From positions 1 through 64,000 of IMG/VR virus record IMGVR_UViG_3300042010_000106: DNA of 64,000 nucleotides; one strand, given 5' to 3'. The notes under the pieces are model-generated. The model saw nothing but the letters and a program-made list of their open reading frames with translations, was not told where the DNA came from and made no database searches. Each line of letters starts with the position of its first letter. Within the stretch, counting starts at the first letter, position 1. A program made the position numbers and the translations under genes. This DNA is from a virus. Below are positions 1 through 64,000 of this stretch, in pieces.

Positions 1-1
1 A

Positions 2-241
2 AAACAGGAAGTGGTCAGCTCCGCAATGGAAGGACAACGTTTCCTGTTCACGTCAATTCGTGACGCTGAAGTACAAGCGTGGATTATTGCAAATGGTGGC
101 AAGATCGCAACGACAGTCAACCAAGCAACAACGTTGATTGTGAAAGACGAAAGCGCGAGTAACGATAAGACGAAAGCTGCTGTTAGCAAAGGGATTCCTA
201 TTGTACCAATAGCCCAATTCCGAAAGACTAACAGGATTTAA
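2..241 (+). CDS. BRCT-domain protein (5' end possibly cut by window edge)
   Basis: The frame is open to the left edge, so the start may lie outside the window; internal candidates are GTG at 11 and ATG at 26. The roughly 70 visible residues read as one BRCT domain: GQRFLFTSI, then helix AWIIANGGK, a strand with TLIV, and a C-terminal helix with a GIPIVPIAQF strand. BRCT domains bind DNA ends or phosphopeptides and commonly end NAD-dependent DNA ligases. Whether this is a ligase tail or a free BRCT protein cannot be told here. It sits 3 bases before the next gene. Confidence 0.75.
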   Translation, partial: KQEVVSSAMEGQRFLFTSIRDAEVQAWIIANGGKIATTVNQATTLIVKDESASNDKTKAAVSKGIPIVPIAQFRKTNRI

Positions 242-244
242 CCA

Positions 245-553
245 ATGAACATTACCGCCCGAGTTCATGAGTTGCGCAACAGCCGTAAATTTCCGAAGGA
301 TGTTTTGGTTGTTGAACACCACGAAAAAGAAGGGATTCCCGCTCGCATTAGCGTGATGCTTTACGGTGCTGGTTTAGCCGTGGCAACATTGGAGCGTGAT
401 GACCTGTGGCGTATTGCACACATTTCGAAAGACAACCACTATCGCACAGCAAAGTGGCCGGAAACGGTTACTGCTGCGCCCAACGTTGACGGCGCTCTCC
501 ATCTGATAGAGGGATTGATTGAGTGCGTCGTACAACACGACGGAGTTGCATAA
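245..553 (+). CDS. hypothetical protein, 102 aa
   Basis: Not recognised. A soluble 102-residue protein with no membrane segment or Cys motif. It has alternating strand-like stretches (VLVVEHH, ISVMLYGAGLAVATLE) and a C-terminal helix (ALHLIEGLIECV). Gaps of only 3 bases on both sides imply one transcript with the BRCT gene and the glycosyltransferase. Confidence 0.75.
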   Translation: MNITARVHELRNSRKFPKDVLVVEHHEKEGIPARISVMLYGAGLAVATLERDDLWRIAHISKDNHYRTAKWPETVTAAPNVDGALHLIEGLIECVVQHDGVA

Positions 554-556
554 AAG

Positions 557-1645
557 ATGAAAATTGCCGTGTACGCAATTGCGAAAAACGAAAGCCATAA
601 CGTGGTTCGTTGGCTGGAAAATATCAAGGATGCAGATGGGATCTTTGTACTGGATACAGGCAGTACAGACGGCACAGTTTCTTTGCTGGAACAGGGCGGT
701 GCAACGGTCAGTAAAATGTCCGCACACAAACCGTTCCGATTCGATCACGCACGTAACGAGGCGATGAACCTTGTACCTGAAGAATTCGACGTGCTTGTCA
801 TGTTGGATTTTGATGAAATGTTGATGAATGGCTGGCGCCAAATCATCGAAGAACAATTCACGTGTGATGCTGCAAACTACACGCTGATTTACGATCATGA
901 CGAACAAGGAAACGTAACAATTTCCTATCCGCGCATGGCAATTACTCGGCGTGGTATTGGTACATGGCAATATCCAGTGCACGAAGTTTTAACCGTGCCT
1001 GAAGGAACCGCAACGCAAGATATCACGCTGGCCTGCGTTCACTACGGCGAACCAAAAGCACCGGGTCACTATTTCGACCTGCTGAAAATGGCGCACGAAG
1101 ACGATCCAACCTGTGCACGTTCCGCGTCGTATTTGGCGCGTGAATATTACGGGATGCAGAACTGGCAAATGGCCGATGCGTTGTACCGGAAATATTTGGA
1201 GCTTGAAACATATGCCCCATTCAAATCCGATGCAGCACGCAAAATTGGCAGCATGTGTACGGATTACTACAATGCCGAATGGTGGTACAAACAGGCAGTG
1301 CAATACTGTTCTGACATTCGCGAATCGCATTGCGATCTTGCATCGTTTTATTTCAAACACAAACAATACGAACATGCCATCGCAAGTTTGCGTACGGCGC
1401 TCACCATCGAACGTCCCAATTATCGAATGATTTATTCGGATGTTTATTACGGCCCGATCTGGTGCCGTCACATGCTGCTGGCGAGTTACCAGCAAGCAGG
1501 GAATCTTCGTGAAGCGATCAAAATCATGCGTGAATTTCAGCAACCTGATTCGCCTATGACGGATGCACTTCGCGCTGACATTCTACTGCTTCAGCAAAAA
1601 GTACAGGATGCCTTCCATGTTTATAGCACTTGCTTGGGCGTTTAA
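557..1645 (+). CDS. glycosyltransferase family 2-like protein with C-terminal TPR repeats
   Basis: 362 residues. The N-terminal half is a GT-A glycosyltransferase: MKIAVYAIAKNES opening strand, nucleotide-sugar motif DTGSTDGT near residue 35, and a metal-binding DFDE (DxD type) near residue 93. The C-terminal half (about 200-360) is helical, with TPR-like units such as MADALYRKYLELE and HAIASLRTALTIERP. Family knowledge: such enzymes transfer sugars from nucleotide donors to proteins or glycans. Inference: next to head genes it may glycosylate a virion protein or modify a host surface sugar. Its last 29 bases overlap the next gene. Confidence 0.85.
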   Translation: MKIAVYAIAKNESHNVVRWLENIKDADGIFVLDTGSTDGTVSLLEQGGATVSKMSAHKPFRFDHARNEAMNLVPEEFDVLVMLDFDEMLMNGWRQIIEEQFTCDAANYTLIYDHDEQGNVTISYPRMAITRRGIGTWQYPVHEVLTVPEGTATQDITLACVHYGEPKAPGHYFDLLKMAHEDDPTCARSASYLAREYYGMQNWQMADALYRKYLELETYAPFKSDAARKIGSMCTDYYNAEWWYKQAVQYCSDIRESHCDLASFYFKHKQYEHAIASLRTALTIERPNYRMIYSDVYYGPIWCRHMLLASYQQAGNLREAIKIMREFQQPDSPMTDALRADILLLQQKVQDAFHVYSTCLGV

Positions 1646-3044
1646 AGACGACGAAGGCCACAAGGATCAATCCACGTGGCGTAAACGTTTGTCGAAGGCA
1701 GAGTTTTTGAAGCTGCCTAACGCCACGCGTAAACGTTATATCGAGCTGTACCCGCATTCCAGTCACCGCTTTTTGATGGCTGGCAAAGGGAAAGACGGTG
1801 AAGAAAATGCCGATGATTTCAGCGGACATTTGAAGAACATCGTTAACAGCAAAAAGACAGTCGTTCAGAAAGTGGAATCGGGTCGCACCAAACCCACTGA
1901 AGAATACATGCAGAAAAAGGCTGAAGAACGTCGCCGAATTGCCAAGGATATTTCCGACCATAACAAGTCGAATGCTTTGGTGATTAACAAAGCGAGTTTG
2001 GACGCCGTAGATCAAATCAAAGATGACGACCTGAAGAAAAGCAGCGTAGCAATTCGGCAGAATCAGCCTGTAATTGTTGATGCTGTTAAAAAGCAGGCAG
2101 AAAAACAACCGCATATGTATAAACGCGGTTTGGGCGTCATTAAAGATTTGTTGTCTGGTCAACGCGAACCAGAAGATCACAGCATTACAGAACGCCACGC
2201 AGCCGAACGCGTTATAACCGGTATTGCAACCATGGCAATCATGGGCGCTGGTGTTCTGGCGATGGGTGTAGCAGCGGCGCCTCTAGGCGTTCTGGCTGGT
2301 CGCCTGTTGTTCGATATGTGGTCGAAAGGTAGCGGCGGCAAACAATTGCGTGAAGACTTGCAAACGCTTGAACGCGCACGTGAGAAGAAACGCAAAGAAC
2401 GTTTGAAAATTGCCGACGAATACAACGACGATCAGGAAGAAGGGAAACCAAGTCAACCAAACGTTAAGCAGCCTGTATCCGATGCTGAGCGTAAACGTCA
2501 TGAAAAGATTCTGGCACGCAAGAAAGAAGGTAAATCGTTGTCTGATGCGGATAAAGAATTCGCAAAACAAATCAGTCTGCGCGATGCCCACCAAAAGCGT
2601 TCCAAATCGAAGTCGAAAGAATTGGCAGTTGCAGGCAACAATTTGCAGCCTCAAGGTTCGGAATTTGAAGAGCATGACGATACTATTAATTTAATCGTAG
2701 AGCAGGTTGCAGATATCATGCAATTCCACACTGCCCGCGATTTTAAAGATAGTCGCGACCATATGTTCTCCACCGCATCCGCATCCGATAGCACGCACCA
2801 CCAAATGGAATACCTGTTAACACTTGCACATTGCTACGGTTTCAAACCGAGCGGCGACGGCATGTATTTTCAGGGTATTGGCATGAAACACGTGAAAGAC
2901 ATTTTCCAAGGTTTGGGTTATTCGTACCAAGCTGAAGCGGACGGTGAAAAACACGTGCATACATTCAAAAAGGATGATGCTTTTGTTTCCATTGGTTCGT
3001 GTGACGGGCGCTATTACGTTCGCTATGATGGCGAATTGAGGTAA
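1617..3044 (+). CDS. hypothetical protein with a hydrophobic segment, probably virion-associated
   Basis: 475 residues from ATG 1617, chosen because AGGA lies 8 bases upstream; an in-frame ATG at 1608 and one at 1563 are weaker. It opens MFIALAWAFKDD. A long charged helical region is followed at about 202-238 by a glycine/alanine-rich hydrophobic stretch (TMAIMGAGVLAMGVAAAPLG) that could cross a membrane. Lys/Arg-rich coils follow, then a compact C-terminal domain (YGFKPSGDGMYFQGIG, YYVRYD). The region before it carries FSTASAS, resembling the AxAS motifs of the head proteins. Function unknown; not obviously a portal. Confidence 0.75.
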   Translation: MFIALAWAFKDDEGHKDQSTWRKRLSKAEFLKLPNATRKRYIELYPHSSHRFLMAGKGKDGEENADDFSGHLKNIVNSKKTVVQKVESGRTKPTEEYMQKKAEERRRIAKDISDHNKSNALVINKASLDAVDQIKDDDLKKSSVAIRQNQPVIVDAVKKQAEKQPHMYKRGLGVIKDLLSGQREPEDHSITERHAAERVITGIATMAIMGAGVLAMGVAAAPLGVLAGRLLFDMWSKGSGGKQLREDLQTLERAREKKRKERLKIADEYNDDQEEGKPSQPNVKQPVSDAERKRHEKILARKKEGKSLSDADKEFAKQISLRDAHQKRSKSKSKELAVAGNNLQPQGSEFEEHDDTINLIVEQVADIMQFHTARDFKDSRDHMFSTASASDSTHHQMEYLLTLAHCYGFKPSGDGMYFQGIGMKHVKDIFQGLGYSYQAEADGEKHVHTFKKDDAFVSIGSCDGRYYVRYDGELR

Positions 3045-3046
3045 AA

Positions 3047-3382
3047 ATGCTCTCATTTCTTTGCGATCCAACTGAGCGCCATTTGCCAATGCACCAACGC
3101 ACGGTAGTACACGTGTGTGACGGTGCTAAACGAATTGCGACACTCAGTGCAACCGACGATGAATCAGAAGATCGCAGCGAGTCAACCGCAATGTGGACGG
3201 CTCGCGTGCACCACAAACAATTCGATCCTTTCATGCACGATCATGAACCAAATGAAGAAGAAAACAACGTTCACGTTGCAGCTTCTGAAGAAGGTTTGGT
3301 ATCGCTGCACAACCCAACAAAAATGGACATTTCTTCTGCGCGCCAGTGGGTACGCGACGTATACACGGGAGCAAAAGATTAA
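3047..3382 (+). CDS. hypothetical protein, 111 aa
   Basis: Not recognised. The protein is acidic and rich in His, with DESEDRSES and HEPNEEENN runs and a possible C-terminal helix (SSARQWVRDVY). The start is 2 bases after the preceding stop and the stop shares one base with the protease start. It therefore probably belongs to the head-assembly transcript. Confidence 0.7.
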   Translation: MLSFLCDPTERHLPMHQRTVVHVCDGAKRIATLSATDDESEDRSESTAMWTARVHHKQFDPFMHDHEPNEEENNVHVAASEEGLVSLHNPTKMDISSARQWVRDVYTGAKD

Positions 3383-4191
3383 TGGAAAATCAATTCGAAG
3401 CAATGGCCTTTTCGTTGGGTGAGCCGCCTAGCGCACCGACTGAATTGCACGGCATTACAAAGAATGGTGATGGTTCCATTACCGTTAGTGGTGGCGTTGC
3501 AGGCGATCCGGGTGGTGCAAGTCATACGCTGGAAGCAAACATTTGGTTGCCGAAAGCTGCTGAATATCACGGGCTTTCAAAGGACATTAACGATTACATT
3601 CTCGTTCCTGTTCCTGCAATGATTACCGATCTTCCTAACACGAATGGTGACTCTGTTTCGCTTAAAGAATTCCTCGCATGGAACTCTGATTGCGGTCGCC
3701 AAGCGTACAAGACTTGGGAAGGTCGGCCAATGTACATTGAACACCAGCATTCGCCTGAATGGGTACGGGGTTTGATTCTCGGTTCCTATATGCGCCCAAC
3801 GCGCTTTAAAAACGTTCAGAAAATGGTGTTGCTTGCTGCATTGGATCGTACCCGCGACCCACAACGTGTTGCCCGTGTATTGTCACGTGAATTGAATACG
3901 TATTCCATGGGCATGTTTTATAGTGCTTATACGTGTTCCATTTGCAGTGCCCGTGCCGGTAAAGGTATTGGTTCGCCATGCCTGCATACACGCCCGCGCA
4001 AACCAACGTATCGTCAAATGGATGGACGTTTGGCTTATCGTCGTTGCGAAAACATTACTGGTTTTGAGCTTTCATTGCTTGAAAACTTAGGTGGTCGTAG
4101 CGGCGTTGATGGCTACCGTTCTGGTTTCGGCGATCCTTCTTACGTGTCTGCAATTGGTGACACAATTCTCGACCCTCGGAGTATGCGTTAA
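3382..4191 (+). CDS. prohead (head maturation) protease
   Basis: 269 residues; ATG 3382 overlaps the previous stop (TAATG). It has the layout of phage prohead serine proteases: GRPMYIEHQHS with the probable catalytic His (121 or 123), a following strand WVRGLILGSYM, LLAALDRTRDPQ, and the YSMG box with the probable catalytic Ser175. A CSIC and later Cys residues follow, as in several phage relatives. The family cleaves scaffold and capsid N-termini during head maturation. Its position directly upstream of scaffold-like and capsid genes supports this. Likely substrate motifs are discussed in the findings. Confidence 0.8.
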   Translation: MENQFEAMAFSLGEPPSAPTELHGITKNGDGSITVSGGVAGDPGGASHTLEANIWLPKAAEYHGLSKDINDYILVPVPAMITDLPNTNGDSVSLKEFLAWNSDCGRQAYKTWEGRPMYIEHQHSPEWVRGLILGSYMRPTRFKNVQKMVLLAALDRTRDPQRVARVLSRELNTYSMGMFYSAYTCSICSARAGKGIGSPCLHTRPRKPTYRQMDGRLAYRRCENITGFELSLLENLGGRSGVDGYRSGFGDPSYVSAIGDTILDPRSMR

Positions 4192-4301
4192 TGAAAGAAA
4201 TGAATAGTGGTTTCGGCGATAGCATCGGTTGTGACGAAATTGGTTGCGATGAAATCAGCGGTGTAGGCGAAGGCTGCACTAACGAAGAAGAATGGGTTTA
4301 A
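4191..4301 (+). CDS. short acidic peptide, 36 aa
   Basis: Starts on the last base of the protease stop (TAATG). Its 36 residues include a tandem duplication IGCDEIGCDEI and four Cys, with no hydrophobic segment. The tight coupling and an AAGGAAA ribosome site for the following gene at its end suggest it is translated. Function unknown. Confidence 0.5.
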   Translation: MKEMNSGFGDSIGCDEIGCDEISGVGEGCTNEEEWV

Positions 4302-4310
4302 GGAAATAGC

Positions 4311-4589
4311 ATGGAAACGCGGCGTTTTAAAGTAACTGCGTCAGTCAAAGGAATGACCGCTGACTGGCACAGACAAATAACGATGTCTAACCCACGCGAA
4401 AAGCTACGTATGACAATTGAAGCGTCTAAACGTTTCAGTAAAAGCGTTAAGGTCAGCATTGGTGATGGTTCAAAGGAAGATATTGAAACGTTTAATCGTT
4501 TAATGGAATCCAGCGTACCATTGAGCTATTACACAACGCCGCGTTTCGGCTTTAAACTCGCTACATTTGAATTCATTCTGCAACCGTAA
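4311..4589 (+). CDS. hypothetical protein, 92 aa
   Basis: Not recognised. A basic 92-residue protein (METRRFKVTASVKG start, Lys/Arg-rich centre) with a good AAGGAAA site 5 bases upstream. It is the last gene before a strong terminator, so it closes the protease transcript. Confidence 0.7.
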   Translation: METRRFKVTASVKGMTADWHRQITMSNPREKLRMTIEASKRFSKSVKVSIGDGSKEDIETFNRLMESSVPLSYYTTPRFGFKLATFEFILQP

Positions 4590-4638
4590 TTTATTGGTAA
4601 GTAGTGAATAACTGCTTAACCTCTGTGTGTTTACCTTT

Positions 4639-4677
4639 AGCCCACTCGGTGCCCCCGCCCGCGTGGGCTTTTTTTTT
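4639..4677 (+). terminator. factor-independent terminator
   Basis: AGCCCAC (4639-4645) pairs with GTGGGCT (4663-4669), followed by nine T. Placed after 4589 and before the unit starting at 4730. Confidence 0.85.
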
Positions 4678-4697
4678 GTCCAAAATTCTGTTTGGAC

Positions 4698-4706
4698 TAA
4701 TTTATA
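4698..4706 (+). promoter_or_regulatory. candidate late-promoter motif TAATTTATA
   Basis: AT-rich TAATTTATA stands between the terminator and the ATG at 4730. Similar TAATTTA/TAATTTT stretches precede the scaffold (about 5108), sheath (11652), structural (27631) and endolysin (40311) genes. This is an inference from recurrence only. Confidence 0.35.
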
Positions 4707-4729
4707 CCTATAGCGTTAAGGAGTTTGCT

Positions 4730-5092
4730 ATGAAAGTGTTCATCGCTTTAGCAGCATCACCATTAACGGAATTGCATTTGCCGCAAACATTCGATTTGAA
4801 GAGTTTGCGACACCATTTGGTAGACATTCCTGAGTTTCGACAAGGGAAAATCAAATGGGAAGTTCATTATGATTCCGTAGGCAATTCAAAGCCGCACCAT
4901 AGTGCACGTGTACAGTTAACCGGCGACATGGGAACGGGGTGGTTAGAACTCGTTTTAGGTGAACGCGCATGGCATTACACCGGCGAAACCGTCATTAATG
5001 GTGAAACGACAGATTACGAAGGCGATACCGCGCATTCATCCATTCAATCAGCGTGCCGAAAGGTTCGTGGAATGGCTCAAATGTTGTTGTAA
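4730..5092 (+). CDS. hypothetical protein, 120 aa
   Basis: The start is ATG 4730 with AAGGAG 7 bases upstream. A longer reading from 4604 would run through the terminator and is rejected. The protein begins MKVFIALAAS and contains strand-like segments with WHYTGETVINGET. It has no recognisable family. It stands alone between a terminator and the scaffold gene. Confidence 0.7.
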   Translation: MKVFIALAASPLTELHLPQTFDLKSLRHHLVDIPEFRQGKIKWEVHYDSVGNSKPHHSARVQLTGDMGTGWLELVLGERAWHYTGETVINGETTDYEGDTAHSSIQSACRKVRGMAQMLL

Positions 5093-5157
5093 TGTTTTTG
5101 TTCTTTGTAATTTTTTAATGTGAGAGACAATCTCATACCTTTAATGGGAGCTTAACC

Positions 5158-7044
5158 ATGTCGAAACGAAACTCGCAGTTGCGCGGAATCGTCGTGGCAG
5201 CCGACACCCAAGAACAGGCTTTGGATCATTTCCGTGCCGTTGCATCTGGTAACTACCAAACGCTCGAAAGTAAAGACGGTCAATACGCCTTTGCGACTTC
5301 GGACACGGTAGGCATTCAAATCATGAATCCGCTGAACGGCGAAGAAATGGTTGTTGTACCAGAAGACGAAAAACACGATATGGTCGCAACCGCATCCGCT
5401 GGTTCGGATATGGATGTTTTCTACAAAGTTTGTGCAAGTGGTTGCGGTTCTCACGTCATTGCCGATCAAGAAGAAATTCTGATGCAATGCCCGTCCTGCG
5501 CTTCCGCACTACCCCCAATGGAAGACGCTGAATTGAAAAACACACCTGCACAACCAGTCAAAGAAATTCTGCTTGCCGTTGCAAGTTCGCGCAAAGAAGC
5601 CGCCGTGGCTTACAAAGCGCTCGCTTCTGGTGATTGCGAAACTTTCACCGCTGAATGCGACGGCGTAAAGGTTATTTCTAACCAGCCGCTGACCTACGAC
5701 ATTTACAAAGGCACTCCTGCCGTTGCTGTCGATGGTTACGTACCGCAATTGGCCGTAGCTGCAAATGCTGAAGGCAAAATTCAGGCTCATTACCTGACCA
5801 CCGCTGCCACCGAAGGCACCGATGAACAATTGCACCTGATTTGCTCTGACGAATCGCCAATTTTCTGCCCTGCTACTTCGTCCGGTTTGGTCGATCCAAT
5901 CGAAGCAATGACCGAACAAGAACGTGCTGTTGCTGCCTCTGATTTCGAAGACGAAGAAGAGGAAGAAGAGGACGACGAAGAAGAATCCGAAGACGACGAA
6001 GAAGACGACGAGGAAGAGGAAGAAGACGACGAGGATGAAGACGAGGACGACGAAGACGAAGAAGAAGAGGAAGAAGACGACGAAGATTTGTCGTTGAGCC
6101 TCGCGTCTGAAAAGCCCGCGAAATCCAAAACCAAAAAAGGCGGCGTCCGTCGCAAATCCAAGGAGAAAAAAGAAGTGGCTACCGCATCTTCTACTCCAGC
6201 AGCGCCAGCCGTAGCACCAGTGGTTGAACCAACCGTTCAAACTCCTGCTGAAACTGTTCCGCTGACTGCATCGCTCGTTGCAATTGCATCCGCTGCAAAC
6301 GCAATGACTGACACCAGCGTTGAAGTTGCTTACGTTGGTTCCGTTCAAGGCGACAGCACTTGGTTGGCTTTCCACGACGGCGTGCCGTTTGCAAAAGCTA
6401 CTGCATCGAATGCAGAAAACCCAACGCAATTTGCTGATGCTTCTTTTGGTCGCGCTTTCAAAGCACTCGCATCTGAACAAGGTGTGCAGGCTGCAATGGA
6501 ACAGATGAAGTTCGAAGAAATTCGTCCAGTCGTCAACGTTGATCAATTGGTTGCTGCACAAATCGAAACCCGCGTTCAAGAAGCTACCGCCGAAATTGCA
6601 CAAGCTGCAACTCGCGATACCGAAGAACTCGCACAACGTTTCGAAGCTGCAATCGCAACCGCCGCACAGGGCATCAATCGTGGTTTCTTCCCTGATCTGA
6701 AAAACCCTGTTCGTTTGGCTCTCGCTTCTACCCTCGAATCCCTCGGTTTTGAAGGTGGCGACGAACTGCTGCAACGTGCGTTCGCTGATCACGCCGACGA
6801 TCACCACAAGCAAATCCTCGCGAAAGCTTGTGAAATCATGAAGTTTGATCTGACCGTGCAAAATCAATTGGCAACAGCCATCAACGACGTACAAGAAGTG
6901 AGCGTAGCAACTGCTGCGTCCATGAGCATTGGCCGTCCGGTTAGCCAGCCAGTTAAACCACACGTAAAACCGGAACAGGAAATTGCTACCGCAGCTTCTG
7001 TCCCTACTGACTTTGCCGCCAAACTGGCGACCCTGCGTTTCTAA
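5158..7044 (+). CDS. probable head scaffold / prohead core protein with long acidic tract
   Basis: 628 residues. N-terminal half: a zinc-ribbon-like set CxxxC...CPSC (about 92-114) within repeated small-domain sequence. Residues about 262-310 are almost only Asp, Glu and Ser, then a basic patch (about 318-340), then an Ala-rich helical C-terminal half. The pattern [V/L/I]A-x-AS or xALAS occurs about 13 times (near residues 30, 80, 143, 157, 261, 317, 344, 378, 417, 440, 524, 588, 614). Between protease and capsid genes, an acidic, repetitive, Ala-rich protein is expected to be the scaffold degraded at maturation. No homologue was recognised by sequence alone. Confidence 0.7.
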   Translation: MSKRNSQLRGIVVAADTQEQALDHFRAVASGNYQTLESKDGQYAFATSDTVGIQIMNPLNGEEMVVVPEDEKHDMVATASAGSDMDVFYKVCASGCGSHVIADQEEILMQCPSCASALPPMEDAELKNTPAQPVKEILLAVASSRKEAAVAYKALASGDCETFTAECDGVKVISNQPLTYDIYKGTPAVAVDGYVPQLAVAANAEGKIQAHYLTTAATEGTDEQLHLICSDESPIFCPATSSGLVDPIEAMTEQERAVAASDFEDEEEEEEDDEEESEDDEEDDEEEEEDDEDEDEDDEDEEEEEEDDEDLSLSLASEKPAKSKTKKGGVRRKSKEKKEVATASSTPAAPAVAPVVEPTVQTPAETVPLTASLVAIASAANAMTDTSVEVAYVGSVQGDSTWLAFHDGVPFAKATASNAENPTQFADASFGRAFKALASEQGVQAAMEQMKFEEIRPVVNVDQLVAAQIETRVQEATAEIAQAATRDTEELAQRFEAAIATAAQGINRGFFPDLKNPVRLALASTLESLGFEGGDELLQRAFADHADDHHKQILAKACEIMKFDLTVQNQLATAINDVQEVSVATAASMSIGRPVSQPVKPHVKPEQEIATAASVPTDFAAKLATLRF

Positions 7045-7057
7045 TCGGAGAAATACC

Positions 7058-7795
7058 ATGCTCGTACAAAAATACACTCGTTTTCACAACACCGAACACC
7101 GCGACGTTGAGCCGGGCGTTATCATCGAAGAAGAAGGTATCGCACTGGTTTACTCGCACGTCGGCAACAAAACCTACGTAAAACCTTCGACTGGCGCAGC
7201 CGGTGAAGTGTTCGCAGGTTTCTCCCTGTCGCGTAACAGCCCACCACGTTATCTGCCACGCGTTATCACTGACGTTGTTGTTCCAGAAAGCGGCGTTGTT
7301 GATCTGGCCCGTGTTCCACTGAATGGTCAAATCCTCGTGAAAATCGCGGGCGATGTACAAACCATTTCCGCCAACGCTCCGGCTGCTGGTTCGGTTCAAC
7401 TGGTTGGTCAAAAACTGTTTTTCTTCACCGGCACCCCAGCCGATGGCGCTACCCCGGCAGTACCGGGCGATCAAGGTCACGAACTTTACGTTCAATTCGT
7501 TTACGAACCAAGCGTAATGGAAGCTCGCACCATTATCGGTGATGCTCCAATCGGCGGCCTGCCTTCGACCTATCAGGAACGCATCGGCGTTACTGCTCGC
7601 ACCGAACAAGTAGGTACTACCTACTACGACGCTTCGAAAGATTGGTCTGGTGTTACTCACCCTCGTTTGGGCGTTGACGGCAAACTGACCACCGATGGCA
7701 GCGGCACCCTGCTTACACAGTGCATCGTAATGGGTGGCCCTGTGGGTGACGCAGCTTCCTACGGCGCTCTGCCAGTCAAAGTAATCGCGGCTTAA
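7058..7795 (+). CDS. probable capsid decoration / head stabilisation protein
   Basis: 245 residues from ATG 7058 (CGGAG 7 bases upstream). The sequence is beta-rich with many short strands (GVIIEEEGIALVY, GQILVKIAGDV, GHELYVQFVYEP) and few helices. Its place between scaffold and major capsid genes is that of decoration or cement proteins. It lacks the AxAS motifs found in the scaffold, consistent with joining the shell after proteolysis. Function is inferred from position and composition. Confidence 0.65.
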   Translation: MLVQKYTRFHNTEHRDVEPGVIIEEEGIALVYSHVGNKTYVKPSTGAAGEVFAGFSLSRNSPPRYLPRVITDVVVPESGVVDLARVPLNGQILVKIAGDVQTISANAPAAGSVQLVGQKLFFFTGTPADGATPAVPGDQGHELYVQFVYEPSVMEARTIIGDAPIGGLPSTYQERIGVTARTEQVGTTYYDASKDWSGVTHPRLGVDGKLTTDGSGTLLTQCIVMGGPVGDAASYGALPVKVIAA

Positions 7796-7838
7796 TTCGC
7801 GATACAAAAAATTCTTTTCTTTTTGGAGTAACACCAGC

Positions 7839-8921
7839 ATGACTACTGCATTCAAAAGCGCTCGTATGGTACTGAAGAACGGCGCCCCACTCGAAGACCT
7901 GCGCTTCGGTAAGGGCCGCGAAATGGCTCTGTCGGCTTCGACCGGCGAGTTCAACGCCAGCGACAAGAAAGACCTTGCCCGCCAAATCGGCAACCTGATG
8001 GCCGCTTTCGCTTCCGGCGAAATCGTTCAACAAAAAGACGAAATCGCTGTTGCGAACCATCGCGAAATTCTCGCTGACGCACTGGCTTCCGAAGCAAACT
8101 GGAAAGCGTTGGGCGCGAACATCGCTCAACAAATTTACGAACAAGCAGACCGCGACGGTTTCCTGCGTAAAATTTCCGTAGGTAACACTCTGCGTCAAGG
8201 TGAAGTGCAGCGCGTTCCAATGCCTCCGCACGATACCTTCGCTGTAATCGCCACCGCTAACGCTGGTGTTGGTTATCAGCACATTCGCCAGAAAGTTTTC
8301 CAGCCTGAAGAATTCGAAATCATCGCCAACGTGCGCGTTTCGCAACTCGACATGCAACAAGTGAACGGCGATCTGCTGGAACACGCTTACAACGATGGTC
8401 TGCAAAGCATCATGGTTGCCGAAGACAAACTGTGGAAAAAAGCTGCCGATATGACCGTGGGTGTTGTTAACCCACTGGAATACATCGCCGGTGAACTGAC
8501 CACCAAAAACCTCGGCAAACTGCGTCAAGCCGTAGCCCAATGGAACCTGCCAGCTTCGACCGCGATTATCGCGAACGATTACTGGTCGGACATCATCGGT
8601 TCGAACGATTTCGCAACCTTCCTCGATCCAATCACCAAATACGATCTGGCCCTGAACGGCCAACTCGGTACGCTGGTTGGTCTGAACCTGATCACTGACG
8701 CATTCCGTCAGCCGAATCAGAAGGTTCTGAACAAAGGCGAAATCTACGTTGTTTCCGACGCACAAAACCACGCTGCATATTCGACCCGTGGCGGCATCAC
8801 CTCCACTCCAGTAGACGGCGCCTTCGAAGGCACCACTTCGAAAGGTTGGTTGCTGAGCGAAATGTTCTCGTTCATCCTGACCAACAACCGTTCGGTTGCT
8901 AAAGGTCAGCGTCTGATCTAA
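7839..8921 (+). CDS. major capsid protein (HK97 fold)
   Basis: 360 residues, with a strong TTTTTGGAG site. The family pattern is visible: a charged helical N-terminal region, then a body with REVQRVPM-like strands (GEVQRVPMPPHDTF), the E-loop/P-domain region EEFEIIANVRVSQLD, a long helix with EHAYNDGLQSIMVAEDKLW, and C-terminal strands GEIYVVSD and SKGWLLSEMFSFIL. ALSAS (30-34), AAFAS (55-59) and DALAS (80-84) lie in the N-terminal region where maturation cleavage is usual. Codon use and strong spacing fit the most abundant virion protein. Confidence 0.85.
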   Translation: MTTAFKSARMVLKNGAPLEDLRFGKGREMALSASTGEFNASDKKDLARQIGNLMAAFASGEIVQQKDEIAVANHREILADALASEANWKALGANIAQQIYEQADRDGFLRKISVGNTLRQGEVQRVPMPPHDTFAVIATANAGVGYQHIRQKVFQPEEFEIIANVRVSQLDMQQVNGDLLEHAYNDGLQSIMVAEDKLWKKAADMTVGVVNPLEYIAGELTTKNLGKLRQAVAQWNLPASTAIIANDYWSDIIGSNDFATFLDPITKYDLALNGQLGTLVGLNLITDAFRQPNQKVLNKGEIYVVSDAQNHAAYSTRGGITSTPVDGAFEGTTSKGWLLSEMFSFILTNNRSVAKGQRLI

Positions 8922-8934
8922 CTTTACTCTCCGG

Positions 8935-8966
8935 CGTGGTAATTAGGAGCGCCCCTGATTACCACG
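8935..8966 (+). other. perfect hairpin after the capsid gene
   Basis: CGTGGTAAT (8935-8943) pairs perfectly with ATTACCACG (8958-8966). No T tract follows. It may be a processing or mRNA-stabilising hairpin behind the capsid gene rather than a terminator. Confidence 0.6.
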
Positions 8967-8990
8967 TTAGAAACACTTTGGAGAATAAAG

Positions 8991-9527
8991 ATGGATATTC
9001 AGGCTCTGCTTTACATGGCAGCGATGTGTTGCAAAAACGGTCGTAAAGATTTGGCATGTAGCATTCTTGAACAAGCGTGCGAAGATGCAAGTTTTAACGA
9101 CGGTTTTAATCGAAGTGTGCAGCCTGTGTTTCCAGCTTCGCCGATCCTCACAGCACCCGCGTGTAATGAAGCAACGGGCAATGAAGGTGGCTTAGATGGT
9201 TTGGATAGTTTCGTTGCTGATAAAGGCGAAATAATGCCAACCCCTCAAGGCGACATGCCCGCAAGTGAAAATACGTGGAACCCATCGCTTCACGGTGATG
9301 ACGCTGTTGCACTTGGACAAGTAATTGCCGTCGCTTCTGCCGTTTACGCGCAGTCGAAATATTTGTACGACGGTGAAGACATTATCGTTGACCCGCAGTA
9401 CGCTGCAACTGCTTCTGATGTTTTGGAGCTTTACGACGATCATGCGCTTGTGCCTACGCTGGCAACCGCAAGTGCAAACGAGAAACCCGCAACGCTGAAA
9501 CCGGGCCGACTCACGATCAAGATTTAA
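8991..9527 (+). CDS. capsid-adjacent protein with AxAS motifs
   Basis: 178 residues, with a GGAG site 10 bases upstream of ATG. A helical N-terminal third contains several Cys; the rest is acidic and low in structure. IAVAS, AATAS and LATAS occur in the last 70 residues, the same motif class that fills the scaffold. It is followed immediately by a terminator, so it ends the capsid transcript. Possibly a minor scaffold or internal head protein; inferred. Confidence 0.65.
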   Translation: MDIQALLYMAAMCCKNGRKDLACSILEQACEDASFNDGFNRSVQPVFPASPILTAPACNEATGNEGGLDGLDSFVADKGEIMPTPQGDMPASENTWNPSLHGDDAVALGQVIAVASAVYAQSKYLYDGEDIIVDPQYAATASDVLELYDDHALVPTLATASANEKPATLKPGRLTIKI

Positions 9528-9530
9528 ACC

Positions 9531-9566
9531 AAAAGGCCGACGCGATTATTCGTATCGGCCTTTTTG
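9531..9566 (+). terminator. factor-independent terminator
   Basis: AAAAGGCCGA (9531-9540) pairs with TCGGCCTTTTT (9555-9565). It begins 3 bases after the stop of the 8991 gene and ends the capsid transcript. Confidence 0.85.
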
Positions 9567-9583
9567 TCTTTCTGGGGCAAAAA

Positions 9584-10318
9584 ATGTCAGAAGAACAGGA
9601 AAATCCCTCGATACTTTCAGCTCTGCGCCGGAAAGATTTGTTAGGCACAACTGAATTCAAACAAACCCATTTATTTGCTTCTTTCGCTGGCATCCGCAAA
9701 GTGTTTAAGCGATTTTTCAAGCTTAGCGAACTGCCATTCGTGCACTCAAACGACGTAAAAGTGCTTCAGCGAGGGAAGTTTGAACCGAGCTTCCCGTATG
9801 CTTACGTGAGTATCACAAGCATGGGGATTTCGGAGAACAATGTGGACGTTGCACGTATTCGCCGTCACGGTGGCGGGCACACAGTGCATCAAGCAAACTC
9901 CACGTTAACAAAGCACTACTTTTTCCCGATCACTTTGAAGGTTGAACTGCATTTCATCACTGACGATTTCTTGAAAGCAATTCAGTTCATGTCTGAAGCG
10001 CTGATCCTCAGTCAAACGAAGGTGCTGACTTTCACATTGAGAACGGGAGACGTTGAAGGCTTTGTAACTATCACACCGGAATCGAAGGATCTGCAACTGC
10101 CGCGTGCTGATAAAGAAAACGAAGTTGACCCTGAATCGTTCGATATTGTTTGTAACTTCAGTATTGATACGTGGACTGGTGTTAGTCGTGAAACAGCGAA
10201 AGTGAATAACAATGGCGAAGTGGAATTGAACGTTAGCATCGCTACTGACGCGGACACACTTCAAATAATCGACACGGAAACTTCTCATATCAAAACGGCA
10301 GACGTTCATGAAAAATAA
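9584..10318 (+). CDS. hypothetical structural protein, 244 aa
   Basis: Not recognised by family. The predicted pattern is an N-terminal amphipathic helix (GIRKVFKRFFKL) followed by mixed strands (FPYAYVSITSMG, HYFFPITLKVELHFITD, VLTFTLRTG). Located between the capsid and the sheath, where head-completion, neck and tail-terminator proteins are encoded. It overlaps the next gene by 11 bases. Confidence 0.65.
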   Translation: MSEEQENPSILSALRRKDLLGTTEFKQTHLFASFAGIRKVFKRFFKLSELPFVHSNDVKVLQRGKFEPSFPYAYVSITSMGISENNVDVARIRRHGGGHTVHQANSTLTKHYFFPITLKVELHFITDDFLKAIQFMSEALILSQTKVLTFTLRTGDVEGFVTITPESKDLQLPRADKENEVDPESFDIVCNFSIDTWTGVSRETAKVNNNGEVELNVSIATDADTLQIIDTETSHIKTADVHEK

Positions 10319-11654
10319 ACCCGTTTATAAGCCGCTGGCTAAAACAGTCGTCACTGAAATCAAGCATGCAATTGTTGATACCGTGCGCCGTGTGGGCCAA
10401 TCGCATCACACCGTAGCAACGAAAATCAGCCGCGATATTCTGTCGCAAACTGAAGTGATTGTAGGCCCTGATAAAACCTACACGTTGAAAGACGTTCACA
10501 ATATCGTTTCTATTTTTGCACCGCATCCAATCGTTGCAGAATTCGTAGGCTTCGGCACAATTCCCGAAGAGGAAAGCACAACCGAACAAATCTTTTTCGA
10601 CGCTGTACTGACTGTAGGCCGCGCAGATGCAGGCCGTTTTGTGCAAGTCTTTGTCGAAGATTTGGATATGTTCACAGAGGCACCGCTTGAATGCGAAGTC
10701 GTGAACATGCGCACAGGCGAAACGGAATACTTTGAGATTCGCAAAGAAAGCGAAGGCATTTACGCAGGGTTTTTCCAGACGCAAAACAACGATGCAACCG
10801 GCACCAACTTCGACGGCGTTCTGTACGTGCGCGAATCGGATACACTGCGCATCACATACAACGAAGCATTTGCAGCGAATGGCAAAAGTCGCGAAGTGAT
10901 TCAAGAAGTTGTTGTCACATTGGATTTCAAACCGACTGTTCTGGAATGTCCCGAAACAATTCCGTTCAATGCCCTGTTGGCGATTCGTGTTTTGAATCCT
11001 GTTGGTTCCCGTGTGAAAGTGCAGAACATGCGCACGCTCTATTCCATTGAGCAACATATCGGAACTTATCAACCAATTCTGATGGCCTACGAAGACGGGC
11101 CGCTGGTAATGGATGTGCAGGACAACGACACACTGATGATTACCACGCTGGGCAAAGACAGCTTTGGTCAAGATCAAATCATTAGTCGGAATATTCACAT
11201 TGCAAGTGCGCCGGTTGCGGCAACGATTGATGTTGCTTCTGTTGCCGACGTAAAGCAACGGTTTCTGATCAAAGTGCAGGACGACAATCTGCCTGCGACA
11301 GCACGTGTAAAAATCACGAACGGTAATACTTCGAACGTTTCCGAAATGGGCATGATTGAAGCGTATCCGAATAGCGGTCAATTCTCTTTGGAATTGGATT
11401 CGCTTACGTACTTCGGTTTGCCGGGTCAATTGCTCGTTATGTCGTACGAAACTGCACAAGGTTTGACTGTGCAAAAGAACGTTTCGTTGGTCATGACACA
11501 AACCGAAGAATGCAAAGAAGTCGTGCCTAGCGCGCCTGTTTCTAATCCCGTTGTGTTCAACATTAACGGATTGTTCACGCTGAATGGTTCCTTTGCAGGG
11601 ACAATTAAATTGAGTGCGCCGGATTTGGTTCGTTGCACAATCATAAAAGCGTAA
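10308..11654 (+). CDS. structural protein with tandem beta-sandwich (Ig-like) domains
   Basis: 448 residues. After a helical start (about 1-60) come three similar units of about 100 residues, each with a strand-rich pattern and acidic DxD loops. They contain FVQVFVEDLDMFTEAP, LAIRVLNPVGSRVKV and FLIKVQDDNLPATARV; the unit ends DTLRITYNEAF, DTLMITTLGKD and GQLLVMSYETA correspond. Such repeats are typical of phage Ig-like or FlgD-like decoration and neck proteins. The location before the sheath suggests a neck, collar or whisker-like component; the precise role is inferred. Confidence 0.6.
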   Translation: MKNKPVYKPLAKTVVTEIKHAIVDTVRRVGQSHHTVATKISRDILSQTEVIVGPDKTYTLKDVHNIVSIFAPHPIVAEFVGFGTIPEEESTTEQIFFDAVLTVGRADAGRFVQVFVEDLDMFTEAPLECEVVNMRTGETEYFEIRKESEGIYAGFFQTQNNDATGTNFDGVLYVRESDTLRITYNEAFAANGKSREVIQEVVVTLDFKPTVLECPETIPFNALLAIRVLNPVGSRVKVQNMRTLYSIEQHIGTYQPILMAYEDGPLVMDVQDNDTLMITTLGKDSFGQDQIISRNIHIASAPVAATIDVASVADVKQRFLIKVQDDNLPATARVKITNGNTSNVSEMGMIEAYPNSGQFSLELDSLTYFGLPGQLLVMSYETAQGLTVQKNVSLVMTQTEECKEVVPSAPVSNPVVFNINGLFTLNGSFAGTIKLSAPDLVRCTIIKA

Positions 11655-11660
11655 TTTATA
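11652..11660 (+). promoter_or_regulatory. candidate late-promoter motif TAATTTATA upstream of sheath
   Basis: TAATTTATA, identical to the copy at 4698, overlaps the stop codon of the 10308 gene and lies 45 bases before the sheath ATG. Supported only by recurrence. Confidence 0.35.
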
Positions 11661-11696
11661 AGTAATCCCACAAAGGGAGATATACGGAGAGCTGCT

Positions 11697-13301
11697 ATGC
11701 CCCTTTACAACGGCAGTAATACTGCTCCGGGTATGTACGGCGGAGAGGAAGACAATTCTTTTTCTCCAACGCAACGTTACCCAAGCACGGGCGCAATGGT
11801 AGGCGAAGCAAATCGCGGTCAAGTCGGCATTCCTGTTCGCTTAACAAGCAAAGAAGAATGGCGCAGCCTTTTTGGCCGTCGTGACGCTACCCTTACCTAT
11901 GCCCACTTCTGTGCAGAACGTTTCCTCGAAATTGCACAAACAATGTGGTTCATTCGTGTTGATACCGAGGCGAATTACGGTTCGTGCAGTATCCGCACCG
12001 TGAACGGTTTCGCTACCGGGAAAGCTGCTACAAATGGCTACCTCGATCCAGTCACCGAACACAACCAATTGCCAGACGAAATTCTGCTGATCTACGGGGC
12101 TAACCCCGGTTCGTGGAACAACAATCTGCGCGTTCTGCTTTACCCGGACACGAACGATATCGAAAACGAATTGTTCATTTTGCAAGTGTTCGAAACCAAC
12201 ATGAATGCCCCGGTTGAAACACACCGTGTTGTTCTGCGCGACAAAGTAAACGGCGTTAACAAGCAATTGAACGTCGAATACGTTTTGGAAAATGAAAGCA
12301 CGCGCATCCGTGCGAAAATCAACGTAGACAATCCACAATGGATTGCGAACGAAGGTAAGCTGCGTTTGGTTAACGCCATCGTAACGCAAGACCTGAGCTA
12401 CGGTGATAACGGTCGCAAAGCAAACAACGGCGACATCATGAACGCGTGGGAAGAGTTTTCCAACGAAGACGATTTCGAAATCCGCATTCTGATCAACGCA
12501 GGTTACACCGACACGGGCGTTCAAAACCGCATGCTGCAATTGTGCGAAGAACGTCGCGACTGTTTCGCAATTCTCGACATTCCATCGGATATGCAAACCG
12601 TTGCACGTGCTGTCGATTACCGCCGTAACATCCTGAACGCCAACACCAGTTTCGGTGCGATTTATTGCTCTGACATTCTGGAAGTGACGGACGAAGGCCA
12701 AGAAATTTACGTTCCATGCTCCGGTGCAATCGCTGCTGTGTTCGCACAGTCCGACGCCGCTGAAGCTGAATGGTGGGCGCCTGCTGGTGTGACCCGTGGT
12801 GTGATCAAAAACATCAACGGTATTCGCCACAAGTATTCGCAGAACGAGCGTAACATTCTCGACCAGAACCAAATCAACTTCATTCACAAATTCAGCGGCT
12901 ACGGCTTCTGCGTTTGGGGTGCACAAACTCTGCAAGCGCAAAAGTCCGCACTGCAAGATATTCCGGTACGTCGCCTGATCAACACGATTGAAACGACTGC
13001 GAAATATGACGGGCTTGTGATTCTGTTCGATCCGAACGATGAATTCTTGTGGGGCCAGTTGAAAGGTTTGATCGAAGCGATTCTGCGTCCGATCATGAAC
13101 GCCCGTGGCCTGTATTTCTACGCTGTGAAATGTGACAAAGACACTAACCCGCCTGCACAAGTTGCTAACGGTGATATTGCTGCTGTCTACATCATTCAGC
13201 CGATGCGGTACGCGAAACGAATTCTGTTCACGACTACCGTAGCGGCCACCGGGCAACTGAGTACCGCTGTCGATTACGTGACTGCTGACACGAACATTTA
13301 A
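11697..13301 (+). CDS. tail sheath protein
   Basis: 534 residues. Sheath hallmarks are visible: an N-terminal segment opening onto RYPSTGAMVGEANRGQVGIP, the central DCFAILDIPS strand (about 285), VPCSGAIAAVFAQSD with EWWAPAGVTRG (about 340-370), and the C-terminal core GYGFCVWGAQTL followed by IPVRRLINTIE and a final NPPAQVANGDIAAVYIIQP strand. The protein polymerises around the tail tube and contracts during injection. The next gene encodes the tube, the usual order. Confidence 0.92.
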   Translation: MPLYNGSNTAPGMYGGEEDNSFSPTQRYPSTGAMVGEANRGQVGIPVRLTSKEEWRSLFGRRDATLTYAHFCAERFLEIAQTMWFIRVDTEANYGSCSIRTVNGFATGKAATNGYLDPVTEHNQLPDEILLIYGANPGSWNNNLRVLLYPDTNDIENELFILQVFETNMNAPVETHRVVLRDKVNGVNKQLNVEYVLENESTRIRAKINVDNPQWIANEGKLRLVNAIVTQDLSYGDNGRKANNGDIMNAWEEFSNEDDFEIRILINAGYTDTGVQNRMLQLCEERRDCFAILDIPSDMQTVARAVDYRRNILNANTSFGAIYCSDILEVTDEGQEIYVPCSGAIAAVFAQSDAAEAEWWAPAGVTRGVIKNINGIRHKYSQNERNILDQNQINFIHKFSGYGFCVWGAQTLQAQKSALQDIPVRRLINTIETTAKYDGLVILFDPNDEFLWGQLKGLIEAILRPIMNARGLYFYAVKCDKDTNPPAQVANGDIAAVYIIQPMRYAKRILFTTTVAATGQLSTAVDYVTADTNI

Positions 13302-13314
13302 GGGAAGCATTGAC

Positions 13315-13824
13315 ATGCCAAAGGTAACGCTTAACGAAACGTATAGCTTGCCCGATCCGATGTTGAACGATAACTACGATATCGTTTTTACTGACATTCC
13401 GGGCGGCGGGAACGGTCGTCAACTTCGCATTCAAACCTTGAGTGCTGCACTTCCGGGTGCCACTCTGCAAACGGTTGAAGTCGAATTGTTCGGCCACAAA
13501 CTGATTTACGCAGCGCGTAAAACTTTCAGCCACCAAATGACTGTCGCCCTGCACGAAGTGTGGGACGGTCGTACGTACGTGGCAATCAAAGGTTGGATGG
13601 CCCTCGGTCGCGCAACCCAAACCCAAACCGGTGGTTTCTCGGCTGAATACATGCGTACTGCTGTACTCACCATTTACAACCAAAAAGGCGATCCAGCAAT
13701 GGCGTGGAATATCCATCGGATGTTCCCGACTGAGCTGCCAGAATATGCGTTTGAAGGTAGCGGTGGTCAAGCCCTTCGTTGCGATGCGCAATTCGCTTAC
13801 GGCTACGTTGAACGTAACAGTTAA
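13315..13824 (+). CDS. tail tube protein (T4 gp19-like)
   Basis: 169 residues. The N-terminal pattern MLNDNYDIVFTDIPGGG, then LRIQTLSAALPGATLQTVEV and HKLIYAARKTFSHQMTVALHE, matches the tube family, with a C-terminal strand GQALRCDAQFAYGYVE. It follows the sheath by 13 bases and precedes a terminator. It forms the inner tube through which DNA passes. Confidence 0.85.
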   Translation: MPKVTLNETYSLPDPMLNDNYDIVFTDIPGGGNGRQLRIQTLSAALPGATLQTVEVELFGHKLIYAARKTFSHQMTVALHEVWDGRTYVAIKGWMALGRATQTQTGGFSAEYMRTAVLTIYNQKGDPAMAWNIHRMFPTELPEYAFEGSGGQALRCDAQFAYGYVERNS

Positions 13825-13840
13825 TCGCAGCCAATGAACG

Positions 13841-13876
13841 AAGCCCGGTGCATCTTTTTGTATCGGGCTTTTTTCG
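13841..13876 (+). terminator. factor-independent terminator
   Basis: AAGCCCG (13841-13847) pairs with CGGGCTT (13864-13870) followed by a T run. It separates the abundant sheath/tube transcript from the baseplate genes. Confidence 0.8.
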
Positions 13877-13890
13877 CTTGTGAGGTATAC

Positions 13891-14394
13891 ATGGGCATTC
13901 TAACCCTTGATGAATTTTACAAACGTCGAAGTGGCGACCGTAGCCCATTACTGAACATGTATTGGTACTGCGTAGAATTACCTTTCGGCGGCGATTTGGA
14001 TTATGTAGAAACGGTGAATATTCCTTTCCCGTCTCTGAACATGAAACCATTGTTCGCTGGCGCCAAGTTTTTGCAATACCCCGGATTTCTTGAAGTAAGT
14101 GCATTCGATGTCCAGCTTTACGAAGACGTGCGCGCTCGCTCCCGCAAATGGGCGCAGGCATGGCAGGAACGAATTCGTAACCCGAACACAGGCACTTACT
14201 ATTTGCCGTCTCACTACAAACGCGATATGAAATTCGCTTTGACTGACGGCACGACACGTGACACACCGATTTTGACAATCACTTTGCAAGAATGCTGGCC
14301 GACGCAAATGTCTGGTTGGGATTTGACAAACACCGACGGCCAACCGCTGAAAACACAAGTAAACTTTGCAACTGATGGAGTGTTAATTGAATGA
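13891..14394 (+). CDS. second tube-like tail protein
   Basis: 167 residues from ATG 13891 (TGAGGT site); an upstream in-frame ATG at 13834 reads through the terminator and is rejected. The sequence follows the tube plan: LLNMYWYCVELPFG, VNIPFPSLNMKPLFAGAKFLQ, SAFDVQLYED, and ILTITLQECWPTQM. Phages with contractile tails often encode a tube-initiator or baseplate-proximal tube paralogue. Role inferred from similarity to the 13315 product and position. Confidence 0.65.
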   Translation: MGILTLDEFYKRRSGDRSPLLNMYWYCVELPFGGDLDYVETVNIPFPSLNMKPLFAGAKFLQYPGFLEVSAFDVQLYEDVRARSRKWAQAWQERIRNPNTGTYYLPSHYKRDMKFALTDGTTRDTPILTITLQECWPTQMSGWDLTNTDGQPLKTQVNFATDGVLIE

Positions 14395-15173
14395 AATTTG
14401 AATGCGCTAAACTCCCGTCTCGCGGCATCCCGTACGCAGTTAAGGAAATCAACGTTTCTCCTTTCCGTCCGGTGCACATGTCGTTTGTTTCTGAAGCGAT
14501 TTACGCACGGAACAACGCGCCGCTGATCGAAGCCGTTTCCATGGTTGTGGATTTCGACGCCAAGCAATTAACCGATGGTGATTTCTATTACATTCTCGCA
14601 TGGCTGCGTTTCAACAGCCGCGATTTGCCAATCTATTCTGATTGGGAATGTGGTGGTGTTTACTTCACTCGTAAAGACGACGACAAAGAATACACAATCT
14701 CCGACATCGACCAAATGGTTGAGCAATGGGAACTCGCCGAAGGCACTGAAGCACAGGCCGAAATGGAAGACCCACGCACAATTGATTTCATCGAAAACGA
14801 TTGTCACCATCACAACAAAGTCGAAGTAAAATTCGAAGATTTCTCTGTCAAGTTCATGAAAGAAGATCCACTCGATCCGCGACTGGACTACCCACGTGCA
14901 ATGCACATGGTTGAATACGTTGGACTGCGGGAAGAAAACCGTTACAAGAAATTGATTGGGCCAGTGCGCTATATCAAAGAAGGTCAAACACTGCACGCTA
15001 AATTGAACCTCGTTCTGGAATCGGATTCTATGGAACTGTTCGACATAGCAGCACGCGCAAACTTCGAATACGAACACGGTATTTTGCAACGTGTTTATAA
15101 ATCGTGCGAACGTTGCGGTATCGACCATGCTTTCGACGTTGCGATTGACGCTCACTCTTTCTTTATGGAGTAA
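14391..15173 (+). CDS. tail/baseplate assembly protein, paralogue of the next gene (gp26- or chaperone-like)
   Basis: 260 residues, overlapping the previous gene by 4 bases. Core motif QLTDGDFYYILAWLR (about 60-75), later HAKLNLVLESD, and a C-terminal CERCG pair. The next protein has QLTDGDLCYVMAWIR, LKAKLMYLDSQ and CSDCN in the same order, so the two are paralogues. The position between tube and tape-measure-sized genes is that of tail assembly chaperones; the LTDGD..Y pattern also recalls the T4 gp26 baseplate hub family. Either role is inferred. Confidence 0.6.
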   Translation: MKFECAKLPSRGIPYAVKEINVSPFRPVHMSFVSEAIYARNNAPLIEAVSMVVDFDAKQLTDGDFYYILAWLRFNSRDLPIYSDWECGGVYFTRKDDDKEYTISDIDQMVEQWELAEGTEAQAEMEDPRTIDFIENDCHHHNKVEVKFEDFSVKFMKEDPLDPRLDYPRAMHMVEYVGLREENRYKKLIGPVRYIKEGQTLHAKLNLVLESDSMELFDIAARANFEYEHGILQRVYKSCERCGIDHAFDVAIDAHSFFME

Positions 15174-15176
15174 GCA

Positions 15177-16139
15177 ATGACTACAAGCCAGAATGCCTAT
15201 TACTCGGACGCCCGGTATTTCGATATCGGCGATATGCCCAGCGGCGGTAAAACATACGACTACGACAGGTTTTATGTTCGTCAATTTGCGGCAGAAGAAT
15301 TACCGCTGCTGCACTACGGCATGAACACCCGAGTGCGCGCACATGAACACGTTATCCGTGCCGTTCAAATGGCTTGTAGTGCTGACCTTTCGCAATTGAC
15401 TGACGGTGATTTGTGCTACGTGATGGCATGGATTCGTCGGCAATCTTTTCCTGAAACGCCACTGCAAGCAAAGTACATTTGTACGAACATGCTTTATCAG
15501 GATGATGTCGGAAACATTTACCGCGACCTCTCACGGAAAGAAGCTGAAATTAAAGGCTACGTGTTGAAGGCGTGCGGTCGTGATAACGTCAACCTAATCA
15601 AAAGCACGGCGATTAAAATTCACACGCTGGAAGACGAAAATCTGCAAGTCATTGACCATCCTGAAATTGATTTCGCACGCGTAAGCACACTGGCGGACTT
15701 TCATGAATACGTCGATGACAATCCGCACATGCGGTACAAAGCAGACTTGGCCCGGTGGATTCGCAAAGGCAAAACACTCAAAGCAAAACTCATGTATTTG
15801 GATTCCCAAAAGGATTTCAAATTGTGGGAAGAAATCGAACGCATAAAGAATGCGCACTTCCACGGTATCACTGAAGAGATTCAGTTGCGTTGCTCTGACT
15901 GCAACCATGTCAAGATGCACGAATCGACGCCGTGTTTGCTGAAGTTCTTCGCCGACAATAGCGACAAAGACGTGTACAACATGACGTACAATTTGATGGC
16001 GCAATTCGGTGCGAGTCCTAACCTGAAAATGCCTGCCCAAATGCTGATGTATCACCACAGCACATTGGTTGATGACCGTCGCAAGTCTGAGCAAGCTGCA
16101 AAAGAACGGGCCGCGCAGCATCGCAAGGGGTTTAGATAA
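15177..16139 (+). CDS. tail/baseplate assembly protein, paralogue of the previous gene
   Basis: 320 residues. It shares with the previous protein the LTDGD-AW-R box (about 76-90), the RWIRKGKTLKAKL segment and a CSDCNH pair near 240. It adds about 60 C-terminal residues ending in a basic helix (KERAAQHRKGFR). Its stop shares a base with the start of the 1231-residue tail protein. Likely acts in tail or baseplate assembly. Confidence 0.6.
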   Translation: MTTSQNAYYSDARYFDIGDMPSGGKTYDYDRFYVRQFAAEELPLLHYGMNTRVRAHEHVIRAVQMACSADLSQLTDGDLCYVMAWIRRQSFPETPLQAKYICTNMLYQDDVGNIYRDLSRKEAEIKGYVLKACGRDNVNLIKSTAIKIHTLEDENLQVIDHPEIDFARVSTLADFHEYVDDNPHMRYKADLARWIRKGKTLKAKLMYLDSQKDFKLWEEIERIKNAHFHGITEEIQLRCSDCNHVKMHESTPCLLKFFADNSDKDVYNMTYNLMAQFGASPNLKMPAQMLMYHHSTLVDDRRKSEQAAKERAAQHRKGFR

Positions 16140-19100
16140 TGGCAAAGCTGTCAGAATTAAATGCAATTGCGGGAAAGCATGATCCGCGTTCGAAGCCCCA
16201 AAAGGGCAGCGCGCTTATGCAGCATTCTCGCGGTGCAAATGAACATCACGTGGAAATCAGCGAACGCCAAGGAAACGGAACACGCCGCCCTTCGCAATAC
16301 GCTCCACGAAATGTTACAGGCCGTGCCGAACGTATCGCGCATCCATCGGTGAACATTCGCGGGCCGGACAACAGCGCATTGATTGAGCATCAAACTGATG
16401 TCATGAAATCACAAGGCGTTGCGGTCAACAAACAATCGCAAGTTCTGGCACAACAAACGGGTCTGATGCACGATCAAATCCGCGCAACAAAAGACGTATC
16501 GCAAGTGGTGGAACGTCTTTACGAATACATGCAGAAAGAAGGGAATAAACTCAATCCCAAAGTTCAGCAAAGTGCAAAAGGGAATACGTACGAAGGCCAG
16601 TTCGAACGTGTTCAAGAAAAACAAATGGCTATGCAGGAACAGCGCCAACGTCGTCGTGAAATTTCCGATGATTTGCGCCGTCAACGTAGCGAACGCGCAC
16701 GCGGAATGGATCGTGACGAACGCGGTCGGTTTCAACGTGGCAAAAAAGGTTTGATTCCAAAGATTCAAGATTTCGGCGGTCGCTTAGGTGGTGCCGGTGG
16801 CGCTGGCGGTCGTTTGGGAGGTATGGGTGGTGGTGCCGGTGGTTTGCTCCGTATGGCTGGCCCTCTTCTTGCGCTCGCTACAGCTTTCTACGGCGGCAAA
16901 GCAATGGAAGCTGCCAGCGACAACTACCGTTATGATGTGAAAAATGCAGGAACAGTTGCACGCGGTTGGCAATCGACAAAAGACGTTGTAGGTGACGCAC
17001 TTGGCGGCATCGGCGGCGATCAAATGGCGATGATGGCACAGAATCCAAAATTCGCGGGTGATATTGCAGGCGCTACCAAGAAAGGAAAAGAAGGTGGCCT
17101 CGGTTCTGTATCTGCTTATTTTGAATCTGGTAATCGCGGCGTTGAAACCGTTTCTACAGGGAAAGGCGACAACGGCGGTGTAAGTTACGGCACGCACCAA
17201 CTCAGTTCTAAATCGGGCACCATGAATGCGTTCCTGCGTTCTGAAGAAGGCTCGAAATATTACAATGAATTCCGTGGTCTGAAAGCAGGCTCCAAAGAAT
17301 TCAACGAGAAATACCTCGACGTTGTGAAGAACGACAAAGAGGGTATGGAAGGCGCACAGAAAGCGTTCATTAAAAAGACGCATTTCGATCCGCTGTCGAG
17401 CTGGGTAAACAAACAATACGGTATCGACGTTAACGAACGTAGCCGCGCTGTACAGGAATTGATGTATTCGCTTTCTGTTCAACACGGTGCGTCTGGTGCG
17501 CAGGACATTATTTCGCAAGCGTTCGGCAACCGTGATGCTGCGTCAATGAGCGACAAGGAAATCATTGACCGCATTCAGAAATATCGTACATACAACGTCG
17601 GTTCTCTGTTTCGTTCCAGCAGTAAAGAAACACAAGTTGCAATGCAGGAACGCGGCTGGAAAGAAACCGCTGCATTGAACAACCTGCTGGAAACGGAAAA
17701 TAGCGGTAACGGTTCTGTTGCAGGATCGAATTACAAAGGCATGGGTTCGGCTATGGCCGGTACTGGTGAATTTGCGGCTGCTCAAAAGAGTTTCGGCGGT
17801 AAACCAAACCTAATGCTCGCTTCTGGAAACGGCGGTGGCGGTGGTGGTTCTTCAAACGGTACTGTAGGCGTTATGGCACCGGGCGGCGGTTCTGCTTCTG
17901 GTGCATCCGGTAACGCTGACGAAGCTGGCGCAAATGCTGGCGTGGAATATCAGGATAACGGAAACTTTTTCAACATTGGTGTGAAGAACGTTGTTCCTGC
18001 TGACTCCAGTGTAAACCTTGCTGGATTGAATCCGAAATTTCAGAAAGCTTTCTTCACCATGGTTGGTGATTGGGTAACGAATTTCGGTGGTGGTACAGTT
18101 ACTTCTGCTTCTGCATTCCGTACCCGCGCTGAGCAAGAAGCTTTGTGGGTAAAATACGGACGAAATACCAAACGTGTTGCACGTCCGGGTACATCGCGTC
18201 ACGAATCTGGTTTTGCAATCGACATCGACCGTAATTCTGCTGGCAAACTTGAGCAATCAGGAATGTTTAAGAAATACGGTTTCCATCGCCCACTTTCCAA
18301 CGAGCCTTGGCACGTTGAAATGGTCGGTGCTGGTAAAGGTGGTGGCGGTGTTTCCACTTCTGGTTCGGCTCCAAGTCCGCAAGTAATGCAAAAAGCTGCG
18401 GAACAGGAACTGAATAAAGTTGGCGAATCGCAAGTTGTTAGCGCGGAAGAAGGCACACGCCAAGCAGTCACGAAAGAGAATGCAAAAGCTGAAGCCGAAG
18501 TGCAAAGCATGCAGTCTGCAATTGCTGGCGGTGCTGATCCAACCACAACCGGTGAACCTCCTGCTGCTGGCGCTGGAAAAGAAGGCGAAGTTTCTACAAC
18601 TGCGCAGGGTGGCGGTGCCGAGAAAATCGACGCAGCAAATCGCACACCAGAACAACAAGCAATGTATGAACAGTATCTGAAAAGTTCTGGCGGTGATCCA
18701 CGGAAAGTTCCGCCTGATATTTTCACCAATCCGGCTGCATATGGATTGAGTGCAAAAGATGCTGAAGGGCAGAAGGTGATGAAACCCGGCGAGCCAATGC
18801 CACCAATGGTTACGGCTGGTGGTTTGCCTCCTGCGCTCAACGGAATGAAAACAACACCACGCCCAAATGATCCTGATATTTTCACGAACGGTGCTGCATA
18901 TGGATTGGACGGAAAGCCGGGACAAGTCGCGCTAGACGTGAATGGTCAACCGTACGAAGACCTCAATTATCGTGGCGGAAAAATCAACACGATGGCAACG
19001 CCGGGTGTGCAGACAGGACAAATTCAAAGCACTGCGGAATTGTTCAAGAATCCACAAGGCGGCGCGGCAGTTCAAAGCGGTAATCCTTTTGGCGCAAATC

Positions 19101-19834
19101 CTAACGGGCCTGTAATGGGGCCGAATGGAGTTCAAAAGGAACCGGGATTGCTTGATAGATTCGGAATTAAACCAACGATTTATCAAAGCGGTGCAGGTGT
19201 TGGTGGCGGTATTAGTGGTGGCGTTCTCGGCGGCATCAACATGAACAAAGGCGTTCGTGGAAAAGGTTCTGTTTCCTACACGCCGCCGTCTGTGTCTGGT
19301 GTTTTGGGTTCCCAAGGTTTGGGCATCCCCGGAATGAATGGTCAAATTGGCGGAATTATTGACGGTTTAACACGCGGTCAAAAACCCGGCAAAGACAGCA
19401 TGATTGATATGGCGGCATCGGCGGCAATTGGTGGTTTGTTTTCCATGGCGCAGGATCGTCCTAAACCAATGGAACCAACTGTTTCGCCAGTGCAATCTTT
19501 TACCAGTCCTGCGTCACCTTCGTATTATGCAAATGAACAACCAATCGTAGCGAAAGCAGCGACAATGGCACCGGCTTCTGTAATGCCTGTGCAAACAACG
19601 ACAGCACCGGTCGAAGCAACGCGTCAAGCATACGATCCAGTGCAATCGGTTAACGTTGTTAGTGCACCACCTCAAGAAAGCGCACCGGCTGTTGCTGGCG
19701 GGCCTGCTGCGGGTTCTGGTGCTGCTGGTGGCGGTGCAGGCGCGGGCGGTGGTTCTGATATGCCACAACTCGACGAAATTCCTGCAATGCTCGACGACTA
19801 CGGTTTACTGTTCATCAATTCAGGATATTGCTAA
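16139..19834 (+). CDS. giant tail protein (tape-measure position) with lysozyme-like and M15 peptidase domains
   Basis: 1231 residues. About 1-200: charged coil, Gln/Arg-rich. About 215-260: Gly-rich linker and hydrophobic stretch GPLLALATAFYGG. About 320-510: lysozyme-like domain, FESG with probable catalytic Glu329 and STGKGDNGGVSYG, homologous to the endolysin at 40350. About 640-730: M15-type D,D/L,D-peptidase (SAFRTRAEQ, SRHESGFAIDID, EPWHVEM) with probable zinc ligands His688, Asp695 and His725. About 735-1231: Gly/Ala/Pro-rich, with PDIFTNxAAYGL twice (near 858 and 911). Size and position suit a tape measure or hub-associated tail lysin that opens peptidoglycan during injection. Confidence 0.8.
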   Translation: MAKLSELNAIAGKHDPRSKPQKGSALMQHSRGANEHHVEISERQGNGTRRPSQYAPRNVTGRAERIAHPSVNIRGPDNSALIEHQTDVMKSQGVAVNKQSQVLAQQTGLMHDQIRATKDVSQVVERLYEYMQKEGNKLNPKVQQSAKGNTYEGQFERVQEKQMAMQEQRQRRREISDDLRRQRSERARGMDRDERGRFQRGKKGLIPKIQDFGGRLGGAGGAGGRLGGMGGGAGGLLRMAGPLLALATAFYGGKAMEAASDNYRYDVKNAGTVARGWQSTKDVVGDALGGIGGDQMAMMAQNPKFAGDIAGATKKGKEGGLGSVSAYFESGNRGVETVSTGKGDNGGVSYGTHQLSSKSGTMNAFLRSEEGSKYYNEFRGLKAGSKEFNEKYLDVVKNDKEGMEGAQKAFIKKTHFDPLSSWVNKQYGIDVNERSRAVQELMYSLSVQHGASGAQDIISQAFGNRDAASMSDKEIIDRIQKYRTYNVGSLFRSSSKETQVAMQERGWKETAALNNLLETENSGNGSVAGSNYKGMGSAMAGTGEFAAAQKSFGGKPNLMLASGNGGGGGGSSNGTVGVMAPGGGSASGASGNADEAGANAGVEYQDNGNFFNIGVKNVVPADSSVNLAGLNPKFQKAFFTMVGDWVTNFGGGTVTSASAFRTRAEQEALWVKYGRNTKRVARPGTSRHESGFAIDIDRNSAGKLEQSGMFKKYGFHRPLSNEPWHVEMVGAGKGGGGVSTSGSAPSPQVMQKAAEQELNKVGESQVVSAEEGTRQAVTKENAKAEAEVQSMQSAIAGGADPTTTGEPPAAGAGKEGEVSTTAQGGGAEKIDAANRTPEQQAMYEQYLKSSGGDPRKVPPDIFTNPAAYGLSAKDAEGQKVMKPGEPMPPMVTAGGLPPALNGMKTTPRPNDPDIFTNGAAYGLDGKPGQVALDVNGQPYEDLNYRGGKINTMATPGVQTGQIQSTAELFKNPQGGAAVQSGNPFGANPNGPVMGPNGVQKEPGLLDRFGIKPTIYQSGAGVGGGISGGVLGGINMNKGVRGKGSVSYTPPSVSGVLGSQGLGIPGMNGQIGGIIDGLTRGQKPGKDSMIDMAASAAIGGLFSMAQDRPKPMEPTVSPVQSFTSPASPSYYANEQPIVAKAATMAPASVMPVQTTTAPVEATRQAYDPVQSVNVVSAPPQESAPAVAGGPAAGSGAAGGGAGAGGGSDMPQLDEIPAMLDDYGLLFINSGYC

Positions 19835-20550
19835 TGGCAACTGCTAACACGGTCAACCCTTCACCACCTCCGAGTACCCCGCGTGCACGTCCTGAAATTT
19901 CCAGTATTTATACTGCGCAATTGGACGTGCGACGTGACGGGGAATCTTACATCAACATGGATACACCATTGCCCGAAAACTTTTCGATGCAATTGGCTTC
20001 GCAATATGATCGACCGTTTGCACAACCTCTGTCGCAAAGCGCTGGTGATGCTGCCGGTGCTGGTGGTGGTGCGCAAAGTGCCGAAACGATTTTGCGTGCT
20101 ACTACAGGCGCAACATCGGTTAACAAAAACTTGAGTGGTGCTGTGTGGTCGTCTGGTTCGACGCTCACACTTTCCATTCCTTTTGTTGTGACTGCTTACG
20201 ACAATGCGCGTGAAGAAGTTACCGACAAAATGAAAAAGCTTTTGCAACTGGTGGCACCGTCTGAAGGCGTGGCCGGAATGCTTATGGCCCCCGGCCCACA
20301 CGTAGGCAATGCTTCTGCAATGCTTTCGGGAGATTTCAGTGGTGGTGTGCAATTGGGCGGCGATGACATCACGTTAAGTATTGGACGTTTTCTTGTGTTC
20401 ACACCGTGCATCATTACGGACGTTAACTGCACATTCGATACGCAGTTCGACAAAGACGGGCAACCGATTGCGGCGACAATTAACGTGACGTTTGAAGCGT
20501 ACTGGACAACCACTAAAGAAGACCTCGATAAATTCTTCGGCGTCTTCTAA
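19834..20550 (+). CDS. probable baseplate / tail-tube-cap protein
   Basis: 238 residues from ATG 19834, overlapping the previous stop by one base. A Pro/Gly-rich N-terminus leads to a compact C-terminal domain with IGRFLVFTPCIITDVN, DGQPIAATINVTFEAYW and EDLDKFF. The last pattern is usual in small tail proteins with a tube-like or gpU-like fold. Baseplate role inferred from the neighbours (LysM/gp53-like and hub genes). Confidence 0.55.
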   Translation: MATANTVNPSPPPSTPRARPEISSIYTAQLDVRRDGESYINMDTPLPENFSMQLASQYDRPFAQPLSQSAGDAAGAGGGAQSAETILRATTGATSVNKNLSGAVWSSGSTLTLSIPFVVTAYDNAREEVTDKMKKLLQLVAPSEGVAGMLMAPGPHVGNASAMLSGDFSGGVQLGGDDITLSIGRFLVFTPCIITDVNCTFDTQFDKDGQPIAATINVTFEAYWTTTKEDLDKFFGVF

Positions 20551-20559
20551 GGAGGACAA

Positions 20560-20886
20560 ATGCTTTCAGAACAACGTGATTTTATGCGAGTGGATGAATT
20601 CGGTTTTGATCCGTTGCTGGATCAATCGTACGAAGCCATTGAAGGCACCACGTCTTATCAGACGCAAACTGTAAAGACACAAGAAGAATATAACCCCGGC
20701 CTGATTGCATTCAACTATTACCGCGACGTGCGGTGGTGGCGTGCAATCATGGTCTACAACGCAATTGAAGATATTTGGGATTTGAAAGCTGGTATGAGAA
20801 TTCGAATTCCAGATATCAACGAAATGACGACACGGTTGCAACGCGTAAAATCGGAAACAGCCGTTAGTACCGTCATTACTTTCTGA
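20560..20886 (+). CDS. baseplate protein, gp53/LysM-like
   Basis: 108 residues, AAGGAGG site. The central segment LIAFNYYRDVRWWRAIMVYN followed by LKAGMRIRIPDI is the pattern of LysM-like tail proteins and T4 gp53-type wedge proteins. These pack against the tube or hub. Located directly before the hub gene. Confidence 0.65.
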   Translation: MLSEQRDFMRVDEFGFDPLLDQSYEAIEGTTSYQTQTVKTQEEYNPGLIAFNYYRDVRWWRAIMVYNAIEDIWDLKAGMRIRIPDINEMTTRLQRVKSETAVSTVITF

Positions 20887-20895
20887 GGAATAAAC

Positions 20896-22158
20896 ATGGC
20901 ACAGGCAGCGCTGAATATTGACGGCCTTGCTTTCTGTACGCTGGACATTGAAAACGCCAGCGTGCCGCCGTCTATGAACATGATTGAAACGATTTTGATC
21001 ATGGATGGTTTCGGCATGGGTCTGCCGGTTATGCGTATGCGTCTTTATGACGAAGACGACAAGCTTAGCCGTGATTTAAACCTGAAAAACGGAACGCTTG
21101 TAACGATCCGTTTAGGGAAGTCTGCACAGGAAGCACCGTCGTATAAATACCGTGTGTTTGGTTGGTCGCGTACGCGATCGTCTACCGGTAAAATCCTCTC
21201 AATCGTTTTGATATTTGATGCGCCTAAATTCGGTGCCGGTGCCTATTCGGAATACTTCGAAGGCTCTACCAGTTTGGTCATGCAGCAAATGGCAGAACTG
21301 AGCGGCTTGAAATACGACGGCCCTGCAAAAACTACAGACGATAATCAGAACTGGCTGAACCTGAACACCACACGTTTAGCTTTTTCTGAAGACGTTGCAA
21401 TGCGTGGTTATGCGAATGAGCAAAGCTGTATGGCTCGCCTCGTTTCCATGGACGGCACACTGATTTATAAAGATTTGATGGCACTGCTGAATGAAACACC
21501 GAAATTCTCGCTCGCTCACAACACCGATGGCGCAGGCGGTAGCGGTAAAGTAATCAACGTTCGTGCCGTAAAAGATAAAAGCGTTGCCGGTTTGTTCACG
21601 CACTATGTGAACTACGGGCACAAATCCTTTGGACATAGTTTTGAGGATGAATTTTCAGCAATCGAAACCCTCGACATAAATGCACAAGGTGCAGGACTCC
21701 CCGTTAACCCGGACGTTCTCACGCAATTGCAGGAACGCGGTTCAAGGGTTTCGTACACGGGCCTAGATTACGGCACCGGCCCCGAGGAAGGTTTCAATGT
21801 TCACGAACACTACGAACGTGCGTACTACCAAAACGTTCGTTTACTTTCGCTCTTTAGCGAGCGGCTTGTTGCCATTACCGATAGCGCTACTGAGCTGCGA
21901 AGTTTCACATCAATTGAATTCAATCAGGGCGCGGGAGCGAAAGGCAGCGCGGCCCCAACGCCTGCGGATGTCACCGGCAAATACATTGTCGGCGGTAAGT
22001 GCATCGTCATTAAAAACGGCACGAAGTATTCAGAAGTTTTTTACATGTACCGCCCATTCATCGGTGAAGCCGGTAACACGAACGGGACAAGCGCTGCCAA
22101 AACGAAAGTAAAGGCGTCTAATTCCGGCGTTGATACGAGCAGTCGCAACTTCACATGA
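20896..22158 (+). CDS. baseplate hub protein (gp27/gpD-like)
   Basis: 420 residues. N-terminal strands (MNMIETILIMDGFGMGLPVMRMRLYDEDD), then GTLVTIRLGK, KYRVFGWSRTRS, and a helix-rich segment EGSTSLVMQQMAELSG suggest the hub fold shared by T4 gp27 and P2 gpD. The C-terminal third (EHYERAYYQNVRLLSLFSERL, KYIVGGKCIVIKNGTKYSEV) also fits. It would join the tube to the spike. No spike gene was recognised next to it. Confidence 0.65.
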   Translation: MAQAALNIDGLAFCTLDIENASVPPSMNMIETILIMDGFGMGLPVMRMRLYDEDDKLSRDLNLKNGTLVTIRLGKSAQEAPSYKYRVFGWSRTRSSTGKILSIVLIFDAPKFGAGAYSEYFEGSTSLVMQQMAELSGLKYDGPAKTTDDNQNWLNLNTTRLAFSEDVAMRGYANEQSCMARLVSMDGTLIYKDLMALLNETPKFSLAHNTDGAGGSGKVINVRAVKDKSVAGLFTHYVNYGHKSFGHSFEDEFSAIETLDINAQGAGLPVNPDVLTQLQERGSRVSYTGLDYGTGPEEGFNVHEHYERAYYQNVRLLSLFSERLVAITDSATELRSFTSIEFNQGAGAKGSAAPTPADVTGKYIVGGKCIVIKNGTKYSEVFYMYRPFIGEAGNTNGTSAAKTKVKASNSGVDTSSRNFT

Positions 22159-22334
22159 TCGAAGTCTACATAGACAATCACGACAATCCCGACCTGATTA
22201 CGGAAACTGTAAACAGGTTAGGTGATTACGAAATCGAACACGCGGATGACGTTAGTTGCATAATCGTGCCTAACGTCAATGCTGCAAACAGTCTGGCAAT
22301 GCTGGACATATTATTTGTGAGAACAACACAATGA
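22155..22334 (+). CDS. small hypothetical protein, 59 aa
   Basis: Coupled at both ends: ATGA overlap with the hub gene and a 4-base overlap with the next. The 59 residues begin MIEVYIDNHDNPDL and end in a hydrophobic helix (LAMLDILFV). Function unknown, but the exact start-stop coupling supports translation. Confidence 0.6.
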   Translation: MIEVYIDNHDNPDLITETVNRLGDYEIEHADDVSCIIVPNVNAANSLAMLDILFVRTTQ

Positions 22335-22777
22335 TGCCGACCGTAGAAGAAATGCTCGCAGACCATGCGGCAGAAATTGAACGTTTGAAAACTGCGCACG
22401 CTGCTGAAATTGTTGAATGGCAAGAAAGCGACGACATCATGACCGGTCAATGGGAACACACCCTGCACCGTGCACAACACAGCATGCGTATGCAGTTCGT
22501 TCGGGAATTGAAACACGCACTGGAACAGAGTGCGACATTTGGTGCATCGCGCCAATTGGAAGTTCTACAAGACGGGTTGCAAACTCTGATTGCACGCCAC
22601 GGTTTTGAAACGTACCACGTCATTACCGTGGACGATAAATTCGTCGGCTACTACGACGCAGATTTGGAACAAAAACTGTGCGACGAAGGTAAGCTCTGGC
22701 GCGTGTGGTATCTGTCGAAAGGTGAAATGAATTACCACGGTTTCCCACTGCCAGAAGAGGTTGCACAAAATGCTTGA
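22331..22777 (+). CDS. hypothetical protein with N-terminal coiled coil
   Basis: 148 residues. Residues 1-75 are helical and coiled-coil-like (ADHAAEIERLKTAHAAEIVE). The remainder is a small alpha/beta domain (YHVITVDDKFVGYYD). Not recognised. Part of the run of coupled accessory genes before dcd. Confidence 0.65.
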   Translation: MMPTVEEMLADHAAEIERLKTAHAAEIVEWQESDDIMTGQWEHTLHRAQHSMRMQFVRELKHALEQSATFGASRQLEVLQDGLQTLIARHGFETYHVITVDDKFVGYYDADLEQKLCDEGKLWRVWYLSKGEMNYHGFPLPEEVAQNA

Positions 22778-23192
22778 TGTCGATGGCGTTGATTTCTTCA
22801 CCGCAATTCTGGATCGAAAGACTGGCGATTTCGTTTGCTGGTATTACACACCAGACGGCGCGGAACTTGTGCGTAACCTCGATTTGAACAATCAAAAATA
22901 TACGCTCGCCGATTTCAAACCACACGAAATTGTGGAACGTGGTTTGCCACAGCCTGAAGACTACAAAGCGCCAGTGCCGGAATGCGAAATTCCGCCGTAC
23001 ACCGACGAACAAGTCATGATCCTGAATATGCAAAAAGGCATTGAGGATCTTTTGGACGCCATTGTAGCGCTTCCAAAGCAAGGCACAATATTGCTTGGGC
23101 CTGAGTGGGGTTATCCTACAATCTCACACGCCAGTGCAGTTGAACTGGTGCGGAAATTCAAGAAAGATTTTGACGATGGGAAAATTGCATGA
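22770..23192 (+). CDS. hypothetical protein, 140 aa
   Basis: ATG 22770 is preferred over TTG 22761; it overlaps the preceding gene by 8 bases. Acidic, with strand pattern [20 protein letters not shown] and a C-terminal amphipathic helix. Not recognised. Its stop overlaps the dcd start by 4 bases, so it is co-translated with dcd. Confidence 0.65.
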
Positions 23193-23908
23193 GCATCAAA
23201 TCGGATAAATGGATTCGTTCCATGTGCCGTCCTGAAGGGCGCACTCGCACAGCCGTTATGCACGACGGCAAATTCGCGTTCTGGTTGGACAGCATACAGG
23301 GCGAGCGTTGGAAGAATATGCGCCGTCGCGAAAGCGATTCTAAGTGGGATACGAAAACCTACGAATACGGCCCAATGATTTCGCCGTTTCTTGAACAGCA
23401 ACTGCGCCACGACAAAGACGGCAACAAGCTTATCAGTGCAGGCGTTTCTTCGTACGGTTACGACGTTCGTTGTGGCAACAAATTCAAAGTGTTCACCAAC
23501 ATCAACACAACCGTTGTCGATCCGAAGAATTTCGATCCAAACAATTTCGTTGAAGTTGACGCAGACGAACACGACGGCGTTTGCATCATTCCACCGAACA
23601 GTTTTGCGCTTGCGAACACGATGGAATGGATGGAAATTCCTCGCAATGTTTTGGTGGTATGCCTCGGTAAATCGACCTATGCACGTTGCGGCATCATCGT
23701 AAACGTCACGCCGCTGGAACCTGAGTGGAAAGGCTCGGTCACTTTGGAATTCAGCAACACAACAACGCTTCCTGCAAAGATTTACGCAGGCGAAGGCGTT
23801 GCACAAATGCTGTTCTTCGAAAGCGACGAAGAATGCGAAACTTCGTATGCTGATCGCGCCGGTAAATACATGGGCCAAGCAGCAGAACCAACCGTGCCGA
23901 GGCTGTAA
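23189..23908 (+). CDS. dcd: dCTP deaminase
   Basis: 239 residues. It converts dCTP to dUTP, feeding dTTP synthesis. Family core: [16 protein letters not shown] (87-102), [14 protein letters not shown] (134-147), [10 protein letters not shown] with substrate Arg166 (E. coli Arg115), [15 protein letters not shown] with probable catalytic Glu187 (E. coli Glu138), and the C-terminal [11 protein letters not shown]. Odd feature: the family starts with KSDKWIR-M followed within a few residues by MISPF; here about 45 extra residues (13-60, basic and Trp-rich) are inserted between them. Core similarity to proteobacterial enzymes is very high, suggesting acquisition from a host. Confidence 0.93.
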
Positions 23909-24099
23909 TGGGCTGGCTAATCGTCGTTGCATTGATTCTGTTTATCTGTTTCGTTGCTGGCGGTTTCCGTACGTGGGGCAGCGCAATGCAACGCAAACGC
24001 AAATCAATTTTCTGCGTGATGCGCTTCGGTTGCAAACCCCTGCCAGCTAACCATTTCGATTACGGCCATTGTCGCCGTTGCGGACACAAACCAAAATGA
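23908..24099 (+). CDS. small membrane protein with Cys pairs, 63 aa
   Basis: Overlaps the dcd stop by one base. Residues 2-20 form a transmembrane helix (GWLIVVALILFICFVAGG), followed by a basic segment and CxxxxxC plus CRRCG, a zinc-ribbon-like arrangement. Likely anchored in the inner membrane with the Cys domain in the cytoplasm. Function unknown. Confidence 0.6.
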   Translation: MGWLIVVALILFICFVAGGFRTWGSAMQRKRKSIFCVMRFGCKPLPANHFDYGHCRRCGHKPK

Positions 24100-24401
24100 C
24101 TGAATTTCAGAAGTTTTACTACGGCACTCGCGTTATCGTTGCCGCAGGTTTTAACGGTACATCGTTCGAAGCAATTGTGATGCAGAGCCACGCTGCGCAT
24201 AATCTCGGCGGTGATGAAATCAAACAAAGTTCCTATCAAGTTTTGGAACTGAAAGCCTACGATCCTGAATCGGAACTCGACGACGGTGACGAAGGCATGT
24301 TCACGTGGCAATGGGTGCCTGAGCAACTGATGCAGGCGCAGAACAAAGATTACGAATACAACCAAGACATTATCGACGCATATTTGTCTAAACATTCATG
24401 A
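24096..24401 (+). CDS. hypothetical protein, 101 aa
   Basis: ATG 24096 overlaps the previous stop (ATGA). An acidic alpha/beta protein with YYGTRVIVAAGFNG start and DPESELDDGDEG loop. Not recognised; belongs to the dcd transcript. Confidence 0.65.
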   Translation: MTEFQKFYYGTRVIVAAGFNGTSFEAIVMQSHAAHNLGGDEIKQSSYQVLELKAYDPESELDDGDEGMFTWQWVPEQLMQAQNKDYEYNQDIIDAYLSKHS

Positions 24402-24408
24402 GGAAAAA

Positions 24409-24798
24409 ATGAGCAGCTTTACCACACCCCTGATTTGTGAACTTCTGGACGATGGCGTCTCGTATAAAATCTACGAACGTTTTGTCTACAGAATTGGCGA
24501 CGTTAATTCGCAGCGCCGCGTAGAAACTGAAGTTGGTTTCGTGACCGACTTGGCTAGCACGTGGCCTTTCCGTTGGCTGCTGCCACCAAATGGGAAATAC
24601 GGTAAAGCTGCTGTGACGCACGATGATTTGTGCAAAAACAAACGCATCATGAATGGCAACATTGTCGAGACGTGCACACGTGCTGAAGGTGATGCAATTT
24701 TCTTGGAAGCAATGGGCGTTTTGAAAGTGCCTGTGCCTCTGCGTTACCTGATGTACGGACTGGTTCGCGCCTACGCAATCGCATTGAACAAGAAGTAA
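24409..24798 (+). CDS. DUF1353-family protein
   Basis: 129 residues. The family signature is clear: VGFVTDLASTWPFRWLLPP, GKYGKAAVTHDDLC, then AEGDAIFLEAMGVL and RYLMYGLVRAY. The molecular role of the family is not known; it is common in phages and prophages near tail or lysis genes. It is the last gene before a terminator. Confidence 0.8.
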   Translation: MSSFTTPLICELLDDGVSYKIYERFVYRIGDVNSQRRVETEVGFVTDLASTWPFRWLLPPNGKYGKAAVTHDDLCKNKRIMNGNIVETCTRAEGDAIFLEAMGVLKVPVPLRYLMYGLVRAYAIALNKK

Positions 24799-24800
24799 AA

Positions 24801-24836
24801 GAAAGGGACTCCATTTAACCGTGGCGTCCCTTTTTT
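24801..24836 (+). terminator. factor-independent terminator
   Basis: AAAGGGAC (24802-24809) pairs with GTCCCTTT (24826-24833) ahead of a T run. Ends the dcd/DUF1353 unit. Confidence 0.8.
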
Positions 24837-24849
24837 CATATGTGGGCCA

Positions 24850-24870
24850 AACTGTAAATGAACCATACAT
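24850..24870 (+). promoter_or_regulatory. candidate promoter motif ACTGTAAA...CCATACA
   Basis: AACTGTAAA followed 4 bases later by CCATACATA lies just behind a terminator. The same pair (AACTGTAAA, then CCATACACATA) lies just behind the terminator at 29424. Two matching post-terminator sites suggest a promoter for the following unit; unproven. Confidence 0.4.
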
Positions 24871-24886
24871 AAAGGGGGAATTACAT

Positions 24887-25333
24887 ATGACTGATGTGCT
24901 TGAGCTGTACCATAGAATTTCAATGGACGACACGTTCAAAGTGCAGACCACGCTGTTTGGTCACGACGTTGATATGAGCGTACGAAACATTCAAGAAATT
25001 CGGGCAATGTTAAACCCGTCGCCCATACTGCGCCATAATATTTACTACCCAAATCGCATTTCCTTTTGCGAGATTTCTTTTGACGTGACGGCTTTCGGTA
25101 TCGTGCACGGCATGCGTATGTCTATTGACCCATACGCTGTGTTCCAAAGTCTGGCCGAAGCTGCACGCGAACTCACGAAATGCCTTAACTACAACAACAC
25201 ACAAATGGCGATGGACGCAGCAGCAATCAATTTCTTGGGTGTTGAATTCTATCTGACCGATTACGAAATGACGATAGATGCAAGCAACCTACAAATGAAT
25301 GCACGGCCGACACTGCGCGCATTAGAAATATAA
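24887..25333 (+). CDS. hypothetical protein, 148 aa
   Basis: ATG 24887 follows AAAGGGGG; the longer frame from 24821 runs across the terminator. Soluble, with strand pairs (KVQTTLFGHDVDMSV, RISFCEISFDVTAFG) and a helix with FQSLAEAARELTKCL. Not recognised. First gene of the unit after the terminator. Confidence 0.65.
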   Translation: MTDVLELYHRISMDDTFKVQTTLFGHDVDMSVRNIQEIRAMLNPSPILRHNIYYPNRISFCEISFDVTAFGIVHGMRMSIDPYAVFQSLAEAARELTKCLNYNNTQMAMDAAAINFLGVEFYLTDYEMTIDASNLQMNARPTLRALEI

Positions 25334-25346
25334 GAGAAAAATAACC

Positions 25347-25646
25347 GTGAATATTCCGCGTGCGTGCATGTATGCAGCTTTCTTTGTTTTGGCAACAGCA
25401 ACCTTAATGGCAGTCGGTGCAACAGTTGGTGCGCTGCTGGCAGTCGTGGCAATAGTTGTTAGCGTTATTCGTAGCGCTTTCACCATGGGCCTATATGACG
25501 CCAGCGTGACCGGCGCTGCAATTCTGATTCGCATTATACCGATTACTATTTTCTTGGGAGCGCTTGCGTTCGGTGGTATTGAAGCCTGTCGAAGCATCTG
25601 GAAATCCCTGACAAAAACTCTTTCGCAGCAATTGGGAAAAGAATGA
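25347..25646 (+). CDS. membrane protein, 99 aa (possible holin-like)
   Basis: GTG start 13 bases after the previous stop. Three hydrophobic stretches (residues about 7-42 as two closely spaced segments, and about 56-77) and a charged C-terminal tail (KSLTKTLSQQLGKE). The size and layout are compatible with a holin, but it is 15 kb from the endolysin and nothing else supports that. Confidence 0.6.
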   Translation: MNIPRACMYAAFFVLATATLMAVGATVGALLAVVAIVVSVIRSAFTMGLYDASVTGAAILIRIIPITIFLGALAFGGIEACRSIWKSLTKTLSQQLGKE

Positions 25647-25891
25647 AAAGCAAATTCTACATATTGATTCTTGCAGTGGTATTCGTTTTCGCTTTGTTAC
25701 TGGCAAGCGCCTCGCTGCTGTTAGGTTACATCGTGCACTTGAAAGCAATGTGGGAATGGGAAAGCGGTCTACATAAACACGCAATCGCGCAGTGGACGTT
25801 AGGCGTAATGGCCGTAGCAGGCATTTGCGGCTGCGCATACTGTCTTGTCCGCGACACTTTCAAAACCCTTGCCGTAGGAATTTTCCGTTGA
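25643..25891 (+). CDS. membrane protein, 82 aa
   Basis: Overlaps the previous gene by 4 bases. Two membrane helices (about 5-32 and 50-68) separated by a short polar loop with HLKAMWEWESG. The pair with the 25347 product suggests a membrane complex. Function unknown. Confidence 0.65.
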   Translation: MKSKFYILILAVVFVFALLLASASLLLGYIVHLKAMWEWESGLHKHAIAQWTLGVMAVAGICGCAYCLVRDTFKTLAVGIFR

Positions 25892-26511
25892 ACAGATATA
25901 CCGCAAATAAAATCGTTCGTCTGCTGTTGGCTAAACATACCAAGAATCAAGAAAGCCTTTTGCAAGACATGTTCCCCGGCGCGCACATTCGTTGTCCCGT
26001 ACCGGTCACTTGGTTTGATACACTGGCCGATTGCGTGCGTTTTATTGAAGGTGGGTTTGACAAGCCGACGACTCACGAAGAACGTAAAGAATTCATGGTG
26101 CCTCACGACGAAAACACCACCGACGCCGAGGCAATGGATAACTACGCCAGCGCATCGCTGAAAGCTTTTGCAAAACGTAACGGACTTGACTACACAGCAT
26201 GTGATGGCGATTCCAGCGTACGCATTCCCGGTCGCCGTGTAATTGCTGCTGCAAACCGTTATGGTGATTTGATTTGTGTGGGCACGCGCCACGGTGGCCC
26301 TGCAATGTGGTCGCAGTTGGAAGCCGTGAAAGAAGACCGTTTACTTGAGGCGGATAAATTGGGTCGCGCCGAAGAAGGTTTCATTGACCAGTACGATGTT
26401 TTCATGACACGGGAAGAAGCATACGAAGTTGCGTTAGCTTCGGGTCAAATCAACGTCATTCGTTTGAAGCATTCAACGCCCGGTCGTCTGTATTCTGAGG
26501 ATATACACTAA
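25888..26511 (+). CDS. phage protein with RYGD...REEAY...LYSED motif, 207 aa
   Basis: TTG start at 25888, chosen because it overlaps the preceding stop and has AGGAA 7 bases upstream; a longer reading from GTG 25792 would sit inside the previous gene. The C-terminal half has NRYGDLICVGTRH, EEGFIDQYDVFMTREEAYEVA, and GRLYSEDIH, a pattern I have seen in uncharacterised phage proteins. N-terminal half helical and mixed. Function unknown. Confidence 0.65.
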   Translation: MNRYTANKIVRLLLAKHTKNQESLLQDMFPGAHIRCPVPVTWFDTLADCVRFIEGGFDKPTTHEERKEFMVPHDENTTDAEAMDNYASASLKAFAKRNGLDYTACDGDSSVRIPGRRVIAAANRYGDLICVGTRHGGPAMWSQLEAVKEDRLLEADKLGRAEEGFIDQYDVFMTREEAYEVALASGQINVIRLKHSTPGRLYSEDIH

Positions 26512-26945
26512 TGAATTTCGGTGAAGGTCAAATGCTGTCGCTTGAAGAAATGAACAAGCTGAATTCCGCAGCGCAACGTCGCATAAACGAATTGAAAAAT
26601 ACACTGCATAGAATTCAACACGACAGAGATATGGAACCTCGCGACCGCGTGGGTTGCGGCCATGCTAAAAGCTTGAAAGAAGCACTGGATACGTTGCGTA
26701 ATCAGCGGAACACAATCGTTGAACTACAGGGTCACATTCACAACGAAGCTCTTGCAAAAGAAGCGTGCCGCAAAGCAGACAACGATCCGAAATTCGCAGA
26801 AGAGTTTCAGTCAATCGTTCGTGAACTGAATCTGCAAAATATTCTTGCACAGTACGAAGCTGAAGCAAGTAAGGTTGTGGTGGCCATCCGTAAATCGCGG
26901 ACGAAATGGTATGAACGTTTGTACACTTGGGTAATGAGCCACTGA
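26511..26945 (+). CDS. coiled-coil hypothetical protein, 144 aa
   Basis: TAATG overlap with the previous gene. Almost entirely helical and charged (LNSAAQRRINELKNTLHRI, KSLKEALDTLRNQRNTIVEL) with a basic C-terminus (AIRKSRTKWYERLYTW). Not recognised. Confidence 0.65.
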   Translation: MNFGEGQMLSLEEMNKLNSAAQRRINELKNTLHRIQHDRDMEPRDRVGCGHAKSLKEALDTLRNQRNTIVELQGHIHNEALAKEACRKADNDPKFAEEFQSIVRELNLQNILAQYEAEASKVVVAIRKSRTKWYERLYTWVMSH

Positions 26946-26946
26946 T

Positions 26947-27276
26947 ATGAAAAAGATTACGTCATTGCATCAAGCAAATGAATATCTGAAGGACTTGGCG
27001 ATTTACCTTTGGCAGAAAGAAAACATTATTCATTGTGCAACGTCGGTAGGCCACGTTATTCGTTTGCGTTTTCCTGAAGTCGCGCCGTGCAAAAGTATGG
27101 CAGAAGCCGTTTCGCTTTTGCGTGAGTACGCACAACGTATGCGCGACTGTGATAAACGTTTCAAAACGTTGACGGAAGAACAGCAAGGCGCTGTTGAGCA
27201 TGTCTGGCGATTGGAACGGGAAAGTTACAAAGCTTTCAACGAAATTGTGCAAGGCTGGTATCCACCACACCAATAA
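26947..27276 (+). CDS. hypothetical protein, 109 aa
   Basis: One base after the previous stop. Helical throughout (LHQANEYLKDLAIYLWQ, AEAVSLLREYAQRMRD), no membrane segment. Not recognised; co-transcribed with its neighbours. Confidence 0.65.
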   Translation: MKKITSLHQANEYLKDLAIYLWQKENIIHCATSVGHVIRLRFPEVAPCKSMAEAVSLLREYAQRMRDCDKRFKTLTEEQQGAVEHVWRLERESYKAFNEIVQGWYPPHQ

Positions 27277-27285
27277 GGAAAACAA

Positions 27286-27633
27286 ATGAGTAAGTTCGCG
27301 CCAGATGCACCTTACAATGGCACTATTCGCCGTTGGGTAAAAGAGGGTTTGCGTAAGCCTTGCGAACCAAATAAATGTATTGTTGGTTTGATCGGTACTC
27401 ATGAAATACCGATGGATGAATGGCAAGCAAATGTTGACGCGTGGCAACGCAGCATTGATAGCTTTAATGAAAGCCGCTTAGCAATTCCGCATCCCGGTTT
27501 TGCGTTCCCTATTCGATTCTGTACCAAATGCGGAAATCCCGTTATGGAATTCCACGGTGAAACACCAGAAGACATCGCTGCAACGGAAGAACGAATAGCA
27601 AATATATTCAATGCAATGACAACGAAGTCGTAA
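27286..27633 (+). CDS. hypothetical protein with CxxC pair, 115 aa
   Basis: AAGGAAA site 6 bases upstream. Contains Cys26 and Cys31 early and FCTKCGNP near residue 82, so a metal site is possible. C-terminal helix EDIAATEERIANIFNA. Not recognised. Last gene before the structural unit at 27690. Confidence 0.65.
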   Translation: MSKFAPDAPYNGTIRRWVKEGLRKPCEPNKCIVGLIGTHEIPMDEWQANVDAWQRSIDSFNESRLAIPHPGFAFPIRFCTKCGNPVMEFHGETPEDIAATEERIANIFNAMTTKS

Positions 27634-27640
27634 TTTAATA
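27631..27640 (+). promoter_or_regulatory. candidate late-promoter motif TAATTTAATA
   Basis: TAATTTAATA begins with the stop codon of the 27286 gene and lies 59 bases before the 27690 ATG. It is a member of the recurring TAATTTA set; weak on its own. Confidence 0.25.
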
Positions 27641-27689
27641 CAAGGGAAAGTATTAACGGGTTCCCCAGCCCCTACACCAAGGAAACACC

Positions 27690-28610
27690 ATGGAAATTCT
27701 AAAATATACGGGCAAGCTGGCGGAAATCGTCGCGCTTGTTCGTGATGCAGGCGAGCCGCCTGATGTGCGTGCTGTTTTTGTTACACGCGAAGAAATGGAT
27801 ACCATCATTAACGACCATAGTTTCCGCACAACCGTGTCGAAATACTACGGCGATAGCTCCACGATGGTTTACAACTCCATTACCGCAGATACCGAAGGCA
27901 ATATCATTTCGCTGTATCTCAATCACATTCTGATTGCACTCGCGCCTGAAGATCCAACGGGGCCAATTGCTGAATTGACATATCCACCACTGACCACCAA
28001 TCCAAGTGCAGCGACTACGTTTGCAAATGGCGGTGATTTGCTGGTCGGTACAGGCAACCCGGCAACCGGTATGATGGTTGGTACAAACGCCAACATTGAA
28101 CTGGCTTTGGCTGTGCGTAAAGCGCAAGACCTGACGAATTACAACAGTGGCACAGGCCGCTTTGTGATTCCAGTCGAAGAAAACGAAAACTGGAATTTCG
28201 TTGTTAGCGTTGGTTCGATGAATGCGGATGTTCCAAACATCACGGACATGTACAACGTCAAACTTTTCCTCGACCTGAATTCGTACGAAGGCCAGACCAC
28301 CAATCTCGTTTTCGAACTGAAATTTGTCGAAGGTTATATCAACGGCAACGCTGTTAAAAACTACGTCTGGTACAAAGGCGTGGAACCTGTAGTAGTCGAT
28401 GGCACCACGAACGAAGACCTGACCGTCACGCAGATGATTCAGAAATATTCGTTCCAGTTTATCAGCAAATACATTCCGAGTTATGTGCAGCGTAACGAAG
28501 CTGGCGCACCACTTGGGAATTTCACGCTGCGTCTGGAAGCCACACCGAAATACGGTGATAGCGAGCCGGTATCGGTTGAAGTGTTGGCAACGATTACAAA
28601 AAAGAAGTAA
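27690..28610 (+). CDS. probable structural protein, 0-frame product of a frameshift pair
   Basis: 306 residues with a CAAGGAAA site. N-terminal alpha/beta part (VRAVFVTREEMDTII), then a strand-rich body of virion type (NWNFVVSVGSMN, LVFELKFVEGYING, NFTLRLEATPKYG). It ends ATITKKK with codons ACA AAA AAG AAG TAA, so a perfect A_AAA_AAG slippery heptamer (28598-28604) sits two codons before the stop. A -1 shift would continue into the open frame behind it, giving a 577-residue fusion. Virion role inferred. Confidence 0.7.
   Translation: MEILKYTGKLAEIVALVRDAGEPPDVRAVFVTREEMDTIINDHSFRTTVSKYYGDSSTMVYNSITADTEGNIISLYLNHILIALAPEDPTGPIAELTYPPLTTNPSAATTFANGGDLLVGTGNPATGMMVGTNANIELALAVRKAQDLTNYNSGTGRFVIPVEENENWNFVVSVGSMNADVPNITDMYNVKLFLDLNSYEGQTTNLVFELKFVEGYINGNAVKNYVWYKGVEPVVVDGTTNEDLTVTQMIQKYSFQFISKYIPSYVQRNEAGAPLGNFTLRLEATPKYGDSEPVSVEVLATITKKK
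28598..28604 (+). promoter_or_regulatory. programmed -1 frameshift site A_AAA_AAG
   Basis: In the reading frame of 27690 the bases read A AAA AAG, the most efficient class of -1 slippery heptamer in E. coli. The -1 frame is open from 28580 to 29422, has no ATG or ribosome site at its beginning, and continues KK-EVTPVPRKTFLVGTSDG without interruption. I saw no strong downstream stem or upstream Shine-Dalgarno stimulator by eye. Confidence 0.65.
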
Positions 28611-29422
28611 CGCCCGTTCCTCGAAAAACCTTTTTGGTCGGTACGTCTGACGGTTTAATTGTACAGTCGTCTCAAGGGAGTTTTGATCAAATGTCTCCGG
28701 CTACGGCCATAAGAGATATCGTCGCAGGTGCAGGCCGTTGGTTGGCTGTAGGCGGCGAAGGTTCGGGTTCTGTTTTTTCTTCCACAGACAAAGCCACTTG
28801 GGTAGAAATGCCATTTGGTTTTGGTGAGTGCAAAGCTGCAATTTTCTCTGCTGGTAAATTCTACGTAGCGGTTGATGGCGAAGGTATCTACGCACTCGAC
28901 GCGGATGTTTGGACACTGGTTCAAGCGAGCGCACAAGTTTTCACAAACGGTGTGGACGCAAACGGTGTTCCAATATTTGCAACTACGGACGGCGACCTTT
29001 GGGTTGGCCCAACGTGGACAAGTAAGAAAGTATCGAGCGGCAAATTGAAAGTTGCGTACAACGCTAAACTTTTTGTCGCAAGCCTTGTCGGTGAAACACT
29101 GGAAACATTGGTTGGAACCACCGCACAAAATCTTGTATCAGAAGGCACCAGTACCCTCGACGGACTAGATATTTTCTCGTTCTTCGTGGATGCAAACGGT
29201 GTTGTAGTCGGTACGTGTAAAATGAATGTGGATGAACCGCTGATTATGGTTCGTCGCAACAACAAATGGACATTCGTTTTCTCCGACATGCCTGTACCAC
29301 TGACTCACGTTGTGAACAAAGCCGTAGCAGGTGGCCCAACGATTTACACCACCAGCAATTACTTTGATTACACCGAGTATTACTCTGTCGATAAAGACAT
29401 AACCGCATTGCTGTACGCATAA
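28604..29422 (+). CDS. beta-propeller-like C-terminal extension, read by -1 frameshift
   Basis: 272 residues in the -1 frame of the preceding ORF. The only independent start is TTG at 28634 without a ribosome site, so frameshift expression is favoured. The sequence has repeated short blades of BNR/propeller type: GTSDGLIVQSS, VFSSTDKATWVEM, FYVAVDGEGIYAL, FATTDGDLWVG, and NKWTFVFSDMP. Such domains bind glycans or act as adhesins. Inference: a minority of the structural protein carries a propeller, perhaps for receptor or surface binding. If the frameshift fails in tests, it is an independent TTG-started gene. Confidence 0.65.
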   Translation, partial: EVTPVPRKTFLVGTSDGLIVQSSQGSFDQMSPATAIRDIVAGAGRWLAVGGEGSGSVFSSTDKATWVEMPFGFGECKAAIFSAGKFYVAVDGEGIYALDADVWTLVQASAQVFTNGVDANGVPIFATTDGDLWVGPTWTSKKVSSGKLKVAYNAKLFVASLVGETLETLVGTTAQNLVSEGTSTLDGLDIFSFFVDANGVVVGTCKMNVDEPLIMVRRNNKWTFVFSDMPVPLTHVVNKAVAGGPTIYTTSNYFDYTEYYSVDKDITALLYA

Positions 29423-29423
29423 C

Positions 29424-29460
29424 AAAGGCCCTCGTTAGCTAACGCTTTCGGGGGCTTTTT
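29424..29460 (+). terminator. factor-independent terminator
   Basis: AAAGGCCCTCG (29424-29434) pairs with CGGGGGCTTTT (29449-29459), with two G.T pairs, and runs into T. Directly behind the frameshift gene. Confidence 0.8.
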
Positions 29461-29473
29461 CGTTGGTGCTGAA

Positions 29474-29500
29474 AACTGTAAAGAAGAGCCATACACATAC
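29474..29500 (+). promoter_or_regulatory. candidate promoter motif ACTGTAAA...CCATACA
   Basis: Same bipartite motif as at 24850, here AACTGTAAA, six bases, CCATACACATA, again directly behind a terminator and about 20-40 bases before an ATG. Confidence 0.4.
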
Positions 29501-29511
29501 AGGGCAAGTTG

Positions 29512-29913
29512 ATGAAACCAGTTTATGTAAACCCAATCAAATTCGAACGTATGAAGCGCTACGTGTGGCGCAATTTCATGGCCGACCAATACCCTACGTT
29601 GATTCAGATTGGCGAACTTTACATCGGTGCGTATCTGACCAACGTGCAATTCGCGAAAGACAACACAGACGTTTTGATCGAATTGAATATCAACGCGTAC
29701 ACCACCGATGAACTGGAACGCATGCAGTCCGGTGAAATGAAAGTGGTGATGGATTTCGGCGAGTTTCCTTTCGAAGTTGTATGGATTGAAACAGTGCCGC
29801 GTAATGATCATTTCGAAAACGGTGCCCATGTCAGTGTGCGTATCCGTGCACATAACAGCGCTCGCCGCCTCAGTAAACTCAGTCAAAAAATTCTGAAACG
29901 TTTCATGGGATAA
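29512..29913 (+). CDS. hypothetical protein, 133 aa
   Basis: ATG 29512 preferred over TTG 29509. N-terminal basic region (FERMKRYVWRNFM), a strand-rich middle (VLIELNINAYT, MKVVMDFGEFPFEVVWIE) and a basic C-terminus (ARRLSKLSQKILKRFMG). Not recognised. First of three similarly sized genes that may be virion components. Confidence 0.65.
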   Translation: MKPVYVNPIKFERMKRYVWRNFMADQYPTLIQIGELYIGAYLTNVQFAKDNTDVLIELNINAYTTDELERMQSGEMKVVMDFGEFPFEVVWIETVPRNDHFENGAHVSVRIRAHNSARRLSKLSQKILKRFMG

Positions 29914-29917
29914 CACA

Positions 29918-30304
29918 ATGAACATGACCAAACCGTTCCCTAGTTTGCAACTGCCTGAAGTGTCGTCGAAGTTCGCACCGTTCATGCTGAGTGCAGCACA
30001 GCGGGCGCCCGTGCAATTGAGCATTCTTGCTTATCCGTTTGTTGGTCTGGTGCAGGCGTACAAACTGCATGAAATCGAAGACCAGCGTTGCACGCTTCTG
30101 GTAATTCGTATGGAGCTGACTGCTTCGGAACAGACCGCAAAAGATTTCATCGAGTCGGCTACCGAACGCGCAGGCCAACTGATCGAAATGCACTGCTATG
30201 CGCCACACAATCAGAAGCTTGTGGTCATGGGCGTGGACGAATTCGAATTCGCGGAAACAACAAAAATTCCGGTAGAGGTTCAACTGGTTGCGGAGTGGTT
30301 ATGA
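29918..30304 (+). CDS. hypothetical protein, 128 aa
   Basis: Four bases after the previous stop. Compact alpha/beta pattern (VQLSILAYPFVGLVQAYKL, RCTLLVIRMELTASE, KIPVEVQLVAEWL). Not recognised. Ends in a 4-base overlap with the next gene. Confidence 0.65.
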   Translation: MNMTKPFPSLQLPEVSSKFAPFMLSAAQRAPVQLSILAYPFVGLVQAYKLHEIEDQRCTLLVIRMELTASEQTAKDFIESATERAGQLIEMHCYAPHNQKLVVMGVDEFEFAETTKIPVEVQLVAEWL

Positions 30305-30771
30305 GCGAATACGTAACGAGTGATTCTGCGTTCCTAAATATAGCCACGTACCTGTCAAACAAATGCGTGGCGGGACAGAAACCGTATAGCCCTGTGCCTG
30401 CTAAATTCCAAGGCAATCGCGTAAGCATTCCGATTTATCGCGTTGGTTTTCTGCGTATGGAAGATGACGAAGCCGGACGTGAAGTTTGGGCCATTTCTTT
30501 TGGCACCACGGTTATCATCAAAGAGAAAACGTGGAACGGTATTCTGAAAAGCACGGAACAGCCGCGCAATGTCACGCTGTTGGCCGATGGATCGAAACAG
30601 TTCTACAATACTGATTTCCGTATCTACATGTATCAACAGGAAGCAGAGCTGCAAGGCGATTTGGTTTCGATCAACGTTGATGCAACGGCCTTGTTCAGTT
30701 TCCACACCCTCGGTTTCGGCGACATCGGCGCTGAAATTGCTGCAATTACGGAGAAAGGAAATGGACGATAA
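30301..30771 (+). CDS. hypothetical protein, 156 aa
   Basis: ATG 30301 overlaps the previous stop (ATGA). Strand-rich (NRVSIPIYRVGFLR, VWAISFGTTVIIKEK, VSINVDATALFSFHTLG). Not recognised; composition suits a structural protein. Overlaps the next gene by 11 bases. Confidence 0.65.
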   Translation: MSEYVTSDSAFLNIATYLSNKCVAGQKPYSPVPAKFQGNRVSIPIYRVGFLRMEDDEAGREVWAISFGTTVIIKEKTWNGILKSTEQPRNVTLLADGSKQFYNTDFRIYMYQQEAELQGDLVSINVDATALFSFHTLGFGDIGAEIAAITEKGNGR

Positions 30772-31120
30772 AGCACGCATCGAAAAACTTGTTGCACGTC
30801 TGCGTGAAAGCTTTGCGAAACAGCAACGTGTTTTGGCAATCATTCAGACCCGTGATGAAACGATTGAAGCCTTGTGTGACAGCGTAACCGTTCACGAAGG
30901 CCGCGTGCGTAAGTTGTCTATTCGGTTGCAGTCGGGCGAACTGAAATTCAAAGACGTGCACGACCTGTACGAAGATCGCAACTGCTATGCGTACATCGAA
31001 AAAGATCCACAAGTTGTGTTCAAGTTCCCCGGAAAAGAAATGCCGCTCGATCTACATTTCGACGCCGAAGGTTTTGCAGCGCTGACAGCAACGTACGAAT
31101 TTGAGCTGGAACTGCCATGA
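30761..31120 (+). CDS. hypothetical protein with N-terminal coiled coil, 119 aa
   Basis: AAAGGAA site 4 bases upstream of ATG 30761. Residues 1-60 are a charged helix (RIEKLVARLRESFAKQQRV), the rest a small domain (ALTATYEFELELP end). Not recognised. 4-base overlap with the phosphoesterase gene. Confidence 0.65.
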   Translation: MDDKARIEKLVARLRESFAKQQRVLAIIQTRDETIEALCDSVTVHEGRVRKLSIRLQSGELKFKDVHDLYEDRNCYAYIEKDPQVVFKFPGKEMPLDLHFDAEGFAALTATYEFELELP

Positions 31121-31689
31121 CGTACATGTGTGCCGACCTGCATTTGGGTCACAAACAAATCCATATTTATCGTGGCTTCGATACAACAGCGGCACACGAT
31201 GACTTCGTAGAGAAACGCTGGCTTGAAACCATCACAAAGAAAGCTAAAAGCCCAATTGTCGAAAAGCAGGACACGATCTACATTTTGGGCGACATCGCAT
31301 TCAGCCGAGAAGGATGGGAACGCCTCGACAGTTGGCCCGGACACAAAACCATCATCCTTGGAAATCACTGCACAGAATACGCTGACGCCAAGTACATTAG
31401 CAGTCTGAAAACTGTAAAGGCTGTTCATGGTTTGATGAAATACAAAACGGCTTGGCTGTCGCATGCACCGTTGCACCCTGACCATCTGCGCGGCAAGCGG
31501 AACATTCACGGACACTTGCACGGAACGCTTGTAAAAGATCGTCGCTATCTGAATGTGAGTCTCGAAAACACAGACATGGCGCCGTTGCATCTGGATAAAA
31601 TTCTGGCTGAATTCGAACGCCGCCAAAACCTTGCGTACGTCTATGAGACGTTGGGAAGTGCAGCATTATTCCGAGCATTGTCGAAATGA
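31117..31689 (+). CDS. calcineurin-like metallophosphoesterase
   Basis: 190 residues. All metal-site motifs are present in order: ADLHLGH (Asp7, His9), LGDIAF (Asp59), LGNHC (Asn83, His84), SHAP (His116) and HGHLHG (His131, His133). The family hydrolyses phosphomonoesters, phosphodiesters or nucleotides using two metal ions. The substrate is unknown; phage members are often linked to DNA or nucleotide metabolism. Overlaps both neighbours by 4 bases. Confidence 0.9.
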   Translation: MTYMCADLHLGHKQIHIYRGFDTTAAHDDFVEKRWLETITKKAKSPIVEKQDTIYILGDIAFSREGWERLDSWPGHKTIILGNHCTEYADAKYISSLKTVKAVHGLMKYKTAWLSHAPLHPDHLRGKRNIHGHLHGTLVKDRRYLNVSLENTDMAPLHLDKILAEFERRQNLAYVYETLGSAALFRALSK

Positions 31690-32012
31690 AAAAGAGTCAA
31701 GCTTTCATGATGCTGTTGCCGAAATTAATGGCGCTCGACACCGGGAAAAACCCAAGTGTTCTGCGTCTGTTCCACGAAAACGGCGAGTACCAAGCTACGC
31801 TGAAATCGTTCACGGCAGCGGACAAGAAAAAACGTACGTTGGATATGAAAGTTTATATCTACACGCCCATGCAAAATATGGACTACACCGACGATGACGT
31901 AATCATTGAAGGTGATGGTTTTACGCTTGAATTAACTGTGCTTAATCAGCGCCGCAAGAAACAGCCAGACGGCGGCTATCGGCACATGCTCGACCTTTAC
32001 GGGGAAATGTGA
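31686..32012 (+). CDS. hypothetical protein, 108 aa
   Basis: 4-base overlap with the phosphoesterase. Begins with a helix (SQAFMMLLPKLMALDTG), then strands (EYQATLKSFT, MKVYIYTPM). The MKVYIYTP-DYTDDD pattern suggests a small regulatory or inhibitor-type fold, but no family is recognised. Confidence 0.65.
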   Translation: MKKSQAFMMLLPKLMALDTGKNPSVLRLFHENGEYQATLKSFTAADKKKRTLDMKVYIYTPMQNMDYTDDDVIIEGDGFTLELTVLNQRRKKQPDGGYRHMLDLYGEM

Positions 32013-33490
32013 TGAACACCACACCGGAACAAATTCAACGCCTGCAAAATCTTCGTAGTTTTCTCGATCCTACGGGCAAGCTTAACGACGAAGAATATCG
32101 CGACCTTTTGATGCACGGAACGCAGCACGGATACAACCTCGTTGGCCGCACTGAATTCCCTGAAAGCAATTGGCCGTTTGATGGCAGCGTAAAAACAGAC
32201 GTTTCGATCAACGACGTAGACAGCGAATTTCTGAAGTTTGCAAATGATCGCTATATCGCGCTGCTCGGAATCGAATACGTATCCGGCGTCATGCTTCTGA
32301 AATGGCTGGCCGGTGAAAACGCTACGCGCAAAGGCATTGACGAAATGCTCATTTATTCGCGCATGGCGATGATGCCATCCTTCGTGTATCACCCATCGCT
32401 GAAACGTTCTGAAATTCCCCTCGGCGTAACTGCACACGATACCGAAGTAGCTGCCTTGCAAGAAGCTGTACGGGAAATGCACCCAGCCGATTTGGAAATC
32501 ATGAAATCGACCGGTGAAGTTCCTGAGAGTTTGGGCCGAGGAATGACGCGCAGCCGCACAACCGAAATGCTCATGCAACTTGAAGATGATCAAATAGCAT
32601 TCGGTCTGGAAGCACTTAACAAATATCTTGAAGAAGGTATTCGTCCCGGTGTGTTATCCGGTGCTTCGGGAATTACCGCAACTGCATACCCAAACGATAT
32701 TGAGGAACGCCGCGCTGCTTTCGCTGCTGAGCAATCTGGTGTTGAAATCAAAACGGCTAAAGGTTTGTACGAAACCAAATCCGGTGCCGCAACGTTCCAA
32801 GTGATTTGCGACGAAAGCAATAACCCGCCTGACGTTGTTGAAACTGGTGACTTGAACGTCGATATTTTGCTCGACCTGAATCACATTTCTGCAAAGCTTT
32901 CCGACATGGGTATCAGTTGGCAGGGCGGAAGCTCGCAGAACATCGACCACGAATACGCAGCCGGTTACGCGAAACACATTCTGCAATTGCGTGATGATCA
33001 CGATGTTGAACCTGAACCGATTACGTTGATCGACGGCAAGCTGGTTGCAGGCGAAACCAAACGTGAAAACCATGCACGTGTTATCGACTTGTTCAAATAC
33101 GCCGCCGAAGTAGGCATTGGTAAATTTTCAGGTCAGAAACCACCGTTCGCCGTGAACACTCCGAAAGGCAGTCAAATCATCACCGCTTACGACGTGTCGT
33201 TGCGTGAAGACAATGCTGTACAAACCGTTACGCGTAAAGACCTCGACGGCAACATGTTTGTGCTGAGTACGCACAGCATCTGCGCCTACGACGTTGCACG
33301 AATCACCGATAAACAAACGCGTCAAATGCAACACCATGAAACTGCTGAACTTCTTACCGAAATGCGTAAGGAATCCGGCAGTCTCGCGACCGTTTCCCCT
33401 GCGTACGTTGCGGCAATGAATGCGCAAGACGCACGCAAGAAGCAAAAGAAAGTAAAAACCAAAAACCGTAACAAACGCGCTAAGCGCTAA
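32012..33490 (+). CDS. hypothetical protein, 492 aa
   Basis: ATG 32012 (a GTG 3 bases earlier is possible). Helical N-terminal 200 residues (FLKFANDRYIALLGIEYVSG, LYSRMAMMPSF-like), a middle region with DVVETGDLNVDILLDLNH, and a strongly basic C-terminal tail (DARKKQKKVKTKNRNKRAKR) suited to nucleic-acid binding. Among the larger unknown proteins of the window. Function not recognised. Confidence 0.7.
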   Translation: MNTTPEQIQRLQNLRSFLDPTGKLNDEEYRDLLMHGTQHGYNLVGRTEFPESNWPFDGSVKTDVSINDVDSEFLKFANDRYIALLGIEYVSGVMLLKWLAGENATRKGIDEMLIYSRMAMMPSFVYHPSLKRSEIPLGVTAHDTEVAALQEAVREMHPADLEIMKSTGEVPESLGRGMTRSRTTEMLMQLEDDQIAFGLEALNKYLEEGIRPGVLSGASGITATAYPNDIEERRAAFAAEQSGVEIKTAKGLYETKSGAATFQVICDESNNPPDVVETGDLNVDILLDLNHISAKLSDMGISWQGGSSQNIDHEYAAGYAKHILQLRDDHDVEPEPITLIDGKLVAGETKRENHARVIDLFKYAAEVGIGKFSGQKPPFAVNTPKGSQIITAYDVSLREDNAVQTVTRKDLDGNMFVLSTHSICAYDVARITDKQTRQMQHHETAELLTEMRKESGSLATVSPAYVAAMNAQDARKKQKKVKTKNRNKRAKR

Positions 33491-33500
33491 AGGAGAAATC

Positions 33501-33800
33501 ATGAAACATTATCTGATCGGTTCCCTGACTGCACTGAAGAACACTGCAATCGCAATGACCGTTACCGACGTGTACGAATACACTCCAGCAGAAGGCAGCG
33601 ACGACGAAGAAACCACGACCATTACCGCGATGTATTTCGCTGGTGACATTCTGCAAACTGTTCAACTCGACGCTGACCAGTTCATCGGTTTCGGTGATTA
33701 CCTGATTTTCGAAAACGGTCATTTCACCGACGCGGCTTTCCATGAAACCGACGATGACGACGATGACGACACCGGCCCTACTGACGAACCAGAAGCCTAA
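33501..33800 (+). CDS. acidic hypothetical protein, 99 aa
   Basis: AAAGGAG site 6 bases upstream. Strand-rich N-terminal part (AIAMTVTDVYEY, ITAMYFAGDILQTV) and an extremely acidic tail with seven consecutive Asp. Such tails occur in DNA-mimic or chaperone-like proteins; no family is recognised. Confidence 0.65.
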   Translation: MKHYLIGSLTALKNTAIAMTVTDVYEYTPAEGSDDEETTTITAMYFAGDILQTVQLDADQFIGFGDYLIFENGHFTDAAFHETDDDDDDDTGPTDEPEA

Positions 33801-33843
33801 GTGACAAAGGCCAAGGACGGCCACCTTTCCAACGGAGAATTAA

Positions 33844-34176
33844 ATGGATATTCATCAAGAAGTTGCAATGCTACTGCGTTGGTTGGGTAGTGAATCCCAC
33901 TTCAATGCAAAACCTGAAACATTAGAATTCCACAAACTTTTACAGGAACCGGACAGTGAAAAACTTTCGGCATTTGTAGAAGAACATGGGGGCGTACGTG
34001 CACTGGAAATCAAGCTGTACGGCGCCCCTCTTTCCTATCTGCTGGGCCGTGGGTACGCACCGGGCCGGTACATGGGAACGTGCCCCGGTTGCAAAGAATC
34101 TTTCATCGGCGACAAGCGCGCCATTTCTTGTCTTTCATGCGCGGTGAAAACCTATGCAGCAGTTTCCGGTAATTGA
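33844..34176 (+). CDS. hypothetical protein with zinc ribbon, 110 aa
   Basis: GGAG site 7 bases upstream. N-terminal helical region, then CPGCKE...CLSC near residues 81-98, a four-Cys zinc ribbon. Possible nucleic-acid or protein binding. Overlaps the next gene by 23 bases. Confidence 0.65.
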   Translation: MDIHQEVAMLLRWLGSESHFNAKPETLEFHKLLQEPDSEKLSAFVEEHGGVRALEIKLYGAPLSYLLGRGYAPGRYMGTCPGCKESFIGDKRAISCLSCAVKTYAAVSGN

Positions 34177-35116
34177 TCGAATTGGTTTGGATGGCAAACC
34201 TGAAATACAGAATTACACCACAAGTTTTCTCGACGAAGTAAACGCGAATTACGTGTGGCGTGTATATGACAAGGAAACTTGTGCGCTGAGCCTTGAAGCG
34301 GTCTACACGTTTCTGTACACGCTCGTAATCTTGACTGCCGTTGACAACGATATTCGTGAAATTCCTGATTGGGAACGTGAAACCACATTCGACGTTGCAA
34401 TTATGCTGGCAATGACAGAAATCAAAGACGCGGAATATACGCCTGCGATTGAACGTCACAAATATCTGCAAGTGTTTCGTGCATACGTTGCAGCACAACA
34501 CCTCGGCGACAGCGCATGGGAACGCCGCGTTGAATGTCTGGCCCTGTTCATTGACTTGGCTATTCCAAACGTCATGACAATACGCACAGCAAAAGGCGGT
34601 GACGGCCACGTCTTCAAAGCACAACGTTGCGTTTCTGACGCGTGGAAAATCTTTCCAATTTTCATGGAAAACCCGCGCCTGCAATACAGCTCACAAAGCG
34701 CGTGGAATGCTGCCTGTTTCCGTGTTGATAGTGCATTGGAATACTGCGGAACGTTGCCTGCAATAGATTACATGCGCCGCCTGCATCCGTACTTCAACGA
34801 ACAACGTTTTATGCACGTCGGCAGCGATCACAAAATCACGCTGGCAATTCTTCAGCAGCAGAAAATCATTGAAGACGCGCAAGCACAAATTGTTGCCATC
34901 CGTACAGGCTGCACGCATCCGAAAGAAGCCATCAAATCCCATTCGTGGGGTAACTCCGGCAACTACGATCCGAGCGATGATTGCTACGGTCGTGAAGACA
35001 CTTGCACAATTTGCGGAAACGTTGCGCACTACCAAACAGAATACGGTAAGAACGGCTACCACTTCAAATACAACACGGCCACATCCTTGCCAGCAAAGAC
35101 ACGGGACGAAAAGTAA
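34154..35116 (+). CDS. hypothetical protein with C-terminal Cys cluster, 320 aa
   Basis: Mostly helical for 250 residues (AIMLAMTEIKDAEYTP, YLQVFRAYVAAQHLG). The last 70 residues hold Cys/His positions CTHPKEA...HSW...DDC...CTIC, a probable metal site. Not recognised. Shares one stop/start base with the next gene. Confidence 0.7.
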   Translation: MQQFPVIDRIGLDGKPEIQNYTTSFLDEVNANYVWRVYDKETCALSLEAVYTFLYTLVILTAVDNDIREIPDWERETTFDVAIMLAMTEIKDAEYTPAIERHKYLQVFRAYVAAQHLGDSAWERRVECLALFIDLAIPNVMTIRTAKGGDGHVFKAQRCVSDAWKIFPIFMENPRLQYSSQSAWNAACFRVDSALEYCGTLPAIDYMRRLHPYFNEQRFMHVGSDHKITLAILQQQKIIEDAQAQIVAIRTGCTHPKEAIKSHSWGNSGNYDPSDDCYGREDTCTICGNVAHYQTEYGKNGYHFKYNTATSLPAKTRDEK

Positions 35117-35403
35117 TGTATCACTACCTGTTGGTTTTTAACGACCGTAGCGAAACACGTGGTGCAGGTTTCAAAGACGAAGACGTTTTGAAAGTTGACG
35201 ATTTTTACGTGGCCCGAATCGAAAGCGAAGATCCATTAGTGCAACCGATGTTGGGTTGGTGCGTGGCCTACGCAGGCTTATGGCGACCGACAGGCAGTTA
35301 CGCTTTGCAGACTGTGAACCTCGGTGCAAATTGTCGCGGTGAAATTCATGCGTGTGTGAAAAAAGCGATGAACACTCCTGAACTCAAATTGATCACGGTG
35401 TAA
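35116..35403 (+). CDS. hypothetical protein, 95 aa
   Basis: TAATG overlap with the preceding gene. Alpha/beta, with MYHYLLVFNDRSETRG start and EDPLVQPMLGWCVAYAG. Not recognised. One base separates it from the next gene. Confidence 0.65.
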   Translation: MYHYLLVFNDRSETRGAGFKDEDVLKVDDFYVARIESEDPLVQPMLGWCVAYAGLWRPTGSYALQTVNLGANCRGEIHACVKKAMNTPELKLITV

Positions 35404-35404
35404 C

Positions 35405-35713
35405 ATGGAAATCAACCCTGAATTTGAAAAGTATCAAAAAGCATTGGAACGTGTGAACCGTGAGATTGATTCGCGCCATCGTAAACTGCTACAAATAATC
35501 TGGACTACAGAGCCTTTCAACAAGGGTGCAACTGGCCCGCTCGCTACCGCGCCTTTCCTGACTGAACTCGGTTGGGTTCACGCGATACACAAAGCGTTAG
35601 ATCAACTGGCTGACATCAACACGCAGTTGGAACGCCTGCGCAGTTCCGATCCTGCTCGCCATTTGACTGACCGTCTTTTCGAACACAATTTTCGCGATCT
35701 TTTACGGTGGTAA
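35405..35713 (+). CDS. coiled-coil hypothetical protein, 102 aa
   Basis: Helical throughout (EKYQKALERVNREIDSRHRK, ALDQLADINTQLERLRSS). Not recognised. Resembles the next protein in overall plan (two helices flanking a Phe/Tyr-rich turn), so they may be related. Confidence 0.65.
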   Translation: MEINPEFEKYQKALERVNREIDSRHRKLLQIIWTTEPFNKGATGPLATAPFLTELGWVHAIHKALDQLADINTQLERLRSSDPARHLTDRLFEHNFRDLLRW

Positions 35714-35717
35714 AAAT

Positions 35718-36062
35718 ATGAGCATGCCAGAAAACGCAAACGAAAAAGTCTATCGCAAATATTATCCAGCGTGGGCAGCGATGGGTAGCCATATCGAAGA
35801 CCTCGAAAAAGAATTGGCCTCGCTGAAATATACAGTCAGTCCTCTTCGTGATTATGTAGGGCCAACCGGGTTTTCGTATGAAGCTTTCTACTTCACTGAG
35901 CTGTATTGGCTGTCACTGATTCAAGACCAACTCAACAAAGTCAAAAGTCTGCGCGAAAGCATCGCCTATTACCAAATGAACAACGTTGCAAAAGCGCGTA
36001 ATCGTTTGTTGGGTGACTTGGAGGTTGCCGGAATGCACGACGTTTACGACTGGATTTCGTAA
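35718..36062 (+). CDS. coiled-coil hypothetical protein, 114 aa
   Basis: Helical, with HIEDLEKELASLKY and FYFTELYWLSLIQDQLNKVK. The segment FTELYWLSLIQDQLNKV lines up loosely with LTELGWVHAIHKALDQL of the previous protein, suggesting paralogy. Function unknown. Confidence 0.65.
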   Translation: MSMPENANEKVYRKYYPAWAAMGSHIEDLEKELASLKYTVSPLRDYVGPTGFSYEAFYFTELYWLSLIQDQLNKVKSLRESIAYYQMNNVAKARNRLLGDLEVAGMHDVYDWIS

Positions 36063-36640
36063 TGCCTTGGACGGGAGTGGGTGCCCGTGTGACGCCACTT
36101 CTGATTCAAAAGGTCATGACGTTGTTTGCATCGACCATGGAAACGTTTTGTCGTCACGGGTACGCGGAAGGTGCAGACCAAGCCTTCGGAAAAGGTGCGC
36201 AAAAGCAGGAAGTGTATTTGCCTTGGCGTAACTTCAACGGCCACAAAACAGGCATGTGGGATTACACTGAAGCGCAGATAATGTTCGCTGAATATCTGGC
36301 GTGGAAAGTTTACCCTGTCGTAATACCTGACAATTTCATGAAACTGTTTCGTCGCAACGCGTTTCAAATCGTCGGTCTAGCTACGTGTGTCGAGGATGCC
36401 AAGCCTTCGTCATTCGTGTTGTGCTGGACGCCGGATGGTTGTATCGGAAGACAGTCGTATAATTATGGAACGACAGGTGGAACCGGCGTTGCAATTATGA
36501 TTGCCGAAGAATTCGAAGTCCCTGTCTACAATCTCGCTCGCCGTGAGCATATGCGAATGGTGCTAGACCATTTGAACGACCACGGAATCAAAACTGTAAA
36601 GCTTGAGAAAGAACTACGTAAACAGGGGCTGTTCGCATGA
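36062..36640 (+). CDS. SLOG-like Rossmann-fold protein
   Basis: 192 residues. Contains GYAEGADQAFGKGA followed by QEVYLPWRNFNG, RNAFQIVG, SFVLCWTPDGC and a TTGGTGVAIMIAEE phosphate-binding loop with a following VYNLA. This order is typical of phage SLOG/LOG-like nucleotide-binding proteins, distant relatives of DprA. They may bind or cleave nucleotides; the actual ligand is unknown. Coupled to both neighbours. Confidence 0.7.
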   Translation: MPWTGVGARVTPLLIQKVMTLFASTMETFCRHGYAEGADQAFGKGAQKQEVYLPWRNFNGHKTGMWDYTEAQIMFAEYLAWKVYPVVIPDNFMKLFRRNAFQIVGLATCVEDAKPSSFVLCWTPDGCIGRQSYNYGTTGGTGVAIMIAEEFEVPVYNLARREHMRMVLDHLNDHGIKTVKLEKELRKQGLFA

Positions 36641-37053
36641 ACGAAAACATCGTTGAAATCAAGTTCAGTAATTCCGACATGCGCACCAACGGTGTGTATG
36701 CCGCTGACCAGTACGGCAATGAAATGCCGTTTTACGAAGGCTACAAGATTGTAAAAAACCGCGACCTTACCACCCTTGTGAAAATTGTCCGGGAACGTAA
36801 GTGGGCACGCCGCAAGCAGTTTCAAAAAGAAGTGCAGTATACAACGAAGTACGAAAATCGTCCGTGTAAAACGGCGTTGATTCAAGACGACTGCATCATC
36901 ATGCACCCGTACTATTACGATGACGTACGCGCATGCACTGCAACACGCATGCACACAGGTTTCGGTGGCATGGGCGCATACATGGCCCAAAGACTACTCA
37001 TTACCAGTGAACGTCCCGGTTTTCTACGTCAGATGCTTGGAGAAAAAGAATGA
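36637..37053 (+). CDS. hypothetical protein with RERKW box, 138 aa
   Basis: Contains RERKWARRKQFQKE followed by a YENRP segment and a DDCIIM strand. The same arrangement (RERKWSHRVRFQKE, YETKP, ADKIVL) is in the 37882 product, so the two are paralogues. Highly basic box, possibly nucleic-acid binding. 4-base overlaps both sides. Confidence 0.65.
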   Translation: MNENIVEIKFSNSDMRTNGVYAADQYGNEMPFYEGYKIVKNRDLTTLVKIVRERKWARRKQFQKEVQYTTKYENRPCKTALIQDDCIIMHPYYYDDVRACTATRMHTGFGGMGAYMAQRLLITSERPGFLRQMLGEKE

Positions 37054-37328
37054 ACGATGGATATTACACCCGCGCACGTGCACTGCTGATTCGCGTTCTC
37101 GGTCGCGTTGCAATTCTTGAACATGACTTGGCGTTGCTGGCGAATCCAGAACACAAGCGTGTAATTCCTAACGAATTCCCAAAGACGGAAACGCTTAGCG
37201 AAATCAAAGATCATTTGGAAATCGCTTACGTCCGCATGCACAGTCTGCGTGCACAAATCGACGTTCATCCGCAGGGTACGGTTCTCGACATCATGCGTCT
37301 GGCTGAAAAGATGGGTGAAACATTGTGA
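37050..37328 (+). CDS. hypothetical helical protein, 92 aa
   Basis: Two long amphipathic helices (ARALLIRVLGRVAILEHDLA, SEIKDHLEIAYVRMHSLRAQ). Not recognised. Overlaps both neighbours by 4 bases. Confidence 0.65.
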   Translation: MNDGYYTRARALLIRVLGRVAILEHDLALLANPEHKRVIPNEFPKTETLSEIKDHLEIAYVRMHSLRAQIDVHPQGTVLDIMRLAEKMGETL

Positions 37329-37591
37329 AGCTTTGGCACTGGCTCAAAGAACTGTTACGTAAATCGCCCAAGCAGGAAAAACCAAAACCAAAATTCATTC
37401 TGTGTGAAAACTGCAACACGTGGTACGGCGACCTTACTGACGGTGAGGCATTCGCTTCGTCTTACGTGAACACAGAAAACCCTGAAGAACTGAAAGCGCT
37501 GTACACGTGTGGGAAATGCCGCCACGTTTCTGAGTGGTTCACAGGGGCACCAATGCCCATTAAATATTCTGACGTAAGGAAGGTTGAATAA
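37325..37591 (+). CDS. zinc-ribbon hypothetical protein, 88 aa
   Basis: GTG start overlapping the previous stop. A basic helix (HWLKELLRKSPKQEKPKPK) precedes CENCN and, 36 residues on, CGKCRH, forming a zinc ribbon. Function unknown. Confidence 0.65.
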   Translation: MKLWHWLKELLRKSPKQEKPKPKFILCENCNTWYGDLTDGEAFASSYVNTENPEELKALYTCGKCRHVSEWFTGAPMPIKYSDVRKVE

Positions 37592-37878
37592 TGCGCGAAA
37601 CTATTTATGCAGTTGCTGATCGTCTGAATGCCCTTCTGACCTTCGACAACATCCCGAACGCGCAGGAAGAATACGCGCAGCTTTTCGAGATTCATTCGAA
37701 CACCGAAGAGTACACGATTTCTTTCTACGGCTATCCAGTCTGGTCTACTGCATCCGACTCGATTCCTGAAGACAACGAAGAAGAACAAATTTACAACGAA
37801 TGCCTGAATCGTGTTGTGAACATGCGCAGCGCAATCCTGCACATTACTGCAACCATTCCGAACAAATCGTGGACATAA
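37591..37878 (+). CDS. hypothetical protein, 95 aa
   Basis: TAATG overlap. Acidic alpha/beta (EEYAQLFEIHSNTEEYTISF, NRVVNMRSAILHITATI). Not recognised. Confidence 0.65.
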   Translation: MRETIYAVADRLNALLTFDNIPNAQEEYAQLFEIHSNTEEYTISFYGYPVWSTASDSIPEDNEEEQIYNECLNRVVNMRSAILHITATIPNKSWT

Positions 37879-37881
37879 AAC

Positions 37882-38454
37882 ATGACTGATTTTCGCAAGC
37901 TTTTTGGCGGTATCAATCCAGAATTCGATCCTGTTGCTTTGGCGAATGGCTGCGCCACCAGTTCCGCACCGACTGGCACTGACGCCGCTTCGATTCTTGC
38001 GTCGATCATGGCATTGAAACTGGAAATGGCAGCACACGGCAGACTTAACGAGCCAGCAATGCCTGATAAAAACGGAAACGTTTATCCTGCATCTTTGTTT
38101 GGTATGCCTCTCGTTGTTTCTCCGCTGTTGCCTACGACACGACAGGTTGCACACATGCGGGAACGTAAGTGGAGCCATCGCGTACGCTTTCAAAAAGAAC
38201 GTCGCTTTGACATCACTTATGAAACCAAACCGAACAACGAAGTTTACGTACTCGCTGACAAAATCGTTTTGAATCAACAACAATTTGACGCGCTGGAAGC
38301 TACGATTCCTAAAAGCAAAGAGCCGACGTTTTCCATGGGTATGTCTGTGCGCCCGCACGATTATGTACCGATGGAACCTGAGCCGCGCTTTCATGGCTTC
38401 GGTGCTTTCGATATCAACCCACGTTCCGTGGCCCTGATCCGAGGCGGTGTGTAA
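37882..38454 (+). CDS. hypothetical protein, paralogue of the 36637 product, 190 aa
   Basis: Shares RERKW-R-FQKE, YE-KP and the D-I-hydrophobic strand with the 36637 product; it has an extra 60-residue N-terminal part (ASILASIMALKLEMAAHG). C-terminus with PHDYVPMEPEP. Function unknown. Confidence 0.65.
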   Translation: MTDFRKLFGGINPEFDPVALANGCATSSAPTGTDAASILASIMALKLEMAAHGRLNEPAMPDKNGNVYPASLFGMPLVVSPLLPTTRQVAHMRERKWSHRVRFQKERRFDITYETKPNNEVYVLADKIVLNQQQFDALEATIPKSKEPTFSMGMSVRPHDYVPMEPEPRFHGFGAFDINPRSVALIRGGV

Positions 38455-38894
38455 TGCGTGCCAACAAAAGAAATCGTCGCACGATAAATAACAAACGTGT
38501 GTCGAATAAAGTAGTGTGGAAACTTTACGATCACTACACGCTTTTTATCAGTATCTGCGAAGGTACTGGTGCATTGAGCATCGCCTCGATTACCAAACAA
38601 TTTGGCCTCGATGGCAACGGCAACATGGTTCTGCCTTCGTTCAAATGGGTAGGCGCCAGCGAAAATTACACGATGATTTTCTCGCCGTTCAACACCTTCC
38701 GTGAAGCACACGAATGGGCTGCTCAATACATTCAACAACTCATGGAACGTCGCGAAGAAATGTGGTGGGTGCCTGCTGGGCAGCTACGCGGCAAAATCAT
38801 GCTTGAGAAGCCGACCGAACGTGAACTCGAAACGTTTGAGTACACAACACTCGGTTCGCAATTCGTGAACAAAATTCCTGTAGGGCTTTCCTGA
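38454..38894 (+). CDS. hypothetical protein, 146 aa
   Basis: TAATG overlap with the previous gene. Basic N-terminus (RANKRNRRTINNKRVSNK), then an alpha/beta body with MIFSPFNTFREAHEWAAQYI and EEMWWVPAGQLRGKIML. Not recognised. Confidence 0.65.
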   Translation: MRANKRNRRTINNKRVSNKVVWKLYDHYTLFISICEGTGALSIASITKQFGLDGNGNMVLPSFKWVGASENYTMIFSPFNTFREAHEWAAQYIQQLMERREEMWWVPAGQLRGKIMLEKPTERELETFEYTTLGSQFVNKIPVGLS

Positions 38895-39100
38895 TGGCTA
38901 GCGCAACGTACGAACTTGCTGAACGTTATCGTCAGCACCAGCACTCAATACACAAAAAATTTCTCAGTGTTGTAGGCGACAAAATCAACACGGATATTCA
39001 TACCAGAAAATCCTACTGGAAAATGCACCGTCGTCTGCGTGACAAAGTTTACCCACGGGGCAAACGTAACATCGTCCTGCGTTTCGAGGGCATGATATGA
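38894..39100 (+). CDS. small basic protein, 68 aa
   Basis: One-base overlap with the preceding stop. Strongly basic (YWKMHRRLRDKVYPRGKRN), helical. Possible nucleic-acid binding; not recognised. Confidence 0.6.
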   Translation: MASATYELAERYRQHQHSIHKKFLSVVGDKINTDIHTRKSYWKMHRRLRDKVYPRGKRNIVLRFEGMI

Positions 39101-39705
39101 GCTGGTTGAACACGCTGTTAAAACAGAAGCAATGTCTGACCCGTGTACTGGAACGGGATTTCAAATACATTGCACAAGTTCGCTATGCGTTTTTCTGGTT
39201 CACCTTGGCTTTCGAGGAAGAACAGGAATACGATTACGGAAACGAGTACGAAGAAAACCGCAATCGTTTGCAGAAAATGCGTGACCTTGCTGCCTACTAT
39301 GCTCGCACGCACAAAGGCTACTACCTCGGCACCGTGGAATACGAAAGCCTGCGCGATAAAATCCGTGCAAAACTTCGTGCAAAATTCACAGGCCCTTGCG
39401 GTGTACAAGGCGCTCGCGGCGACATGGGTACACCCGGTGCGGAAGGCCCACGCGGTCGTTCGTACGATGACATTCAGTGTCCGCATTGCGATACGTACCG
39501 TACGGATATTCGCCCGTCTGTTCCTTTGCACTTCGATCATTTCGGTGAAGACACACCGCTGGTTTACACGTGCCAATTTTCCAAGTGCGGTCGCCAATCA
39601 AACTGGATCGTTTATAACGGAGCTTTCCTGCATGCTGGATCAATTACGCAACATGTTGTTGGTGACGACGCCAAGCCAACCGTACCCGACAGCAAACTTC
39701 CTTAA
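39097..39705 (+). CDS. hypothetical protein with collagen-like repeat and Cys motifs, 202 aa
   Basis: About 100 helical residues are followed by eight consecutive Gly-X-Y triplets (near residues 99-122, including GVQGARGDMGTPGAEGPRG) and then CPHCDTYRTD and a later CQFSKCG, a four-Cys metal site. Collagen-like repeats form trimers in phage tail fibres. Together with the following gene it may encode a trimeric virion or surface-binding protein; inferred. Confidence 0.65.
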   Translation: MSWLNTLLKQKQCLTRVLERDFKYIAQVRYAFFWFTLAFEEEQEYDYGNEYEENRNRLQKMRDLAAYYARTHKGYYLGTVEYESLRDKIRAKLRAKFTGPCGVQGARGDMGTPGAEGPRGRSYDDIQCPHCDTYRTDIRPSVPLHFDHFGEDTPLVYTCQFSKCGRQSNWIVYNGAFLHAGSITQHVVGDDAKPTVPDSKLP

Positions 39706-40309
39706 CGCCGAAGTTTGTTTGCTCATGAACAGAAACGTGGACGTCACGATCCCGCTGACCGCGCTGGTTCGTGACTACATGCACACGATTCTGGATGCGC
39801 GTTTGCATTTCAAGCCCATGAAAGAAACGCATCTGAAATTCGTTGAGGATTTGAAAGCGTACGGTGGTCTGTCGAAGGCTGACACAAAAACACACGACCA
39901 ATACGCAATCAGTTACCGCGCATCGCCAGTTGACTACAACATTCACGGATCGTCGCTAACGCTGATGAAACTGGCGGCGGAACAGTACGTGATTGCTCGC
40001 GCACGTGATGCGTTGTTGCCTTTGCGCGATGAAGTCTTTGATGAAATTTCGGCGATGCAATTCGTGTCAAATTTTCGTGGGGAAATGACCAAGACGAACA
40101 TGCGTTACGATTGGATGCGTGCACCAAAAGATCCAGACGACGAAAACGTGGCTGTGCTTATGGTTACGGATATTTTTCTGCCGGGTCACATGATTGCGCA
40201 TCGGTTCGTCATGAAAATTGATTACCACGGAATCATCACAAGATTTCCAAGTGATGATGGTTACGACCTTGCGTTTTCAATCAATAAAGGTTGGCTGCCT
40301 GAGTATTAA
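39632..40309 (+). CDS. hypothetical protein, 225 aa
   Basis: ATG 39632 has GGAG about 10 bases upstream inside the previous gene, giving a 74-base overlap; later ATGs (39653, 39725) are possible starts. Helical N-terminal half, C-terminal half with NVAVLMVTDIFLPGH and IDYHGIITRFPSDDGYDLAF. Not recognised. The longer open frame back to 39143 is a shadow of the preceding gene. Confidence 0.6.
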   Translation: MLDQLRNMLLVTTPSQPYPTANFLNAEVCLLMNRNVDVTIPLTALVRDYMHTILDARLHFKPMKETHLKFVEDLKAYGGLSKADTKTHDQYAISYRASPVDYNIHGSSLTLMKLAAEQYVIARARDALLPLRDEVFDEISAMQFVSNFRGEMTKTNMRYDWMRAPKDPDDENVAVLMVTDIFLPGHMIAHRFVMKIDYHGIITRFPSDDGYDLAFSINKGWLPEY

Positions 40310-40310
40310 G

Positions 40311-40319
40311 TAATTTAGT
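40311..40319 (+). promoter_or_regulatory. candidate late-promoter motif TAATTTAGT
   Basis: AT-rich TAATTTAGT, 39 bases before the endolysin ATG, matching the TAATTTA set found before other late units. Weak evidence. Confidence 0.3.
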
Positions 40320-40320
40320 C

Positions 40321-40351
40321 ATAACACTTATCCAAAGGAGGAATGTGTTAT
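40321..40351 (+). promoter_or_regulatory. inverted repeat enclosing the endolysin ribosome site
   Basis: ATAACAC (40321-40327) is the exact reverse complement of GTGTTAT (40345-40351). The loop holds AAAGGAGG and the stem's right arm includes the first two bases of the endolysin ATG. Folding would occlude the start codon and present or hide the ribosome site, suggesting translational timing control. Confidence 0.5.
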
Positions 40352-40946
40352 GGCTGTTACTGGAAAAATCTCTGCAATTTTCGAATCGGCTGGTGCTGGT
40401 GTTTCGACAATCTCCACGGGTAAAGGTGATGCAGGCGGTGTGAGCTACGGTGCACACCAACTCGCTACAAAAACCGGAACCATGGCGAAGTTTCTTGCTT
40501 CGAAATTTGGTACTGCTTATCGCCAACGTTTCGCCGGTCTGGAACCGGGTACAACTGCATTCAATGAGGTGTACAAAAAAATCTGTAAAGAAACACCACT
40601 GGAATTCGAAGTAAACCAATTCCTGTACATCGCAGTATCCCATTACGATCCACAAGTGGCGATCCTGTTGAAAAACGGAATCGACATCACCAAACGTGCG
40701 GACGCTGTAGGCGAATGCGTGTTCAGTGTGTGCGTTCAATACGGGCCGAACACTTCATTGATTGTTCAAGCGGTTGGCGCCAATTTCAAAGGCACCGATG
40801 CGGAGTTCATCGAGAAGGTTCAGAACTACCGTCGCGATACTGTAAAGACAAGGTTCAAAAGCAGCAGCGCAAAAGTGCAACAAAGCGTGGCCGACCGTGC
40901 CGTCGCTGAAAAAGCCGCGTTGCTGAAACTACTCAACTCCAAATAA
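40350..40946 (+). CDS. endolysin (lysozyme-like, homologous to the tail protein domain)
   Basis: 198 residues with a perfect AAAGGAGG site. FESAGAGV carries the probable catalytic Glu12 and is followed by STGKGDAGGVSYG and HQLATKTGTM, matching residues about 320-510 of the 16139 product across the whole length (also AFNEVYKK/EFNEKYLD, VQYG/VQHG, VQNYRR/IQKYRT). The domain degrades peptidoglycan. There is no signal peptide, so a holin would be needed for release; none is adjacent. I cannot name the glycosidase subclass from sequence alone. Confidence 0.8.
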   Translation: MAVTGKISAIFESAGAGVSTISTGKGDAGGVSYGAHQLATKTGTMAKFLASKFGTAYRQRFAGLEPGTTAFNEVYKKICKETPLEFEVNQFLYIAVSHYDPQVAILLKNGIDITKRADAVGECVFSVCVQYGPNTSLIVQAVGANFKGTDAEFIEKVQNYRRDTVKTRFKSSSAKVQQSVADRAVAEKAALLKLLNSK

Positions 40947-40957
40947 ATGGAAATGAC

Positions 40958-41368
40958 ATGGAACAGGTTGCACGCAGAAATTCGTTCACGCATCGCGTAG
41001 GCCGCAAGGTTCGCGAAGTAACGTTCGATGAAATTGTTGCCTTTCAAGCAAACCACAAATACGTCGATGCTTTTCTGGTAGACGGGTCTGCGATTCTTCT
41101 GAGTCAAGATCAAGACACCATCAAAGGGTTGAAGGTAGAATTTCCAGAATTTATGCAAATCAATCGCGGGATTTTGGTTCGCCAATCCGCTGTGCATAGT
41201 CTGGAACGCGATGTGGCGCGCTGTCGCTATGACGTGGTGATGAAAGATTTCGTGTTTCCTGTTTCACGCCGTTTCGTTCCACTTGTTAGAAAGGCGTTGA
41301 AGAATGAGCCTAGTCCAACAGAAACAAACGAAAGCGTATGCGGTAGTGTCTGCGCGAATGCAGGTTAA
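40958..41368 (+). CDS. LytTR-type DNA-binding protein
   Basis: 136 residues. Residues about 14-114 follow the LytTR plan: EIVAFQANHKYVDAFLVDGS, then SQDQDTIKGLKVEFPEF, MQINRGILVRQSAVHSLERD, and the final FPVSRRFVPLVRKAL. LytTR domains bind DNA in bacterial transcription regulators, usually behind a receiver domain, which is absent here. Location 11 bases behind the endolysin suggests phage gene regulation, possibly of late or lysis timing; inferred. Confidence 0.75.
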   Translation: MEQVARRNSFTHRVGRKVREVTFDEIVAFQANHKYVDAFLVDGSAILLSQDQDTIKGLKVEFPEFMQINRGILVRQSAVHSLERDVARCRYDVVMKDFVFPVSRRFVPLVRKALKNEPSPTETNESVCGSVCANAG

Positions 41369-41510
41369 CGAAAACGGAATCATTGAAAAAGAATTGGTAA
41401 CGCACCACGTGACCTATTCCGAAACCGATGCTGACCGTGTTTGCGCAGCGTACATTCCACCGGATGCACATTACGGCCCTGCTTGGGTTGATCGTGACTA
41501 CCGGGTTTGA
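41304..41510 (+). CDS. small hypothetical protein, 68 aa
   Basis: Begins inside the end of the LytTR gene (65-base overlap); a later ATG at 41358 is an alternative start. Contains AYAVVSARMQVNENGIIEKE and HYGPAWVDRDYRV. Its stop is 6 bases before a terminator, supporting it as the last gene of the late unit. Confidence 0.5.
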   Translation: MSLVQQKQTKAYAVVSARMQVNENGIIEKELVTHHVTYSETDADRVCAAYIPPDAHYGPAWVDRDYRV

Positions 41511-41516
41511 TTTTTC

Positions 41517-41549
41517 AGGGTCTGTTCAGGAATGTTCAGGCCCTTTTTT
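41517..41549 (+). terminator. factor-independent terminator at the late/early boundary
   Basis: AGGGTCTG (41517-41524) pairs with CAGGCCCT (41537-41544) and runs into six T. It separates the endolysin/LytTR unit from the region of small genes. Confidence 0.8.
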
Positions 41550-41564
41550 ATGCGGAGAGAAATG

Positions 41565-41912
41565 ATGGAATTGTATTGGCAGTTTGCAGCAAGTGCACTC
41601 AAAGAAACGTTGGACACTTTGAACACCGATGGCATCACCATGGGCACCTATGAAATGTCGGTGCTATTCAACAAGCAACGAATGCACACGATTGAAAAGG
41701 GTATCTTTCAGGAAGCGTTGTTAGAAGTTGGTTTGACTGCGCAGTTCCACGCACCGGAACATATCGTGATTCAACGCACGTATGAGAACACCCGTTTCCC
41801 GCGAATGATGACCAACGAATTCGAAGCTGCTGTCGCCCGCGCACGCACTGACCAAGCGGCCTACGACGCCCGTAACGCCCTTGACACAGTGGACGTAGAT
41901 GCGGTATCTTGA
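41565..41912 (+). CDS. hypothetical protein, 115 aa
   Basis: ATG 41565 lies 7 bases behind GGAG (ATG 41562 is also in frame). Helical N-terminus (FAASALKETLDTLNTDG), then a winged-helix-like pattern (MSVLFNKQRMHTIEKGIFQEALLEVGL). The last 30 bases contain a promoter for the next gene. Not recognised. Confidence 0.6.
   Translation: MELYWQFAASALKETLDTLNTDGITMGTYEMSVLFNKQRMHTIEKGIFQEALLEVGLTAQFHAPEHIVIQRTYENTRFPRMMTNEFEAAVARARTDQAAYDARNALDTVDVDAVS
41881..41910 (+). promoter_or_regulatory. sigma70-like promoter P0
   Basis: TTGACA (41881-41886), 18-base spacer, TATCTT (41905-41910). Downstream a short stem GCTG/CAGC (41915-41927) and the leader end CTCACACATCTAGGGAAGTTT resemble the leaders of the four canonical promoters. 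Located inside the 3' end of the preceding gene. Confidence 0.6.
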
Positions 41913-41968
41913 CCGCTGCCGCACAGCACCCCAAAGCATGACACTCACACATCTAGGGAAGTTTAATC

Positions 41969-42316
41969 ATGTCCTTACTACTTAGCGTTGATTACGTCGA
42001 ACACGAACGTCATTTGTACTTCGTTCCAGACGTAAGCGTTATCCCTGAAAACCTGCTGCGCGCAATTCACAAAATGCACGGCGTTTACTGCAATAGCGAT
42101 GATTTCAAAAAGTCGTTCTATAAAGCGTGGGATTACATCAGCGCCGCGATGACCGTTAACCCGGATCACCTCGACAAAGAAGACCGCAACAATCAAAACC
42201 GTTTTGCGCACTTGCTGGTTCCGTTCCGAATCGACATCGCAGAATCACTGAATGCCGGAACGGTGTTCGCTGTGCCGACGCAAGAATTGATCGTCATTCA
42301 AACGGGAAGCTTTTAA
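41969..42316 (+). CDS. hypothetical protein, 115 aa
   Basis: First gene behind P0, with AGGGAAGTT leader ribosome site. Alpha/beta, opening MSLLLSVDYVEHERHLYFVPD. Not recognised. Its stop overlaps the next start. Confidence 0.65.
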   Translation: MSLLLSVDYVEHERHLYFVPDVSVIPENLLRAIHKMHGVYCNSDDFKKSFYKAWDYISAAMTVNPDHLDKEDRNNQNRFAHLLVPFRIDIAESLNAGTVFAVPTQELIVIQTGSF

Positions 42317-42612
42317 TGCGTGCGCTGAACAGCTTTGAAATCCTCACCGAAGTGAAAAAGAAAATCCGCACAGTAGGGGATTTGAAAATGGCTTCGGTGT
42401 ATCTGCAATACCACGGCCAAACAATGGACATGGTAGACAGCATCGTTTTTGAAGACGGTGAATTCACTGTGAAAACGGAAAACCAACGTCTGCGTTATAC
42501 GCCAGAACGTTTGTACTTCCTGCTGGACTACAACAACACGATTGCGGAACGCAATTTTGAGTTTCACCAATTGCGCCACAAGATCATGGAATCGCAACAT
42601 CAACTTCGTTAA
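42316..42612 (+). CDS. hypothetical protein, 98 aa
   Basis: TAATG overlap. Alpha/beta with IRTVGDLKMASVYLQYHG and a C-terminal helix ERNFEFHQLRHKIMESQHQ. Not recognised. Confidence 0.65.
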   Translation: MRALNSFEILTEVKKKIRTVGDLKMASVYLQYHGQTMDMVDSIVFEDGEFTVKTENQRLRYTPERLYFLLDYNNTIAERNFEFHQLRHKIMESQHQLR

Positions 42613-42623
42613 CTGAGGTAGAA

Positions 42624-42833
42624 ATGTTTTCAGAATTGTTCAAGGCGTTTGCACCGCAAGCCGCTTCACTTCTTGTAGACGGAATCAGCGCGCACGTACT
42701 GCGTAAAATGCCAGACGGTACTGTACAAGATATCGAAATCGCAAACGACCGTGATTCAGATTTCGTTCGCCAGATGCGCGACGAATACGAGGCACACCCC
42801 GACGATGTTGGCGGGCCTTACGTACAGCAATAA
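42624..42833 (+). CDS. small hypothetical protein, 69 aa
   Basis: Good GAGGT site. Acidic C-terminal half (DEYEAHPDDVGGP). Not recognised. ACTGTAAA follows its stop. Confidence 0.6.
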   Translation: MFSELFKAFAPQAASLLVDGISAHVLRKMPDGTVQDIEIANDRDSDFVRQMRDEYEAHPDDVGGPYVQQ

Positions 42834-42854
42834 AAACTGTAAAGGGGAATGACG

Positions 42855-43136
42855 ATGGCTGAAACAGGATCGCAATTCACACTGAGACTAAAACAGCAGC
42901 TATACGAACTGTTGTGGTCGCAGGTTCCCACGAAAGCCCGTGGCGATGTTTTCGAAATGCGGGCTTATCTGAATTGCTCTGAAGAACAGGCGTTAGCGAT
43001 GTACGCCGAATACTTCGACCTTCTTACCATTGATTGGATGCTTGATCGTTTAGTGCAGCTAGGCGCTACAGCAACAATTGGTTCCGGTGTTGACGTAATC
43101 CTTGAGCTGAAATTGTTCCCCGCTCCAAAACTGTAA
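42855..43136 (+). CDS. hypothetical protein, 93 aa
   Basis: ATG 42855 is 7 bases behind GGGG; ATG 42849 is too close to it. Helical with a helix-turn-helix-like stretch (MRAYLNCSEEQALAMYAEYF). Not recognised. Confidence 0.6.
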   Translation: MAETGSQFTLRLKQQLYELLWSQVPTKARGDVFEMRAYLNCSEEQALAMYAEYFDLLTIDWMLDRLVQLGATATIGSGVDVILELKLFPAPKL

Positions 43137-43227
43137 AGAGTAGTTGCAACAAACACTAGGCGTTGGCTACTGCTGACCAGCATGACGCCCGGTGCATTCT
43201 TATATGGTTGGCAAAGGAAGTAAAACG

Positions 43228-43725
43228 ATGGCTAAGTATGATCCCGCAGACATTGCAGCAGTTGAAGCCCAAGTCATTGCAATGGCAGACGCCGCAAAGA
43301 TTTCTGGTAAGACAACGGTTTTCTTCGACACGCGTGTGATGTTCAACGCAATGAAGTTTTCCAAAATGACCCGCGCACAATTCACCGCACAGGTTGCCGA
43401 GCAATTGACCGGCAGCGCCTTTCACAAGAAATACGGTGATTGGGTAGCGTGTGAATACGAATGTGAAATGTGGGTTATGGTGCGTTTGGCTGCACCCGGT
43501 GATTTGCAGGCTGTCAATGACAGCACCCGCAACATGTTCTACAACACGACCACACGCAGCGCGAAACGCAAGCAAACGAAAACCATCACCATTGATGCAC
43601 CCGCAGACATGAGTGCGGACGATATCAACGCTGCGTTGCGCGCTTTCCAAGACCGTAAGAACAACACCGGTAGCATTGCGGATTTGCATAACGAAGATTT
43701 GCGCCGCGAACACCACGCCAACTAA
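43228..43725 (+). CDS. hypothetical protein, 165 aa
   Basis: ATG 43228 with AAAGGAAG upstream. An alpha/beta protein with FDTRVMFNAMKFSKMTRAQF and a C-terminal basic stretch (TRSAKRKQTKTITIDAPADM). Not recognised. A 92-base upstream gap holds no recognised element beyond the ribosome site. Confidence 0.65.
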   Translation: MAKYDPADIAAVEAQVIAMADAAKISGKTTVFFDTRVMFNAMKFSKMTRAQFTAQVAEQLTGSAFHKKYGDWVACEYECEMWVMVRLAAPGDLQAVNDSTRNMFYNTTTRSAKRKQTKTITIDAPADMSADDINAALRAFQDRKNNTGSIADLHNEDLRREHHAN

Positions 43726-43740
43726 AAGCACCCGCTAAAC

Positions 43741-43767
43741 GAATCCTCGGCCTTGTGTCGGGGATTC
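43741..43767 (+). other. intergenic stem-loop, related to the CCCCGC family
   Basis: GAATCCTCG (43741-43749) pairs with CGGGGATTC (43759-43767); the loop GCCTTGTGT resembles the loop of the 45402 hairpin. No T tract follows. Confidence 0.55.
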
Positions 43768-43787
43768 TTGCATTTAAGGCCCGCAAA

Positions 43788-44015
43788 ATGAACCGCTATC
43801 AAGTCCGCATAACTAACGCCCACTTTGCCAGTGCCACGCTCACAGTCGAAGCAGAGACGAAAGCAGAAGCAGAAACAATTGCTCTGTATGCCCGTCACGG
43901 TTTCCGTGTGCACTGGTCAAAGAAAGTCCCGGCGAAAAAGAAACCCACGCGGCACCACTATGGCCTGTCTGCAAAAACAACTGGCGTTGGTACTTCCACA
44001 GCGAAAGCATACTGA
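43788..44015 (+). CDS. small basic protein, 75 aa
   Basis: ATG 43788 with AAGG 8 bases upstream. Strand-helix pattern ATLTVEAETKAEAETIALYA, then a basic tail (WSKKVPAKKKPTRHH). Not recognised. Confidence 0.6.
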   Translation: MNRYQVRITNAHFASATLTVEAETKAEAETIALYARHGFRVHWSKKVPAKKKPTRHHYGLSAKTTGVGTSTAKAY

Positions 44016-44030
44016 CAAGGAATCATCGTA

Positions 44031-44405
44031 ATGCAAGTAATCGACATCACGTGCAACACGAATGGCAACAAACCTGTTTTCTGTTCCATTGTTGACGGTG
44101 TACGTTTGGAGAGTGACAGCCTTTCCAAAATGGAATGTCTGATCACCAATGTTTACCCTCAGTCGAAATACAACTACGAATTCAGCCGGGACATGAAATG
44201 GTTTCGTGTCCTGATCAAACAGCAAGGTGAATTGTATTTCTACGGCGGCATGGAAATTCTCGACGACGATTATGTGCAGCAGTTGTCCCGCGCTTTCTAT
44301 TCCAGCATGTTTGCAAACACGATTCGCATATACGACATTCACGGCGACGTGATTGGCGAGCTGACCCGCGCCGATTATAAAGCTGGCAAGTTCCCCGCGC
44401 TGTAA
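44031..44405 (+). CDS. hypothetical protein, 124 aa
   Basis: Alpha/beta; MQVIDITCNTNGNKPVFCSI start, YFYGGMEILDDDYVQQLSRA. Not recognised. Followed 2 bases later by a terminator. Confidence 0.65.
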   Translation: MQVIDITCNTNGNKPVFCSIVDGVRLESDSLSKMECLITNVYPQSKYNYEFSRDMKWFRVLIKQQGELYFYGGMEILDDDYVQQLSRAFYSSMFANTIRIYDIHGDVIGELTRADYKAGKFPAL

Positions 44406-44407
44406 AC

Positions 44408-44444
44408 GAAAGGCCCCACGCCATTAAACGGTTTGGGGCCTTTC
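44408..44444 (+). terminator. factor-independent terminator
   Basis: GAAAGGCCCCA (44408-44418) pairs perfectly with TGGGGCCTTTC (44434-44444). The T tract is short, but the stem is 11 bp. Confidence 0.75.
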
Positions 44445-44496
44445 TGCGTTCTAGGCCCTTTAAACCAATAGCCTCGGCCCGCGTAAACAAAACCCG

Positions 44497-44525
44497 TTGA
44501 CGCCTTATTGCGTTTCAGGCATAGT
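44497..44525 (+). promoter_or_regulatory. sigma70-like promoter P1
   Basis: TTGACG (44497-44502), 17 bases, CATAGT (44520-44525). The conserved leader CCAGATCGGC begins at 44531, exactly 34 bases from the first base of TTGACG. Confidence 0.75.
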
Positions 44526-44530
44526 GGCTA

Positions 44531-44589
44531 CCAGATCGGCAATTATGCCTGTTACCAAACTAACTCACGGTTCAAAGGAAGTTTCCCAA
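44531..44589 (+). promoter_or_regulatory. conserved 5' leader L1
   Basis: Begins CCAGATC, then hairpin GGCA-ATTA-TGCC, later ACTCACGG and AAAGGAAGTT before the ATG. Shared with leaders at 49705, 50645 and 55084. The hairpin near the presumed mRNA 5' end may protect the transcript or tune translation. Confidence 0.65.
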
Positions 44590-44739
44590 ATGCGCGCATT
44601 CAATGCCCCAGCAACCCGTCGCACCGCAACTACAGCAGTAAAGAAATCTTGGCAGTGGAACAGCGACGAATTGCTGGCCGCTGAAAAACGCGCCAAGGAA
44701 GTTCAAGCGGCACAACGCCGTTTTCGTAAAGCAGCGTAA
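44590..44739 (+). CDS. small basic protein, 49 aa
   Basis: First gene behind P1; ATG 44590 with AAGGAAG 9 bases upstream. 49 residues, highly basic helix (ELLAAEKRAKEVQAAQRRFR). A strong early promoter in front of such a short protein suggests a host-takeover or nucleic-acid-binding factor; inferred. Confidence 0.65.
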   Translation: MRAFNAPATRRTATTAVKKSWQWNSDELLAAEKRAKEVQAAQRRFRKAA

Positions 44740-44751
44740 GGGTAATTTGAA

Positions 44752-44979
44752 ATGGCCCTTCACGCTTACACGATTATCGAACGCAAGAAGAACAGCAAAG
44801 GTGTTACCTATTCGTTGCAGCGTGACAGCGGCGAACTGGCAAACAAAGATTGTCCTTATGGTGTTTGGAAACTCTGCATCAACTATGTACGCGGCAAAAA
44901 CGTTGCGACATGGCGCTACATTGAAACCGGCCTCGATTTAGAAGCCGCACAAAAACTTTTCGCACGTCGAAGCAAATAA
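44752..44979 (+). CDS. hypothetical protein, 75 aa
   Basis: 12 bases after the previous stop. Strand-rich with YTIIERKKNSKGVTYSLQRD and WRYIETGLDLEAAQKLFARR. Not recognised. Confidence 0.65.
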   Translation: MALHAYTIIERKKNSKGVTYSLQRDSGELANKDCPYGVWKLCINYVRGKNVATWRYIETGLDLEAAQKLFARRSK

Positions 44980-44989
44980 GGAATACAAA

Positions 44990-45391
44990 GTGGATATCGT
45001 AATCGCAACTGGCAGCACCAAGAAAGTCAACGTTTGGAAACCGACCGCCGAAGAATGCACGCAGATTCGCGCCTTCGCCAAACGTGAAGTAAGCGGCATG
45101 AAACGGTTGGAAGGTGGTTCCCGCCACAACATGCACGACAGCAGCGTACCGACTTCGCTGAACATCGCGCTCGTTGCCAAGAAAGAAAATTGGGAGGATA
45201 CAGACCTTTCCGATTTCGTGCCGTGGGCAATCTTTCGTAAAGGCGTGGAATTGACCGAAGACGGTCGCGCCATCATCGACTTCTACGTGTACAACGCGTG
45301 GGGTTTGGAAACCAACATTTCCGTCTACTATAAAGGCGGCAAAATCGTTAAGCTGGCCCGCACTGGCCGTGGTCGTGAACTGACGTTTTAA
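44990..45391 (+). CDS. hypothetical protein, 133 aa
   Basis: GTG start with AAGGAA upstream. Basic N-terminal helix (TQIRAFAKREVSGMKRLEGG), later strands (AIIDFYVYNAWGLETNISVY). Not recognised. Followed by a CCCCGC stem-loop. Confidence 0.65.
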   Translation: MDIVIATGSTKKVNVWKPTAEECTQIRAFAKREVSGMKRLEGGSRHNMHDSSVPTSLNIALVAKKENWEDTDLSDFVPWAIFRKGVELTEDGRAIIDFYVYNAWGLETNISVYYKGGKIVKLARTGRGRELTF

Positions 45392-45401
45392 CAGCACCAA
45401 A

Positions 45402-45434
45402 ACAAACCCCGCCTTGTGTGGGGTTTGTCAGTAG
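45402..45434 (+). repeat. CCCCGC stem-loop, copy 1
   Basis: ACAAACCCCGC, loop CTTGT, GTGGGGTTTGT: an 11-bp stem with one G.T pair, then the tail CAGTAGTG. One of five copies between early genes (45402, 45768, 47249, 47914, 61353). Confidence 0.75.
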
Positions 45435-45464
45435 TGAAACTAAATAACCCTAAGAGGATTAATC

Positions 45465-45758
45465 ATGAAAGGCGCAATGGAAAAATGGTTGGACGAAATG
45501 TTCGGCCATTCAATCACGCAAGAAGAACGCGCATCCTACGAACATTGGTTGACTGCAACCGAGTCGATGTTAGGGCGTGACGTGGTGCGCGGTGGTGAGC
45601 TGGAAATGATTTTCCTAAAAGACTACATAGCCGGGAAAAATCCCGTGCAAGCTTCCGACGACTACAAAGCCGTTGAAGAGGAAAACAGAAAGCCACGCGC
45701 TTTGAAAATCATCAACCGCCACGGGGTTGAGTCTGACGTGATGTGGCCTTTCGACTGA
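45465..45758 (+). CDS. hypothetical protein, 97 aa
   Basis: AAGAGGAT site. Acidic, helical (EERASYEHWLTATESMLGRD). Not recognised. Flanked on both sides by CCCCGC stem-loops, like a cassette. Confidence 0.65.
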   Translation: MKGAMEKWLDEMFGHSITQEERASYEHWLTATESMLGRDVVRGGELEMIFLKDYIAGKNPVQASDDYKAVEEENRKPRALKIINRHGVESDVMWPFD

Positions 45759-45767
45759 CACACAAAC

Positions 45768-45799
45768 AACCCCGCCAAGTGCGGGGTTTGTCGGTAGTG
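45768..45799 (+). repeat. CCCCGC stem-loop, copy 2
   Basis: AACCCCGC, loop CAAGT, GCGGGGTT, then the conserved tail TGTCGGTAGTG. It starts 10 bases after the previous stop. Confidence 0.75.
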
Positions 45800-45830
45800 G
45801 AATAAACCACGCTCAATTAGGAAACGCACC

Positions 45831-45941
45831 ATGCAGAATCCAATGCTTTCGCAACTGCCACAAATCCACGCGATGTTTGCACCTAACCCGCATATCGCGC
45901 CATCGCAATTCGACATCGTGTTCGAATTGAAAACCCGGTAG
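45831..45941 (+). CDS. short peptide, 36 aa
   Basis: ATG 45831 with TAGGAAA 8 bases upstream. 36 residues, no charged clusters (MLSQLPQIHAMFAPNPHIAP). The clear ribosome site and fit between the stem-loop and the next gene support it. Confidence 0.5.
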   Translation: MQNPMLSQLPQIHAMFAPNPHIAPSQFDIVFELKTR

Positions 45942-45953
45942 GAAGCGGATCAC

Positions 45954-46199
45954 GTGGCAATTGATATTTGCCAATTCGTTTTCACCCGCGCCACAATCGT
46001 GATTCCGCACGAAGGCAACGGCTGCATGTTCGTTACCGCAGGCAAGGATGATGTAGGCCCATGCGACCTTGCATCGCTGCGCAACATTCTTTGGCACGAC
46101 GACTATATAAAGTCGAAGCCAGAAAACATGGCGCTGCTTTTCACGCGGGCTAAGAAGCCGCAAAACAAATACCCGCGCCAACGCAGTGTGCGCCGCTGA
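45954..46199 (+). CDS. hypothetical protein, 81 aa
   Basis: GTG start, AGGAAG about 9 bases upstream. Strand-rich start (ICQFVFTRATIVIPHEGNG) and basic C-terminus (RAKKPQNKYPRQRSVRR). Not recognised. Confidence 0.6.
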   Translation: MAIDICQFVFTRATIVIPHEGNGCMFVTAGKDDVGPCDLASLRNILWHDDYIKSKPENMALLFTRAKKPQNKYPRQRSVRR

Positions 46200-46213
46200 A
46201 CAGGAACCAAATC

Positions 46214-46609
46214 ATGGACAAGGAAATTGTAGACCTCGCAAAAAATCCCGAACACGTTAACGAATTGCACGATGGTGCGATTGTTTGCATAGGCGATGTG
46301 CATTTGCGTTTCTCTTTCGATTCGCTGAAGCCAGACGCCGCAACCAATCCCAAGGCGTTCGTTTTCATGACCACGTTGGATTCCGACATGGACGGGTATG
46401 AAAAAGATTGTGACCGGATTCGCGCCGAACACAAAGCGCAGTACCCGGACGTAGAAACCGAGCCGTACAGTGTTGAAACGATTTTGGGCTACGGTTGCAA
46501 TTACGGCGAGTTCATCAAGAATTTCCGCGCATCTGAAAATGGTGCAGCAATGATGACCCGTGAAGAAATGATCACAACGCTGAAGTCTGGCGTTTTCGTA
46601 ATCTGCTAA
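46214..46609 (+). CDS. hypothetical protein, 131 aa
   Basis: CAGGAAC site. Acidic alpha/beta (AIVCIGDVHLRFSFDSLKPD, FVFMTTLDSDMDGYEKD). Not recognised. Confidence 0.65.
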   Translation: MDKEIVDLAKNPEHVNELHDGAIVCIGDVHLRFSFDSLKPDAATNPKAFVFMTTLDSDMDGYEKDCDRIRAEHKAQYPDVETEPYSVETILGYGCNYGEFIKNFRASENGAAMMTREEMITTLKSGVFVIC

Positions 46610-46621
46610 AGGAGTAGGACA

Positions 46622-46906
46622 ATGAAAGTTAAAACCCCAGCTTTGAAAATGGGCAAATACGAATTGCGTGTTGACCCGACCACCGTTGACCCAACCCTGA
46701 CGCATTTTATCTTTGTGTGCGATTGCGGCTATTGGGGCAAGGGCGCCACGCTGTCAGAAGCGATTGCAGCCTCTGATAAAGAGCGCGGCTACACCACGCG
46801 TTCCAGCAATGTGCAAATCTGGATGTGTACGCCAGAATCGCGCATCAACGAAGAAGGCTCGCTCGTTTGCAAGATGGGCCAAAAACCAGCAGTAAGGATT
46901 AACTAA
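46622..46906 (+). CDS. hypothetical protein, 94 aa
   Basis: AAGGAG site. Contains FVCDCGYWGKGATLSEAIAA and a later Cys pair (C75, C88), a possible metal site. Not recognised. Confidence 0.65.
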   Translation: MKVKTPALKMGKYELRVDPTTVDPTLTHFIFVCDCGYWGKGATLSEAIAASDKERGYTTRSSNVQIWMCTPESRINEEGSLVCKMGQKPAVRIN

Positions 46907-46923
46907 CGTCGAGGAATAAAACG

Positions 46924-47085
46924 ATGGCCGTTTATTTGATCGCTTGGATTATGTCGGTGGTGGCTTCGTGTGCAGCGAGTATCGGCATAGCAACAGGACA
47001 CCAAACAATCGGCGCCATCGTTTCGGCGTCCGCTGCTTTAATCGCACTCGGTTGCGGAATCTATGTTTTGAGGAAGGGAGAATAA
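46924..47085 (+). CDS. small membrane protein, 53 aa
   Basis: GAGGAAT site 8 bases upstream of ATG 46924. Two hydrophobic helices (about 3-23 and 28-47) separated by TGHQ, ending RKGE. A two-helix hairpin membrane peptide typical of early phage genes that act on the host membrane. Function unknown. Confidence 0.6.
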   Translation: MAVYLIAWIMSVVASCAASIGIATGHQTIGAIVSASAALIALGCGIYVLRKGE

Positions 47086-47087
47086 AA

Positions 47088-47240
47088 ATGCAGGAACCAT
47101 TGTGGTTGATCACGTACACCAGCGGCAACACGCAGGAAGAACACGGTAAGGACGAAGCCGACGTGCGAGAATTCATCGCCCGCAGCTACGCCCACGAAGG
47201 CGCTGTCAAATCCGTGGAACTTCACCCCGACTATCAGTGA
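47088..47240 (+). CDS. small hypothetical protein, 50 aa
   Basis: ATG 47088 lies 2 bases after the previous stop with AAGGGAG upstream. Strand-helix-strand pattern (LWLITYTSGNTQEEHG, ADVREFIARSYAHEG). Followed by a CCCCGC stem-loop. Confidence 0.6.
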   Translation: MQEPLWLITYTSGNTQEEHGKDEADVREFIARSYAHEGAVKSVELHPDYQ

Positions 47241-47248
47241 ATCAAAAT

Positions 47249-47277
47249 AACCCCGCCCTGTGCGGGGTTTGTCGGTA
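47249..47277 (+). repeat. CCCCGC stem-loop, copy 3
   Basis: AACCCCGC, loop CCTGT, GCGGGGTT, then TGTCGGTA. It begins 8 bases after the previous stop. Confidence 0.75.
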
Positions 47278-47311
47278 CTAGCGCAATTTCGCGTACATAG
47301 GAGGCAACTTC

Positions 47312-47614
47312 GTGAACGACGCCAAACCACAAATCATTCACGGCAATTCAATTCCCGAAATACAATTCGAAAGCGGCACATTCATCAAACCCGGCTTTCG
47401 TGTACGTGTGAATTCTCGCCACGGCACGACAGGCACCGGTACAGTCAAAGATATTCGCGTGTGGCAGAATTGCCCGCCCACGATTGTTCTGGAAATGGAC
47501 GCTGACACAAATTGGTCGCAGCGTTCGCAAGCGGGTTGGCCGTTAGACGATGTACGCTTTCCAACCCTCGGCGTTTTCGGTGGCGAGATTGCCGACGTTC
47601 TGACTTTGAATTGA
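47312..47614 (+). CDS. hypothetical protein, 100 aa
   Basis: GTG start with AGGAGG 8 bases upstream. Beta-rich, barrel-like (FIKPGFRVRVNSRHGTTGTG, DIRVWQNCPPTIVLEMD), similar to small SH3-like domains. No family recognised. Confidence 0.65.
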   Translation: MNDAKPQIIHGNSIPEIQFESGTFIKPGFRVRVNSRHGTTGTGTVKDIRVWQNCPPTIVLEMDADTNWSQRSQAGWPLDDVRFPTLGVFGGEIADVLTLN

Positions 47615-47625
47615 GGAATGCAGTA

Positions 47626-47904
47626 ATGCGAAACAGATATCCAACCAATGCACAAAACGCAGTGTTCGCTGATCACGTCGGACAAAGCCTTTTGAAAGAA
47701 GGGCGAGACTGCGCAACATTCACCTACCTAGAGTTTTACGCACTGGTGCAGAAGTTTTGCCATTGCGAGAAATATGACGAATCAATGATGCGCCGTCATT
47801 TCCGTGAAAGCGTTCTCGGCGGTTCCGTGGAATTTGTAATCAGCTTCGGCACGAACATTGTGTTTGTCGCCAAGGATTCCAACTTCGCCCCGGTTGAAAT
47901 ATGA
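47626..47904 (+). CDS. hypothetical protein, 92 aa
   Basis: ATG 47626 with GAGGAA upstream. Helical with a possible winged-helix (TYLEFYALVQKFCHCEKYDE, MMRRHFRESVLGGSVEFVIS). May bind nucleic acid; not recognised. Followed by a CCCCGC stem-loop. Confidence 0.65.
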   Translation: MRNRYPTNAQNAVFADHVGQSLLKEGRDCATFTYLEFYALVQKFCHCEKYDESMMRRHFRESVLGGSVEFVISFGTNIVFVAKDSNFAPVEI

Positions 47905-47913
47905 AAGCCACTT

Positions 47914-47943
47914 ACCCCGCCCTGTGCGGGGTTTGTCGGTAGT
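47914..47943 (+). repeat. CCCCGC stem-loop, copy 4
   Basis: ACCCCGC, loop CCTGT, GCGGGGT, then the full tail TTGTCGGTAGTG. It begins 9 bases after the previous stop. Confidence 0.75.
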
Positions 47944-47975
47944 GAACCAAGTTAATGACCGCAGGCGGAAATATC

Positions 47976-48695
47976 ATGGCTAAGAAGAAATTGGTTATAG
48001 GTGATTTCTACGATGGCAGTTCTGTCACCCTGAAGAAATACATCGACCTCGATTCAGAAATCGACAAAAGCAAAAACGTTGTCAACCTGAAGTTGGCGAA
48101 CAAGCCATGGGGCCGCATCGCGTTTATCACCAAGGGAAAGAAACCCGGTGTGTATGCGTACGTTTTGAAAGACGGCAAAGAAAAAGAATTGGCCCGTCGC
48201 TTTTTTAGTGCTGACGATCCATTGGGCTTGGAAGACGATTTCGACGAAGCGCAAATGGACATCGGCGAAATCATTGTTCACCTGTACACGCGTGGACGTT
48301 TGGAAGCCTACAAATTAATTCACTACTGCATCGGTGCAGACGCACGCGAATTCGGTGTGGTGCGTTGGGCTACCGGTTCAGGCGGCACAATTAGCAGCCC
48401 GCCTTTTCTCGACGACAAACGCTACCAATTAATTTTGGGCCGTCGTGGTGTGCCGGATTATTCTTTCGGCTTCGATACGTTGGACGAATTGAAAGCGTTC
48501 GTGTTCGATTGCCCTGACCATCTGGCATACGGCTACGTGACGATTTACAAAGTGGTCGATGGCGTTGCAGATATGCTTTGCAAACCGTCTGCAAAGAAAC
48601 ACGGGCAAGGTGACGATTTCACTTTGCTTGCCGAGTACACAAAGTTTGTCCGTATGGTCAGCGACGGCACGCGCATAGAATTGCCGCGCTACTAA
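47976..48695 (+). CDS. hypothetical protein, 239 aa
   Basis: ATG 47976 with GGCGGAAA upstream. Basic N-terminal part (MAKKKLVIGDFYDGSSVTLK, WGRIAFITKGKKPGVYAYVL), central acidic stretch (LGLEDDFDEAQMDIGE), and an alpha/beta C-terminal half. Among the larger early proteins; not recognised. Confidence 0.7.
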   Translation: MAKKKLVIGDFYDGSSVTLKKYIDLDSEIDKSKNVVNLKLANKPWGRIAFITKGKKPGVYAYVLKDGKEKELARRFFSADDPLGLEDDFDEAQMDIGEIIVHLYTRGRLEAYKLIHYCIGADAREFGVVRWATGSGGTISSPPFLDDKRYQLILGRRGVPDYSFGFDTLDELKAFVFDCPDHLAYGYVTIYKVVDGVADMLCKPSAKKHGQGDDFTLLAEYTKFVRMVSDGTRIELPRY

Positions 48696-48712
48696 TTTCG
48701 TCCGGTAGCTAT

Positions 48713-48868
48713 ATGAATCAACGATCCCCACTGTTCTACGTTTTCCGTCTAATCTTTCTGATCTTGGGTTTTTTCATCGTGCGGGCAATCTGGCGCCGCT
48801 ACACACAACCCAAGACAGAAACCAAACCATTACCAAAACAGGAACGCCCAAAATGGCCCAACACATGA
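48713..48868 (+). CDS. small membrane-anchored peptide, 51 aa
   Basis: ATG 48713. One transmembrane helix (about 8-27, FRLIFLILGFFIVRAIW) followed by a basic, Pro-rich cytoplasmic tail (KTETKPLPKQERPKWP). Its end overlaps the next gene by 16 bases. The ribosome site is weak. Confidence 0.45.
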   Translation: MNQRSPLFYVFRLIFLILGFFIVRAIWRRYTQPKTETKPLPKQERPKWPNT

Positions 48869-49215
48869 TTTTGACTTTGAGCAAATTGGTTATCGACGTT
48901 TTGCAGCACCGTTTGGAAGTGCTACAAGATCCCGGCCACGTTGCCGAGCTTTTCGAAGAACACGAAGAGCTTGATCAAGATTTGTTGGTGGAAGCTGCCG
49001 AGACGATGCTCGATGCTTTCAAACAAGGTTCTACAACGATCACGATTACCACTGACGAAGATTTGGAAATCCTGATCGACTGCATCGACGGTTGCACGTA
49101 TTTCGGCACGCCGACGAATTCAGCGAAAGAGCGCCAGCGCAAAAAGGCGTTTATCGAATTCGCCGAAAAGCTGAGCGAAGCAACCGGGCAACAAATCATC
49201 GCTGCCGTTCATTAA
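48853..49215 (+). CDS. hypothetical protein, 120 aa
   Basis: Acidic and helical (LFEEHEELDQDLLVEAAETM), then STTITITTDEDLEILIDCID. AGGAACG upstream of the ATG. Not recognised. Confidence 0.65.
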   Translation: MAQHMILTLSKLVIDVLQHRLEVLQDPGHVAELFEEHEELDQDLLVEAAETMLDAFKQGSTTITITTDEDLEILIDCIDGCTYFGTPTNSAKERQRKKAFIEFAEKLSEATGQQIIAAVH

Positions 49216-49258
49216 TTCCAAACCTCCTTTCCAACCTTCGCTAAAAGAGATTTTCATC

Positions 49259-49609
49259 ATGGCTGCTAAATTGTCCGTTGTTGGTAAAACCGAACGTAAC
49301 CTCGACACCGTTTTCCCGTTTCTGGAATTCGAAGAAAAAGACGACACCGAGGAAGTCATGCTCGCGCTGAAGCAGGAATACAATTTCAGCGAGTACGACG
49401 GTGCGAACACCCTCACGCGGGGCGGTGAAGATTTCAATCTGGAACTGCGAACGGATCACAACGAGCTAGGGCACCGAGTTTTTAAAGCCGTGCTGGTAAC
49501 GTACTGCCCTTTGAACGAACACGGTTCGGAATACAACCTGTGCCCGCACGCAGCGCTGGCAGAACTTGCGGGCCTGCTTAAACCGGCCACACGGGCACGC
49601 CGCAAGTAA
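49259..49609 (+). CDS. hypothetical protein, 116 aa
   Basis: Acidic alpha/beta (LEFEEKDDTEEVMLALKQEY), C-terminal basic end (KPATRARRK). Not recognised. Ends 22 bases before a terminator. Confidence 0.65.
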   Translation: MAAKLSVVGKTERNLDTVFPFLEFEEKDDTEEVMLALKQEYNFSEYDGANTLTRGGEDFNLELRTDHNELGHRVFKAVLVTYCPLNEHGSEYNLCPHAALAELAGLLKPATRARRK

Positions 49610-49631
49610 TCCACAGGCAACACAAACCATT

Positions 49632-49656
49632 AAGGGCGCTTCGGTGCCCTTTTTGT
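49632..49656 (+). terminator. factor-independent terminator with TTCG loop
   Basis: AAGGGCGC, loop TTCG, GTGCCCTT, then T run. Directly followed by promoter P2. Confidence 0.9.
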
Positions 49657-49670
49657 TTTTATAAAACCGC

Positions 49671-49699
49671 TTGACGTAATGAACCCGGTTCTGTAGTTT
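49671..49699 (+). promoter_or_regulatory. sigma70-like promoter P2
   Basis: TTGACG (49671-49676), 17 bases, TAGTTT (49694-49699). The leader CCAGATCGGC begins at 49705, 34 bases from the first base of the -35. Confidence 0.7.
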
Positions 49700-49704
49700 T
49701 GGTT

Positions 49705-49761
49705 CCAGATCGGCAATTATGCCTGTAGAACTTAGAACTCACGGATAAAGGTAAGTTAACC
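49705..49761 (+). promoter_or_regulatory. conserved 5' leader L2
   Basis: CCAGATC, hairpin GGCA-ATTA-TGCC, then AACTCACGGAT and AAAGGTAAGTT before the ATG at 49762. Nearly identical to the other leaders although the genes behind them are unrelated. Confidence 0.65.
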
Positions 49762-49995
49762 ATGAACACAGACGGTGCAAAGATTTACCCGACTCGCGCA
49801 AAACAAGTGACGACGTTAATCGGTTGCCCGCATTTGGAATTGGTGCAGGGCGTTGGTTACTGGTATTTCGTATACGATGACCAGCGCGGCAAATATGAAA
49901 CGCATTCTGTTCAAGTCCTGCGTCTGAATCATCTGTCGATGGTTGAGTGGATTGCAGAAGGCAAAGAATTCGTCTCCACATTTGAGGGCAAGTGA
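49762..49995 (+). CDS. hypothetical protein, 77 aa
   Basis: First gene behind P2. Strand-rich (LVQGVGYWYFVYDDQRGKYE, SVQVLRLNHLSMVEWIAEG). Not recognised. Confidence 0.65.
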   Translation: MNTDGAKIYPTRAKQVTTLIGCPHLELVQGVGYWYFVYDDQRGKYETHSVQVLRLNHLSMVEWIAEGKEFVSTFEGK

Positions 49996-49996
49996 A

Positions 49997-50269
49997 ATGG
50001 AATATGTTCTATACATTGTAGGAGGCGCAATTGCCTCTTACATGATTGGCGGCGCTTTTCTGCTTACCTGCGTAATCCTTTACGTCAAAGGAACGCCAAA
50101 CAATCCAGAACACGCCCGCCTGCTTATGATGTACAGCGAATGCTTACCGAAAGGAAAAGCCTACATCTGGCTTGTGGCAATCTGGTACACGGTTTTCTGC
50201 TGGGCGCCTATCGCGTTCGGCTGGATGAAAACGCCGACTGAACTTCTCAACTGGAAGAAAGAAAAATGA
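49997..50269 (+). CDS. membrane protein, 90 aa
   Basis: ATG 49997, one base after the previous stop. Two transmembrane helices (about 4-30 and 54-76) and a short basic tail (LLNWKKEK). Overlaps the next, secreted, product by 4 bases, suggesting they act together in the envelope. Confidence 0.65.
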   Translation: MEYVLYIVGGAIASYMIGGAFLLTCVILYVKGTPNNPEHARLLMMYSECLPKGKAYIWLVAIWYTVFCWAPIAFGWMKTPTELLNWKKEK

Positions 50270-50538
50270 AACTGGCCCTACTCGCAATCCTGTTCGTTCC
50301 CTTTCTGGCGTCCGCTGCAACTTCTGCCCCGGCACAACCTGAACCGGCTAAAGTGGTTTCGGAACTGATCGTGGGTGAACAGGCGGTGCTGACCTACTTC
50401 AACGAAACCACGGAACAGGTTTGTACCTACGCGGCTTCGATAAACAGTACCGCGCCGTCGCTTACCTGCGTTTCGATCTATACGCTTTCTGACGATGCCC
50501 AACAAAACGTTAGGGATCGCGCCGCAGCCTTTAGATAA
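50266..50538 (+). CDS. small secreted/periplasmic protein, 90 aa
   Basis: Clear Sec signal peptide: MK, hydrophobic core LALLAILFVPFLAS, probable cleavage after ASA near residue 17. The mature part has two Cys (about 53 and 67) that could form a disulfide. Early phage periplasmic proteins often block superinfection or disturb the envelope; inferred. Coupled to the membrane protein before it. Confidence 0.65.
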   Translation: MKLALLAILFVPFLASAATSAPAQPEPAKVVSELIVGEQAVLTYFNETTEQVCTYAASINSTAPSLTCVSIYTLSDDAQQNVRDRAAAFR

Positions 50539-50544
50539 ACCTTT

Positions 50545-50574
50545 TTAGCCGTTCGCCCATAAGGGAGCGGCTAA
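50545..50574 (+). terminator. hairpin behind the secreted-protein gene
   Basis: TTAGCCG (50545-50551) pairs with CGGCTAA (50568-50574); the first T tract is missing but eight T follow at 50593-50600. Possible weak terminator before P3. Confidence 0.5.
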
Positions 50575-50610
50575 TGGGGTTGGCCTAAAAAGTTTTTTTT
50601 GGTAAACCGG

Positions 50611-50639
50611 TTGACACTAACGCGCCTCTAAGGCAACAT
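50611..50639 (+). promoter_or_regulatory. sigma70-like promoter P3
   Basis: TTGACA (50611-50616), 17 bases, CAACAT (50634-50639). Leader CCAGATCGGC at 50645, again exactly 34 bases from TTGACA. The -10 is poor but the invariant spacing supports it. Confidence 0.65.
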
Positions 50640-50644
50640 TGATT

Positions 50645-50701
50645 CCAGATCGGCAATTACGCCCATCAACATTTGAACTCACGGATCTAAGGAAGTTAAT
50701 C
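50645..50701 (+). promoter_or_regulatory. conserved 5' leader L3
   Basis: CCAGATC, GGC-AATTAC-GCC (outer three pairs kept), AACTCACGGAT and AAGGAAGTT before ATG 50702. Confidence 0.65.
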
Positions 50702-52096
50702 ATGACTACTCGCACTAACGCTCTGCTGAACGCCGCTATCACCGCTCTGGTTGCTCAAGTTGCCATCGCGAAAAAAGCCGGTATCGAAACTTTGGGCCTC
50801 GGCTCCGAAATTCTGCCGGGTGTGAAATTCCGCGACCTGAAAAACTGGCTGAAGGAAAACGGTGCATCGGCTCACGTCGAAACCAAACCAGTTGCAAAAG
50901 TGGCTGCAAGCGCAAAAGCCGTTTCGACTGCAAAAGCTGTCGGCAAGGCAATCGACAAAGTTGTGGCGAAAGATGCCGCGCCTGAATTCACCACTTCGGA
51001 ACTGAAAGGTTCTGACCTGCTGATCGGCCGCGTCAAAGACAAAATCGCCAGCGTCGTTAAATCGCCTGAAGGCGTGCGAGTAGCCGTGACCGAAAACGGT
51101 CTGCGTATCCCGGTTGTAATGCTGGAGCGCAACAACCGTGGCAACCTGCGCACTGTTGCCGAATTCGATCCAAAAGCACCGGCTACCAAAACCGCTGCCA
51201 AGGCCACTGCAAAAGCTGAAGTGAAAGCACCGGCTGCAAAAGCTGCCCATAAAGCAGAAGGCCGTGAACTGGTTTCGCGTATCAGCTCCAATCTGGTCAG
51301 CGCGATTTACAACCGCGACGAAAAAACCCTGACCGTGACTTTCAAGTCGGGCGCTGTATGGCAGTACGAAAACGTTGGTATCCGTGAAGCTAACGCGATG
51401 GCTAAAGAAGAATCGCACGGCAAATATTTCACCGCCAACATCAAAAACGTGAAAGAAGGCAAATGCCTCGTTCGCGGTGACAAAGCCCCGGCCAAAACCG
51501 TTGCTGAAGCTCCTGTGAAAGCGCCTGCTGCAAAAGCCGCTGCTGTTAAAGTGGTTGCCGGTGCCAAGCCTGTAGACGAAGCCAACGAACTGAAGGCTAC
51601 CGAAGTTCGCGGTCACACTGTTTTGAACGGTCGCACTAAAGAAGTCGTAGAGCGTGTGGTTCGCAACAAAGAAACCCAACGTCGCGAAGTCGTTTGCGAA
51701 TCCGGCGCACGTTTCCCGCTGGCAATGATTGCAAACGTGAAAGGCAAACTGCGCGTTATCGAAGTTGCTGAAACCGTTGCACCTGTAACCGCAAAAGGTG
51801 GCGCTGTGAAAAAGGCCACTGCTGCAAAAGCTGAAGTTGCACCGAAAGCAGAATCGACTAACCGTCGCGCCGCTTTCAGCGTTCCAAAAATCAGCGAAGT
51901 GCGCGGCGCAACTTTCACCGTGAACAAAGGCAGCAAGTCGAAAGAAGTAACCGCCAAGAAAATCGTTACCCGCGACGAAGTGCGCAAGGTAATCACTGAA
52001 AACGGCGGCGAGCTGAACTTCGACGACCTGTCGATTTCCGAAGGCGTGCTGCACTTCACCGGTAAGCTGATGGCTTCCGACTTCCACGCGCTGTAA
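50702..52096 (+). CDS. KTSC-domain protein with repeated domains and Lys/Ala-rich linkers
   Basis: 464 residues from ATG 50702. Order: helical N-terminus (1-60); Lys/Ala linker; repeat A (about 106-154, LLIGRVKDKIASVVK, ENGLRIPVVM); Lys/Ala/Pro linker like histone H1 tails (157-187); KTSC domain (about 190-255, SNLVSAIYNRDEKTLTVTF, SGAVWQYENV, HGKYFTANIK); linker; repeat B (about 307-355, VLNGRTKEVVERVV, ESGARFPLAM, KGKLRVIE); linker; C-terminal domain (395-464). The KTSC domain is thought to bind nucleic acid or act with lysyl-tRNA synthetase. Own promoter, leader and terminator imply high early expression; a DNA- or RNA-binding takeover protein is plausible. Confidence 0.75.
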   Translation: MTTRTNALLNAAITALVAQVAIAKKAGIETLGLGSEILPGVKFRDLKNWLKENGASAHVETKPVAKVAASAKAVSTAKAVGKAIDKVVAKDAAPEFTTSELKGSDLLIGRVKDKIASVVKSPEGVRVAVTENGLRIPVVMLERNNRGNLRTVAEFDPKAPATKTAAKATAKAEVKAPAAKAAHKAEGRELVSRISSNLVSAIYNRDEKTLTVTFKSGAVWQYENVGIREANAMAKEESHGKYFTANIKNVKEGKCLVRGDKAPAKTVAEAPVKAPAAKAAAVKVVAGAKPVDEANELKATEVRGHTVLNGRTKEVVERVVRNKETQRREVVCESGARFPLAMIANVKGKLRVIEVAETVAPVTAKGGAVKKATAAKAEVAPKAESTNRRAAFSVPKISEVRGATFTVNKGSKSKEVTAKKIVTRDEVRKVITENGGELNFDDLSISEGVLHFTGKLMASDFHAL

Positions 52097-52118
52097 CAGC
52101 AGAACGCGGAAAATTAAA

Positions 52119-52149
52119 ACCCCGGCCTAAAAAACCGGGGTATGTTTTT
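52119..52149 (+). terminator. factor-independent terminator
   Basis: ACCCCGG (52119-52125) pairs with CCGGGGT (52135-52141), followed by ATGTTTTTA. Ends the monocistronic KTSC transcript. Confidence 0.75.
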
Positions 52150-52193
52150 ATCTGGCCCAAACAATTCCGTTTGGCATGCAAGGAGGACGCACG

Positions 52194-52553
52194 ATGAAAA
52201 TCAAAAAACGGCTAGGCATTCCGTTGTGTCGGCAATGCAACTGCTACCACACGCTAAGCTGCGAGAATGTGTTTGCGGATTCGCCCGCCGACGTATTCAG
52301 CAAAAAGTTCTGGAACGTGGTAAATCAGATTTTGTTCCTGAACATGATGTTGATCATTCTGCATTTTGTGTCCTACCCGATTACGGGTGTTTTGGTTTGG
52401 CTGTTCTGGCCTGACGACGGGGCGTTTCCCGGCAACACAAAAGCCGCGCTGATATTCGTCACCGGCCACGTTCTAACCGCGTTGATGATTTACTGCATCA
52501 TGCAGCGCAAAAAGTGGTTCCCTGCATACTTCGGTAAGGTGCATTTCCAATGA
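52194..52553 (+). CDS. membrane protein with N-terminal Cys cluster, 119 aa
   Basis: ATG 52194 with AAGGAGG. N-terminus CRQCNCYHTLSC (four Cys, probable metal site), then two transmembrane helices (about 43-68 and 82-102) and a basic tail. Not recognised. Overlaps the next gene by 4 bases. Confidence 0.65.
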   Translation: MKIKKRLGIPLCRQCNCYHTLSCENVFADSPADVFSKKFWNVVNQILFLNMMLIILHFVSYPITGVLVWLFWPDDGAFPGNTKAALIFVTGHVLTALMIYCIMQRKKWFPAYFGKVHFQ

Positions 52554-52804
52554 GCGGCGAAATGATCGTAATCAGCGTTATGAACGCGGTGCTGTTCCTG
52601 ATTTCCATTCTGTATTTCCGCAACGGTAAAAAGGCGTACGCAGCGGCTACGGCCCGCCACGCTGAAAACATGACGGCACTTGATAAAATCATTGCCGAAG
52701 CTACAGCGGTGAATATCAAGCACAAAGAAATCGGCGAGCTGTTGACCGAAGTGCAAGAACTGGCCGAAGACATCAAAAACGGGAAGGTGAAGTATGTTCC
52801 ATAA
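52550..52804 (+). CDS. membrane-anchored coiled coil, 84 aa
   Basis: One N-terminal membrane helix (about 5-22) followed by a long charged helix (ALDKIIAEATAVNIKHKEIG, LLTEVQELAEDIKNG). The layout resembles phage spanin inner-membrane subunits or membrane tethers, but no partner lipoprotein is adjacent. Overlaps the next gene by 11 bases. Confidence 0.6.
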   Translation: MSGEMIVISVMNAVLFLISILYFRNGKKAYAAATARHAENMTALDKIIAEATAVNIKHKEIGELLTEVQELAEDIKNGKVKYVP

Positions 52805-53144
52805 GCCGAAGGATTTAACCAAAGATCCAATGGACGTTTTTGTTGTGCAGGAAAATCAGTTGGTGCTAATCGACGGTTTTCTTTTCAGAGTCGAGTACCC
52901 ATCGCAAACGGGCGAATGGAAAGACCACGTGTACTTCACGCAGGTTGATCCTGAAGGCAAAAACGTTGAGCGCGCCGGTACTGACGAAAGCGATTACGAA
53001 TGCGTGCACGTGCGTTTGTACAAGCCCGGTGACAAGAAGCACGGTAACGCGATTGTCAGTCGCCTTGATTGGTCGGACGCGTTGAACAACCGCCAGAACA
53101 GCCGCCCGTGTTGGGAACAGTTTCTGTCCTACGAGATTCGTTAA
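52794..53144 (+). CDS. hypothetical protein, 116 aa
   Basis: GGAAGG upstream. Beta-rich (QLVLIDGFLFRVEYPSQ, DHVYFTQVDPEGKNVE, CVHVRLYKPGDKKHG). Not recognised. ACTGTAAA overlaps its stop region. Confidence 0.65.
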   Translation: MFHKPKDLTKDPMDVFVVQENQLVLIDGFLFRVEYPSQTGEWKDHVYFTQVDPEGKNVERAGTDESDYECVHVRLYKPGDKKHGNAIVSRLDWSDALNNRQNSRPCWEQFLSYEIR

Positions 53145-53177
53145 ACTGTAAAGGTACAGTGAAAACTTACCGAGGAT

Positions 53178-53459
53178 ATGAACGTGGATATTTTAGACCC
53201 GCAAGTTGGTGACACTCACGTTGTAGGTGACGTTACGTTTCGCGTGAAATCCGTTGTACAGGATTCCGTCGAATACGAAATCATCGAGGGTAAAGCAGAC
53301 AGCGCTAAACTGGAATCGCTGTTTCAAATCATGGCCCAAGAATGGTTCAACGCGTTGCCACCTCTGAATCAATTCCTGATGCAGAATCCCAACGGCGGAA
53401 AATTCAACGTCAAAGCAAACACAAACGTTAAGGGTGATTCAAATGCCATGGAATCCTGA
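53178..53459 (+). CDS. hypothetical protein, 93 aa
   Basis: ATG 53178 is only 2 bases behind GAGG; GTG 53184, 8 bases behind it, is an equally good start. Strand-rich N-terminus (DTHVVGDVTFRVKSVVQDSV), helical centre. Overlaps the next gene. Confidence 0.6.
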   Translation: MNVDILDPQVGDTHVVGDVTFRVKSVVQDSVEYEIIEGKADSAKLESLFQIMAQEWFNALPPLNQFLMQNPNGGKFNVKANTNVKGDSNAMES

Positions 53460-53961
53460 ACTAGAACAACAACTGATTGAACTGACGTTGCTCGACGAAG
53501 TTACGCGCAAGACAATCAAGTTTCTGACGGCAGCGCGCAAGGCTGAAATGTCACCGCAAGAATTGTCGTCAACCATCACCAGCCGTAACCGCTGGCAAGA
53601 CAGCACAATCAAACGTGCTCAGGAATGGGCCACGTTCCACAACGGTACTCTGAAAGCGCACAAGGCCCACGAAGACGGAATCGTTTACGCGTGGGACATT
53701 TTGATTCCACTCAATAGCAAATACAAATTGCTGATTGAAGTGGATCGCACCGAAGACGTGGAACACTGGACTGACCCGCTGCTGATGCAGGCGCGTGTTT
53801 ATTCCGGCCCGCGTAAGAAAGATGATCGGTTCGGTCGCTACATCACGCAAGGCTTCACAGAGCTTTCGCGTAAGGATCATTTGAAAGCGCTGTTGAAAAC
53901 GGCAAACGAATACATTGCACCACCTGCGCCGGTAAAGAAAGCCGCTAAGAAGCGGGGCTAA
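53443..53961 (+). CDS. hypothetical protein with basic tail, 172 aa
   Basis: ATG 53443, AGGG 8 bases upstream. Helical N-terminus (IELTLLDEVTRKTIKFLTAA), alpha/beta middle (YAWDILIPLNSKYKLLIEVD) and a Pro/Lys tail (APPAPVKKAAKKRG). May bind nucleic acid. Not recognised. Confidence 0.65.
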   Translation: MPWNPELEQQLIELTLLDEVTRKTIKFLTAARKAEMSPQELSSTITSRNRWQDSTIKRAQEWATFHNGTLKAHKAHEDGIVYAWDILIPLNSKYKLLIEVDRTEDVEHWTDPLLMQARVYSGPRKKDDRFGRYITQGFTELSRKDHLKALLKTANEYIAPPAPVKKAAKKRG

Positions 53962-53963
53962 TC

Positions 53964-54380
53964 ATGGGCGCTGGAATTGTTGGTGTAAGCGTCAAACGGA
54001 AACTGCCCGACATTGTGTTGAACCCGGAAATCATTTTGACGATTGCTGTAGGCTCACGCGTTTTGTTCAAAGGTGTTGAGTGCGTTGTAGAAGGTTGCCC
54101 CGACTCTGAGGAAATTTGGTTCACCACTGTTGATTCTCGCGTAGCGGAATACAACGCGCTGATGGAAGAATTTCTGAACGGCGATTATTTCGCTGACGGG
54201 ATGCACCCCAACTACCGCTCCTTTGTGCAACACGTTCGCGTACCGCACCACGTTGTAAATGATGAACCCGGTAAAAGCACAAAACGTAATCGGTGGGGAA
54301 TCGGTTTTCACACGCACACACGCGCAGTGAATAAACGTGCCCTGTTCCGAAACGTAATCGACCAGTGCGAAATCAAATAA
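53964..54380 (+). CDS. hypothetical protein, 138 aa
   Basis: Beta-rich opening (GIVGVSVKRKLPDIVLNPEI, GSRVLFKGVECVVEGC), His/Arg-rich C-terminal half (GIGFHTHTRAVNKRALFRN). Two bases after the previous stop. Not recognised. Followed by a terminator. Confidence 0.65.
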   Translation: MGAGIVGVSVKRKLPDIVLNPEIILTIAVGSRVLFKGVECVVEGCPDSEEIWFTTVDSRVAEYNALMEEFLNGDYFADGMHPNYRSFVQHVRVPHHVVNDEPGKSTKRNRWGIGFHTHTRAVNKRALFRNVIDQCEIK

Positions 54381-54385
54381 CCCAC

Positions 54386-54418
54386 AAGGCTCCTTTCCAT
54401 TTGGTTAGGGGCCTTTTT
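54386..54418 (+). terminator. factor-independent terminator
   Basis: AAGGCTCC (54386-54393) pairs with GGGGCCTT (54408-54415) and continues in T. It starts 5 bases after the stop of the 53964 gene. Confidence 0.8.
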
Positions 54419-54465
54419 CGTTTCTCAAGGGTAGAGACACTAAAACCACTTAAAGGAATAACACC

Positions 54466-54924
54466 ATGGGCCTCGCCTCTTCGATTTCCAGTTTGTACTT
54501 TGTCACCTGCACACTCGGCGGCGTTTGCAACGAACAACGCAGCGTAGACTTTATCGAACTGGCACAAAACAAACCGGTACAGTCCTGCGAAACATTTTCG
54601 AAGGCGCGCCCGGTCACAGAAGAATTTGCCCTGTTCGCAAAAGCTGAAGGATACAAAGTCAGCCTGCGTTGCGATTCGAATACAGAAGGCAAAGTCAAAG
54701 CTACTGACGCGACAGCAGTTGCGTACATGACTTCCTGCGGGCCGAAAGATTGCACCACGGATAAACTGGCGATGTTCAACGACGGGAATACCGACGTTAC
54801 AAAAACCTTGGACGACTGCGACAGCGCCGCCGAACTTCTGGCTAAGCCGTTCGTGGTAAAACGGAAAGCACAGGGCTACACCAAGTTTTCCTATAGCTGC
54901 TTCCCAACGGCGGAAACCCAATAA
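54466..54924 (+). CDS. Cys-rich hypothetical protein, 152 aa
   Basis: AAAGGAAT site. Eight Cys over 152 residues (C15, C21, C41, C69, and later CGPKDC, C117, C145). The start GLASSISSLYFVTCTLGG is mildly hydrophobic but not a clear signal peptide. It stands between two terminators, as a single-gene unit. Not recognised. Confidence 0.65.
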   Translation: MGLASSISSLYFVTCTLGGVCNEQRSVDFIELAQNKPVQSCETFSKARPVTEEFALFAKAEGYKVSLRCDSNTEGKVKATDATAVAYMTSCGPKDCTTDKLAMFNDGNTDVTKTLDDCDSAAELLAKPFVVKRKAQGYTKFSYSCFPTAETQ

Positions 54925-54960
54925 GGCGCCTGAACGCCTGTAACCGTTTCAAAACCACGT

Positions 54961-54996
54961 AAGGCCCTTTGCCCTAATAGGCACGGGGCCTTTTTT
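54961..54996 (+). terminator. factor-independent terminator
   Basis: AAGGCCC (54961-54967) pairs with GGGCCTT (54986-54992), six T follow. A second hairpin GGCCTATA/TATA..GGCC and GGGGC/GCCCC follows at about 55002-55034. Confidence 0.85.
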
Positions 54997-55049
54997 CGTT
55001 TGGGCCTATAGCGTTCTATAAGGGGCCTAGCCCCGTTTGGTTTTGGTTG

Positions 55050-55078
55050 TTGACTCTAAACGGTTCCTTTGAGATAGT
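55050..55078 (+). promoter_or_regulatory. sigma70-like promoter P4
   Basis: TTGACT (55050-55055), 17 bases, GATAGT (55073-55078). Leader CCAGATCGGC at 55084, 34 bases from TTGACT. Confidence 0.75.
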
Positions 55079-55083
55079 GGCAA

Positions 55084-55140
55084 CCAGATCGGCGATTTCG
55101 CCATTAAGATTACCCACTCACGGATCAAGGGAAGTTTAGA
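55084..55140 (+). promoter_or_regulatory. conserved 5' leader L4
   Basis: CCAGATC, hairpin GGCG-ATTT-CGCC (both sides changed relative to GGCA/TGCC, a compensatory change), CACTCACGGATC and AAGGGAAGTTT before ATG 55141. Confidence 0.7.
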
Positions 55141-55365
55141 ATGAAGCGCTTCGGCACCTTTAACGTCAGCCTGCAAATCATCAACGACAAAACCGGCGCT
55201 GCCGTTTCGAAAACCATGCAAGACACTTTTGCATACGAAGACATGACCGACGCCAAGGAATACTTTTCCAGCGACCGTTATCTGGAACGCGTACTGTCTA
55301 CAAAGATTCCTGTTCAACTTCGTCGTCACGTACGTTTGCAAACCAGCAACGTCGCCCACGTTTAA
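55141..55365 (+). CDS. hypothetical protein, 74 aa
   Basis: First gene behind P4. Strand-helix pattern (GTFNVSLQIINDKTGAAVSK, MTDAKEYFSSDRYLERVL). Not recognised. Confidence 0.65.
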   Translation: MKRFGTFNVSLQIINDKTGAAVSKTMQDTFAYEDMTDAKEYFSSDRYLERVLSTKIPVQLRRHVRLQTSNVAHV

Positions 55366-55396
55366 ATCGACCTCACTCAATTCAAGGAAACTGTAA

Positions 55397-55537
55397 ATGA
55401 ACATCACCACCATGACCGGTCACATTGCTGAACTCGCTGTACTCGCTGCATTCCTGTTTTGCTTGGGCGTGCCGACCTACATCGAAATGCGCAAGAAAGC
55501 CCGCGCACCGAAACCAACTGGCGCCACCAAAATCTGA
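55397..55537 (+). CDS. small membrane peptide, 46 aa
   Basis: ATG 55397 with AAGGAA upstream. One hydrophobic helix (about 9-27) and a basic tail (MRKKARAPKPTGATKI). Single-pass inner-membrane peptide; function unknown. Confidence 0.6.
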   Translation: MNITTMTGHIAELAVLAAFLFCLGVPTYIEMRKKARAPKPTGATKI

Positions 55538-55545
55538 GGTGCAAC

Positions 55546-55749
55546 ATGTTTGACGCAATCGAATCACATTGCATTGACGGCACCACACTAGTGTCGCTGC
55601 ATCTGCCTGATGATTACCACGTTCTGTACGGTTTCGTTTTTGCGGACGACGTAGAGAACCACGAAATCCCCGGCGAAGTTTATACCGCTCGCGTAGACGC
55701 ATGGGATGCAGCGGAAACAGAATTTGAGTACACGTCGCATTCGTGCTGA
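55546..55749 (+). CDS. acidic hypothetical protein, 67 aa
   Basis: ATG 55546 with GAGGT. Acidic, strand-rich (TLVSLHLPDDYHVLYGFVFA). Not recognised. An RNA hairpin element starts 2 bases after its stop. Confidence 0.6.
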   Translation: MFDAIESHCIDGTTLVSLHLPDDYHVLYGFVFADDVENHEIPGEVYTARVDAWDAAETEFEYTSHSC

Positions 55750-55751
55750 TG

Positions 55752-55797
55752 TTTCACTCATGACCGTTCTACAGAGCGAGTCATGGGGAAGCTAAGT
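55752..55797 (+). ncRNA. structured intergenic RNA element, copy B
   Basis: TTTCACTC, then stem CATGACCG with CG(A)GTCATG, apical TTC/GAG pairs and loop TACA, then GGGGAAGCTAA. Copy A at 57025 has the same flanks and apical part but a different stem, so base pairing is kept by paired changes. Probably a cis-acting mRNA element rather than a free RNA. Confidence 0.6.
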
Positions 55798-55824
55798 TAA
55801 AATCAAGGTACAAGGAAAACCGAA

Positions 55825-56058
55825 GTGACAAAGGAACCGCGTTGGTCTGTAACCGATTTGGCAGGCCACAAAAAAGTAAAAGCCTCACTGCTTTACGTAC
55901 GTGCGAAGAAAACCCCGCTGCCTACGCCGCTGGATGAAACGCGCACGGTTTTCAACGCTACCAAATCCCGCGCAGCGGCTGCGCGTTATGCCCGTTCCGA
56001 ACTGCTGGCATGGTTTGAAACCATCGACGCAATCAAACACGTTAAGAGGATCGCATGA
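55825..56058 (+). CDS. hypothetical basic protein, 77 aa
   Basis: GTG start behind CAAGGAAAA. Basic, helical (KSRAAAARYARSELLAWFET). Not recognised. Overlaps the lipoprotein start by 4 bases. Confidence 0.6.
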   Translation: MTKEPRWSVTDLAGHKKVKASLLYVRAKKTPLPTPLDETRTVFNATKSRAAAARYARSELLAWFETIDAIKHVKRIA

Positions 56059-56375
56059 AACGTTTAATGCTGCTGTGTGCTGTGTTGTCGCTTACCGCCT
56101 GTGACTGGATGGAAAGCCCGGTGGTGCATTCGTACCAAACGAACACGTACCGCGTTGTAGAAATCAATCGCCCTAAACATTTCCGCGTTGTGCTGGAAAA
56201 CGTGAAGACAGGCGAGCGACGGAAAGTCAGTGTGTCGAAACACTGCAACCGCTGGAGGGAATTGCAAATGGGTACGCAGTTCACTTTCAACGAAGTGACG
56301 TACGTATACCCGAAGAAGCAAACGTACTTCACGCAGCTTCAAAACACACGAATCATTTGCCCCGGAAATACATAA
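56055..56375 (+). CDS. lipoprotein, 106 aa
   Basis: Signal peptide MKRLMLLCAVLSLTAC with lipobox LTAC, acylated Cys16, followed by DW. The Asp after the Cys favours retention in the inner membrane under the E. coli rule. Mature part is a small beta-rich domain (TYRVVEINRPKHFRVVLENV). Early phage lipoproteins often exclude superinfecting phage by acting on receptors or injection; inferred. Confidence 0.75.
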   Translation: MKRLMLLCAVLSLTACDWMESPVVHSYQTNTYRVVEINRPKHFRVVLENVKTGERRKVSVSKHCNRWRELQMGTQFTFNEVTYVYPKKQTYFTQLQNTRIICPGNT

Positions 56376-56376
56376 A

Positions 56377-56523
56377 ATGGAATTGAACACAGCGAATATC
56401 AAAACCAAAGAACAGGCGCTGGCCTTCGCGCAGAAACGCGTGAATAGCTACAGCGTTGTTCAAGTCTGCTACGACGACCGCCCGCGCTATGCGTGGGGGC
56501 CTTGGGTTGTCTTCTACGGGTAA
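56377..56523 (+). CDS. small hypothetical protein, 48 aa
   Basis: ATG 56377, one base after the lipoprotein stop, weak ribosome site. Contains TKEQALAFAQKRVNSYSVVQ and a WGPWVVFYG end. Not recognised. Confidence 0.5.
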   Translation: MELNTANIKTKEQALAFAQKRVNSYSVVQVCYDDRPRYAWGPWVVFYG

Positions 56524-56532
56524 GGAGAAAAC

Positions 56533-56760
56533 ATGTTCGACAAAGAAGAATTGACCGAAGAACAAATCTGTTGGGCATGGCTGGCTGATCATGAAAACGT
56601 CGCCAGCGCGTCTAGCGATTTTCACATGTTCCGCGTTACATGGTACGTTGACGGTTTCGGGCGTTGCGAAACAAAAGCACCGACGCTGTTGGCTGCTGTC
56701 AAAAGCGCGATGACAACCACCTTCACAGCAACTGAATATTTTCCGGGTAAGGAGAAATAG
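56533..56760 (+). CDS. hypothetical protein, 75 aa
   Basis: AAGGAG site 7 bases upstream. Acidic; helix-strand pattern (EEQICWAWLADHENVA, FRVTWYVDGFGRCETKAP). Not recognised. Confidence 0.6.
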   Translation: MFDKEELTEEQICWAWLADHENVASASSDFHMFRVTWYVDGFGRCETKAPTLLAAVKSAMTTTFTATEYFPGKEK

Positions 56761-56761
56761 C

Positions 56762-57022
56762 ATGGGCCAAAATATTGCGTACTACAATCGCGTTCGTGAA
56801 TTCGAAGCCGGTTGGGGAAATCGCCCTGACGGTTTTCTGGTAGCCAAGACGAAAGAGCAATTCAACGACAAGGCCAAGGAAATCAAAGCGGCGGGTTCTT
56901 ACGCTGAATTTAGCACGGTCGAAGGCGAACCGATTCTGTGTCTGGTTACTGACGACATGGCCGCACAACTGGAAGCCAAAGGCACTGTCTGGCTGAACAG
57001 TAAAGATTGGTTAGTGGAATAA
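56762..57022 (+). CDS. hypothetical protein, 86 aa
   Basis: AAGGAG at the end of the previous gene. Alpha/beta (NRVREFEAGWGNRPDGFLVA, KDKAKEIKAAGSY-like helix). Not recognised. An RNA hairpin element starts 2 bases after its stop. Confidence 0.6.
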   Translation: MGQNIAYYNRVREFEAGWGNRPDGFLVAKTKEQFNDKAKEIKAAGSYAEFSTVEGEPILCLVTDDMAAQLEAKGTVWLNSKDWLVE

Positions 57023-57024
57023 CA

Positions 57025-57066
57025 TTTCACTCTTACCAGTTCTAACGAGCTGGTAAGGGGAAGTTA
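57025..57066 (+). ncRNA. structured intergenic RNA element, copy A
   Basis: TTTCACTC, stem CTTACCAG (57032-57039) with CTGGTAAG (57050-57057), apical TTC/GAG and loop TAAC, then GGGGAAGTTAA. Same architecture as copy B at 55752; both begin 2 bases after a stop codon and end about 30 bases before the next start. Confidence 0.6.
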
Positions 57067-57098
57067 AATAAACAACCAACTAAAGGAAATTCACTGTA

Positions 57099-57281
57099 AT
57101 GAAAGATCAACTGAATACCGAAATCGAAAACGGCGACCTCGTTGCGTTGACCGACAGTTCCCACAATCTGTACACGGGCACGGTCACGAAAGTTACAGCG
57201 AAGGTAATTCACATCGGGCCTGCTTGCTATCGCCGCCCTAATGGCGTGATAGTGCTGAAGAAGCGCAGCGCCCAACAGTAA
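57099..57281 (+). CDS. small hypothetical protein, 60 aa
   Basis: AAAGGAA upstream. Beta-rich, SH3-like pattern (ENGDLVALTDSSHNLYTGTV, KVIHIGPACYRR). Not recognised. Confidence 0.6.
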   Translation: MKDQLNTEIENGDLVALTDSSHNLYTGTVTKVTAKVIHIGPACYRRPNGVIVLKKRSAQQ

Positions 57282-57292
57282 GGAAATTCATC

Positions 57293-57610
57293 GTGGCCTA
57301 CATCGTAATCAAACGCGGTAAGTTTCTTACAGGCAGCAGTTATTGCACTGGCTTCCCTGAACGCTTTTTCTGGTCATTCAAAGAATCGGATGCACGTCGA
57401 TTCAGCGACGACCACAAGGTGTACGCGGAACAAGCCGCTAGGCAGACTGGTGGCCGTGTAGAGAAACGCACGAACACAAAACTGGAACTGCGTGCACTTG
57501 GGCGCGTCCGCATGCAAGAACGCGAAAGGGAATTGGAACGCGCAGAAGAAAACAAGCGCGCCAACGACCGACATTTAGAATGGGTGGCATCATGCGTATT
57601 GGCGAGCTGA
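57293..57610 (+). CDS. hypothetical protein with basic helix, 105 aa
   Basis: GTG start, AAGGAAA upstream. The second half is a charged coiled coil (VRMQERERELERAEENKRAN). Not recognised. Overlaps the next gene by 19 bases. Confidence 0.6.
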   Translation: MAYIVIKRGKFLTGSSYCTGFPERFFWSFKESDARRFSDDHKVYAEQAARQTGGRVEKRTNTKLELRALGRVRMQERERELERAEENKRANDRHLEWVASCVLAS

Positions 57611-58029
57611 TTCATAAAGCAAAATGGTTTTTGTTGGCGACTGCTGTAGCGCCATCGTTCATCTGGAATATCAACGTCGGTGTACGCTTCAGCAAAGAAG
57701 TTCGCGACTTGAAAAAACTGGTGAAAGGTTTTCAGGACGCGTACTCACTTCAGTGCAAAATTGAAGGTACGAAAAACTACCAGCGTCTGCGCGTGCGTCA
57801 TGAGACGTACGAAGGTTCCCGGTTCGGTTTGATCCACGACCTCATTATCGAGGACAGAGATTTCTGGCTGGGCACCATTCGCGTTATTGTGGACGCTGAA
57901 CGAATCAACGGCACGCCGAAAATGAAATACACCAAAAGCTACATGGTGCAAAACATGGGCGAGCATTTCAAAGAGTGCGAAAGCGTTGCCGACGCAATCC
58001 AGAAATTGGATAGCATCAAATTCTCCTAA
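57592..58029 (+). CDS. hypothetical protein, 145 aa
   Basis: ATG 57592, GGGTGG upstream; ATG 57580 is an alternative. A weakly hydrophobic N-terminal helix (KWFLLATAVAPSFIWNINVG) may anchor it, then an alpha/beta domain with RDFWLGTIRVIVDAERINGT. Not recognised. Followed by a hairpin. Confidence 0.6.
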   Translation: MRIGELIHKAKWFLLATAVAPSFIWNINVGVRFSKEVRDLKKLVKGFQDAYSLQCKIEGTKNYQRLRVRHETYEGSRFGLIHDLIIEDRDFWLGTIRVIVDAERINGTPKMKYTKSYMVQNMGEHFKECESVADAIQKLDSIKFS

Positions 58030-58030
58030 C

Positions 58031-58056
58031 GCACAGGCCCTTCGGGGCCATTGTGC
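58031..58056 (+). terminator. TTCG-loop hairpin, weak terminator
   Basis: GCACA-GGCCC, loop TTCG, GGGCC-(AT)-TGTGC, then CTTTCC. Strong stem but only three T, so termination may be partial. Confidence 0.6.
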
Positions 58057-58077
58057 TTTCCAGCGTAGGAGGTTTTT

Positions 58078-58422
58078 ATGACCATCGTTGTAATGATCCA
58101 CAATCGTACACGCGCCACCACAAAATTTCTTGGCATGGTCGAAGGCTATCTGTGCGACGTTGATACGTTGACCGACGCCCATATCTATCCAGCACTTTAT
58201 AAAGCGCATGAGGAAGTGCGCGAATTCCTGAATCGCCCGAATGTTCAAATGGGTGAACGCACAGTGCTTGACCCGGTTATCAGTAACGTCAGCAATTTGA
58301 TTCCCGGCGCATACAACGAAGTCGATTTTGAGTTTTGCGAATTGAGCCTGAAACACACCGGGACAATTATTGCAGCCATCGACGAATCCGAATCCGTTCC
58401 AAGATCCCAAATTATTAGTTGA
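58078..58422 (+). CDS. hypothetical protein, 114 aa
   Basis: AGGAGG site. Helical centre (ALYKAHEEVREFLNRPNVQM), acidic C-terminal half. Not recognised. Confidence 0.65.
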   Translation: MTIVVMIHNRTRATTKFLGMVEGYLCDVDTLTDAHIYPALYKAHEEVREFLNRPNVQMGERTVLDPVISNVSNLIPGAYNEVDFEFCELSLKHTGTIIAAIDESESVPRSQIIS

Positions 58423-58433
58423 GGTATTCCACC

Positions 58434-58913
58434 ATGATGTTTGCAATCCACGTGACAGGCATTCCAATGTTGGCACTCGGCGCCGTTTCGGGCGCGTGCT
58501 TAAACGGACTCATGACTTCGGTGTGTTCCGAAGCTGGTTACGAAGTGGGAGGCGGCAATCACATTTTGCAGAACGGCGGCAAAGTTGAATTGACTGCTGA
58601 AGACTGCATTCGTGTTGTCGAGGTTTGGCAGGATTTGCAAATCGACGAATCCGATGCGATGGAAATTTTCGCGTCCTTGAAACATTGTGGGTTGTCCGGC
58701 GCCGATTGGGAATTCCACGTGTTCCCTGAAAAACAGGAGCTGGAAGAAATCAAAGAAGCGCGCACCATGGCTGTTCATTACTCCGACGATCTAGACGATC
58801 AAATGGACACTCTCAATAAACAAATGGAAGCACTGCATAACAAACAGCGTGCGGCATTGCGTAGTTGCGCACGTCTCGATCAAATGGTTCGCGATAGGAG
58901 TCCGTCGAAATGA
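58434..58913 (+). CDS. hypothetical protein with C-terminal coiled coil, 159 aa
   Basis: ATG 58434 with GAGG 9 bases upstream. N-terminal hydrophobic stretch (IPMLALGAVSGACLNGLM), middle acidic helical, C-terminus a coiled coil (DDQMDTLNKQMEALHNKQRA). Not recognised. Overlaps the next gene by 4 bases. Confidence 0.6.
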   Translation: MMFAIHVTGIPMLALGAVSGACLNGLMTSVCSEAGYEVGGGNHILQNGGKVELTAEDCIRVVEVWQDLQIDESDAMEIFASLKHCGLSGADWEFHVFPEKQELEEIKEARTMAVHYSDDLDDQMDTLNKQMEALHNKQRAALRSCARLDQMVRDRSPSK

Positions 58914-59395
58914 ATGGTATCAATATGCGTTTTGGTATCAGCATGGACGGCGGGCCAATGATTCACGTAGGCAACGCCGGGAACCTTCAAAGCGGAATGA
59001 TTGAACTGGCCGCGAAGATTTTGAAGCGCGACCTGCACGCGGCTTTCACCATTGGTGGCGTGTGGAAGTTTGAACCAGAACAAGCACACAAGTTTTTCGA
59101 CAAAGCCAAAAACATGAGCATGGGGAATAAAGATTCTGCCATGTTCTGGTCGTCGATGATTCACGCAAGCACGCACAACACGTGGTGCCGTATTTCGTTC
59201 TTCGATCCACGTTACGAAATCGGCTACCTGCAAGATGCGTTGGAACAAAGCCAGCGTGACGCAGCGAACGCCAACGATACAGAGCGCCATTTGAAAGAGG
59301 CGGCGTTCATTGCGCAAAAGGAACGTGAAGCTGCACAGCGCCACATTGACCGCCTGCGTACTGCACTGGAGGCAAAACGAAATGAATCTGTTTGA
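58910..59395 (+). CDS. hypothetical protein with C-terminal coiled coil, 161 aa
   Basis: Compact N-terminal domain (MNGINMRFGISMDGGPMIHV, FTIGGVWKFEPEQAHKFFD) and a charged C-terminal helix (AQKEREAAQRHIDRLRTALE). Not recognised. Overlaps the next gene by 14 bases. Confidence 0.65.
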   Translation: MNGINMRFGISMDGGPMIHVGNAGNLQSGMIELAAKILKRDLHAAFTIGGVWKFEPEQAHKFFDKAKNMSMGNKDSAMFWSSMIHASTHNTWCRISFFDPRYEIGYLQDALEQSQRDAANANDTERHLKEAAFIAQKEREAAQRHIDRLRTALEAKRNESV

Positions 59396-59603
59396 GAAAA
59401 TGGATTACGCGCCGACGCTAAAGCAAAAGCTGCAAGGCGAAACCAATCTGGAGTTCATGCCGTATCACGTGCGCGTACCGGGCCGACAAAGTTTTCGGCA
59501 TACGTCGTACATGTCTACGGCGGAACACGTGAAAGCGAACAAGGCGAAAGCCAAACGCAAATCCGAAAAGAAAGCGCGTAAGCAATCTCGCTCACGCAAA
59601 TAA
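59382..59603 (+). CDS. small basic protein, 73 aa
   Basis: ATG 59382 with GGAGG upstream. The last 24 residues are almost all Lys, Arg, Ala and Ser (KAKAKRKSEKKARKQSRSRK), a nucleic-acid-binding type tail. Not recognised. Confidence 0.6.
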   Translation: MNLFEKMDYAPTLKQKLQGETNLEFMPYHVRVPGRQSFRHTSYMSTAEHVKANKAKAKRKSEKKARKQSRSRK

Positions 59604-59614
59604 GGAGAAACACC

Positions 59615-60337
59615 ATGTACCAATTAGATTCTACGGCCTACTGGTTTTTGATCGCCTGCGCCGCCGTGCTGTTCTACAAAATCATTATCCCGGCAAGCTG
59701 GAAATTCGGCGTGGTGTTTATCCGCACCGTGTTCATGTTTCTGGAAGCCAAGGAAAACGATTTCCCGCTGTGGCCTGTTTTGCGTGCGCTGCCTAAAACG
59801 TTGTGGCGTGTGTGGCGAGCAGATTTGAACACCTGCTACGATTACACGGATGTATGCCGTTTCAATTACCGCACCGGCAAGTTCGAAAGCATGCTGACCA
59901 TGGATCACGAATGGTTGAACACGCTCGCGCTTTTGATTCGGCGCGGCCAAAAGAAATTCACGCTGACATTCCCGGCTGCAATTACTTCGTGGCTGGTGAA
60001 CAAAGACGAACGCGTCACGTTGAATTTCAATATCCGCTCAATGCGCTTTCTCGACGCCACCGCAAACGTGCTGATGATTTCGGAAACCAAGCACGCAGGC
60101 ATTGACGGTTTGATTGGGCATTCGCTGCAACAATTAATTCGCGTGCTGGAGCATTACGCACCGGATGTTTTTGCAGTCGTGGTAGAAACGCCGTTGGGTG
60201 TGGTTTCTCACATTTCAACTTTGGAAGCCGAAGAGGTTTTCATCAAAGGCAAGGCGCACCAGTTGTTCGTAATCAACACGGTGACTGTCGCGCCAAAGAA
60301 AACACACCTTGAATTGGTACGCGGCCATGGTCACTAA
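59615..60337 (+). CDS. membrane-anchored hypothetical protein, 240 aa
   Basis: AAGGAG site. Two hydrophobic helices near the N-terminus (about 8-26 and 31-44), then a cytoplasmic alpha/beta domain (FTLTFPAAITSWLVNKDERV, DVFAVVVETPLGVVSHISTL). Not recognised. Overlaps the next gene by 11 bases. Confidence 0.65.
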   Translation: MYQLDSTAYWFLIACAAVLFYKIIIPASWKFGVVFIRTVFMFLEAKENDFPLWPVLRALPKTLWRVWRADLNTCYDYTDVCRFNYRTGKFESMLTMDHEWLNTLALLIRRGQKKFTLTFPAAITSWLVNKDERVTLNFNIRSMRFLDATANVLMISETKHAGIDGLIGHSLQQLIRVLEHYAPDVFAVVVETPLGVVSHISTLEAEEVFIKGKAHQLFVINTVTVAPKKTHLELVRGHGH

Positions 60338-60614
60338 ATATTTGGTACGGAATGCAATCAACCAACGGCCAACCGCAAAGCACGAACACTTTGTTAGCGA
60401 CACGCTTATGACCGCCGCGTTAAACGATTTGAAACGTGACGGTTACGAACGCGTATACGCTCTTATGGTTCGTGTACGGGATATGCCACCGGGCGCCGCT
60501 ATTGTGTTCGACCTGAGCGAGCGTAAGTGTCTACGGATCGCCCACGGGTGCAGCTACGACACACAGCGCCTAATAGGGCCGCTGCTGGGCTACGGGACTA
60601 TCTCAAGGGCTTGA
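60327..60614 (+). CDS. hypothetical protein, 95 aa
   Basis: ATG 60327 inside the end of the previous gene. Basic N-terminus, helix TAALNDLKRDGYERVYALMV. Its stop codon is part of the -35 region of the next promoter. Not recognised. Confidence 0.55.
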   Translation: MVTKYLVRNAINQRPTAKHEHFVSDTLMTAALNDLKRDGYERVYALMVRVRDMPPGAAIVFDLSERKCLRIAHGCSYDTQRLIGPLLGYGTISRA

Positions 60615-60638
60615 CAGGGTTTGTGGGCGCAGTACAAT
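60611..60638 (+). promoter_or_regulatory. strong sigma70 promoter P5
   Basis: TTGACA (60611-60616), 16 bases, TACAAT (60633-60638): 6/6 and 5/6 matches to the E. coli consensus, the best in the window. CCAACACGG starts at 60644, the counterpart of CCAGATCGG in P1-P4. The leader end TCACGTACAAAGGTAAGTTT matches the others. Confidence 0.85.
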
Positions 60639-60701
60639 GAAATCCAACACGGACACACTGTGCCCGCGATTCCTACCATCACGTACAAAGGTAAGTTTCC
60701 C

Positions 60702-61340
60702 ATGACTACTCAAACTCGTTCGGAAGAGCTGAAAGACTTTATCGCCAAAGCAAAAACGCAAGTTGCTTACGGTTTGGTTCCGCAAACGGAAATCGACCGT
60801 TGGGAAGCGGAATTGAAATACACCGTTTCCGCTGGCGGTTACGAAGGCGACGGTGAAATCTCCACGGATTACATCGACAGCTTTGCAACCATCGAAGACG
60901 CGATGGCGGCAAACAGGAAATACGGTTCGGATCAACCGTGGTCGCGAATCGAATTGCGCGATGGCGAATTCATTTACGAAATCGAACCGGTGCGAATTAT
61001 GCGCCGCGATCCTACAACGGGTTTCTTCAATCGTTGTTCGGATGATGGCAGCGTAATTGTCGATCACTATCGCAGCGACGATAAAGACGACAATGCAGAA
61101 ACGCCGTCCGAGTTTGAAATCGAAGACGCTATCGGGCAACTGAATAGCGTGCACTCGCACAATGACCTGATGCTGATTCTTTCCGGCTTCCCAATGGACA
61201 TTATTCGGCGCATGGCAGAAGTGCAGGAGCTAAACGACGAAGACCATTTGCAAAGCTGCGATCAACTCGCAATGGAACTGGACAAGGGCGAACTGGCCGA
61301 CCTGCTACGTGAAAGCGCGGAACACTGCGGCTACTGCTAA
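60702..61340 (+). CDS. hypothetical protein, 212 aa, paralogue of the 61412 product
   Basis: ATG 60702 behind AAAGGTAAGTTT. Residues about 44-105 contain SFATIEDAMAANRK and WSRIELRDGEFIYEIEPVRI. The 61412 product repeats this unit (DTLEDALADYAK, WRRIELRDGKFIYEI). The remaining C-terminal part is helical and acidic (EVQELNDEDHLQSCDQLAME). Expressed from the strongest promoter seen; function unknown. Confidence 0.7.
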   Translation: MTTQTRSEELKDFIAKAKTQVAYGLVPQTEIDRWEAELKYTVSAGGYEGDGEISTDYIDSFATIEDAMAANRKYGSDQPWSRIELRDGEFIYEIEPVRIMRRDPTTGFFNRCSDDGSVIVDHYRSDDKDDNAETPSEFEIEDAIGQLNSVHSHNDLMLILSGFPMDIIRRMAEVQELNDEDHLQSCDQLAMELDKGELADLLRESAEHCGYC

Positions 61341-61352
61341 TCGACACAAAAC

Positions 61353-61383
61353 AACCCCGCCAAGTGCGGGGTTTGTCGGTAGT
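61353..61383 (+). repeat. CCCCGC stem-loop, copy 5
   Basis: AACCCCGC, loop CAAGT, GCGGGGTT, then TGTCGGTAGT. Identical stem and loop to copy 2, 15.6 kb away. Confidence 0.75.
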
Positions 61384-61411
61384 ATTGAACCAATCACAGG
61401 GAGTAAAGATT

Positions 61412-61660
61412 ATGACGACGTTCACGGTAACTGCTGGCAGCGTAGACGGTGTAGACCGCGACGTTCGCCATAACGAAAAGCACGACACGCTAGAAGATGC
61501 GCTAGCGGATTATGCGAAGCACGAACACATGGCGTGGCGCCGCATTGAATTGCGCGACGGCAAATTCATTTACGAAATCACGGCTAAGCGCATTCGCGTT
61601 AAGGACGGGATTTATTTCGTGGACTGTTCGCCTAGCGGTGAAGCAACCGTTTTCACGTGA
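61412..61660 (+). CDS. hypothetical protein, 82 aa, paralogue of the 60702 product
   Basis: ATG 61412, CAGGGAG upstream. Nearly the whole protein is the RIELRDGxFIYEI unit shared with the 60702 product, including the TVTAG start. Tandem duplication within one early unit. Function unknown. Confidence 0.65.
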   Translation: MTTFTVTAGSVDGVDRDVRHNEKHDTLEDALADYAKHEHMAWRRIELRDGKFIYEITAKRIRVKDGIYFVDCSPSGEATVFT

Positions 61661-61670
61661 GGGCACGGCA

Positions 61671-62063
61671 ATGCAACTGATCAAACCTGTAGGCCGTTTC
61701 ATTCATCGCGGGTGTGACGAAAAAGACGGCCTGCTACTCGGCGCCGCTTTTATTGGCAACCCATTCAAGCCGAACACCGTTTACGAAATCGTAGACGTGC
61801 TGGGCGAATTGACCGTTCGTGAAGTCGGCCAAAGTTTTATCCGTGGTACAGATGAACCGCGTCACGGTCTAGTTGGTGAAACGTGGGGATCATCGGTTGA
61901 ACAGCTAATGACCGAACACGGCCCCGCGTTGATTCTGACGCGTGAAGAATACGCGCAGATTTTGTACCAGCGCCGCCGCGAAACACTGATCAAAGAATAT
62001 GGCGCCGACCAAGTTACCGAGTGGGAACTTGAAGGCAAAGATTTGAACGACATTCAGTATTGA
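61671..62063 (+). CDS. hypothetical protein, 130 aa
   Basis: ATG 61671, GAGGGCA upstream. Beta-rich N-terminal half (NTVYEIVDVLGELTVREVGQ), C-terminal helix (YAQILYQRRRETLIKEYGAD). Not recognised. Confidence 0.65.
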   Translation: MQLIKPVGRFIHRGCDEKDGLLLGAAFIGNPFKPNTVYEIVDVLGELTVREVGQSFIRGTDEPRHGLVGETWGSSVEQLMTEHGPALILTREEYAQILYQRRRETLIKEYGADQVTEWELEGKDLNDIQY

Positions 62064-62074
62064 GGGAAATCGAA

Positions 62075-62422
62075 ATGAGCAATGACGCTTATTTTCAAAA
62101 GAAGTGGGAAGAGTGCCAAAGCAATTTGTGCACCGGCTGCGAATTCTGCAACAACTGCAAGCACGGCACCGACCACAATACGTGCGAAGAGTGCAACCCG
62201 CCTGTGGTGCATTTGTGCAAGCACGGCAACGGCGACGATTGCGAAACCTGCGAAGAAATCCAGCAGGCAAAAGACGACGCCGACGCGTACGAAGAATCGG
62301 AATGCGAACACGGTGTTTCCGGTAGCTGTTGGGATTGCGCGGCAGAAGACGACCGACTGGCGCAGCACGCTCGCGACCGTGACGATTGGAATCACTTTCA
62401 CCCTGTAGGAGATTCGGAATAA
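62075..62422 (+). CDS. Cys-rich protein with three CxHG...CxxC units, 115 aa
   Basis: ATG 62075, GAGGGAAA upstream. Units: CKHGTDHNTCEEC, CKHGNGDDCETC, CEHGVSGSCWDC, preceded by CTGCEFCNNC. Each unit offers three Cys and one His, so several zinc sites are likely. Very acidic between the units. No family recognised; possibly a metal-binding scaffold or partner-binding early protein. Confidence 0.7.
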   Translation: MSNDAYFQKKWEECQSNLCTGCEFCNNCKHGTDHNTCEECNPPVVHLCKHGNGDDCETCEEIQQAKDDADAYEESECEHGVSGSCWDCAAEDDRLAQHARDRDDWNHFHPVGDSE

Positions 62423-62616
62423 TGATTTTTCTGGTCAACGATAAAACGCTGTGCAAAGCAGTGATTCACGGAACGGATGCCAGCGAAGAAATTGCAGCGG
62501 GCTACCGTGTGGTAACGACCGAGGAATGGGACGCGTTCAAAACCGGATCGCAACTGAAACGCGAAAAGGTGCAGAAGCCTATTTACAAGCAACGCGCCAA
62601 GAAAGAAAAGTCCTGA
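62422..62616 (+). CDS. small basic protein, 64 aa
   Basis: TAATG overlap. Basic C-terminus (KREKVQKPIYKQRAKKEKS), short alpha/beta start (MIFLVNDKTLCKAVIHGTD). Not recognised. A TGTGCA/TGCACA hairpin (62629-62650) follows. Confidence 0.6.
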   Translation: MIFLVNDKTLCKAVIHGTDASEEIAAGYRVVTTEEWDAFKTGSQLKREKVQKPIYKQRAKKEKS

Positions 62617-62679
62617 GCCGAACTTCGTTGTGCATTCTTGCGAGTGCACAGCCGAGACAAAACACAGGAGCAACAAAAC

Positions 62680-63411
62680 GTGTCTGCAAAAACTAGCCTG
62701 CAAAAAGAAGCAGAGAAAACGCACAAACGCATTCTGACAATTCTGTCTGAACAGTTGGGCGTTAAGGAAACCGAGTTGTCGCTAGAAAGCACCATGGCAG
62801 ACCACGGCGGTGATTCCCTCGACGCTGTTGAAATCATCATGGCGCTTGAGGAAGAATTCGAAGTCGAAATCACCGACTGCGAAATGGACAAGATCAAAAC
62901 GCCGCGCCAAGTAGTCGCGTTGATTCTGCCAAAGATTCACCTGCCAAGTCTTTCGTTCGATGACGCGTATATAGCTGCCTCCGAGCTGGAAGACATAAAG
63001 CCAACGAAGAAAAAACCGGCAGATAAAAAACCAGCACTGAAGAAAGTGGTACTCGCTGACGGTGCAACGTTGGTTCCCGGCGAGTCACGCAAACGGCACC
63101 TCGACGATTTGTTCGAATACACCATGAGCGATTCCGCCATGATGGAATTCGTGAAAGCCTTCAACACGGTTTTCAGCAATTCGGAATCTGCTTACCTGTA
63201 CGCTAGCAGAACGCCGAACGACAGCGATGCGTGGCGGATTCAAATGACAACCCGTCTGTCTGGTGAAGCCGTGGACGCAATTGCGCGCTTTGTAGAAGAC
63301 GCCGGTTTCTCTTTCGTCAAATCCACCGAACACACGGTGCGATTGCACGGCAGTAACCACGTCGGCATTGTCACAGCGATTCACCTGTCACTGACAACGT
63401 ACGGCCTCTAA
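62680..63411 (+). CDS. acyl carrier protein domain fused to an unknown C-terminal domain
   Basis: 243 residues; GTG 62680 with AGGAG 9 bases upstream. Residues about 8-85 are an acyl carrier protein close to bacterial AcpP: ILSEQLGVKETEL, then GGDSLDAVEIIMALEEEFEV with the phosphopantetheine-accepting Ser46, and KIKTPRQVVALI. A Lys/Pro linker (about 104-121) leads to a 120-residue domain with MMEFVKAFNTVFSNSESAYL and SLTTYGL, not recognised. ACPs carry acyl groups on a pantetheine arm added by a host enzyme. Its cargo and reason in a phage are unknown. Confidence 0.85.
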   Translation: MSAKTSLQKEAEKTHKRILTILSEQLGVKETELSLESTMADHGGDSLDAVEIIMALEEEFEVEITDCEMDKIKTPRQVVALILPKIHLPSLSFDDAYIAASELEDIKPTKKKPADKKPALKKVVLADGATLVPGESRKRHLDDLFEYTMSDSAMMEFVKAFNTVFSNSESAYLYASRTPNDSDAWRIQMTTRLSGEAVDAIARFVEDAGFSFVKSTEHTVRLHGSNHVGIVTAIHLSLTTYGL

Positions 63412-63422
63412 GGAAAGAAATC

Positions 63423-63758
63423 ATGGTTCGCGAAAAACTTTACATCGGCTCCAAAGTTATCGTCTGGAAAAACAAAAACACGTGGGACGACGACGCTGTA
63501 CAGTTCATGGTTCCTCAAACTGCAATTCTGTTTGAGCGCGACCGGGACACATTGTCTGACGACGGGTACGGCGAACACTACGGCGTACTGTTTTTGAACG
63601 ACGACGGCAGCGCCTCACATTTCGAATGGTGGGTTGAGGGTGACGAATGCGTGTTGGTCGATAACGAGCTGATCGCGAACCAAGATTTCATTTACGCAAA
63701 TCGCGGTTTGCTGGAAACGTGCGACGGCGAAGACGAACCGGACGAAGACGAATTGTAA
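63423..63758 (+). CDS. acidic hypothetical protein, 111 aa
   Basis: AAGGAAA site. Beta-rich (YIGSKVIVWKNKNTW, GEHYGVLFLNDDGSASHFEW) with an acidic tail (CDGEDEPDEDEL). Not recognised. Follows the ACP gene by 11 bases. Confidence 0.65.
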   Translation: MVREKLYIGSKVIVWKNKNTWDDDAVQFMVPQTAILFERDRDTLSDDGYGEHYGVLFLNDDGSASHFEWWVEGDECVLVDNELIANQDFIYANRGLLETCDGEDEPDEDEL

Positions 63759-63787
63759 TCCACGAATTTTGCTAAGGACACATTGAC

Positions 63788-64000
63788 ATGACTATCAAAC
63801 TGAAAGATTTGCGCGCTCGCTTTCCGCAGTACCACGTAAACAAATCGGCCATCGGCGACGATTTCTGTTTCAGCATGAAAGGCATTCGCGCAGACGAAGC
63901 CGACTACGCGTACCTGTCGATTCGCAACAACGAATACAAAAGCGCAGCACGGCTTTTCCTGTTCCCAACGAAAAACAAACCGTGTGTTCCGTTCGCCGAA
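63788..64000 (+). CDS. hypothetical protein, cut by the right edge
   Basis: ATG 63788 with AAGGACA upstream; open to the end (71 codons visible). Begins MTIKLKDLRARFPQYHVN and continues alpha/beta with RLFLFPTKNKPCVPF. Not recognised; the 3' end is outside the window. Confidence 0.6.
   Translation, partial: MTIKLKDLRARFPQYHVNKSAIGDDFCFSMKGIRADEADYAYLSIRNNEYKSAARLFLFPTKNKPCVPFAE

Follow-up and report, generated by a model that had tools for sequence, protein, structure and literature searches.

A probable programmed −1 frameshift appends a predicted seven-bladed beta-propeller to a putative head decoration protein in Lu11/HRDY3-like jumbo phages

The window analysed here comprises the first 64 kb (64,000 nucleotides) of a 312,325-base virus record (IMG/VR record IMGVR_UViG_3300042010_000106). 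Within it, the open reading frame (ORF) starting at position 27690 ends in ATT ACA AAA AAG AAG TAA and carries, in phase with this zero frame, the slippery heptamer A_AAA_AAG (Table 1). The −1 frame is bounded by a TGA at 28577–28579 and a TAA at 29420–29422, and slippage at the heptamer would give a product of 305 + 272 = 577 residues. The initial annotation had proposed a programmed −1 frameshift at this site, and both of its starting points, the in-phase heptamer at the end of the ORF and the open −1 frame that would extend 305 residues by 272, were confirmed directly in the sequence. Among the 96 non-overlapping ORFs of the window the heptamer occurs in frame twice, the other copy being in an ORF on the minus strand, and only in the ORF at 27690 is it positioned at the end of the gene. 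A GAAG/GAGG sequence is present about 15–20 nt before the heptamer. It is not claimed as an upstream Shine-Dalgarno-like stimulator, as it falls within conserved Val-Glu-Val codons and lies farther away than that of dnaX.

Table 1. Features of the locus, with positions given in the window
Feature	Position	Strand	Basis
GTAATTTAA motif upstream of the gene, probable part of a phage late promoter	27630..27638	+	shared motif
Ribosome-binding site AAGGAAA of the zero-frame ORF	27679..27685	+	sequence
Zero-frame ORF, 306 aa, most likely a capsid decoration/linking protein	27690..28610	+	homology and profile hits
Slippery heptamer A_AAA_AAG, in the zero frame	28598..28604	+	sequence; kept in 6/6 lineages
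−1 frame ORF, 272 aa and stop: linker EVTPVPRKT, then predicted seven-bladed beta-propeller	28604..29422	+	AlphaFold, Foldseek
Junction linker (E/V)(V/S)(T/K)P(V/A)PR, conserved, preceding any start codon	28604..28630	+	alignment of relatives
Zero-frame stop TAA, one codon past the heptamer	28608..28610	+	sequence
Position of putative 3' stimulatory hairpin	28614..28653	+	fold; about −17 kcal/mol in five relatives, −8.7 in the window
AAGGGAG and in-frame ATG 28691, possible internal start, window only	28674..28693	+	sequence
Intrinsic terminator directly after the −1 ORF	29424..29460	+	fold z −4.9

The same layout was found in six lineages, namely the window, the orthologous loci of Pseudomonas phages HRDY3 and Lu11, which carry both the heptamer and the −1 propeller frame, and three IMG/VR sequences recovered by profile scans (L011, L015 and L017). 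The zero-frame product, hereafter the carrier, is 42–48% identical between the window and the five other lineages. Each of the six has a zero frame terminating in NNA AAA AAG, zero or one codon and the stop, together with a −1 ORF of 268–273 codons and a fused protein of 575–578 residues, so that the comparison with related phages proposed in the initial annotation shows the heptamer, the frame, the linker peptide and the fusion length to be kept throughout. The codon preceding AAA AAG specifies Thr, Ala or Val yet has A as its third base in every lineage, which makes the heptamer, and not the amino acid, the conserved element. The chance of the five relatives keeping the heptamer was estimated from codon usage at about 2e-7, assuming no selection and independence, the true probability being higher than this as the lineages are related.

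Searches of phage records with the propeller by tblastn returned only HRDY3 and Lu11, in both cases directly downstream of the carrier. In their annotations the two frames are separate hypothetical proteins (XDJ15261/XDJ15262 in HRDY3 and AFH14573/AFH14572 in Lu11) with no frameshift and with the propeller begun at a later start, which implies an annotation correction for at least two sequenced phages, in which the propeller has been called as a truncated separate gene. Profile searches of the genome detected the carrier and the propeller in one copy each. A scan of genome contigs for relatives found none, single-sequence scans with P0001/P0002 gave no matches, and the junction DNA pattern was found in viral contigs only at the known loci and in four chance matches. 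A second DNA match (G000, 265726–265784) was also dismissed as chance, as it sits inside an unrelated ORF. Aside from these, the 218-residue BFVD entry A0A8S5UGQ6 (Myoviridae sp. ctshb19) shows 29% identity to the propeller and may be a further, seventh example whose gene was cut short and annotated on its own. It should also be noted that the local gene order differs: a protein beginning MSSFTTPL, which matches a PHROG annotated as tail assembly chaperone, is encoded upstream of the carrier gene in the window (24409–24795), while in Lu11 one with the same start immediately follows the propeller (L004, 4779–5231).

Upstream of the gene, the motif GTAATTTAA(T) was found 58–70 nt before the start codon in seven of seven loci (the window, L003, L004, L011, L013, L015 and L017), often continuing GGTAGG and in several loci continuing as AATGGTAGG. 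The GTAATTTAA/AATGGTAGG sequence resembles the annotated middle/late promoter of Lu11, CTGTAAATGGTAGGTA, and on this likeness the motif probably belongs to a late promoter. The terminator following the −1 ORF is located at the same position in HRDY3, Lu11 and L011 (fold z −2.7 to −4.4) and was recognised by sequence after the −1 stop in L015 and L017. With a terminator after the −1 stop in six of six lineages and the promoter-like motif upstream, the two frames look like one transcription unit. In five of the six lineages the sequence ACTGTA recurs just past this terminator, perhaps as the promoter of the next gene.

Synonymous conservation was examined in a codon alignment of the fused genes by scoring, at positions with the same amino acid, how often the codon was the same too, in sliding segments of 17 codons. 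The top 12 of 579 segments all start between −4 and +7 codons from the heptamer, which makes the junction the most conserved part of the gene by this measure. Codon identity in these segments was 0.82–0.89 among the five relatives, compared to 0.52 overall, and 0.79–0.87 compared to 0.51 with the sequence of the window included. This peak shows that the junction is constrained beyond the protein that it encodes.

In the five relatives, a predicted hairpin with an outer stem of ACCUG/CAGGU starts 7 nt past the heptamer. It was more stable than dinucleotide shuffles in the three relatives tested (z −2.0 to −2.9), and its advantage over synonymous recodings was not significant (z −0.5 to −1.3); covariation support for it in these relatives is almost absent because the sequence hardly varies. 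Judged by energy, a structure 5–9 nt downstream of the heptamer is thus predicted in the five relatives and not in the window. RNA folding downstream of the heptamer, put forward in the initial annotation as a check, gave no support there, as the segment 28605–28690 folds no better than its shuffles (z +0.76 to +0.83). Over 28598–28653 the window keeps the heptamer, with most of the relatives' hairpin absent. Slippage in the window may be less efficient, or a pseudoknot may be used instead. A terminator-like match between the two frames (28637–28651) was rejected, being weak and no more than shuffled sequence would be expected to give.

The −1 product was modelled with AlphaFold (five sequences) as a seven-bladed beta-propeller with a pLDDT of 89.7 and a pTM of 0.88. 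In this model 28 strands (7 x 4) make up a circular array of four-stranded blades, the first strand lying directly after the linker. Foldseek matched the model to propellers, with a best E of 8.6e-9 and a TM of about 0.7. The matched propellers are functionally diverse, BNR-like phage proteins and the 'outer capsid protein' of Vibrio phage VP2 among them, so that the comparison fixes the fold and not the ligand. No match to the −1 product was obtained with the Pfam BNR models, the only signal being Reg_prop at an E of 0.076, below its cut-off, while the propeller of a relative gave one HVO_0234-like propeller match (E 0.0014). The motif S-x-D-K-x-x-W is Asp-box-like but not canonical. Of the BNR/propeller-like blades described in the initial annotation, the propeller is therefore upheld by the model, and membership of the Pfam BNR family was not detectable. 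The −1 frame is under purifying selection, with dN/dS values of 0.14–0.41 where computable.

For the carrier, tblastn against phage records gave matches in HRDY3 (43% identity) and Lu11 (42%), with more distant matches in PA5oct-like phages, the Dolichocephalovirinae of Brevundimonas and Sphingomonas phage PAU; no −1 propeller frame was found in these more distant relatives. The PA5oct homologue is a structural/virion protein by ESI-MS/MS, according to its record note, and in the Dolichocephalovirinae the gene of the homologue is close to the major capsid gene. The profile of the carrier family matched gp16 of phage Milano, Linking protein 1 (LP1; 8fwg, E 8e-11), and a capsid protein of phage 7-7-1 (9hz8_M, E 1.7e-9). 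Residues 103–283 of PAU gp9, annotated as 'capsid decoration protein (banana)', were aligned to the carrier with an hhalign probability of 98 (E 1.5e-13, 175 columns). By profile, the carrier thus shares an Ig-type domain, its C-terminal domain at about residues 105–260, with the capsid decoration family of Milano LP1 and PAU gp9. The AlphaFold model of the carrier was poor (pLDDT 65) and too weak for a verdict from Foldseek, so that a capsid role is drawn from the sequence profiles and annotations. On this homology the carrier, which the initial annotation had named only as a structural protein, is most likely a head protein of the capsid decoration/linking type. It too is under purifying selection (dN/dS 0.17–0.34).

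The propeller could instead be a separate protein, translated from a start of its own (TTG 28634 or ATG 28691) or by termination-reinitiation after the TAA at 28608. The ATG at 28691, codon 29 of the −1 frame, does have an AAGGGAG (28674–28680) at a spacing of 10 nt, and the GenBank annotations of HRDY3 and Lu11 split the second ORF off as a truncated gene. This site had been missed in the initial annotation, as had the TTG (codon 10, without a Shine-Dalgarno sequence), and its description of the −1 ORF as having neither start nor ribosome site applies to four of the six lineages, where the −1 frame begins with a stretch free of ATG, GTG and TTG that spans 87 codons in HRDY3, 40 in Lu11, 88 in L011 and 42 in L017. 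Aside from the two starts in the window, the only early one is a GTG at codon 10 in L015. The startless beginnings share the peptide V.KPVPRRS.VVGGSG, and conserved peptide precedes every candidate start, while initiation at ATG 28691 would remove residues 1–29 and with them the strands of the first blade in the AlphaFold model. Preservation of the heptamer while the preceding codon changes would be purposeless if the propeller were made separately. With no usable start in most lineages, the point on which the earlier reading had been staked, separate translation is considered very unlikely.

A fusion could also arise by transcriptional slippage, if RNA polymerase inserted an extra A into the A6 run and some of the mRNAs thereby encoded the fusion in one frame. 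The protein outcome would be identical and the six-A run is present in six of six lineages; however, six A residues are short for efficient polymerase slippage, and both the preserved phase and final G of the heptamer and the synonymous conservation extending over the hairpin at ribosomal spacing fit ribosomal frameshifting, leaving transcriptional slippage highly improbable. The broken frame in itself, and nothing more, would suit a sequencing error or a recent frameshift mutation splitting one gene into a pseudogene. This reading is refuted by the six diverged lineages, which stem from separate isolates and assemblies and are all broken at this heptamer, and by purifying selection on both frames, and its probability is put at practically nil. 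A real frameshift on a carrier of the neck, collar or tail surface, rather than the head, would be in keeping with the baseplate-type genes about 6 kb upstream in the window, but is judged unlikely in view of the profile matches to two linking proteins whose structures were solved on the capsid, the match to the PAU capsid decoration protein and the position near the major capsid gene in the Dolichocephalovirinae. A programmed −1 frameshift fusing the structural protein to the propeller, as first proposed, is supported by the conservation in all six lineages, the lack of a usable start in most of them, the synonymous conservation at the junction and the propeller model, and is regarded as very probable.

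With such a frameshift, one late-type transcript of one gene would give two products. In the infected cell most ribosomes would stop at the TAA at 28608 and release the 306-residue capsid decoration/linking protein, with its N-terminal anchor region and Ig-type domain. A minority would slip back one base on A_AAA_AAG, with both lysyl-tRNAs re-pairing with AAA AAA, and would continue for 272 codons to a 577-residue form bearing the C-terminal seven-bladed beta-propeller. Because the two versions would share the capsid-binding part, the rate of slippage would set the number of propeller-bearing decoration sites on the head, and both could compete for the same sites in the virion, giving a mixed head surface on which the bulky propeller is not displayed at every site. 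The propeller may serve as an adhesin that binds glycans of the host or the environment with low affinity, a role to which an even chance is given; weak binding to glycans is what is usually proposed for head domains of this kind (PMC10491603). The broader proposal, that Lu11/HRDY3-like jumbo phages set the copy number of a glycan-binding head propeller by slippage and so represent a new class of capsid adhesin, is equally balanced. As Pseudomonas hosts were used to isolate Lu11 and HRDY3, it should be possible to measure directly in what proportion the plain and propeller-bearing forms occur and how this affects adsorption.

The heptamer is the same as that of Escherichia coli dnaX and other A_AAA_AAG cassettes (PMC5009743), and in the relatives of the window a predicted hairpin lies a few nucleotides downstream. 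The dnaX shift leads to an early stop, whereas the shift proposed here extends the protein, and no upstream Shine-Dalgarno sequence stands out as a stimulator at the spacing seen in dnaX. A functional parallel is offered by Agrobacterium phage Milano, where an N-terminal strand fastens LP1 to the capsid and the Ig-type domain projects outward, and where the short and long versions, LP2 and LP1, share the anchor, the extra domain being displayed only by LP1 (PMC10491603). Related linker proteins are carried by phage 7-7-1 (PMC12796354). Milano gp16 and its 7-7-1 counterpart (9hz8) resemble the carrier by profile over the Ig-type domain, which is the part that the alignment covers; the Milano system differs in using two genes and not a frameshift, in having no propeller and in the size of its proteins (217–220 residues). 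PAU gp9 differs in its length of 768 residues in one frame. In this protein (L007, 1995–4301) about 480 extra in-frame residues follow the shared domain, an extension not recognised as a propeller, so that the same kind of carrier is extended without frameshifting.

The original account of Ig-like domains appended by frameshifting is reportedly that of Fraser et al. in 2006. The addition of a surface domain by frameshifting, considered unusual in the initial annotation, has a precedent in the Ig-like domains added in this way to proteins of T3, A2 and other phages (PMC5009743). In T3 gene 10, Lactobacillus phage A2 and others, a C-terminal surface domain is likewise placed on a fraction of a virion protein by a frameshift near the end of the first frame. 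Those additions are Ig-like (with another extension in T7) and are mostly on major capsid or tail proteins, whereas the domain appended here is predicted to be a seven-bladed propeller and not Ig-like, an Ig-type domain is already part of its decoration/linking carrier, and the cassette belongs to jumbo phages. A literature search, with most subscription papers, including the Lu11 genome paper, outside its scope, gave no description of this cassette or of a propeller displayed by frameshifting. The locus can be seen as a well-supported variant of the known Ig-like strategy, the propeller domain, the head-decoration carrier and the jumbo phages being what is new, and it suggests that frameshift display of accessory virion domains is not limited to Ig-like domains and reaches a head decoration protein of jumbo phages.

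What the first reader, a model, noticed from the sequence alone, without database searches (positions are those of the whole stretch)
55752..57066. Two copies of a covarying intergenic RNA structure
Elements at 55752-55797 and 57025-57066 share TTTCACTC, an apical TTC/GAG with a TANN loop, and GGGGAAGYTAA, but have different lower stems (CATGACCG/CG-A-GTCATG and CTTACCAG/CTGGTAAG), both able to pair. Both start 2 bases after a stop codon and end about 30 bases before the next start. Conserved loop and flanks with a changed but paired stem is the signature of a functional RNA.
Basis: seen in the sequence. Interest (0 to 1): 0.7.

Follow-up and report, generated by a model that had tools for sequence, protein, structure and literature searches.

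The report
RNase III cut-site hairpins in jumbo phages
The two hairpins belong to a family of about thirty RNA hairpins that giant Pseudomonas and Erwinia phages place between genes just after stop codons, and they match the RNase III cut sites of phages T7 and T3 so well that they are most likely sites where the host enzyme RNase III cuts phage mRNA.

Summary
Both hairpins lie at the stated coordinates and fold far better than shuffled sequence (z -5.2 and -7.6). This 312-kb phage has five members, all between 50.5 and 65.1 kb; a covariance model finds about 30 in relatives (Pseudomonas phages Lu11, HRDY3, PaBG; two IMG/VR jumbo phages; an Erwinia phage). Stems covary strongly (16 of 18 pairs with double changes), G-U outnumbers A-C inside the helix, and a U·G wobble below the apical C-G pair is kept in 27 of 27 aligned members. 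Members start within a few bases of the upstream stop codon.

What they are: a model built only from the jumbo-phage hairpins was run unfiltered over T7 and T3. Its best-scoring sites in both genomes are RNase III processing sites (T3 R1.3, R1.1; T7 R1.1, R18.5, R1.3, R0.3). Apex, wobble, placement and spacing match. Most likely these are RNase III processing signals in polycistronic early-type mRNA: a new set, in phages unrelated to T7, of a known kind. Cleavage itself is not shown. Value: the "CUU/GAG" element, conserved in T7 signals but reported dispensable in vitro, is kept in very distant phages, so its in vivo role becomes testable.

The parts
55747..55805 (+). Hairpin 1 with outer stem: TGA stop 55747-55749; outer pairs UGAU 55747-55750 / AUCA 55802-55805; main stem 55751-55792; bulged A55756 and A55779; apex UUC 55767-55769, loop UACA, GAG 55774-55776. 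Predicted RNase III cut near 55786/55787 (inferred).
   Evidence: model hits
57020..57068 (+). Hairpin 2: TAA stop 57020-57022; stem 57024-57064; bulged A57029; apex UUC 57040-57042, loop UAAC, GAG 57047-57049. Predicted RNase III cut 57059/57060, opposite the bulged A (inferred).
   Evidence: model R1 E 3e-14
62611..62669 (+). Third family member: outer stem UCCUG/CAGGA around hairpin with apex UUC 62635-62637, loop UUGC, GAG 62642-62644; directly after TGA 62614-62616
   Evidence: (E 7e-12)
50530..50590 (+). Fourth family member, divergent, extended loop; apex UUC/GAG kept; overlaps stop of the 90-aa ORF ending at 50538
   Evidence: E 1e-4; R2 E 2.6e-7
55549..55749 (+). Small ORF upstream of hairpin 1 (start uncertain)
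55825..56058 (+). 77-aa ORF downstream of hairpin 1 (GTG start), 41% identical to the Lu11 protein that follows Lu11's hairpin at 277.4 kb
56762..57022 (+). 86-aa ORF upstream of hairpin 2 (phrog_11243); its Lu11 and IMG/VR G002 orthologues are also directly followed by a member, and HRDY3's by one gene and then a member
57099..57281 (+). 60-aa ORF downstream of hairpin 2 (phrog_2251-like)
55050..55138 (+). Probable early promoter (TTGACT-17-GATAGT, consensus match only) and leader CACTCACGGATCAAGGGAAGTTTAG of the transcription unit that holds hairpins 1 and 2
   Evidence: same leader type repeated before several HRDY3 units

Best explanation
The hairpins are RNase III processing signals in polycistronic phage mRNA, built like the sites of T7 and T3. 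The host's RNase III is thought to bind the ~18-bp hairpin and cut the 3' strand near the bulge or mismatch about 10 nt below the apical U·G pair. This would separate the upstream message (left with a 3' stem that protects it) from the downstream message (left with a fresh 5' end 30-40 nt before its start codon) and set their stabilities independently. Shown: conserved covarying RNA structure, kept apical UUC/GAG (AUC/GGU in a second type) with U·G wobble, placement right after stop codons without a terminator U-run (one exception, 50532), no phage-encoded RNase III domain found, and a blind match of the family model to known T7/T3 RNase III sites. Inferred: that RNase III cuts here, the cut position, and the effect on expression.
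For: Model R2, built only from jumbo-phage hairpins, run unfiltered: in T3 (38 kb, both strands) its four matches include annotated RNase III sites R1.3 (rank 1, E 6e-5), R1.1 (rank 2) and R1 (rank 4); in 7.5 kb of the T7 early region the four best + strand matches are R1.1 (E 8e-4), R1.3, R0.3 and R1; in the rest of T7 the best match is at the R18.5 position. Phages KVP40, 2L372X and NCTB gave no match at E 0.05. T7 R1.1 reads CAUUC-GCAA-GAGUG, R1 CAUC-UGCG-GGUG, R0.3 UAUC-GCAA-GGUG, the same two apical types. In five T7 sites the recalled cut lies 10 nt 3' of the G of that pair, which in hairpin 2 is exactly opposite the bulged A. T3 sites R0.5, R1, R4.7, R6.5, R13 and R18.5 start -6 to +7 nt from a stop codon; 27 of 29 jumbo members start -7 to +2. 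Gap sizes 54-90 nt, median 68, against 62-80 in three T7 gaps. Covariation. G-U versus A-C in the stems: 31 to 2, apical U·G not counted. R1.1 is a 60-nt RNase III substrate with an internal loop from the T7 early region (PMC6121014).
Against: No cleavage data. The reciprocal model from T3/T7 sites (R3) ranks jumbo members first and second in HRDY3 and first in part of Lu11, but only at E 0.45-0.85, and finds none in the window, so the likeness rests on apex and architecture, not on the whole stem. Several T7/T3 matches of R2 are weak (E 0.05-9). Distance from the U·G to the first irregularity varies (6-10 pairs in most members), so the predicted cut register is exact in only some members. T7 cut positions are from memory.
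Confidence: 0.77

Rival explanations
1. The hairpins are binding sites (operators) for an RNA-binding protein, phage-encoded or host, that controls translation of the next gene or transcription read-through; the kept U·G and apex would be the recognition element.
For: Invariant U·G with variable loop and stem looks like a recognition element; outer stem supported (permutation p below 0.001); ribosome site 10-37 nt downstream in most members.
Against: Downstream genes differ widely and their ribosome sites are outside the stem. The same apex occurs in known RNase III sites of unrelated coliphages, which a phage-specific protein would not explain.
Confidence: 0.1
2. Hairpins without cleavage: 3'-end protectors or barriers that stop ribosomes or 3' exonucleases at gene boundaries.
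For: Very stable stems directly at stop codons.
Against: Does not explain the kept U·G and UUC/GAG or the match to T7/T3 sites; any stable stem would do.
Confidence: 0.07
3. Mobile cassette boundaries, like T4-type promoter stem-loop modules: DNA repeats at which genes are gained and lost; any RNA role is secondary.
For: IMG/VR phage G002 carries an extra gene plus hairpin between orthologues that in HRDY3 are separated by one hairpin; the two window hairpins share flanks but not stems.
Against: G-U far exceeds A-C in the helix, so selection acts on the single strand; sequences outside the hairpin are not conserved across members; no promoter in the gaps of hairpins 1 and 2.
Confidence: 0.04
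4. Intrinsic transcription terminators.
For: Stable hairpins after stop codons.
Against: No U-run follows hairpins 1 and 2, and the terminator scan does not call them; the next gene starts 30-40 nt later with no room for a promoter; true terminators with U-runs are present elsewhere (window 54960-54993, 49630-49660).
Confidence: 0.02

Closest known systems
T7 and T3 RNase III processing sites (R0.3, R0.5, R1, R1.1, R1.3, R4.7, R18.5)
   Same: ~50-60 nt hairpin with irregularity below a 9-12 bp upper stem; apical (A)UUC/GAG(U) or AUC/GGU with U·G in several of them; begin at or near stop codons in 60-80-nt gaps; between genes of polycistronic, early-type transcription units
   Different: Upper stem is AAGGUC/GGCCUU in T7/T3 and variable, often UGCGC/GCGCA, here; T7/T3 have a larger asymmetric internal loop and a longer lower stem, jumbo members a bulged A or small mismatch plus a second (UAA/GAAA-like) loop; different phage group and hosts
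Rfam RNA families (release 15)
   Same: none matched
   Different: No family reaches its threshold in the searched parts of the window, Lu11, HRDY3 or PaBG
T4-type promoter/stem-loop cassettes (PeSL; from memory)
   Same: Intergenic stem-loops in a gene-rich region with turnover of small genes
   Different: No promoter in the gaps of hairpins 1 and 2; conserved apex and RNA-type covariation
Type I-F CRISPR repeat hairpin / RNA anti-CRISPR units (from memory)
   Same: Superficial TTCACT...AGCTAAG likeness of element 1
   Different: Not tested computationally; I-F repeats have a 5-bp stem, here 18-19 bp, and the flanks are not conserved in the family

Membership tests
RNase III processing signal (T7 type) | Stable, mostly double-stranded hairpin of about two helical turns | tested here: met
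   18-19 pairs, z -5.2 and -7.6; 84% of helix cells paired over 29 sequences
RNase III processing signal (T7 type) | Conserved CUU/GAG (5'-UUC/GAG-3') element near the loop, as in T7 sites | tested here: met
   U·G in 27 of 27, UUC/GAG or UC/GG apex; T7 R1.1 and T3 R1.3 are the best blind hits
RNase III processing signal (T7 type) | Internal loop or bulge at the cut site | tested here: inconclusive
   Bulged A exactly opposite the T7 cut register in hairpin 2; irregularity 6-10 pairs below the U·G in most others
RNase III processing signal (T7 type) | Lies between co-transcribed genes, at the stop codon, no terminator | tested here: met
   27 of 29 start -7 to +2 of a stop codon; no U-run after hairpins 1 and 2; T3 annotation comparable. 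Co-transcription itself is inferred from gene spacing.
RNase III processing signal (T7 type) | Cleaved by RNase III in vitro and in vivo | not testable with these tools
   needs enzyme assay or transcript-end mapping
Intrinsic terminator | G+C-rich hairpin followed by a run of U | tested here: not met
   for hairpins 1 and 2
Known Rfam family | Covariance-model match | tested here: not met

The most novel reading that the evidence does not exclude
The kept U·G / UUC-GAG apex is read in vivo by something more than generic RNase III binding (an accessory factor, or a phage-encoded protein that steers RNase III), so unrelated phages of enterobacteria, Pseudomonas and Erwinia converge on one recognition code although the element is reported dispensable for cleavage in vitro.
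Probability: 0.15. Interest if true: 0.75.

Novelty: new member of a known kind. Interest (0 to 1): 0.55.

Why it matters
RNase III processing of phage early mRNA is a textbook T7 mechanism. Finding about thirty T7-like signals in giant phages that do not resemble T7 suggests that the strategy, and even the sequence element near the loop, recurs across very different phages. The CUU/GAG element of T7 signals was reported not to be required in vitro (title of Chelladurai et al. 1991, cited in PMC6121014; that the element meant is CUU/GAG is from memory). This natural set, with freely varying stems around a fixed apex, lets its in vivo role be tested. It also gives an annotation handle for gene-dense jumbo-phage regions where nearly all proteins are unknown.

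Tried and rejected
Megablast against phage records found nothing; relatives came through the tail sheath and the 86-aa protein. Rfam: nothing. Phage-encoded RNase III domain: none in six genomes. Terminator reading rejected. PaBG members were first aligned on the wrong strand, because loci from the genome search are not reversed; corrected. Pattern hits in unrelated short viral contigs (L045, L048-L051, L053, L056) are mostly long palindromes in unclear contexts and were not counted as members. The NCTB hit of R1 (E 0.035) lacks the apex and was dropped. The R3 window hit at 49618 is an ordinary terminator. Literature searches found no description of such hairpins in Lu11/PaBG-type phages; the library is incomplete, so this is weak evidence of novelty.

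Full report
Observation. Each folds into one hairpin of 18-19 pairs with a bulged A on the 5' side (A55756, A57029); energies are -23.4 and -23.8 kcal/mol, z -5.2 and -7.6 against dinucleotide shuffles. The stems differ at most positions and stay paired, including the base just outside the shared flanks (G-C in element 1, A-U in element 2). In the 312,325-base phage record the exact flank pattern occurs only twice.

Relatives. The window belongs to a jumbo phage whose tail sheath is about 69% identical to Pseudomonas phages HRDY3 and Lu11 and 43% to PaBG, a group that also reaches Erwinia jumbo phages at about 30%. The 86-aa protein upstream of hairpin 2 has homologues in Lu11 and HRDY3. A scan for strong hairpins in those loci, made without any motif, showed hairpins with an apical UUC-N4-GAG in the same place: right after the orthologue in Lu11, and one gene later in HRDY3.

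Family. Ten hairpins gave alignment A1: 11 of 13 RNAalifold pairs have compensatory changes, and with the lower stem 15 of 18, 0 of 500 shuffles as high. Model R1 found further members in this phage, Lu11, HRDY3 and IMG/VR record G001, then in a second IMG/VR phage of 314 kb (G002) and PaBG. Model R2, from 31 matches, adds Erwinia phage pEa_SNUABM_39 (E 8e-9), with the hairpin directly after an annotated stop codon, a likely member in Erwinia phage Yoloswag (E 4.5e-4), and a third, weak one in PaBG (E 0.02, also at a stop codon). KVP40, 2L372X and NCTB have none at E 0.05. On 29 distinct sequences 16 of 18 pairs show double changes (that alignment was fitted to the structure and so leans towards it).

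Signature. Both place a U·G wobble at the same position, present in 27 of 27 aligned members. Part of this is ascertainment, because I looked for it and the model rewards it; but among the long gaps of 45 kb of HRDY3, seven of the eight hairpins that are neither terminator nor promoter region, as I read them, carry it. In the ten pairs outside the U·G, wobble pairs outnumber A-C mismatches 31 to 2, which points to the sense RNA strand rather than double-stranded DNA. An outer stem (such as CAG/CUG) around a UAA/GAAA-like loop is present in most members; own flanks pair better than swapped flanks (permutation p below 0.001).

Place. 27 of 29 members begin between -7 and +2 of the end of a stop codon; the next start follows with a ribosome site, gap 54-90 nt, median 68. 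Hairpins 1 and 2 have no U-run and no promoter in their gaps. In this phage, all five matches in the whole record lie between 50.5 and 65.1 kb.

Identity. T7 and T3 carry annotated or classical RNase III sites between genes. R2 had seen none of them. Run without filters on T3, its ranks 1, 2 and 4 are the annotated RNase III sites R1.3, R1.1 and R1. On the T7 early region its four best + strand matches are R1.1, R1.3, R0.3 and R1, and in the rest of T7 the best match is at R18.5. Pooled over both genomes, all distinct sites scoring above 9 bits are RNase III sites. T7 R1.1 has CAUUC-GCAA-GAGUG, and R1 and R0.3 have the second apex type. The T7 element is known as CUU/GAG (from memory; the same letters read the other way). 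T3 sites also begin at stop codons. With T7 cut positions recalled from Dunn and Studier (890, 1468, 3138, 5887, 6448), the cut is always 10 nt 3' of the G of the pair; in hairpin 2 this is exactly opposite A57029.

Limits. The reverse test, a model of T3/T7 sites against the jumbo phages, is only partly positive: ranks 1-2 in HRDY3 and rank 1 in part of Lu11, at E 0.45-0.85, and nothing in the window. E-values from the short calibration are rough. No cleavage was measured, and the phages carry no recognisable RNase III domain of their own, so the enzyme would be the host's.

Mechanism proposed. RNase III binds the hairpin in the polycistronic transcript, cuts the 3' strand near the bulge, and so splits the message between the two genes, leaving a stem at the upstream 3' end and a short leader on the downstream message. 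Structure and placement are shown; enzyme, cut position and effect on expression are inferred.

Evolution. Upstream neighbours of the hairpin are conserved in several cases and downstream ones in others; in G002 a gene together with its own hairpin sits between orthologues that in HRDY3 flank a single hairpin. Why the two window hairpins share TTTCACTC and GGGGAAG while their upper stems differ is unexplained; the phage's early leader (55112-55138) carries similar letters.

Noticed in passing
window 55112-55138; HRDY3 PQ015379 near 261.5k, 263.9k, 270.3k, 271.7k, 276.3k, 282.1k: A second repeated element: early leader ACACTCACGCAATTAGGGAAGTTT directly before the first start codon of several units, behind a TTGAC...GATAC-type promoter in some of them.
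   Followed up: partly
window 55752-55795 and 57025-57067: The two hairpins share identical flanks (TTTCACTC, GGGGAAG) but unrelated upper stems, a pattern not seen in other members; the flanks resemble the early leader. Stem replacement or recombination is possible.
   Followed up: no
L055 9658-11148 (IMG/VR 3300027269_000160) against L042 21902-22916 (HRDY3): An extra 91-aa gene together with its own hairpin lies between orthologues that flank one hairpin in HRDY3.
   Followed up: partly
L042 16322 and 21836; L043 24670 (-); L056; L057: The second apex type has an identical 20-nt sequence GCGCATCTAGAACGGTGCGC in several phages and in two further viral contigs, so its loop may also be constrained.
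   Followed up: no
window 62680-63411: The gene after the third hairpin encodes an N-terminal acyl-carrier (PP-binding, PF00550) domain fused to an unknown domain.
   Followed up: no
window 54960-54993 and 49630-49660: Ordinary intrinsic terminators with U-runs.
   Followed up: no
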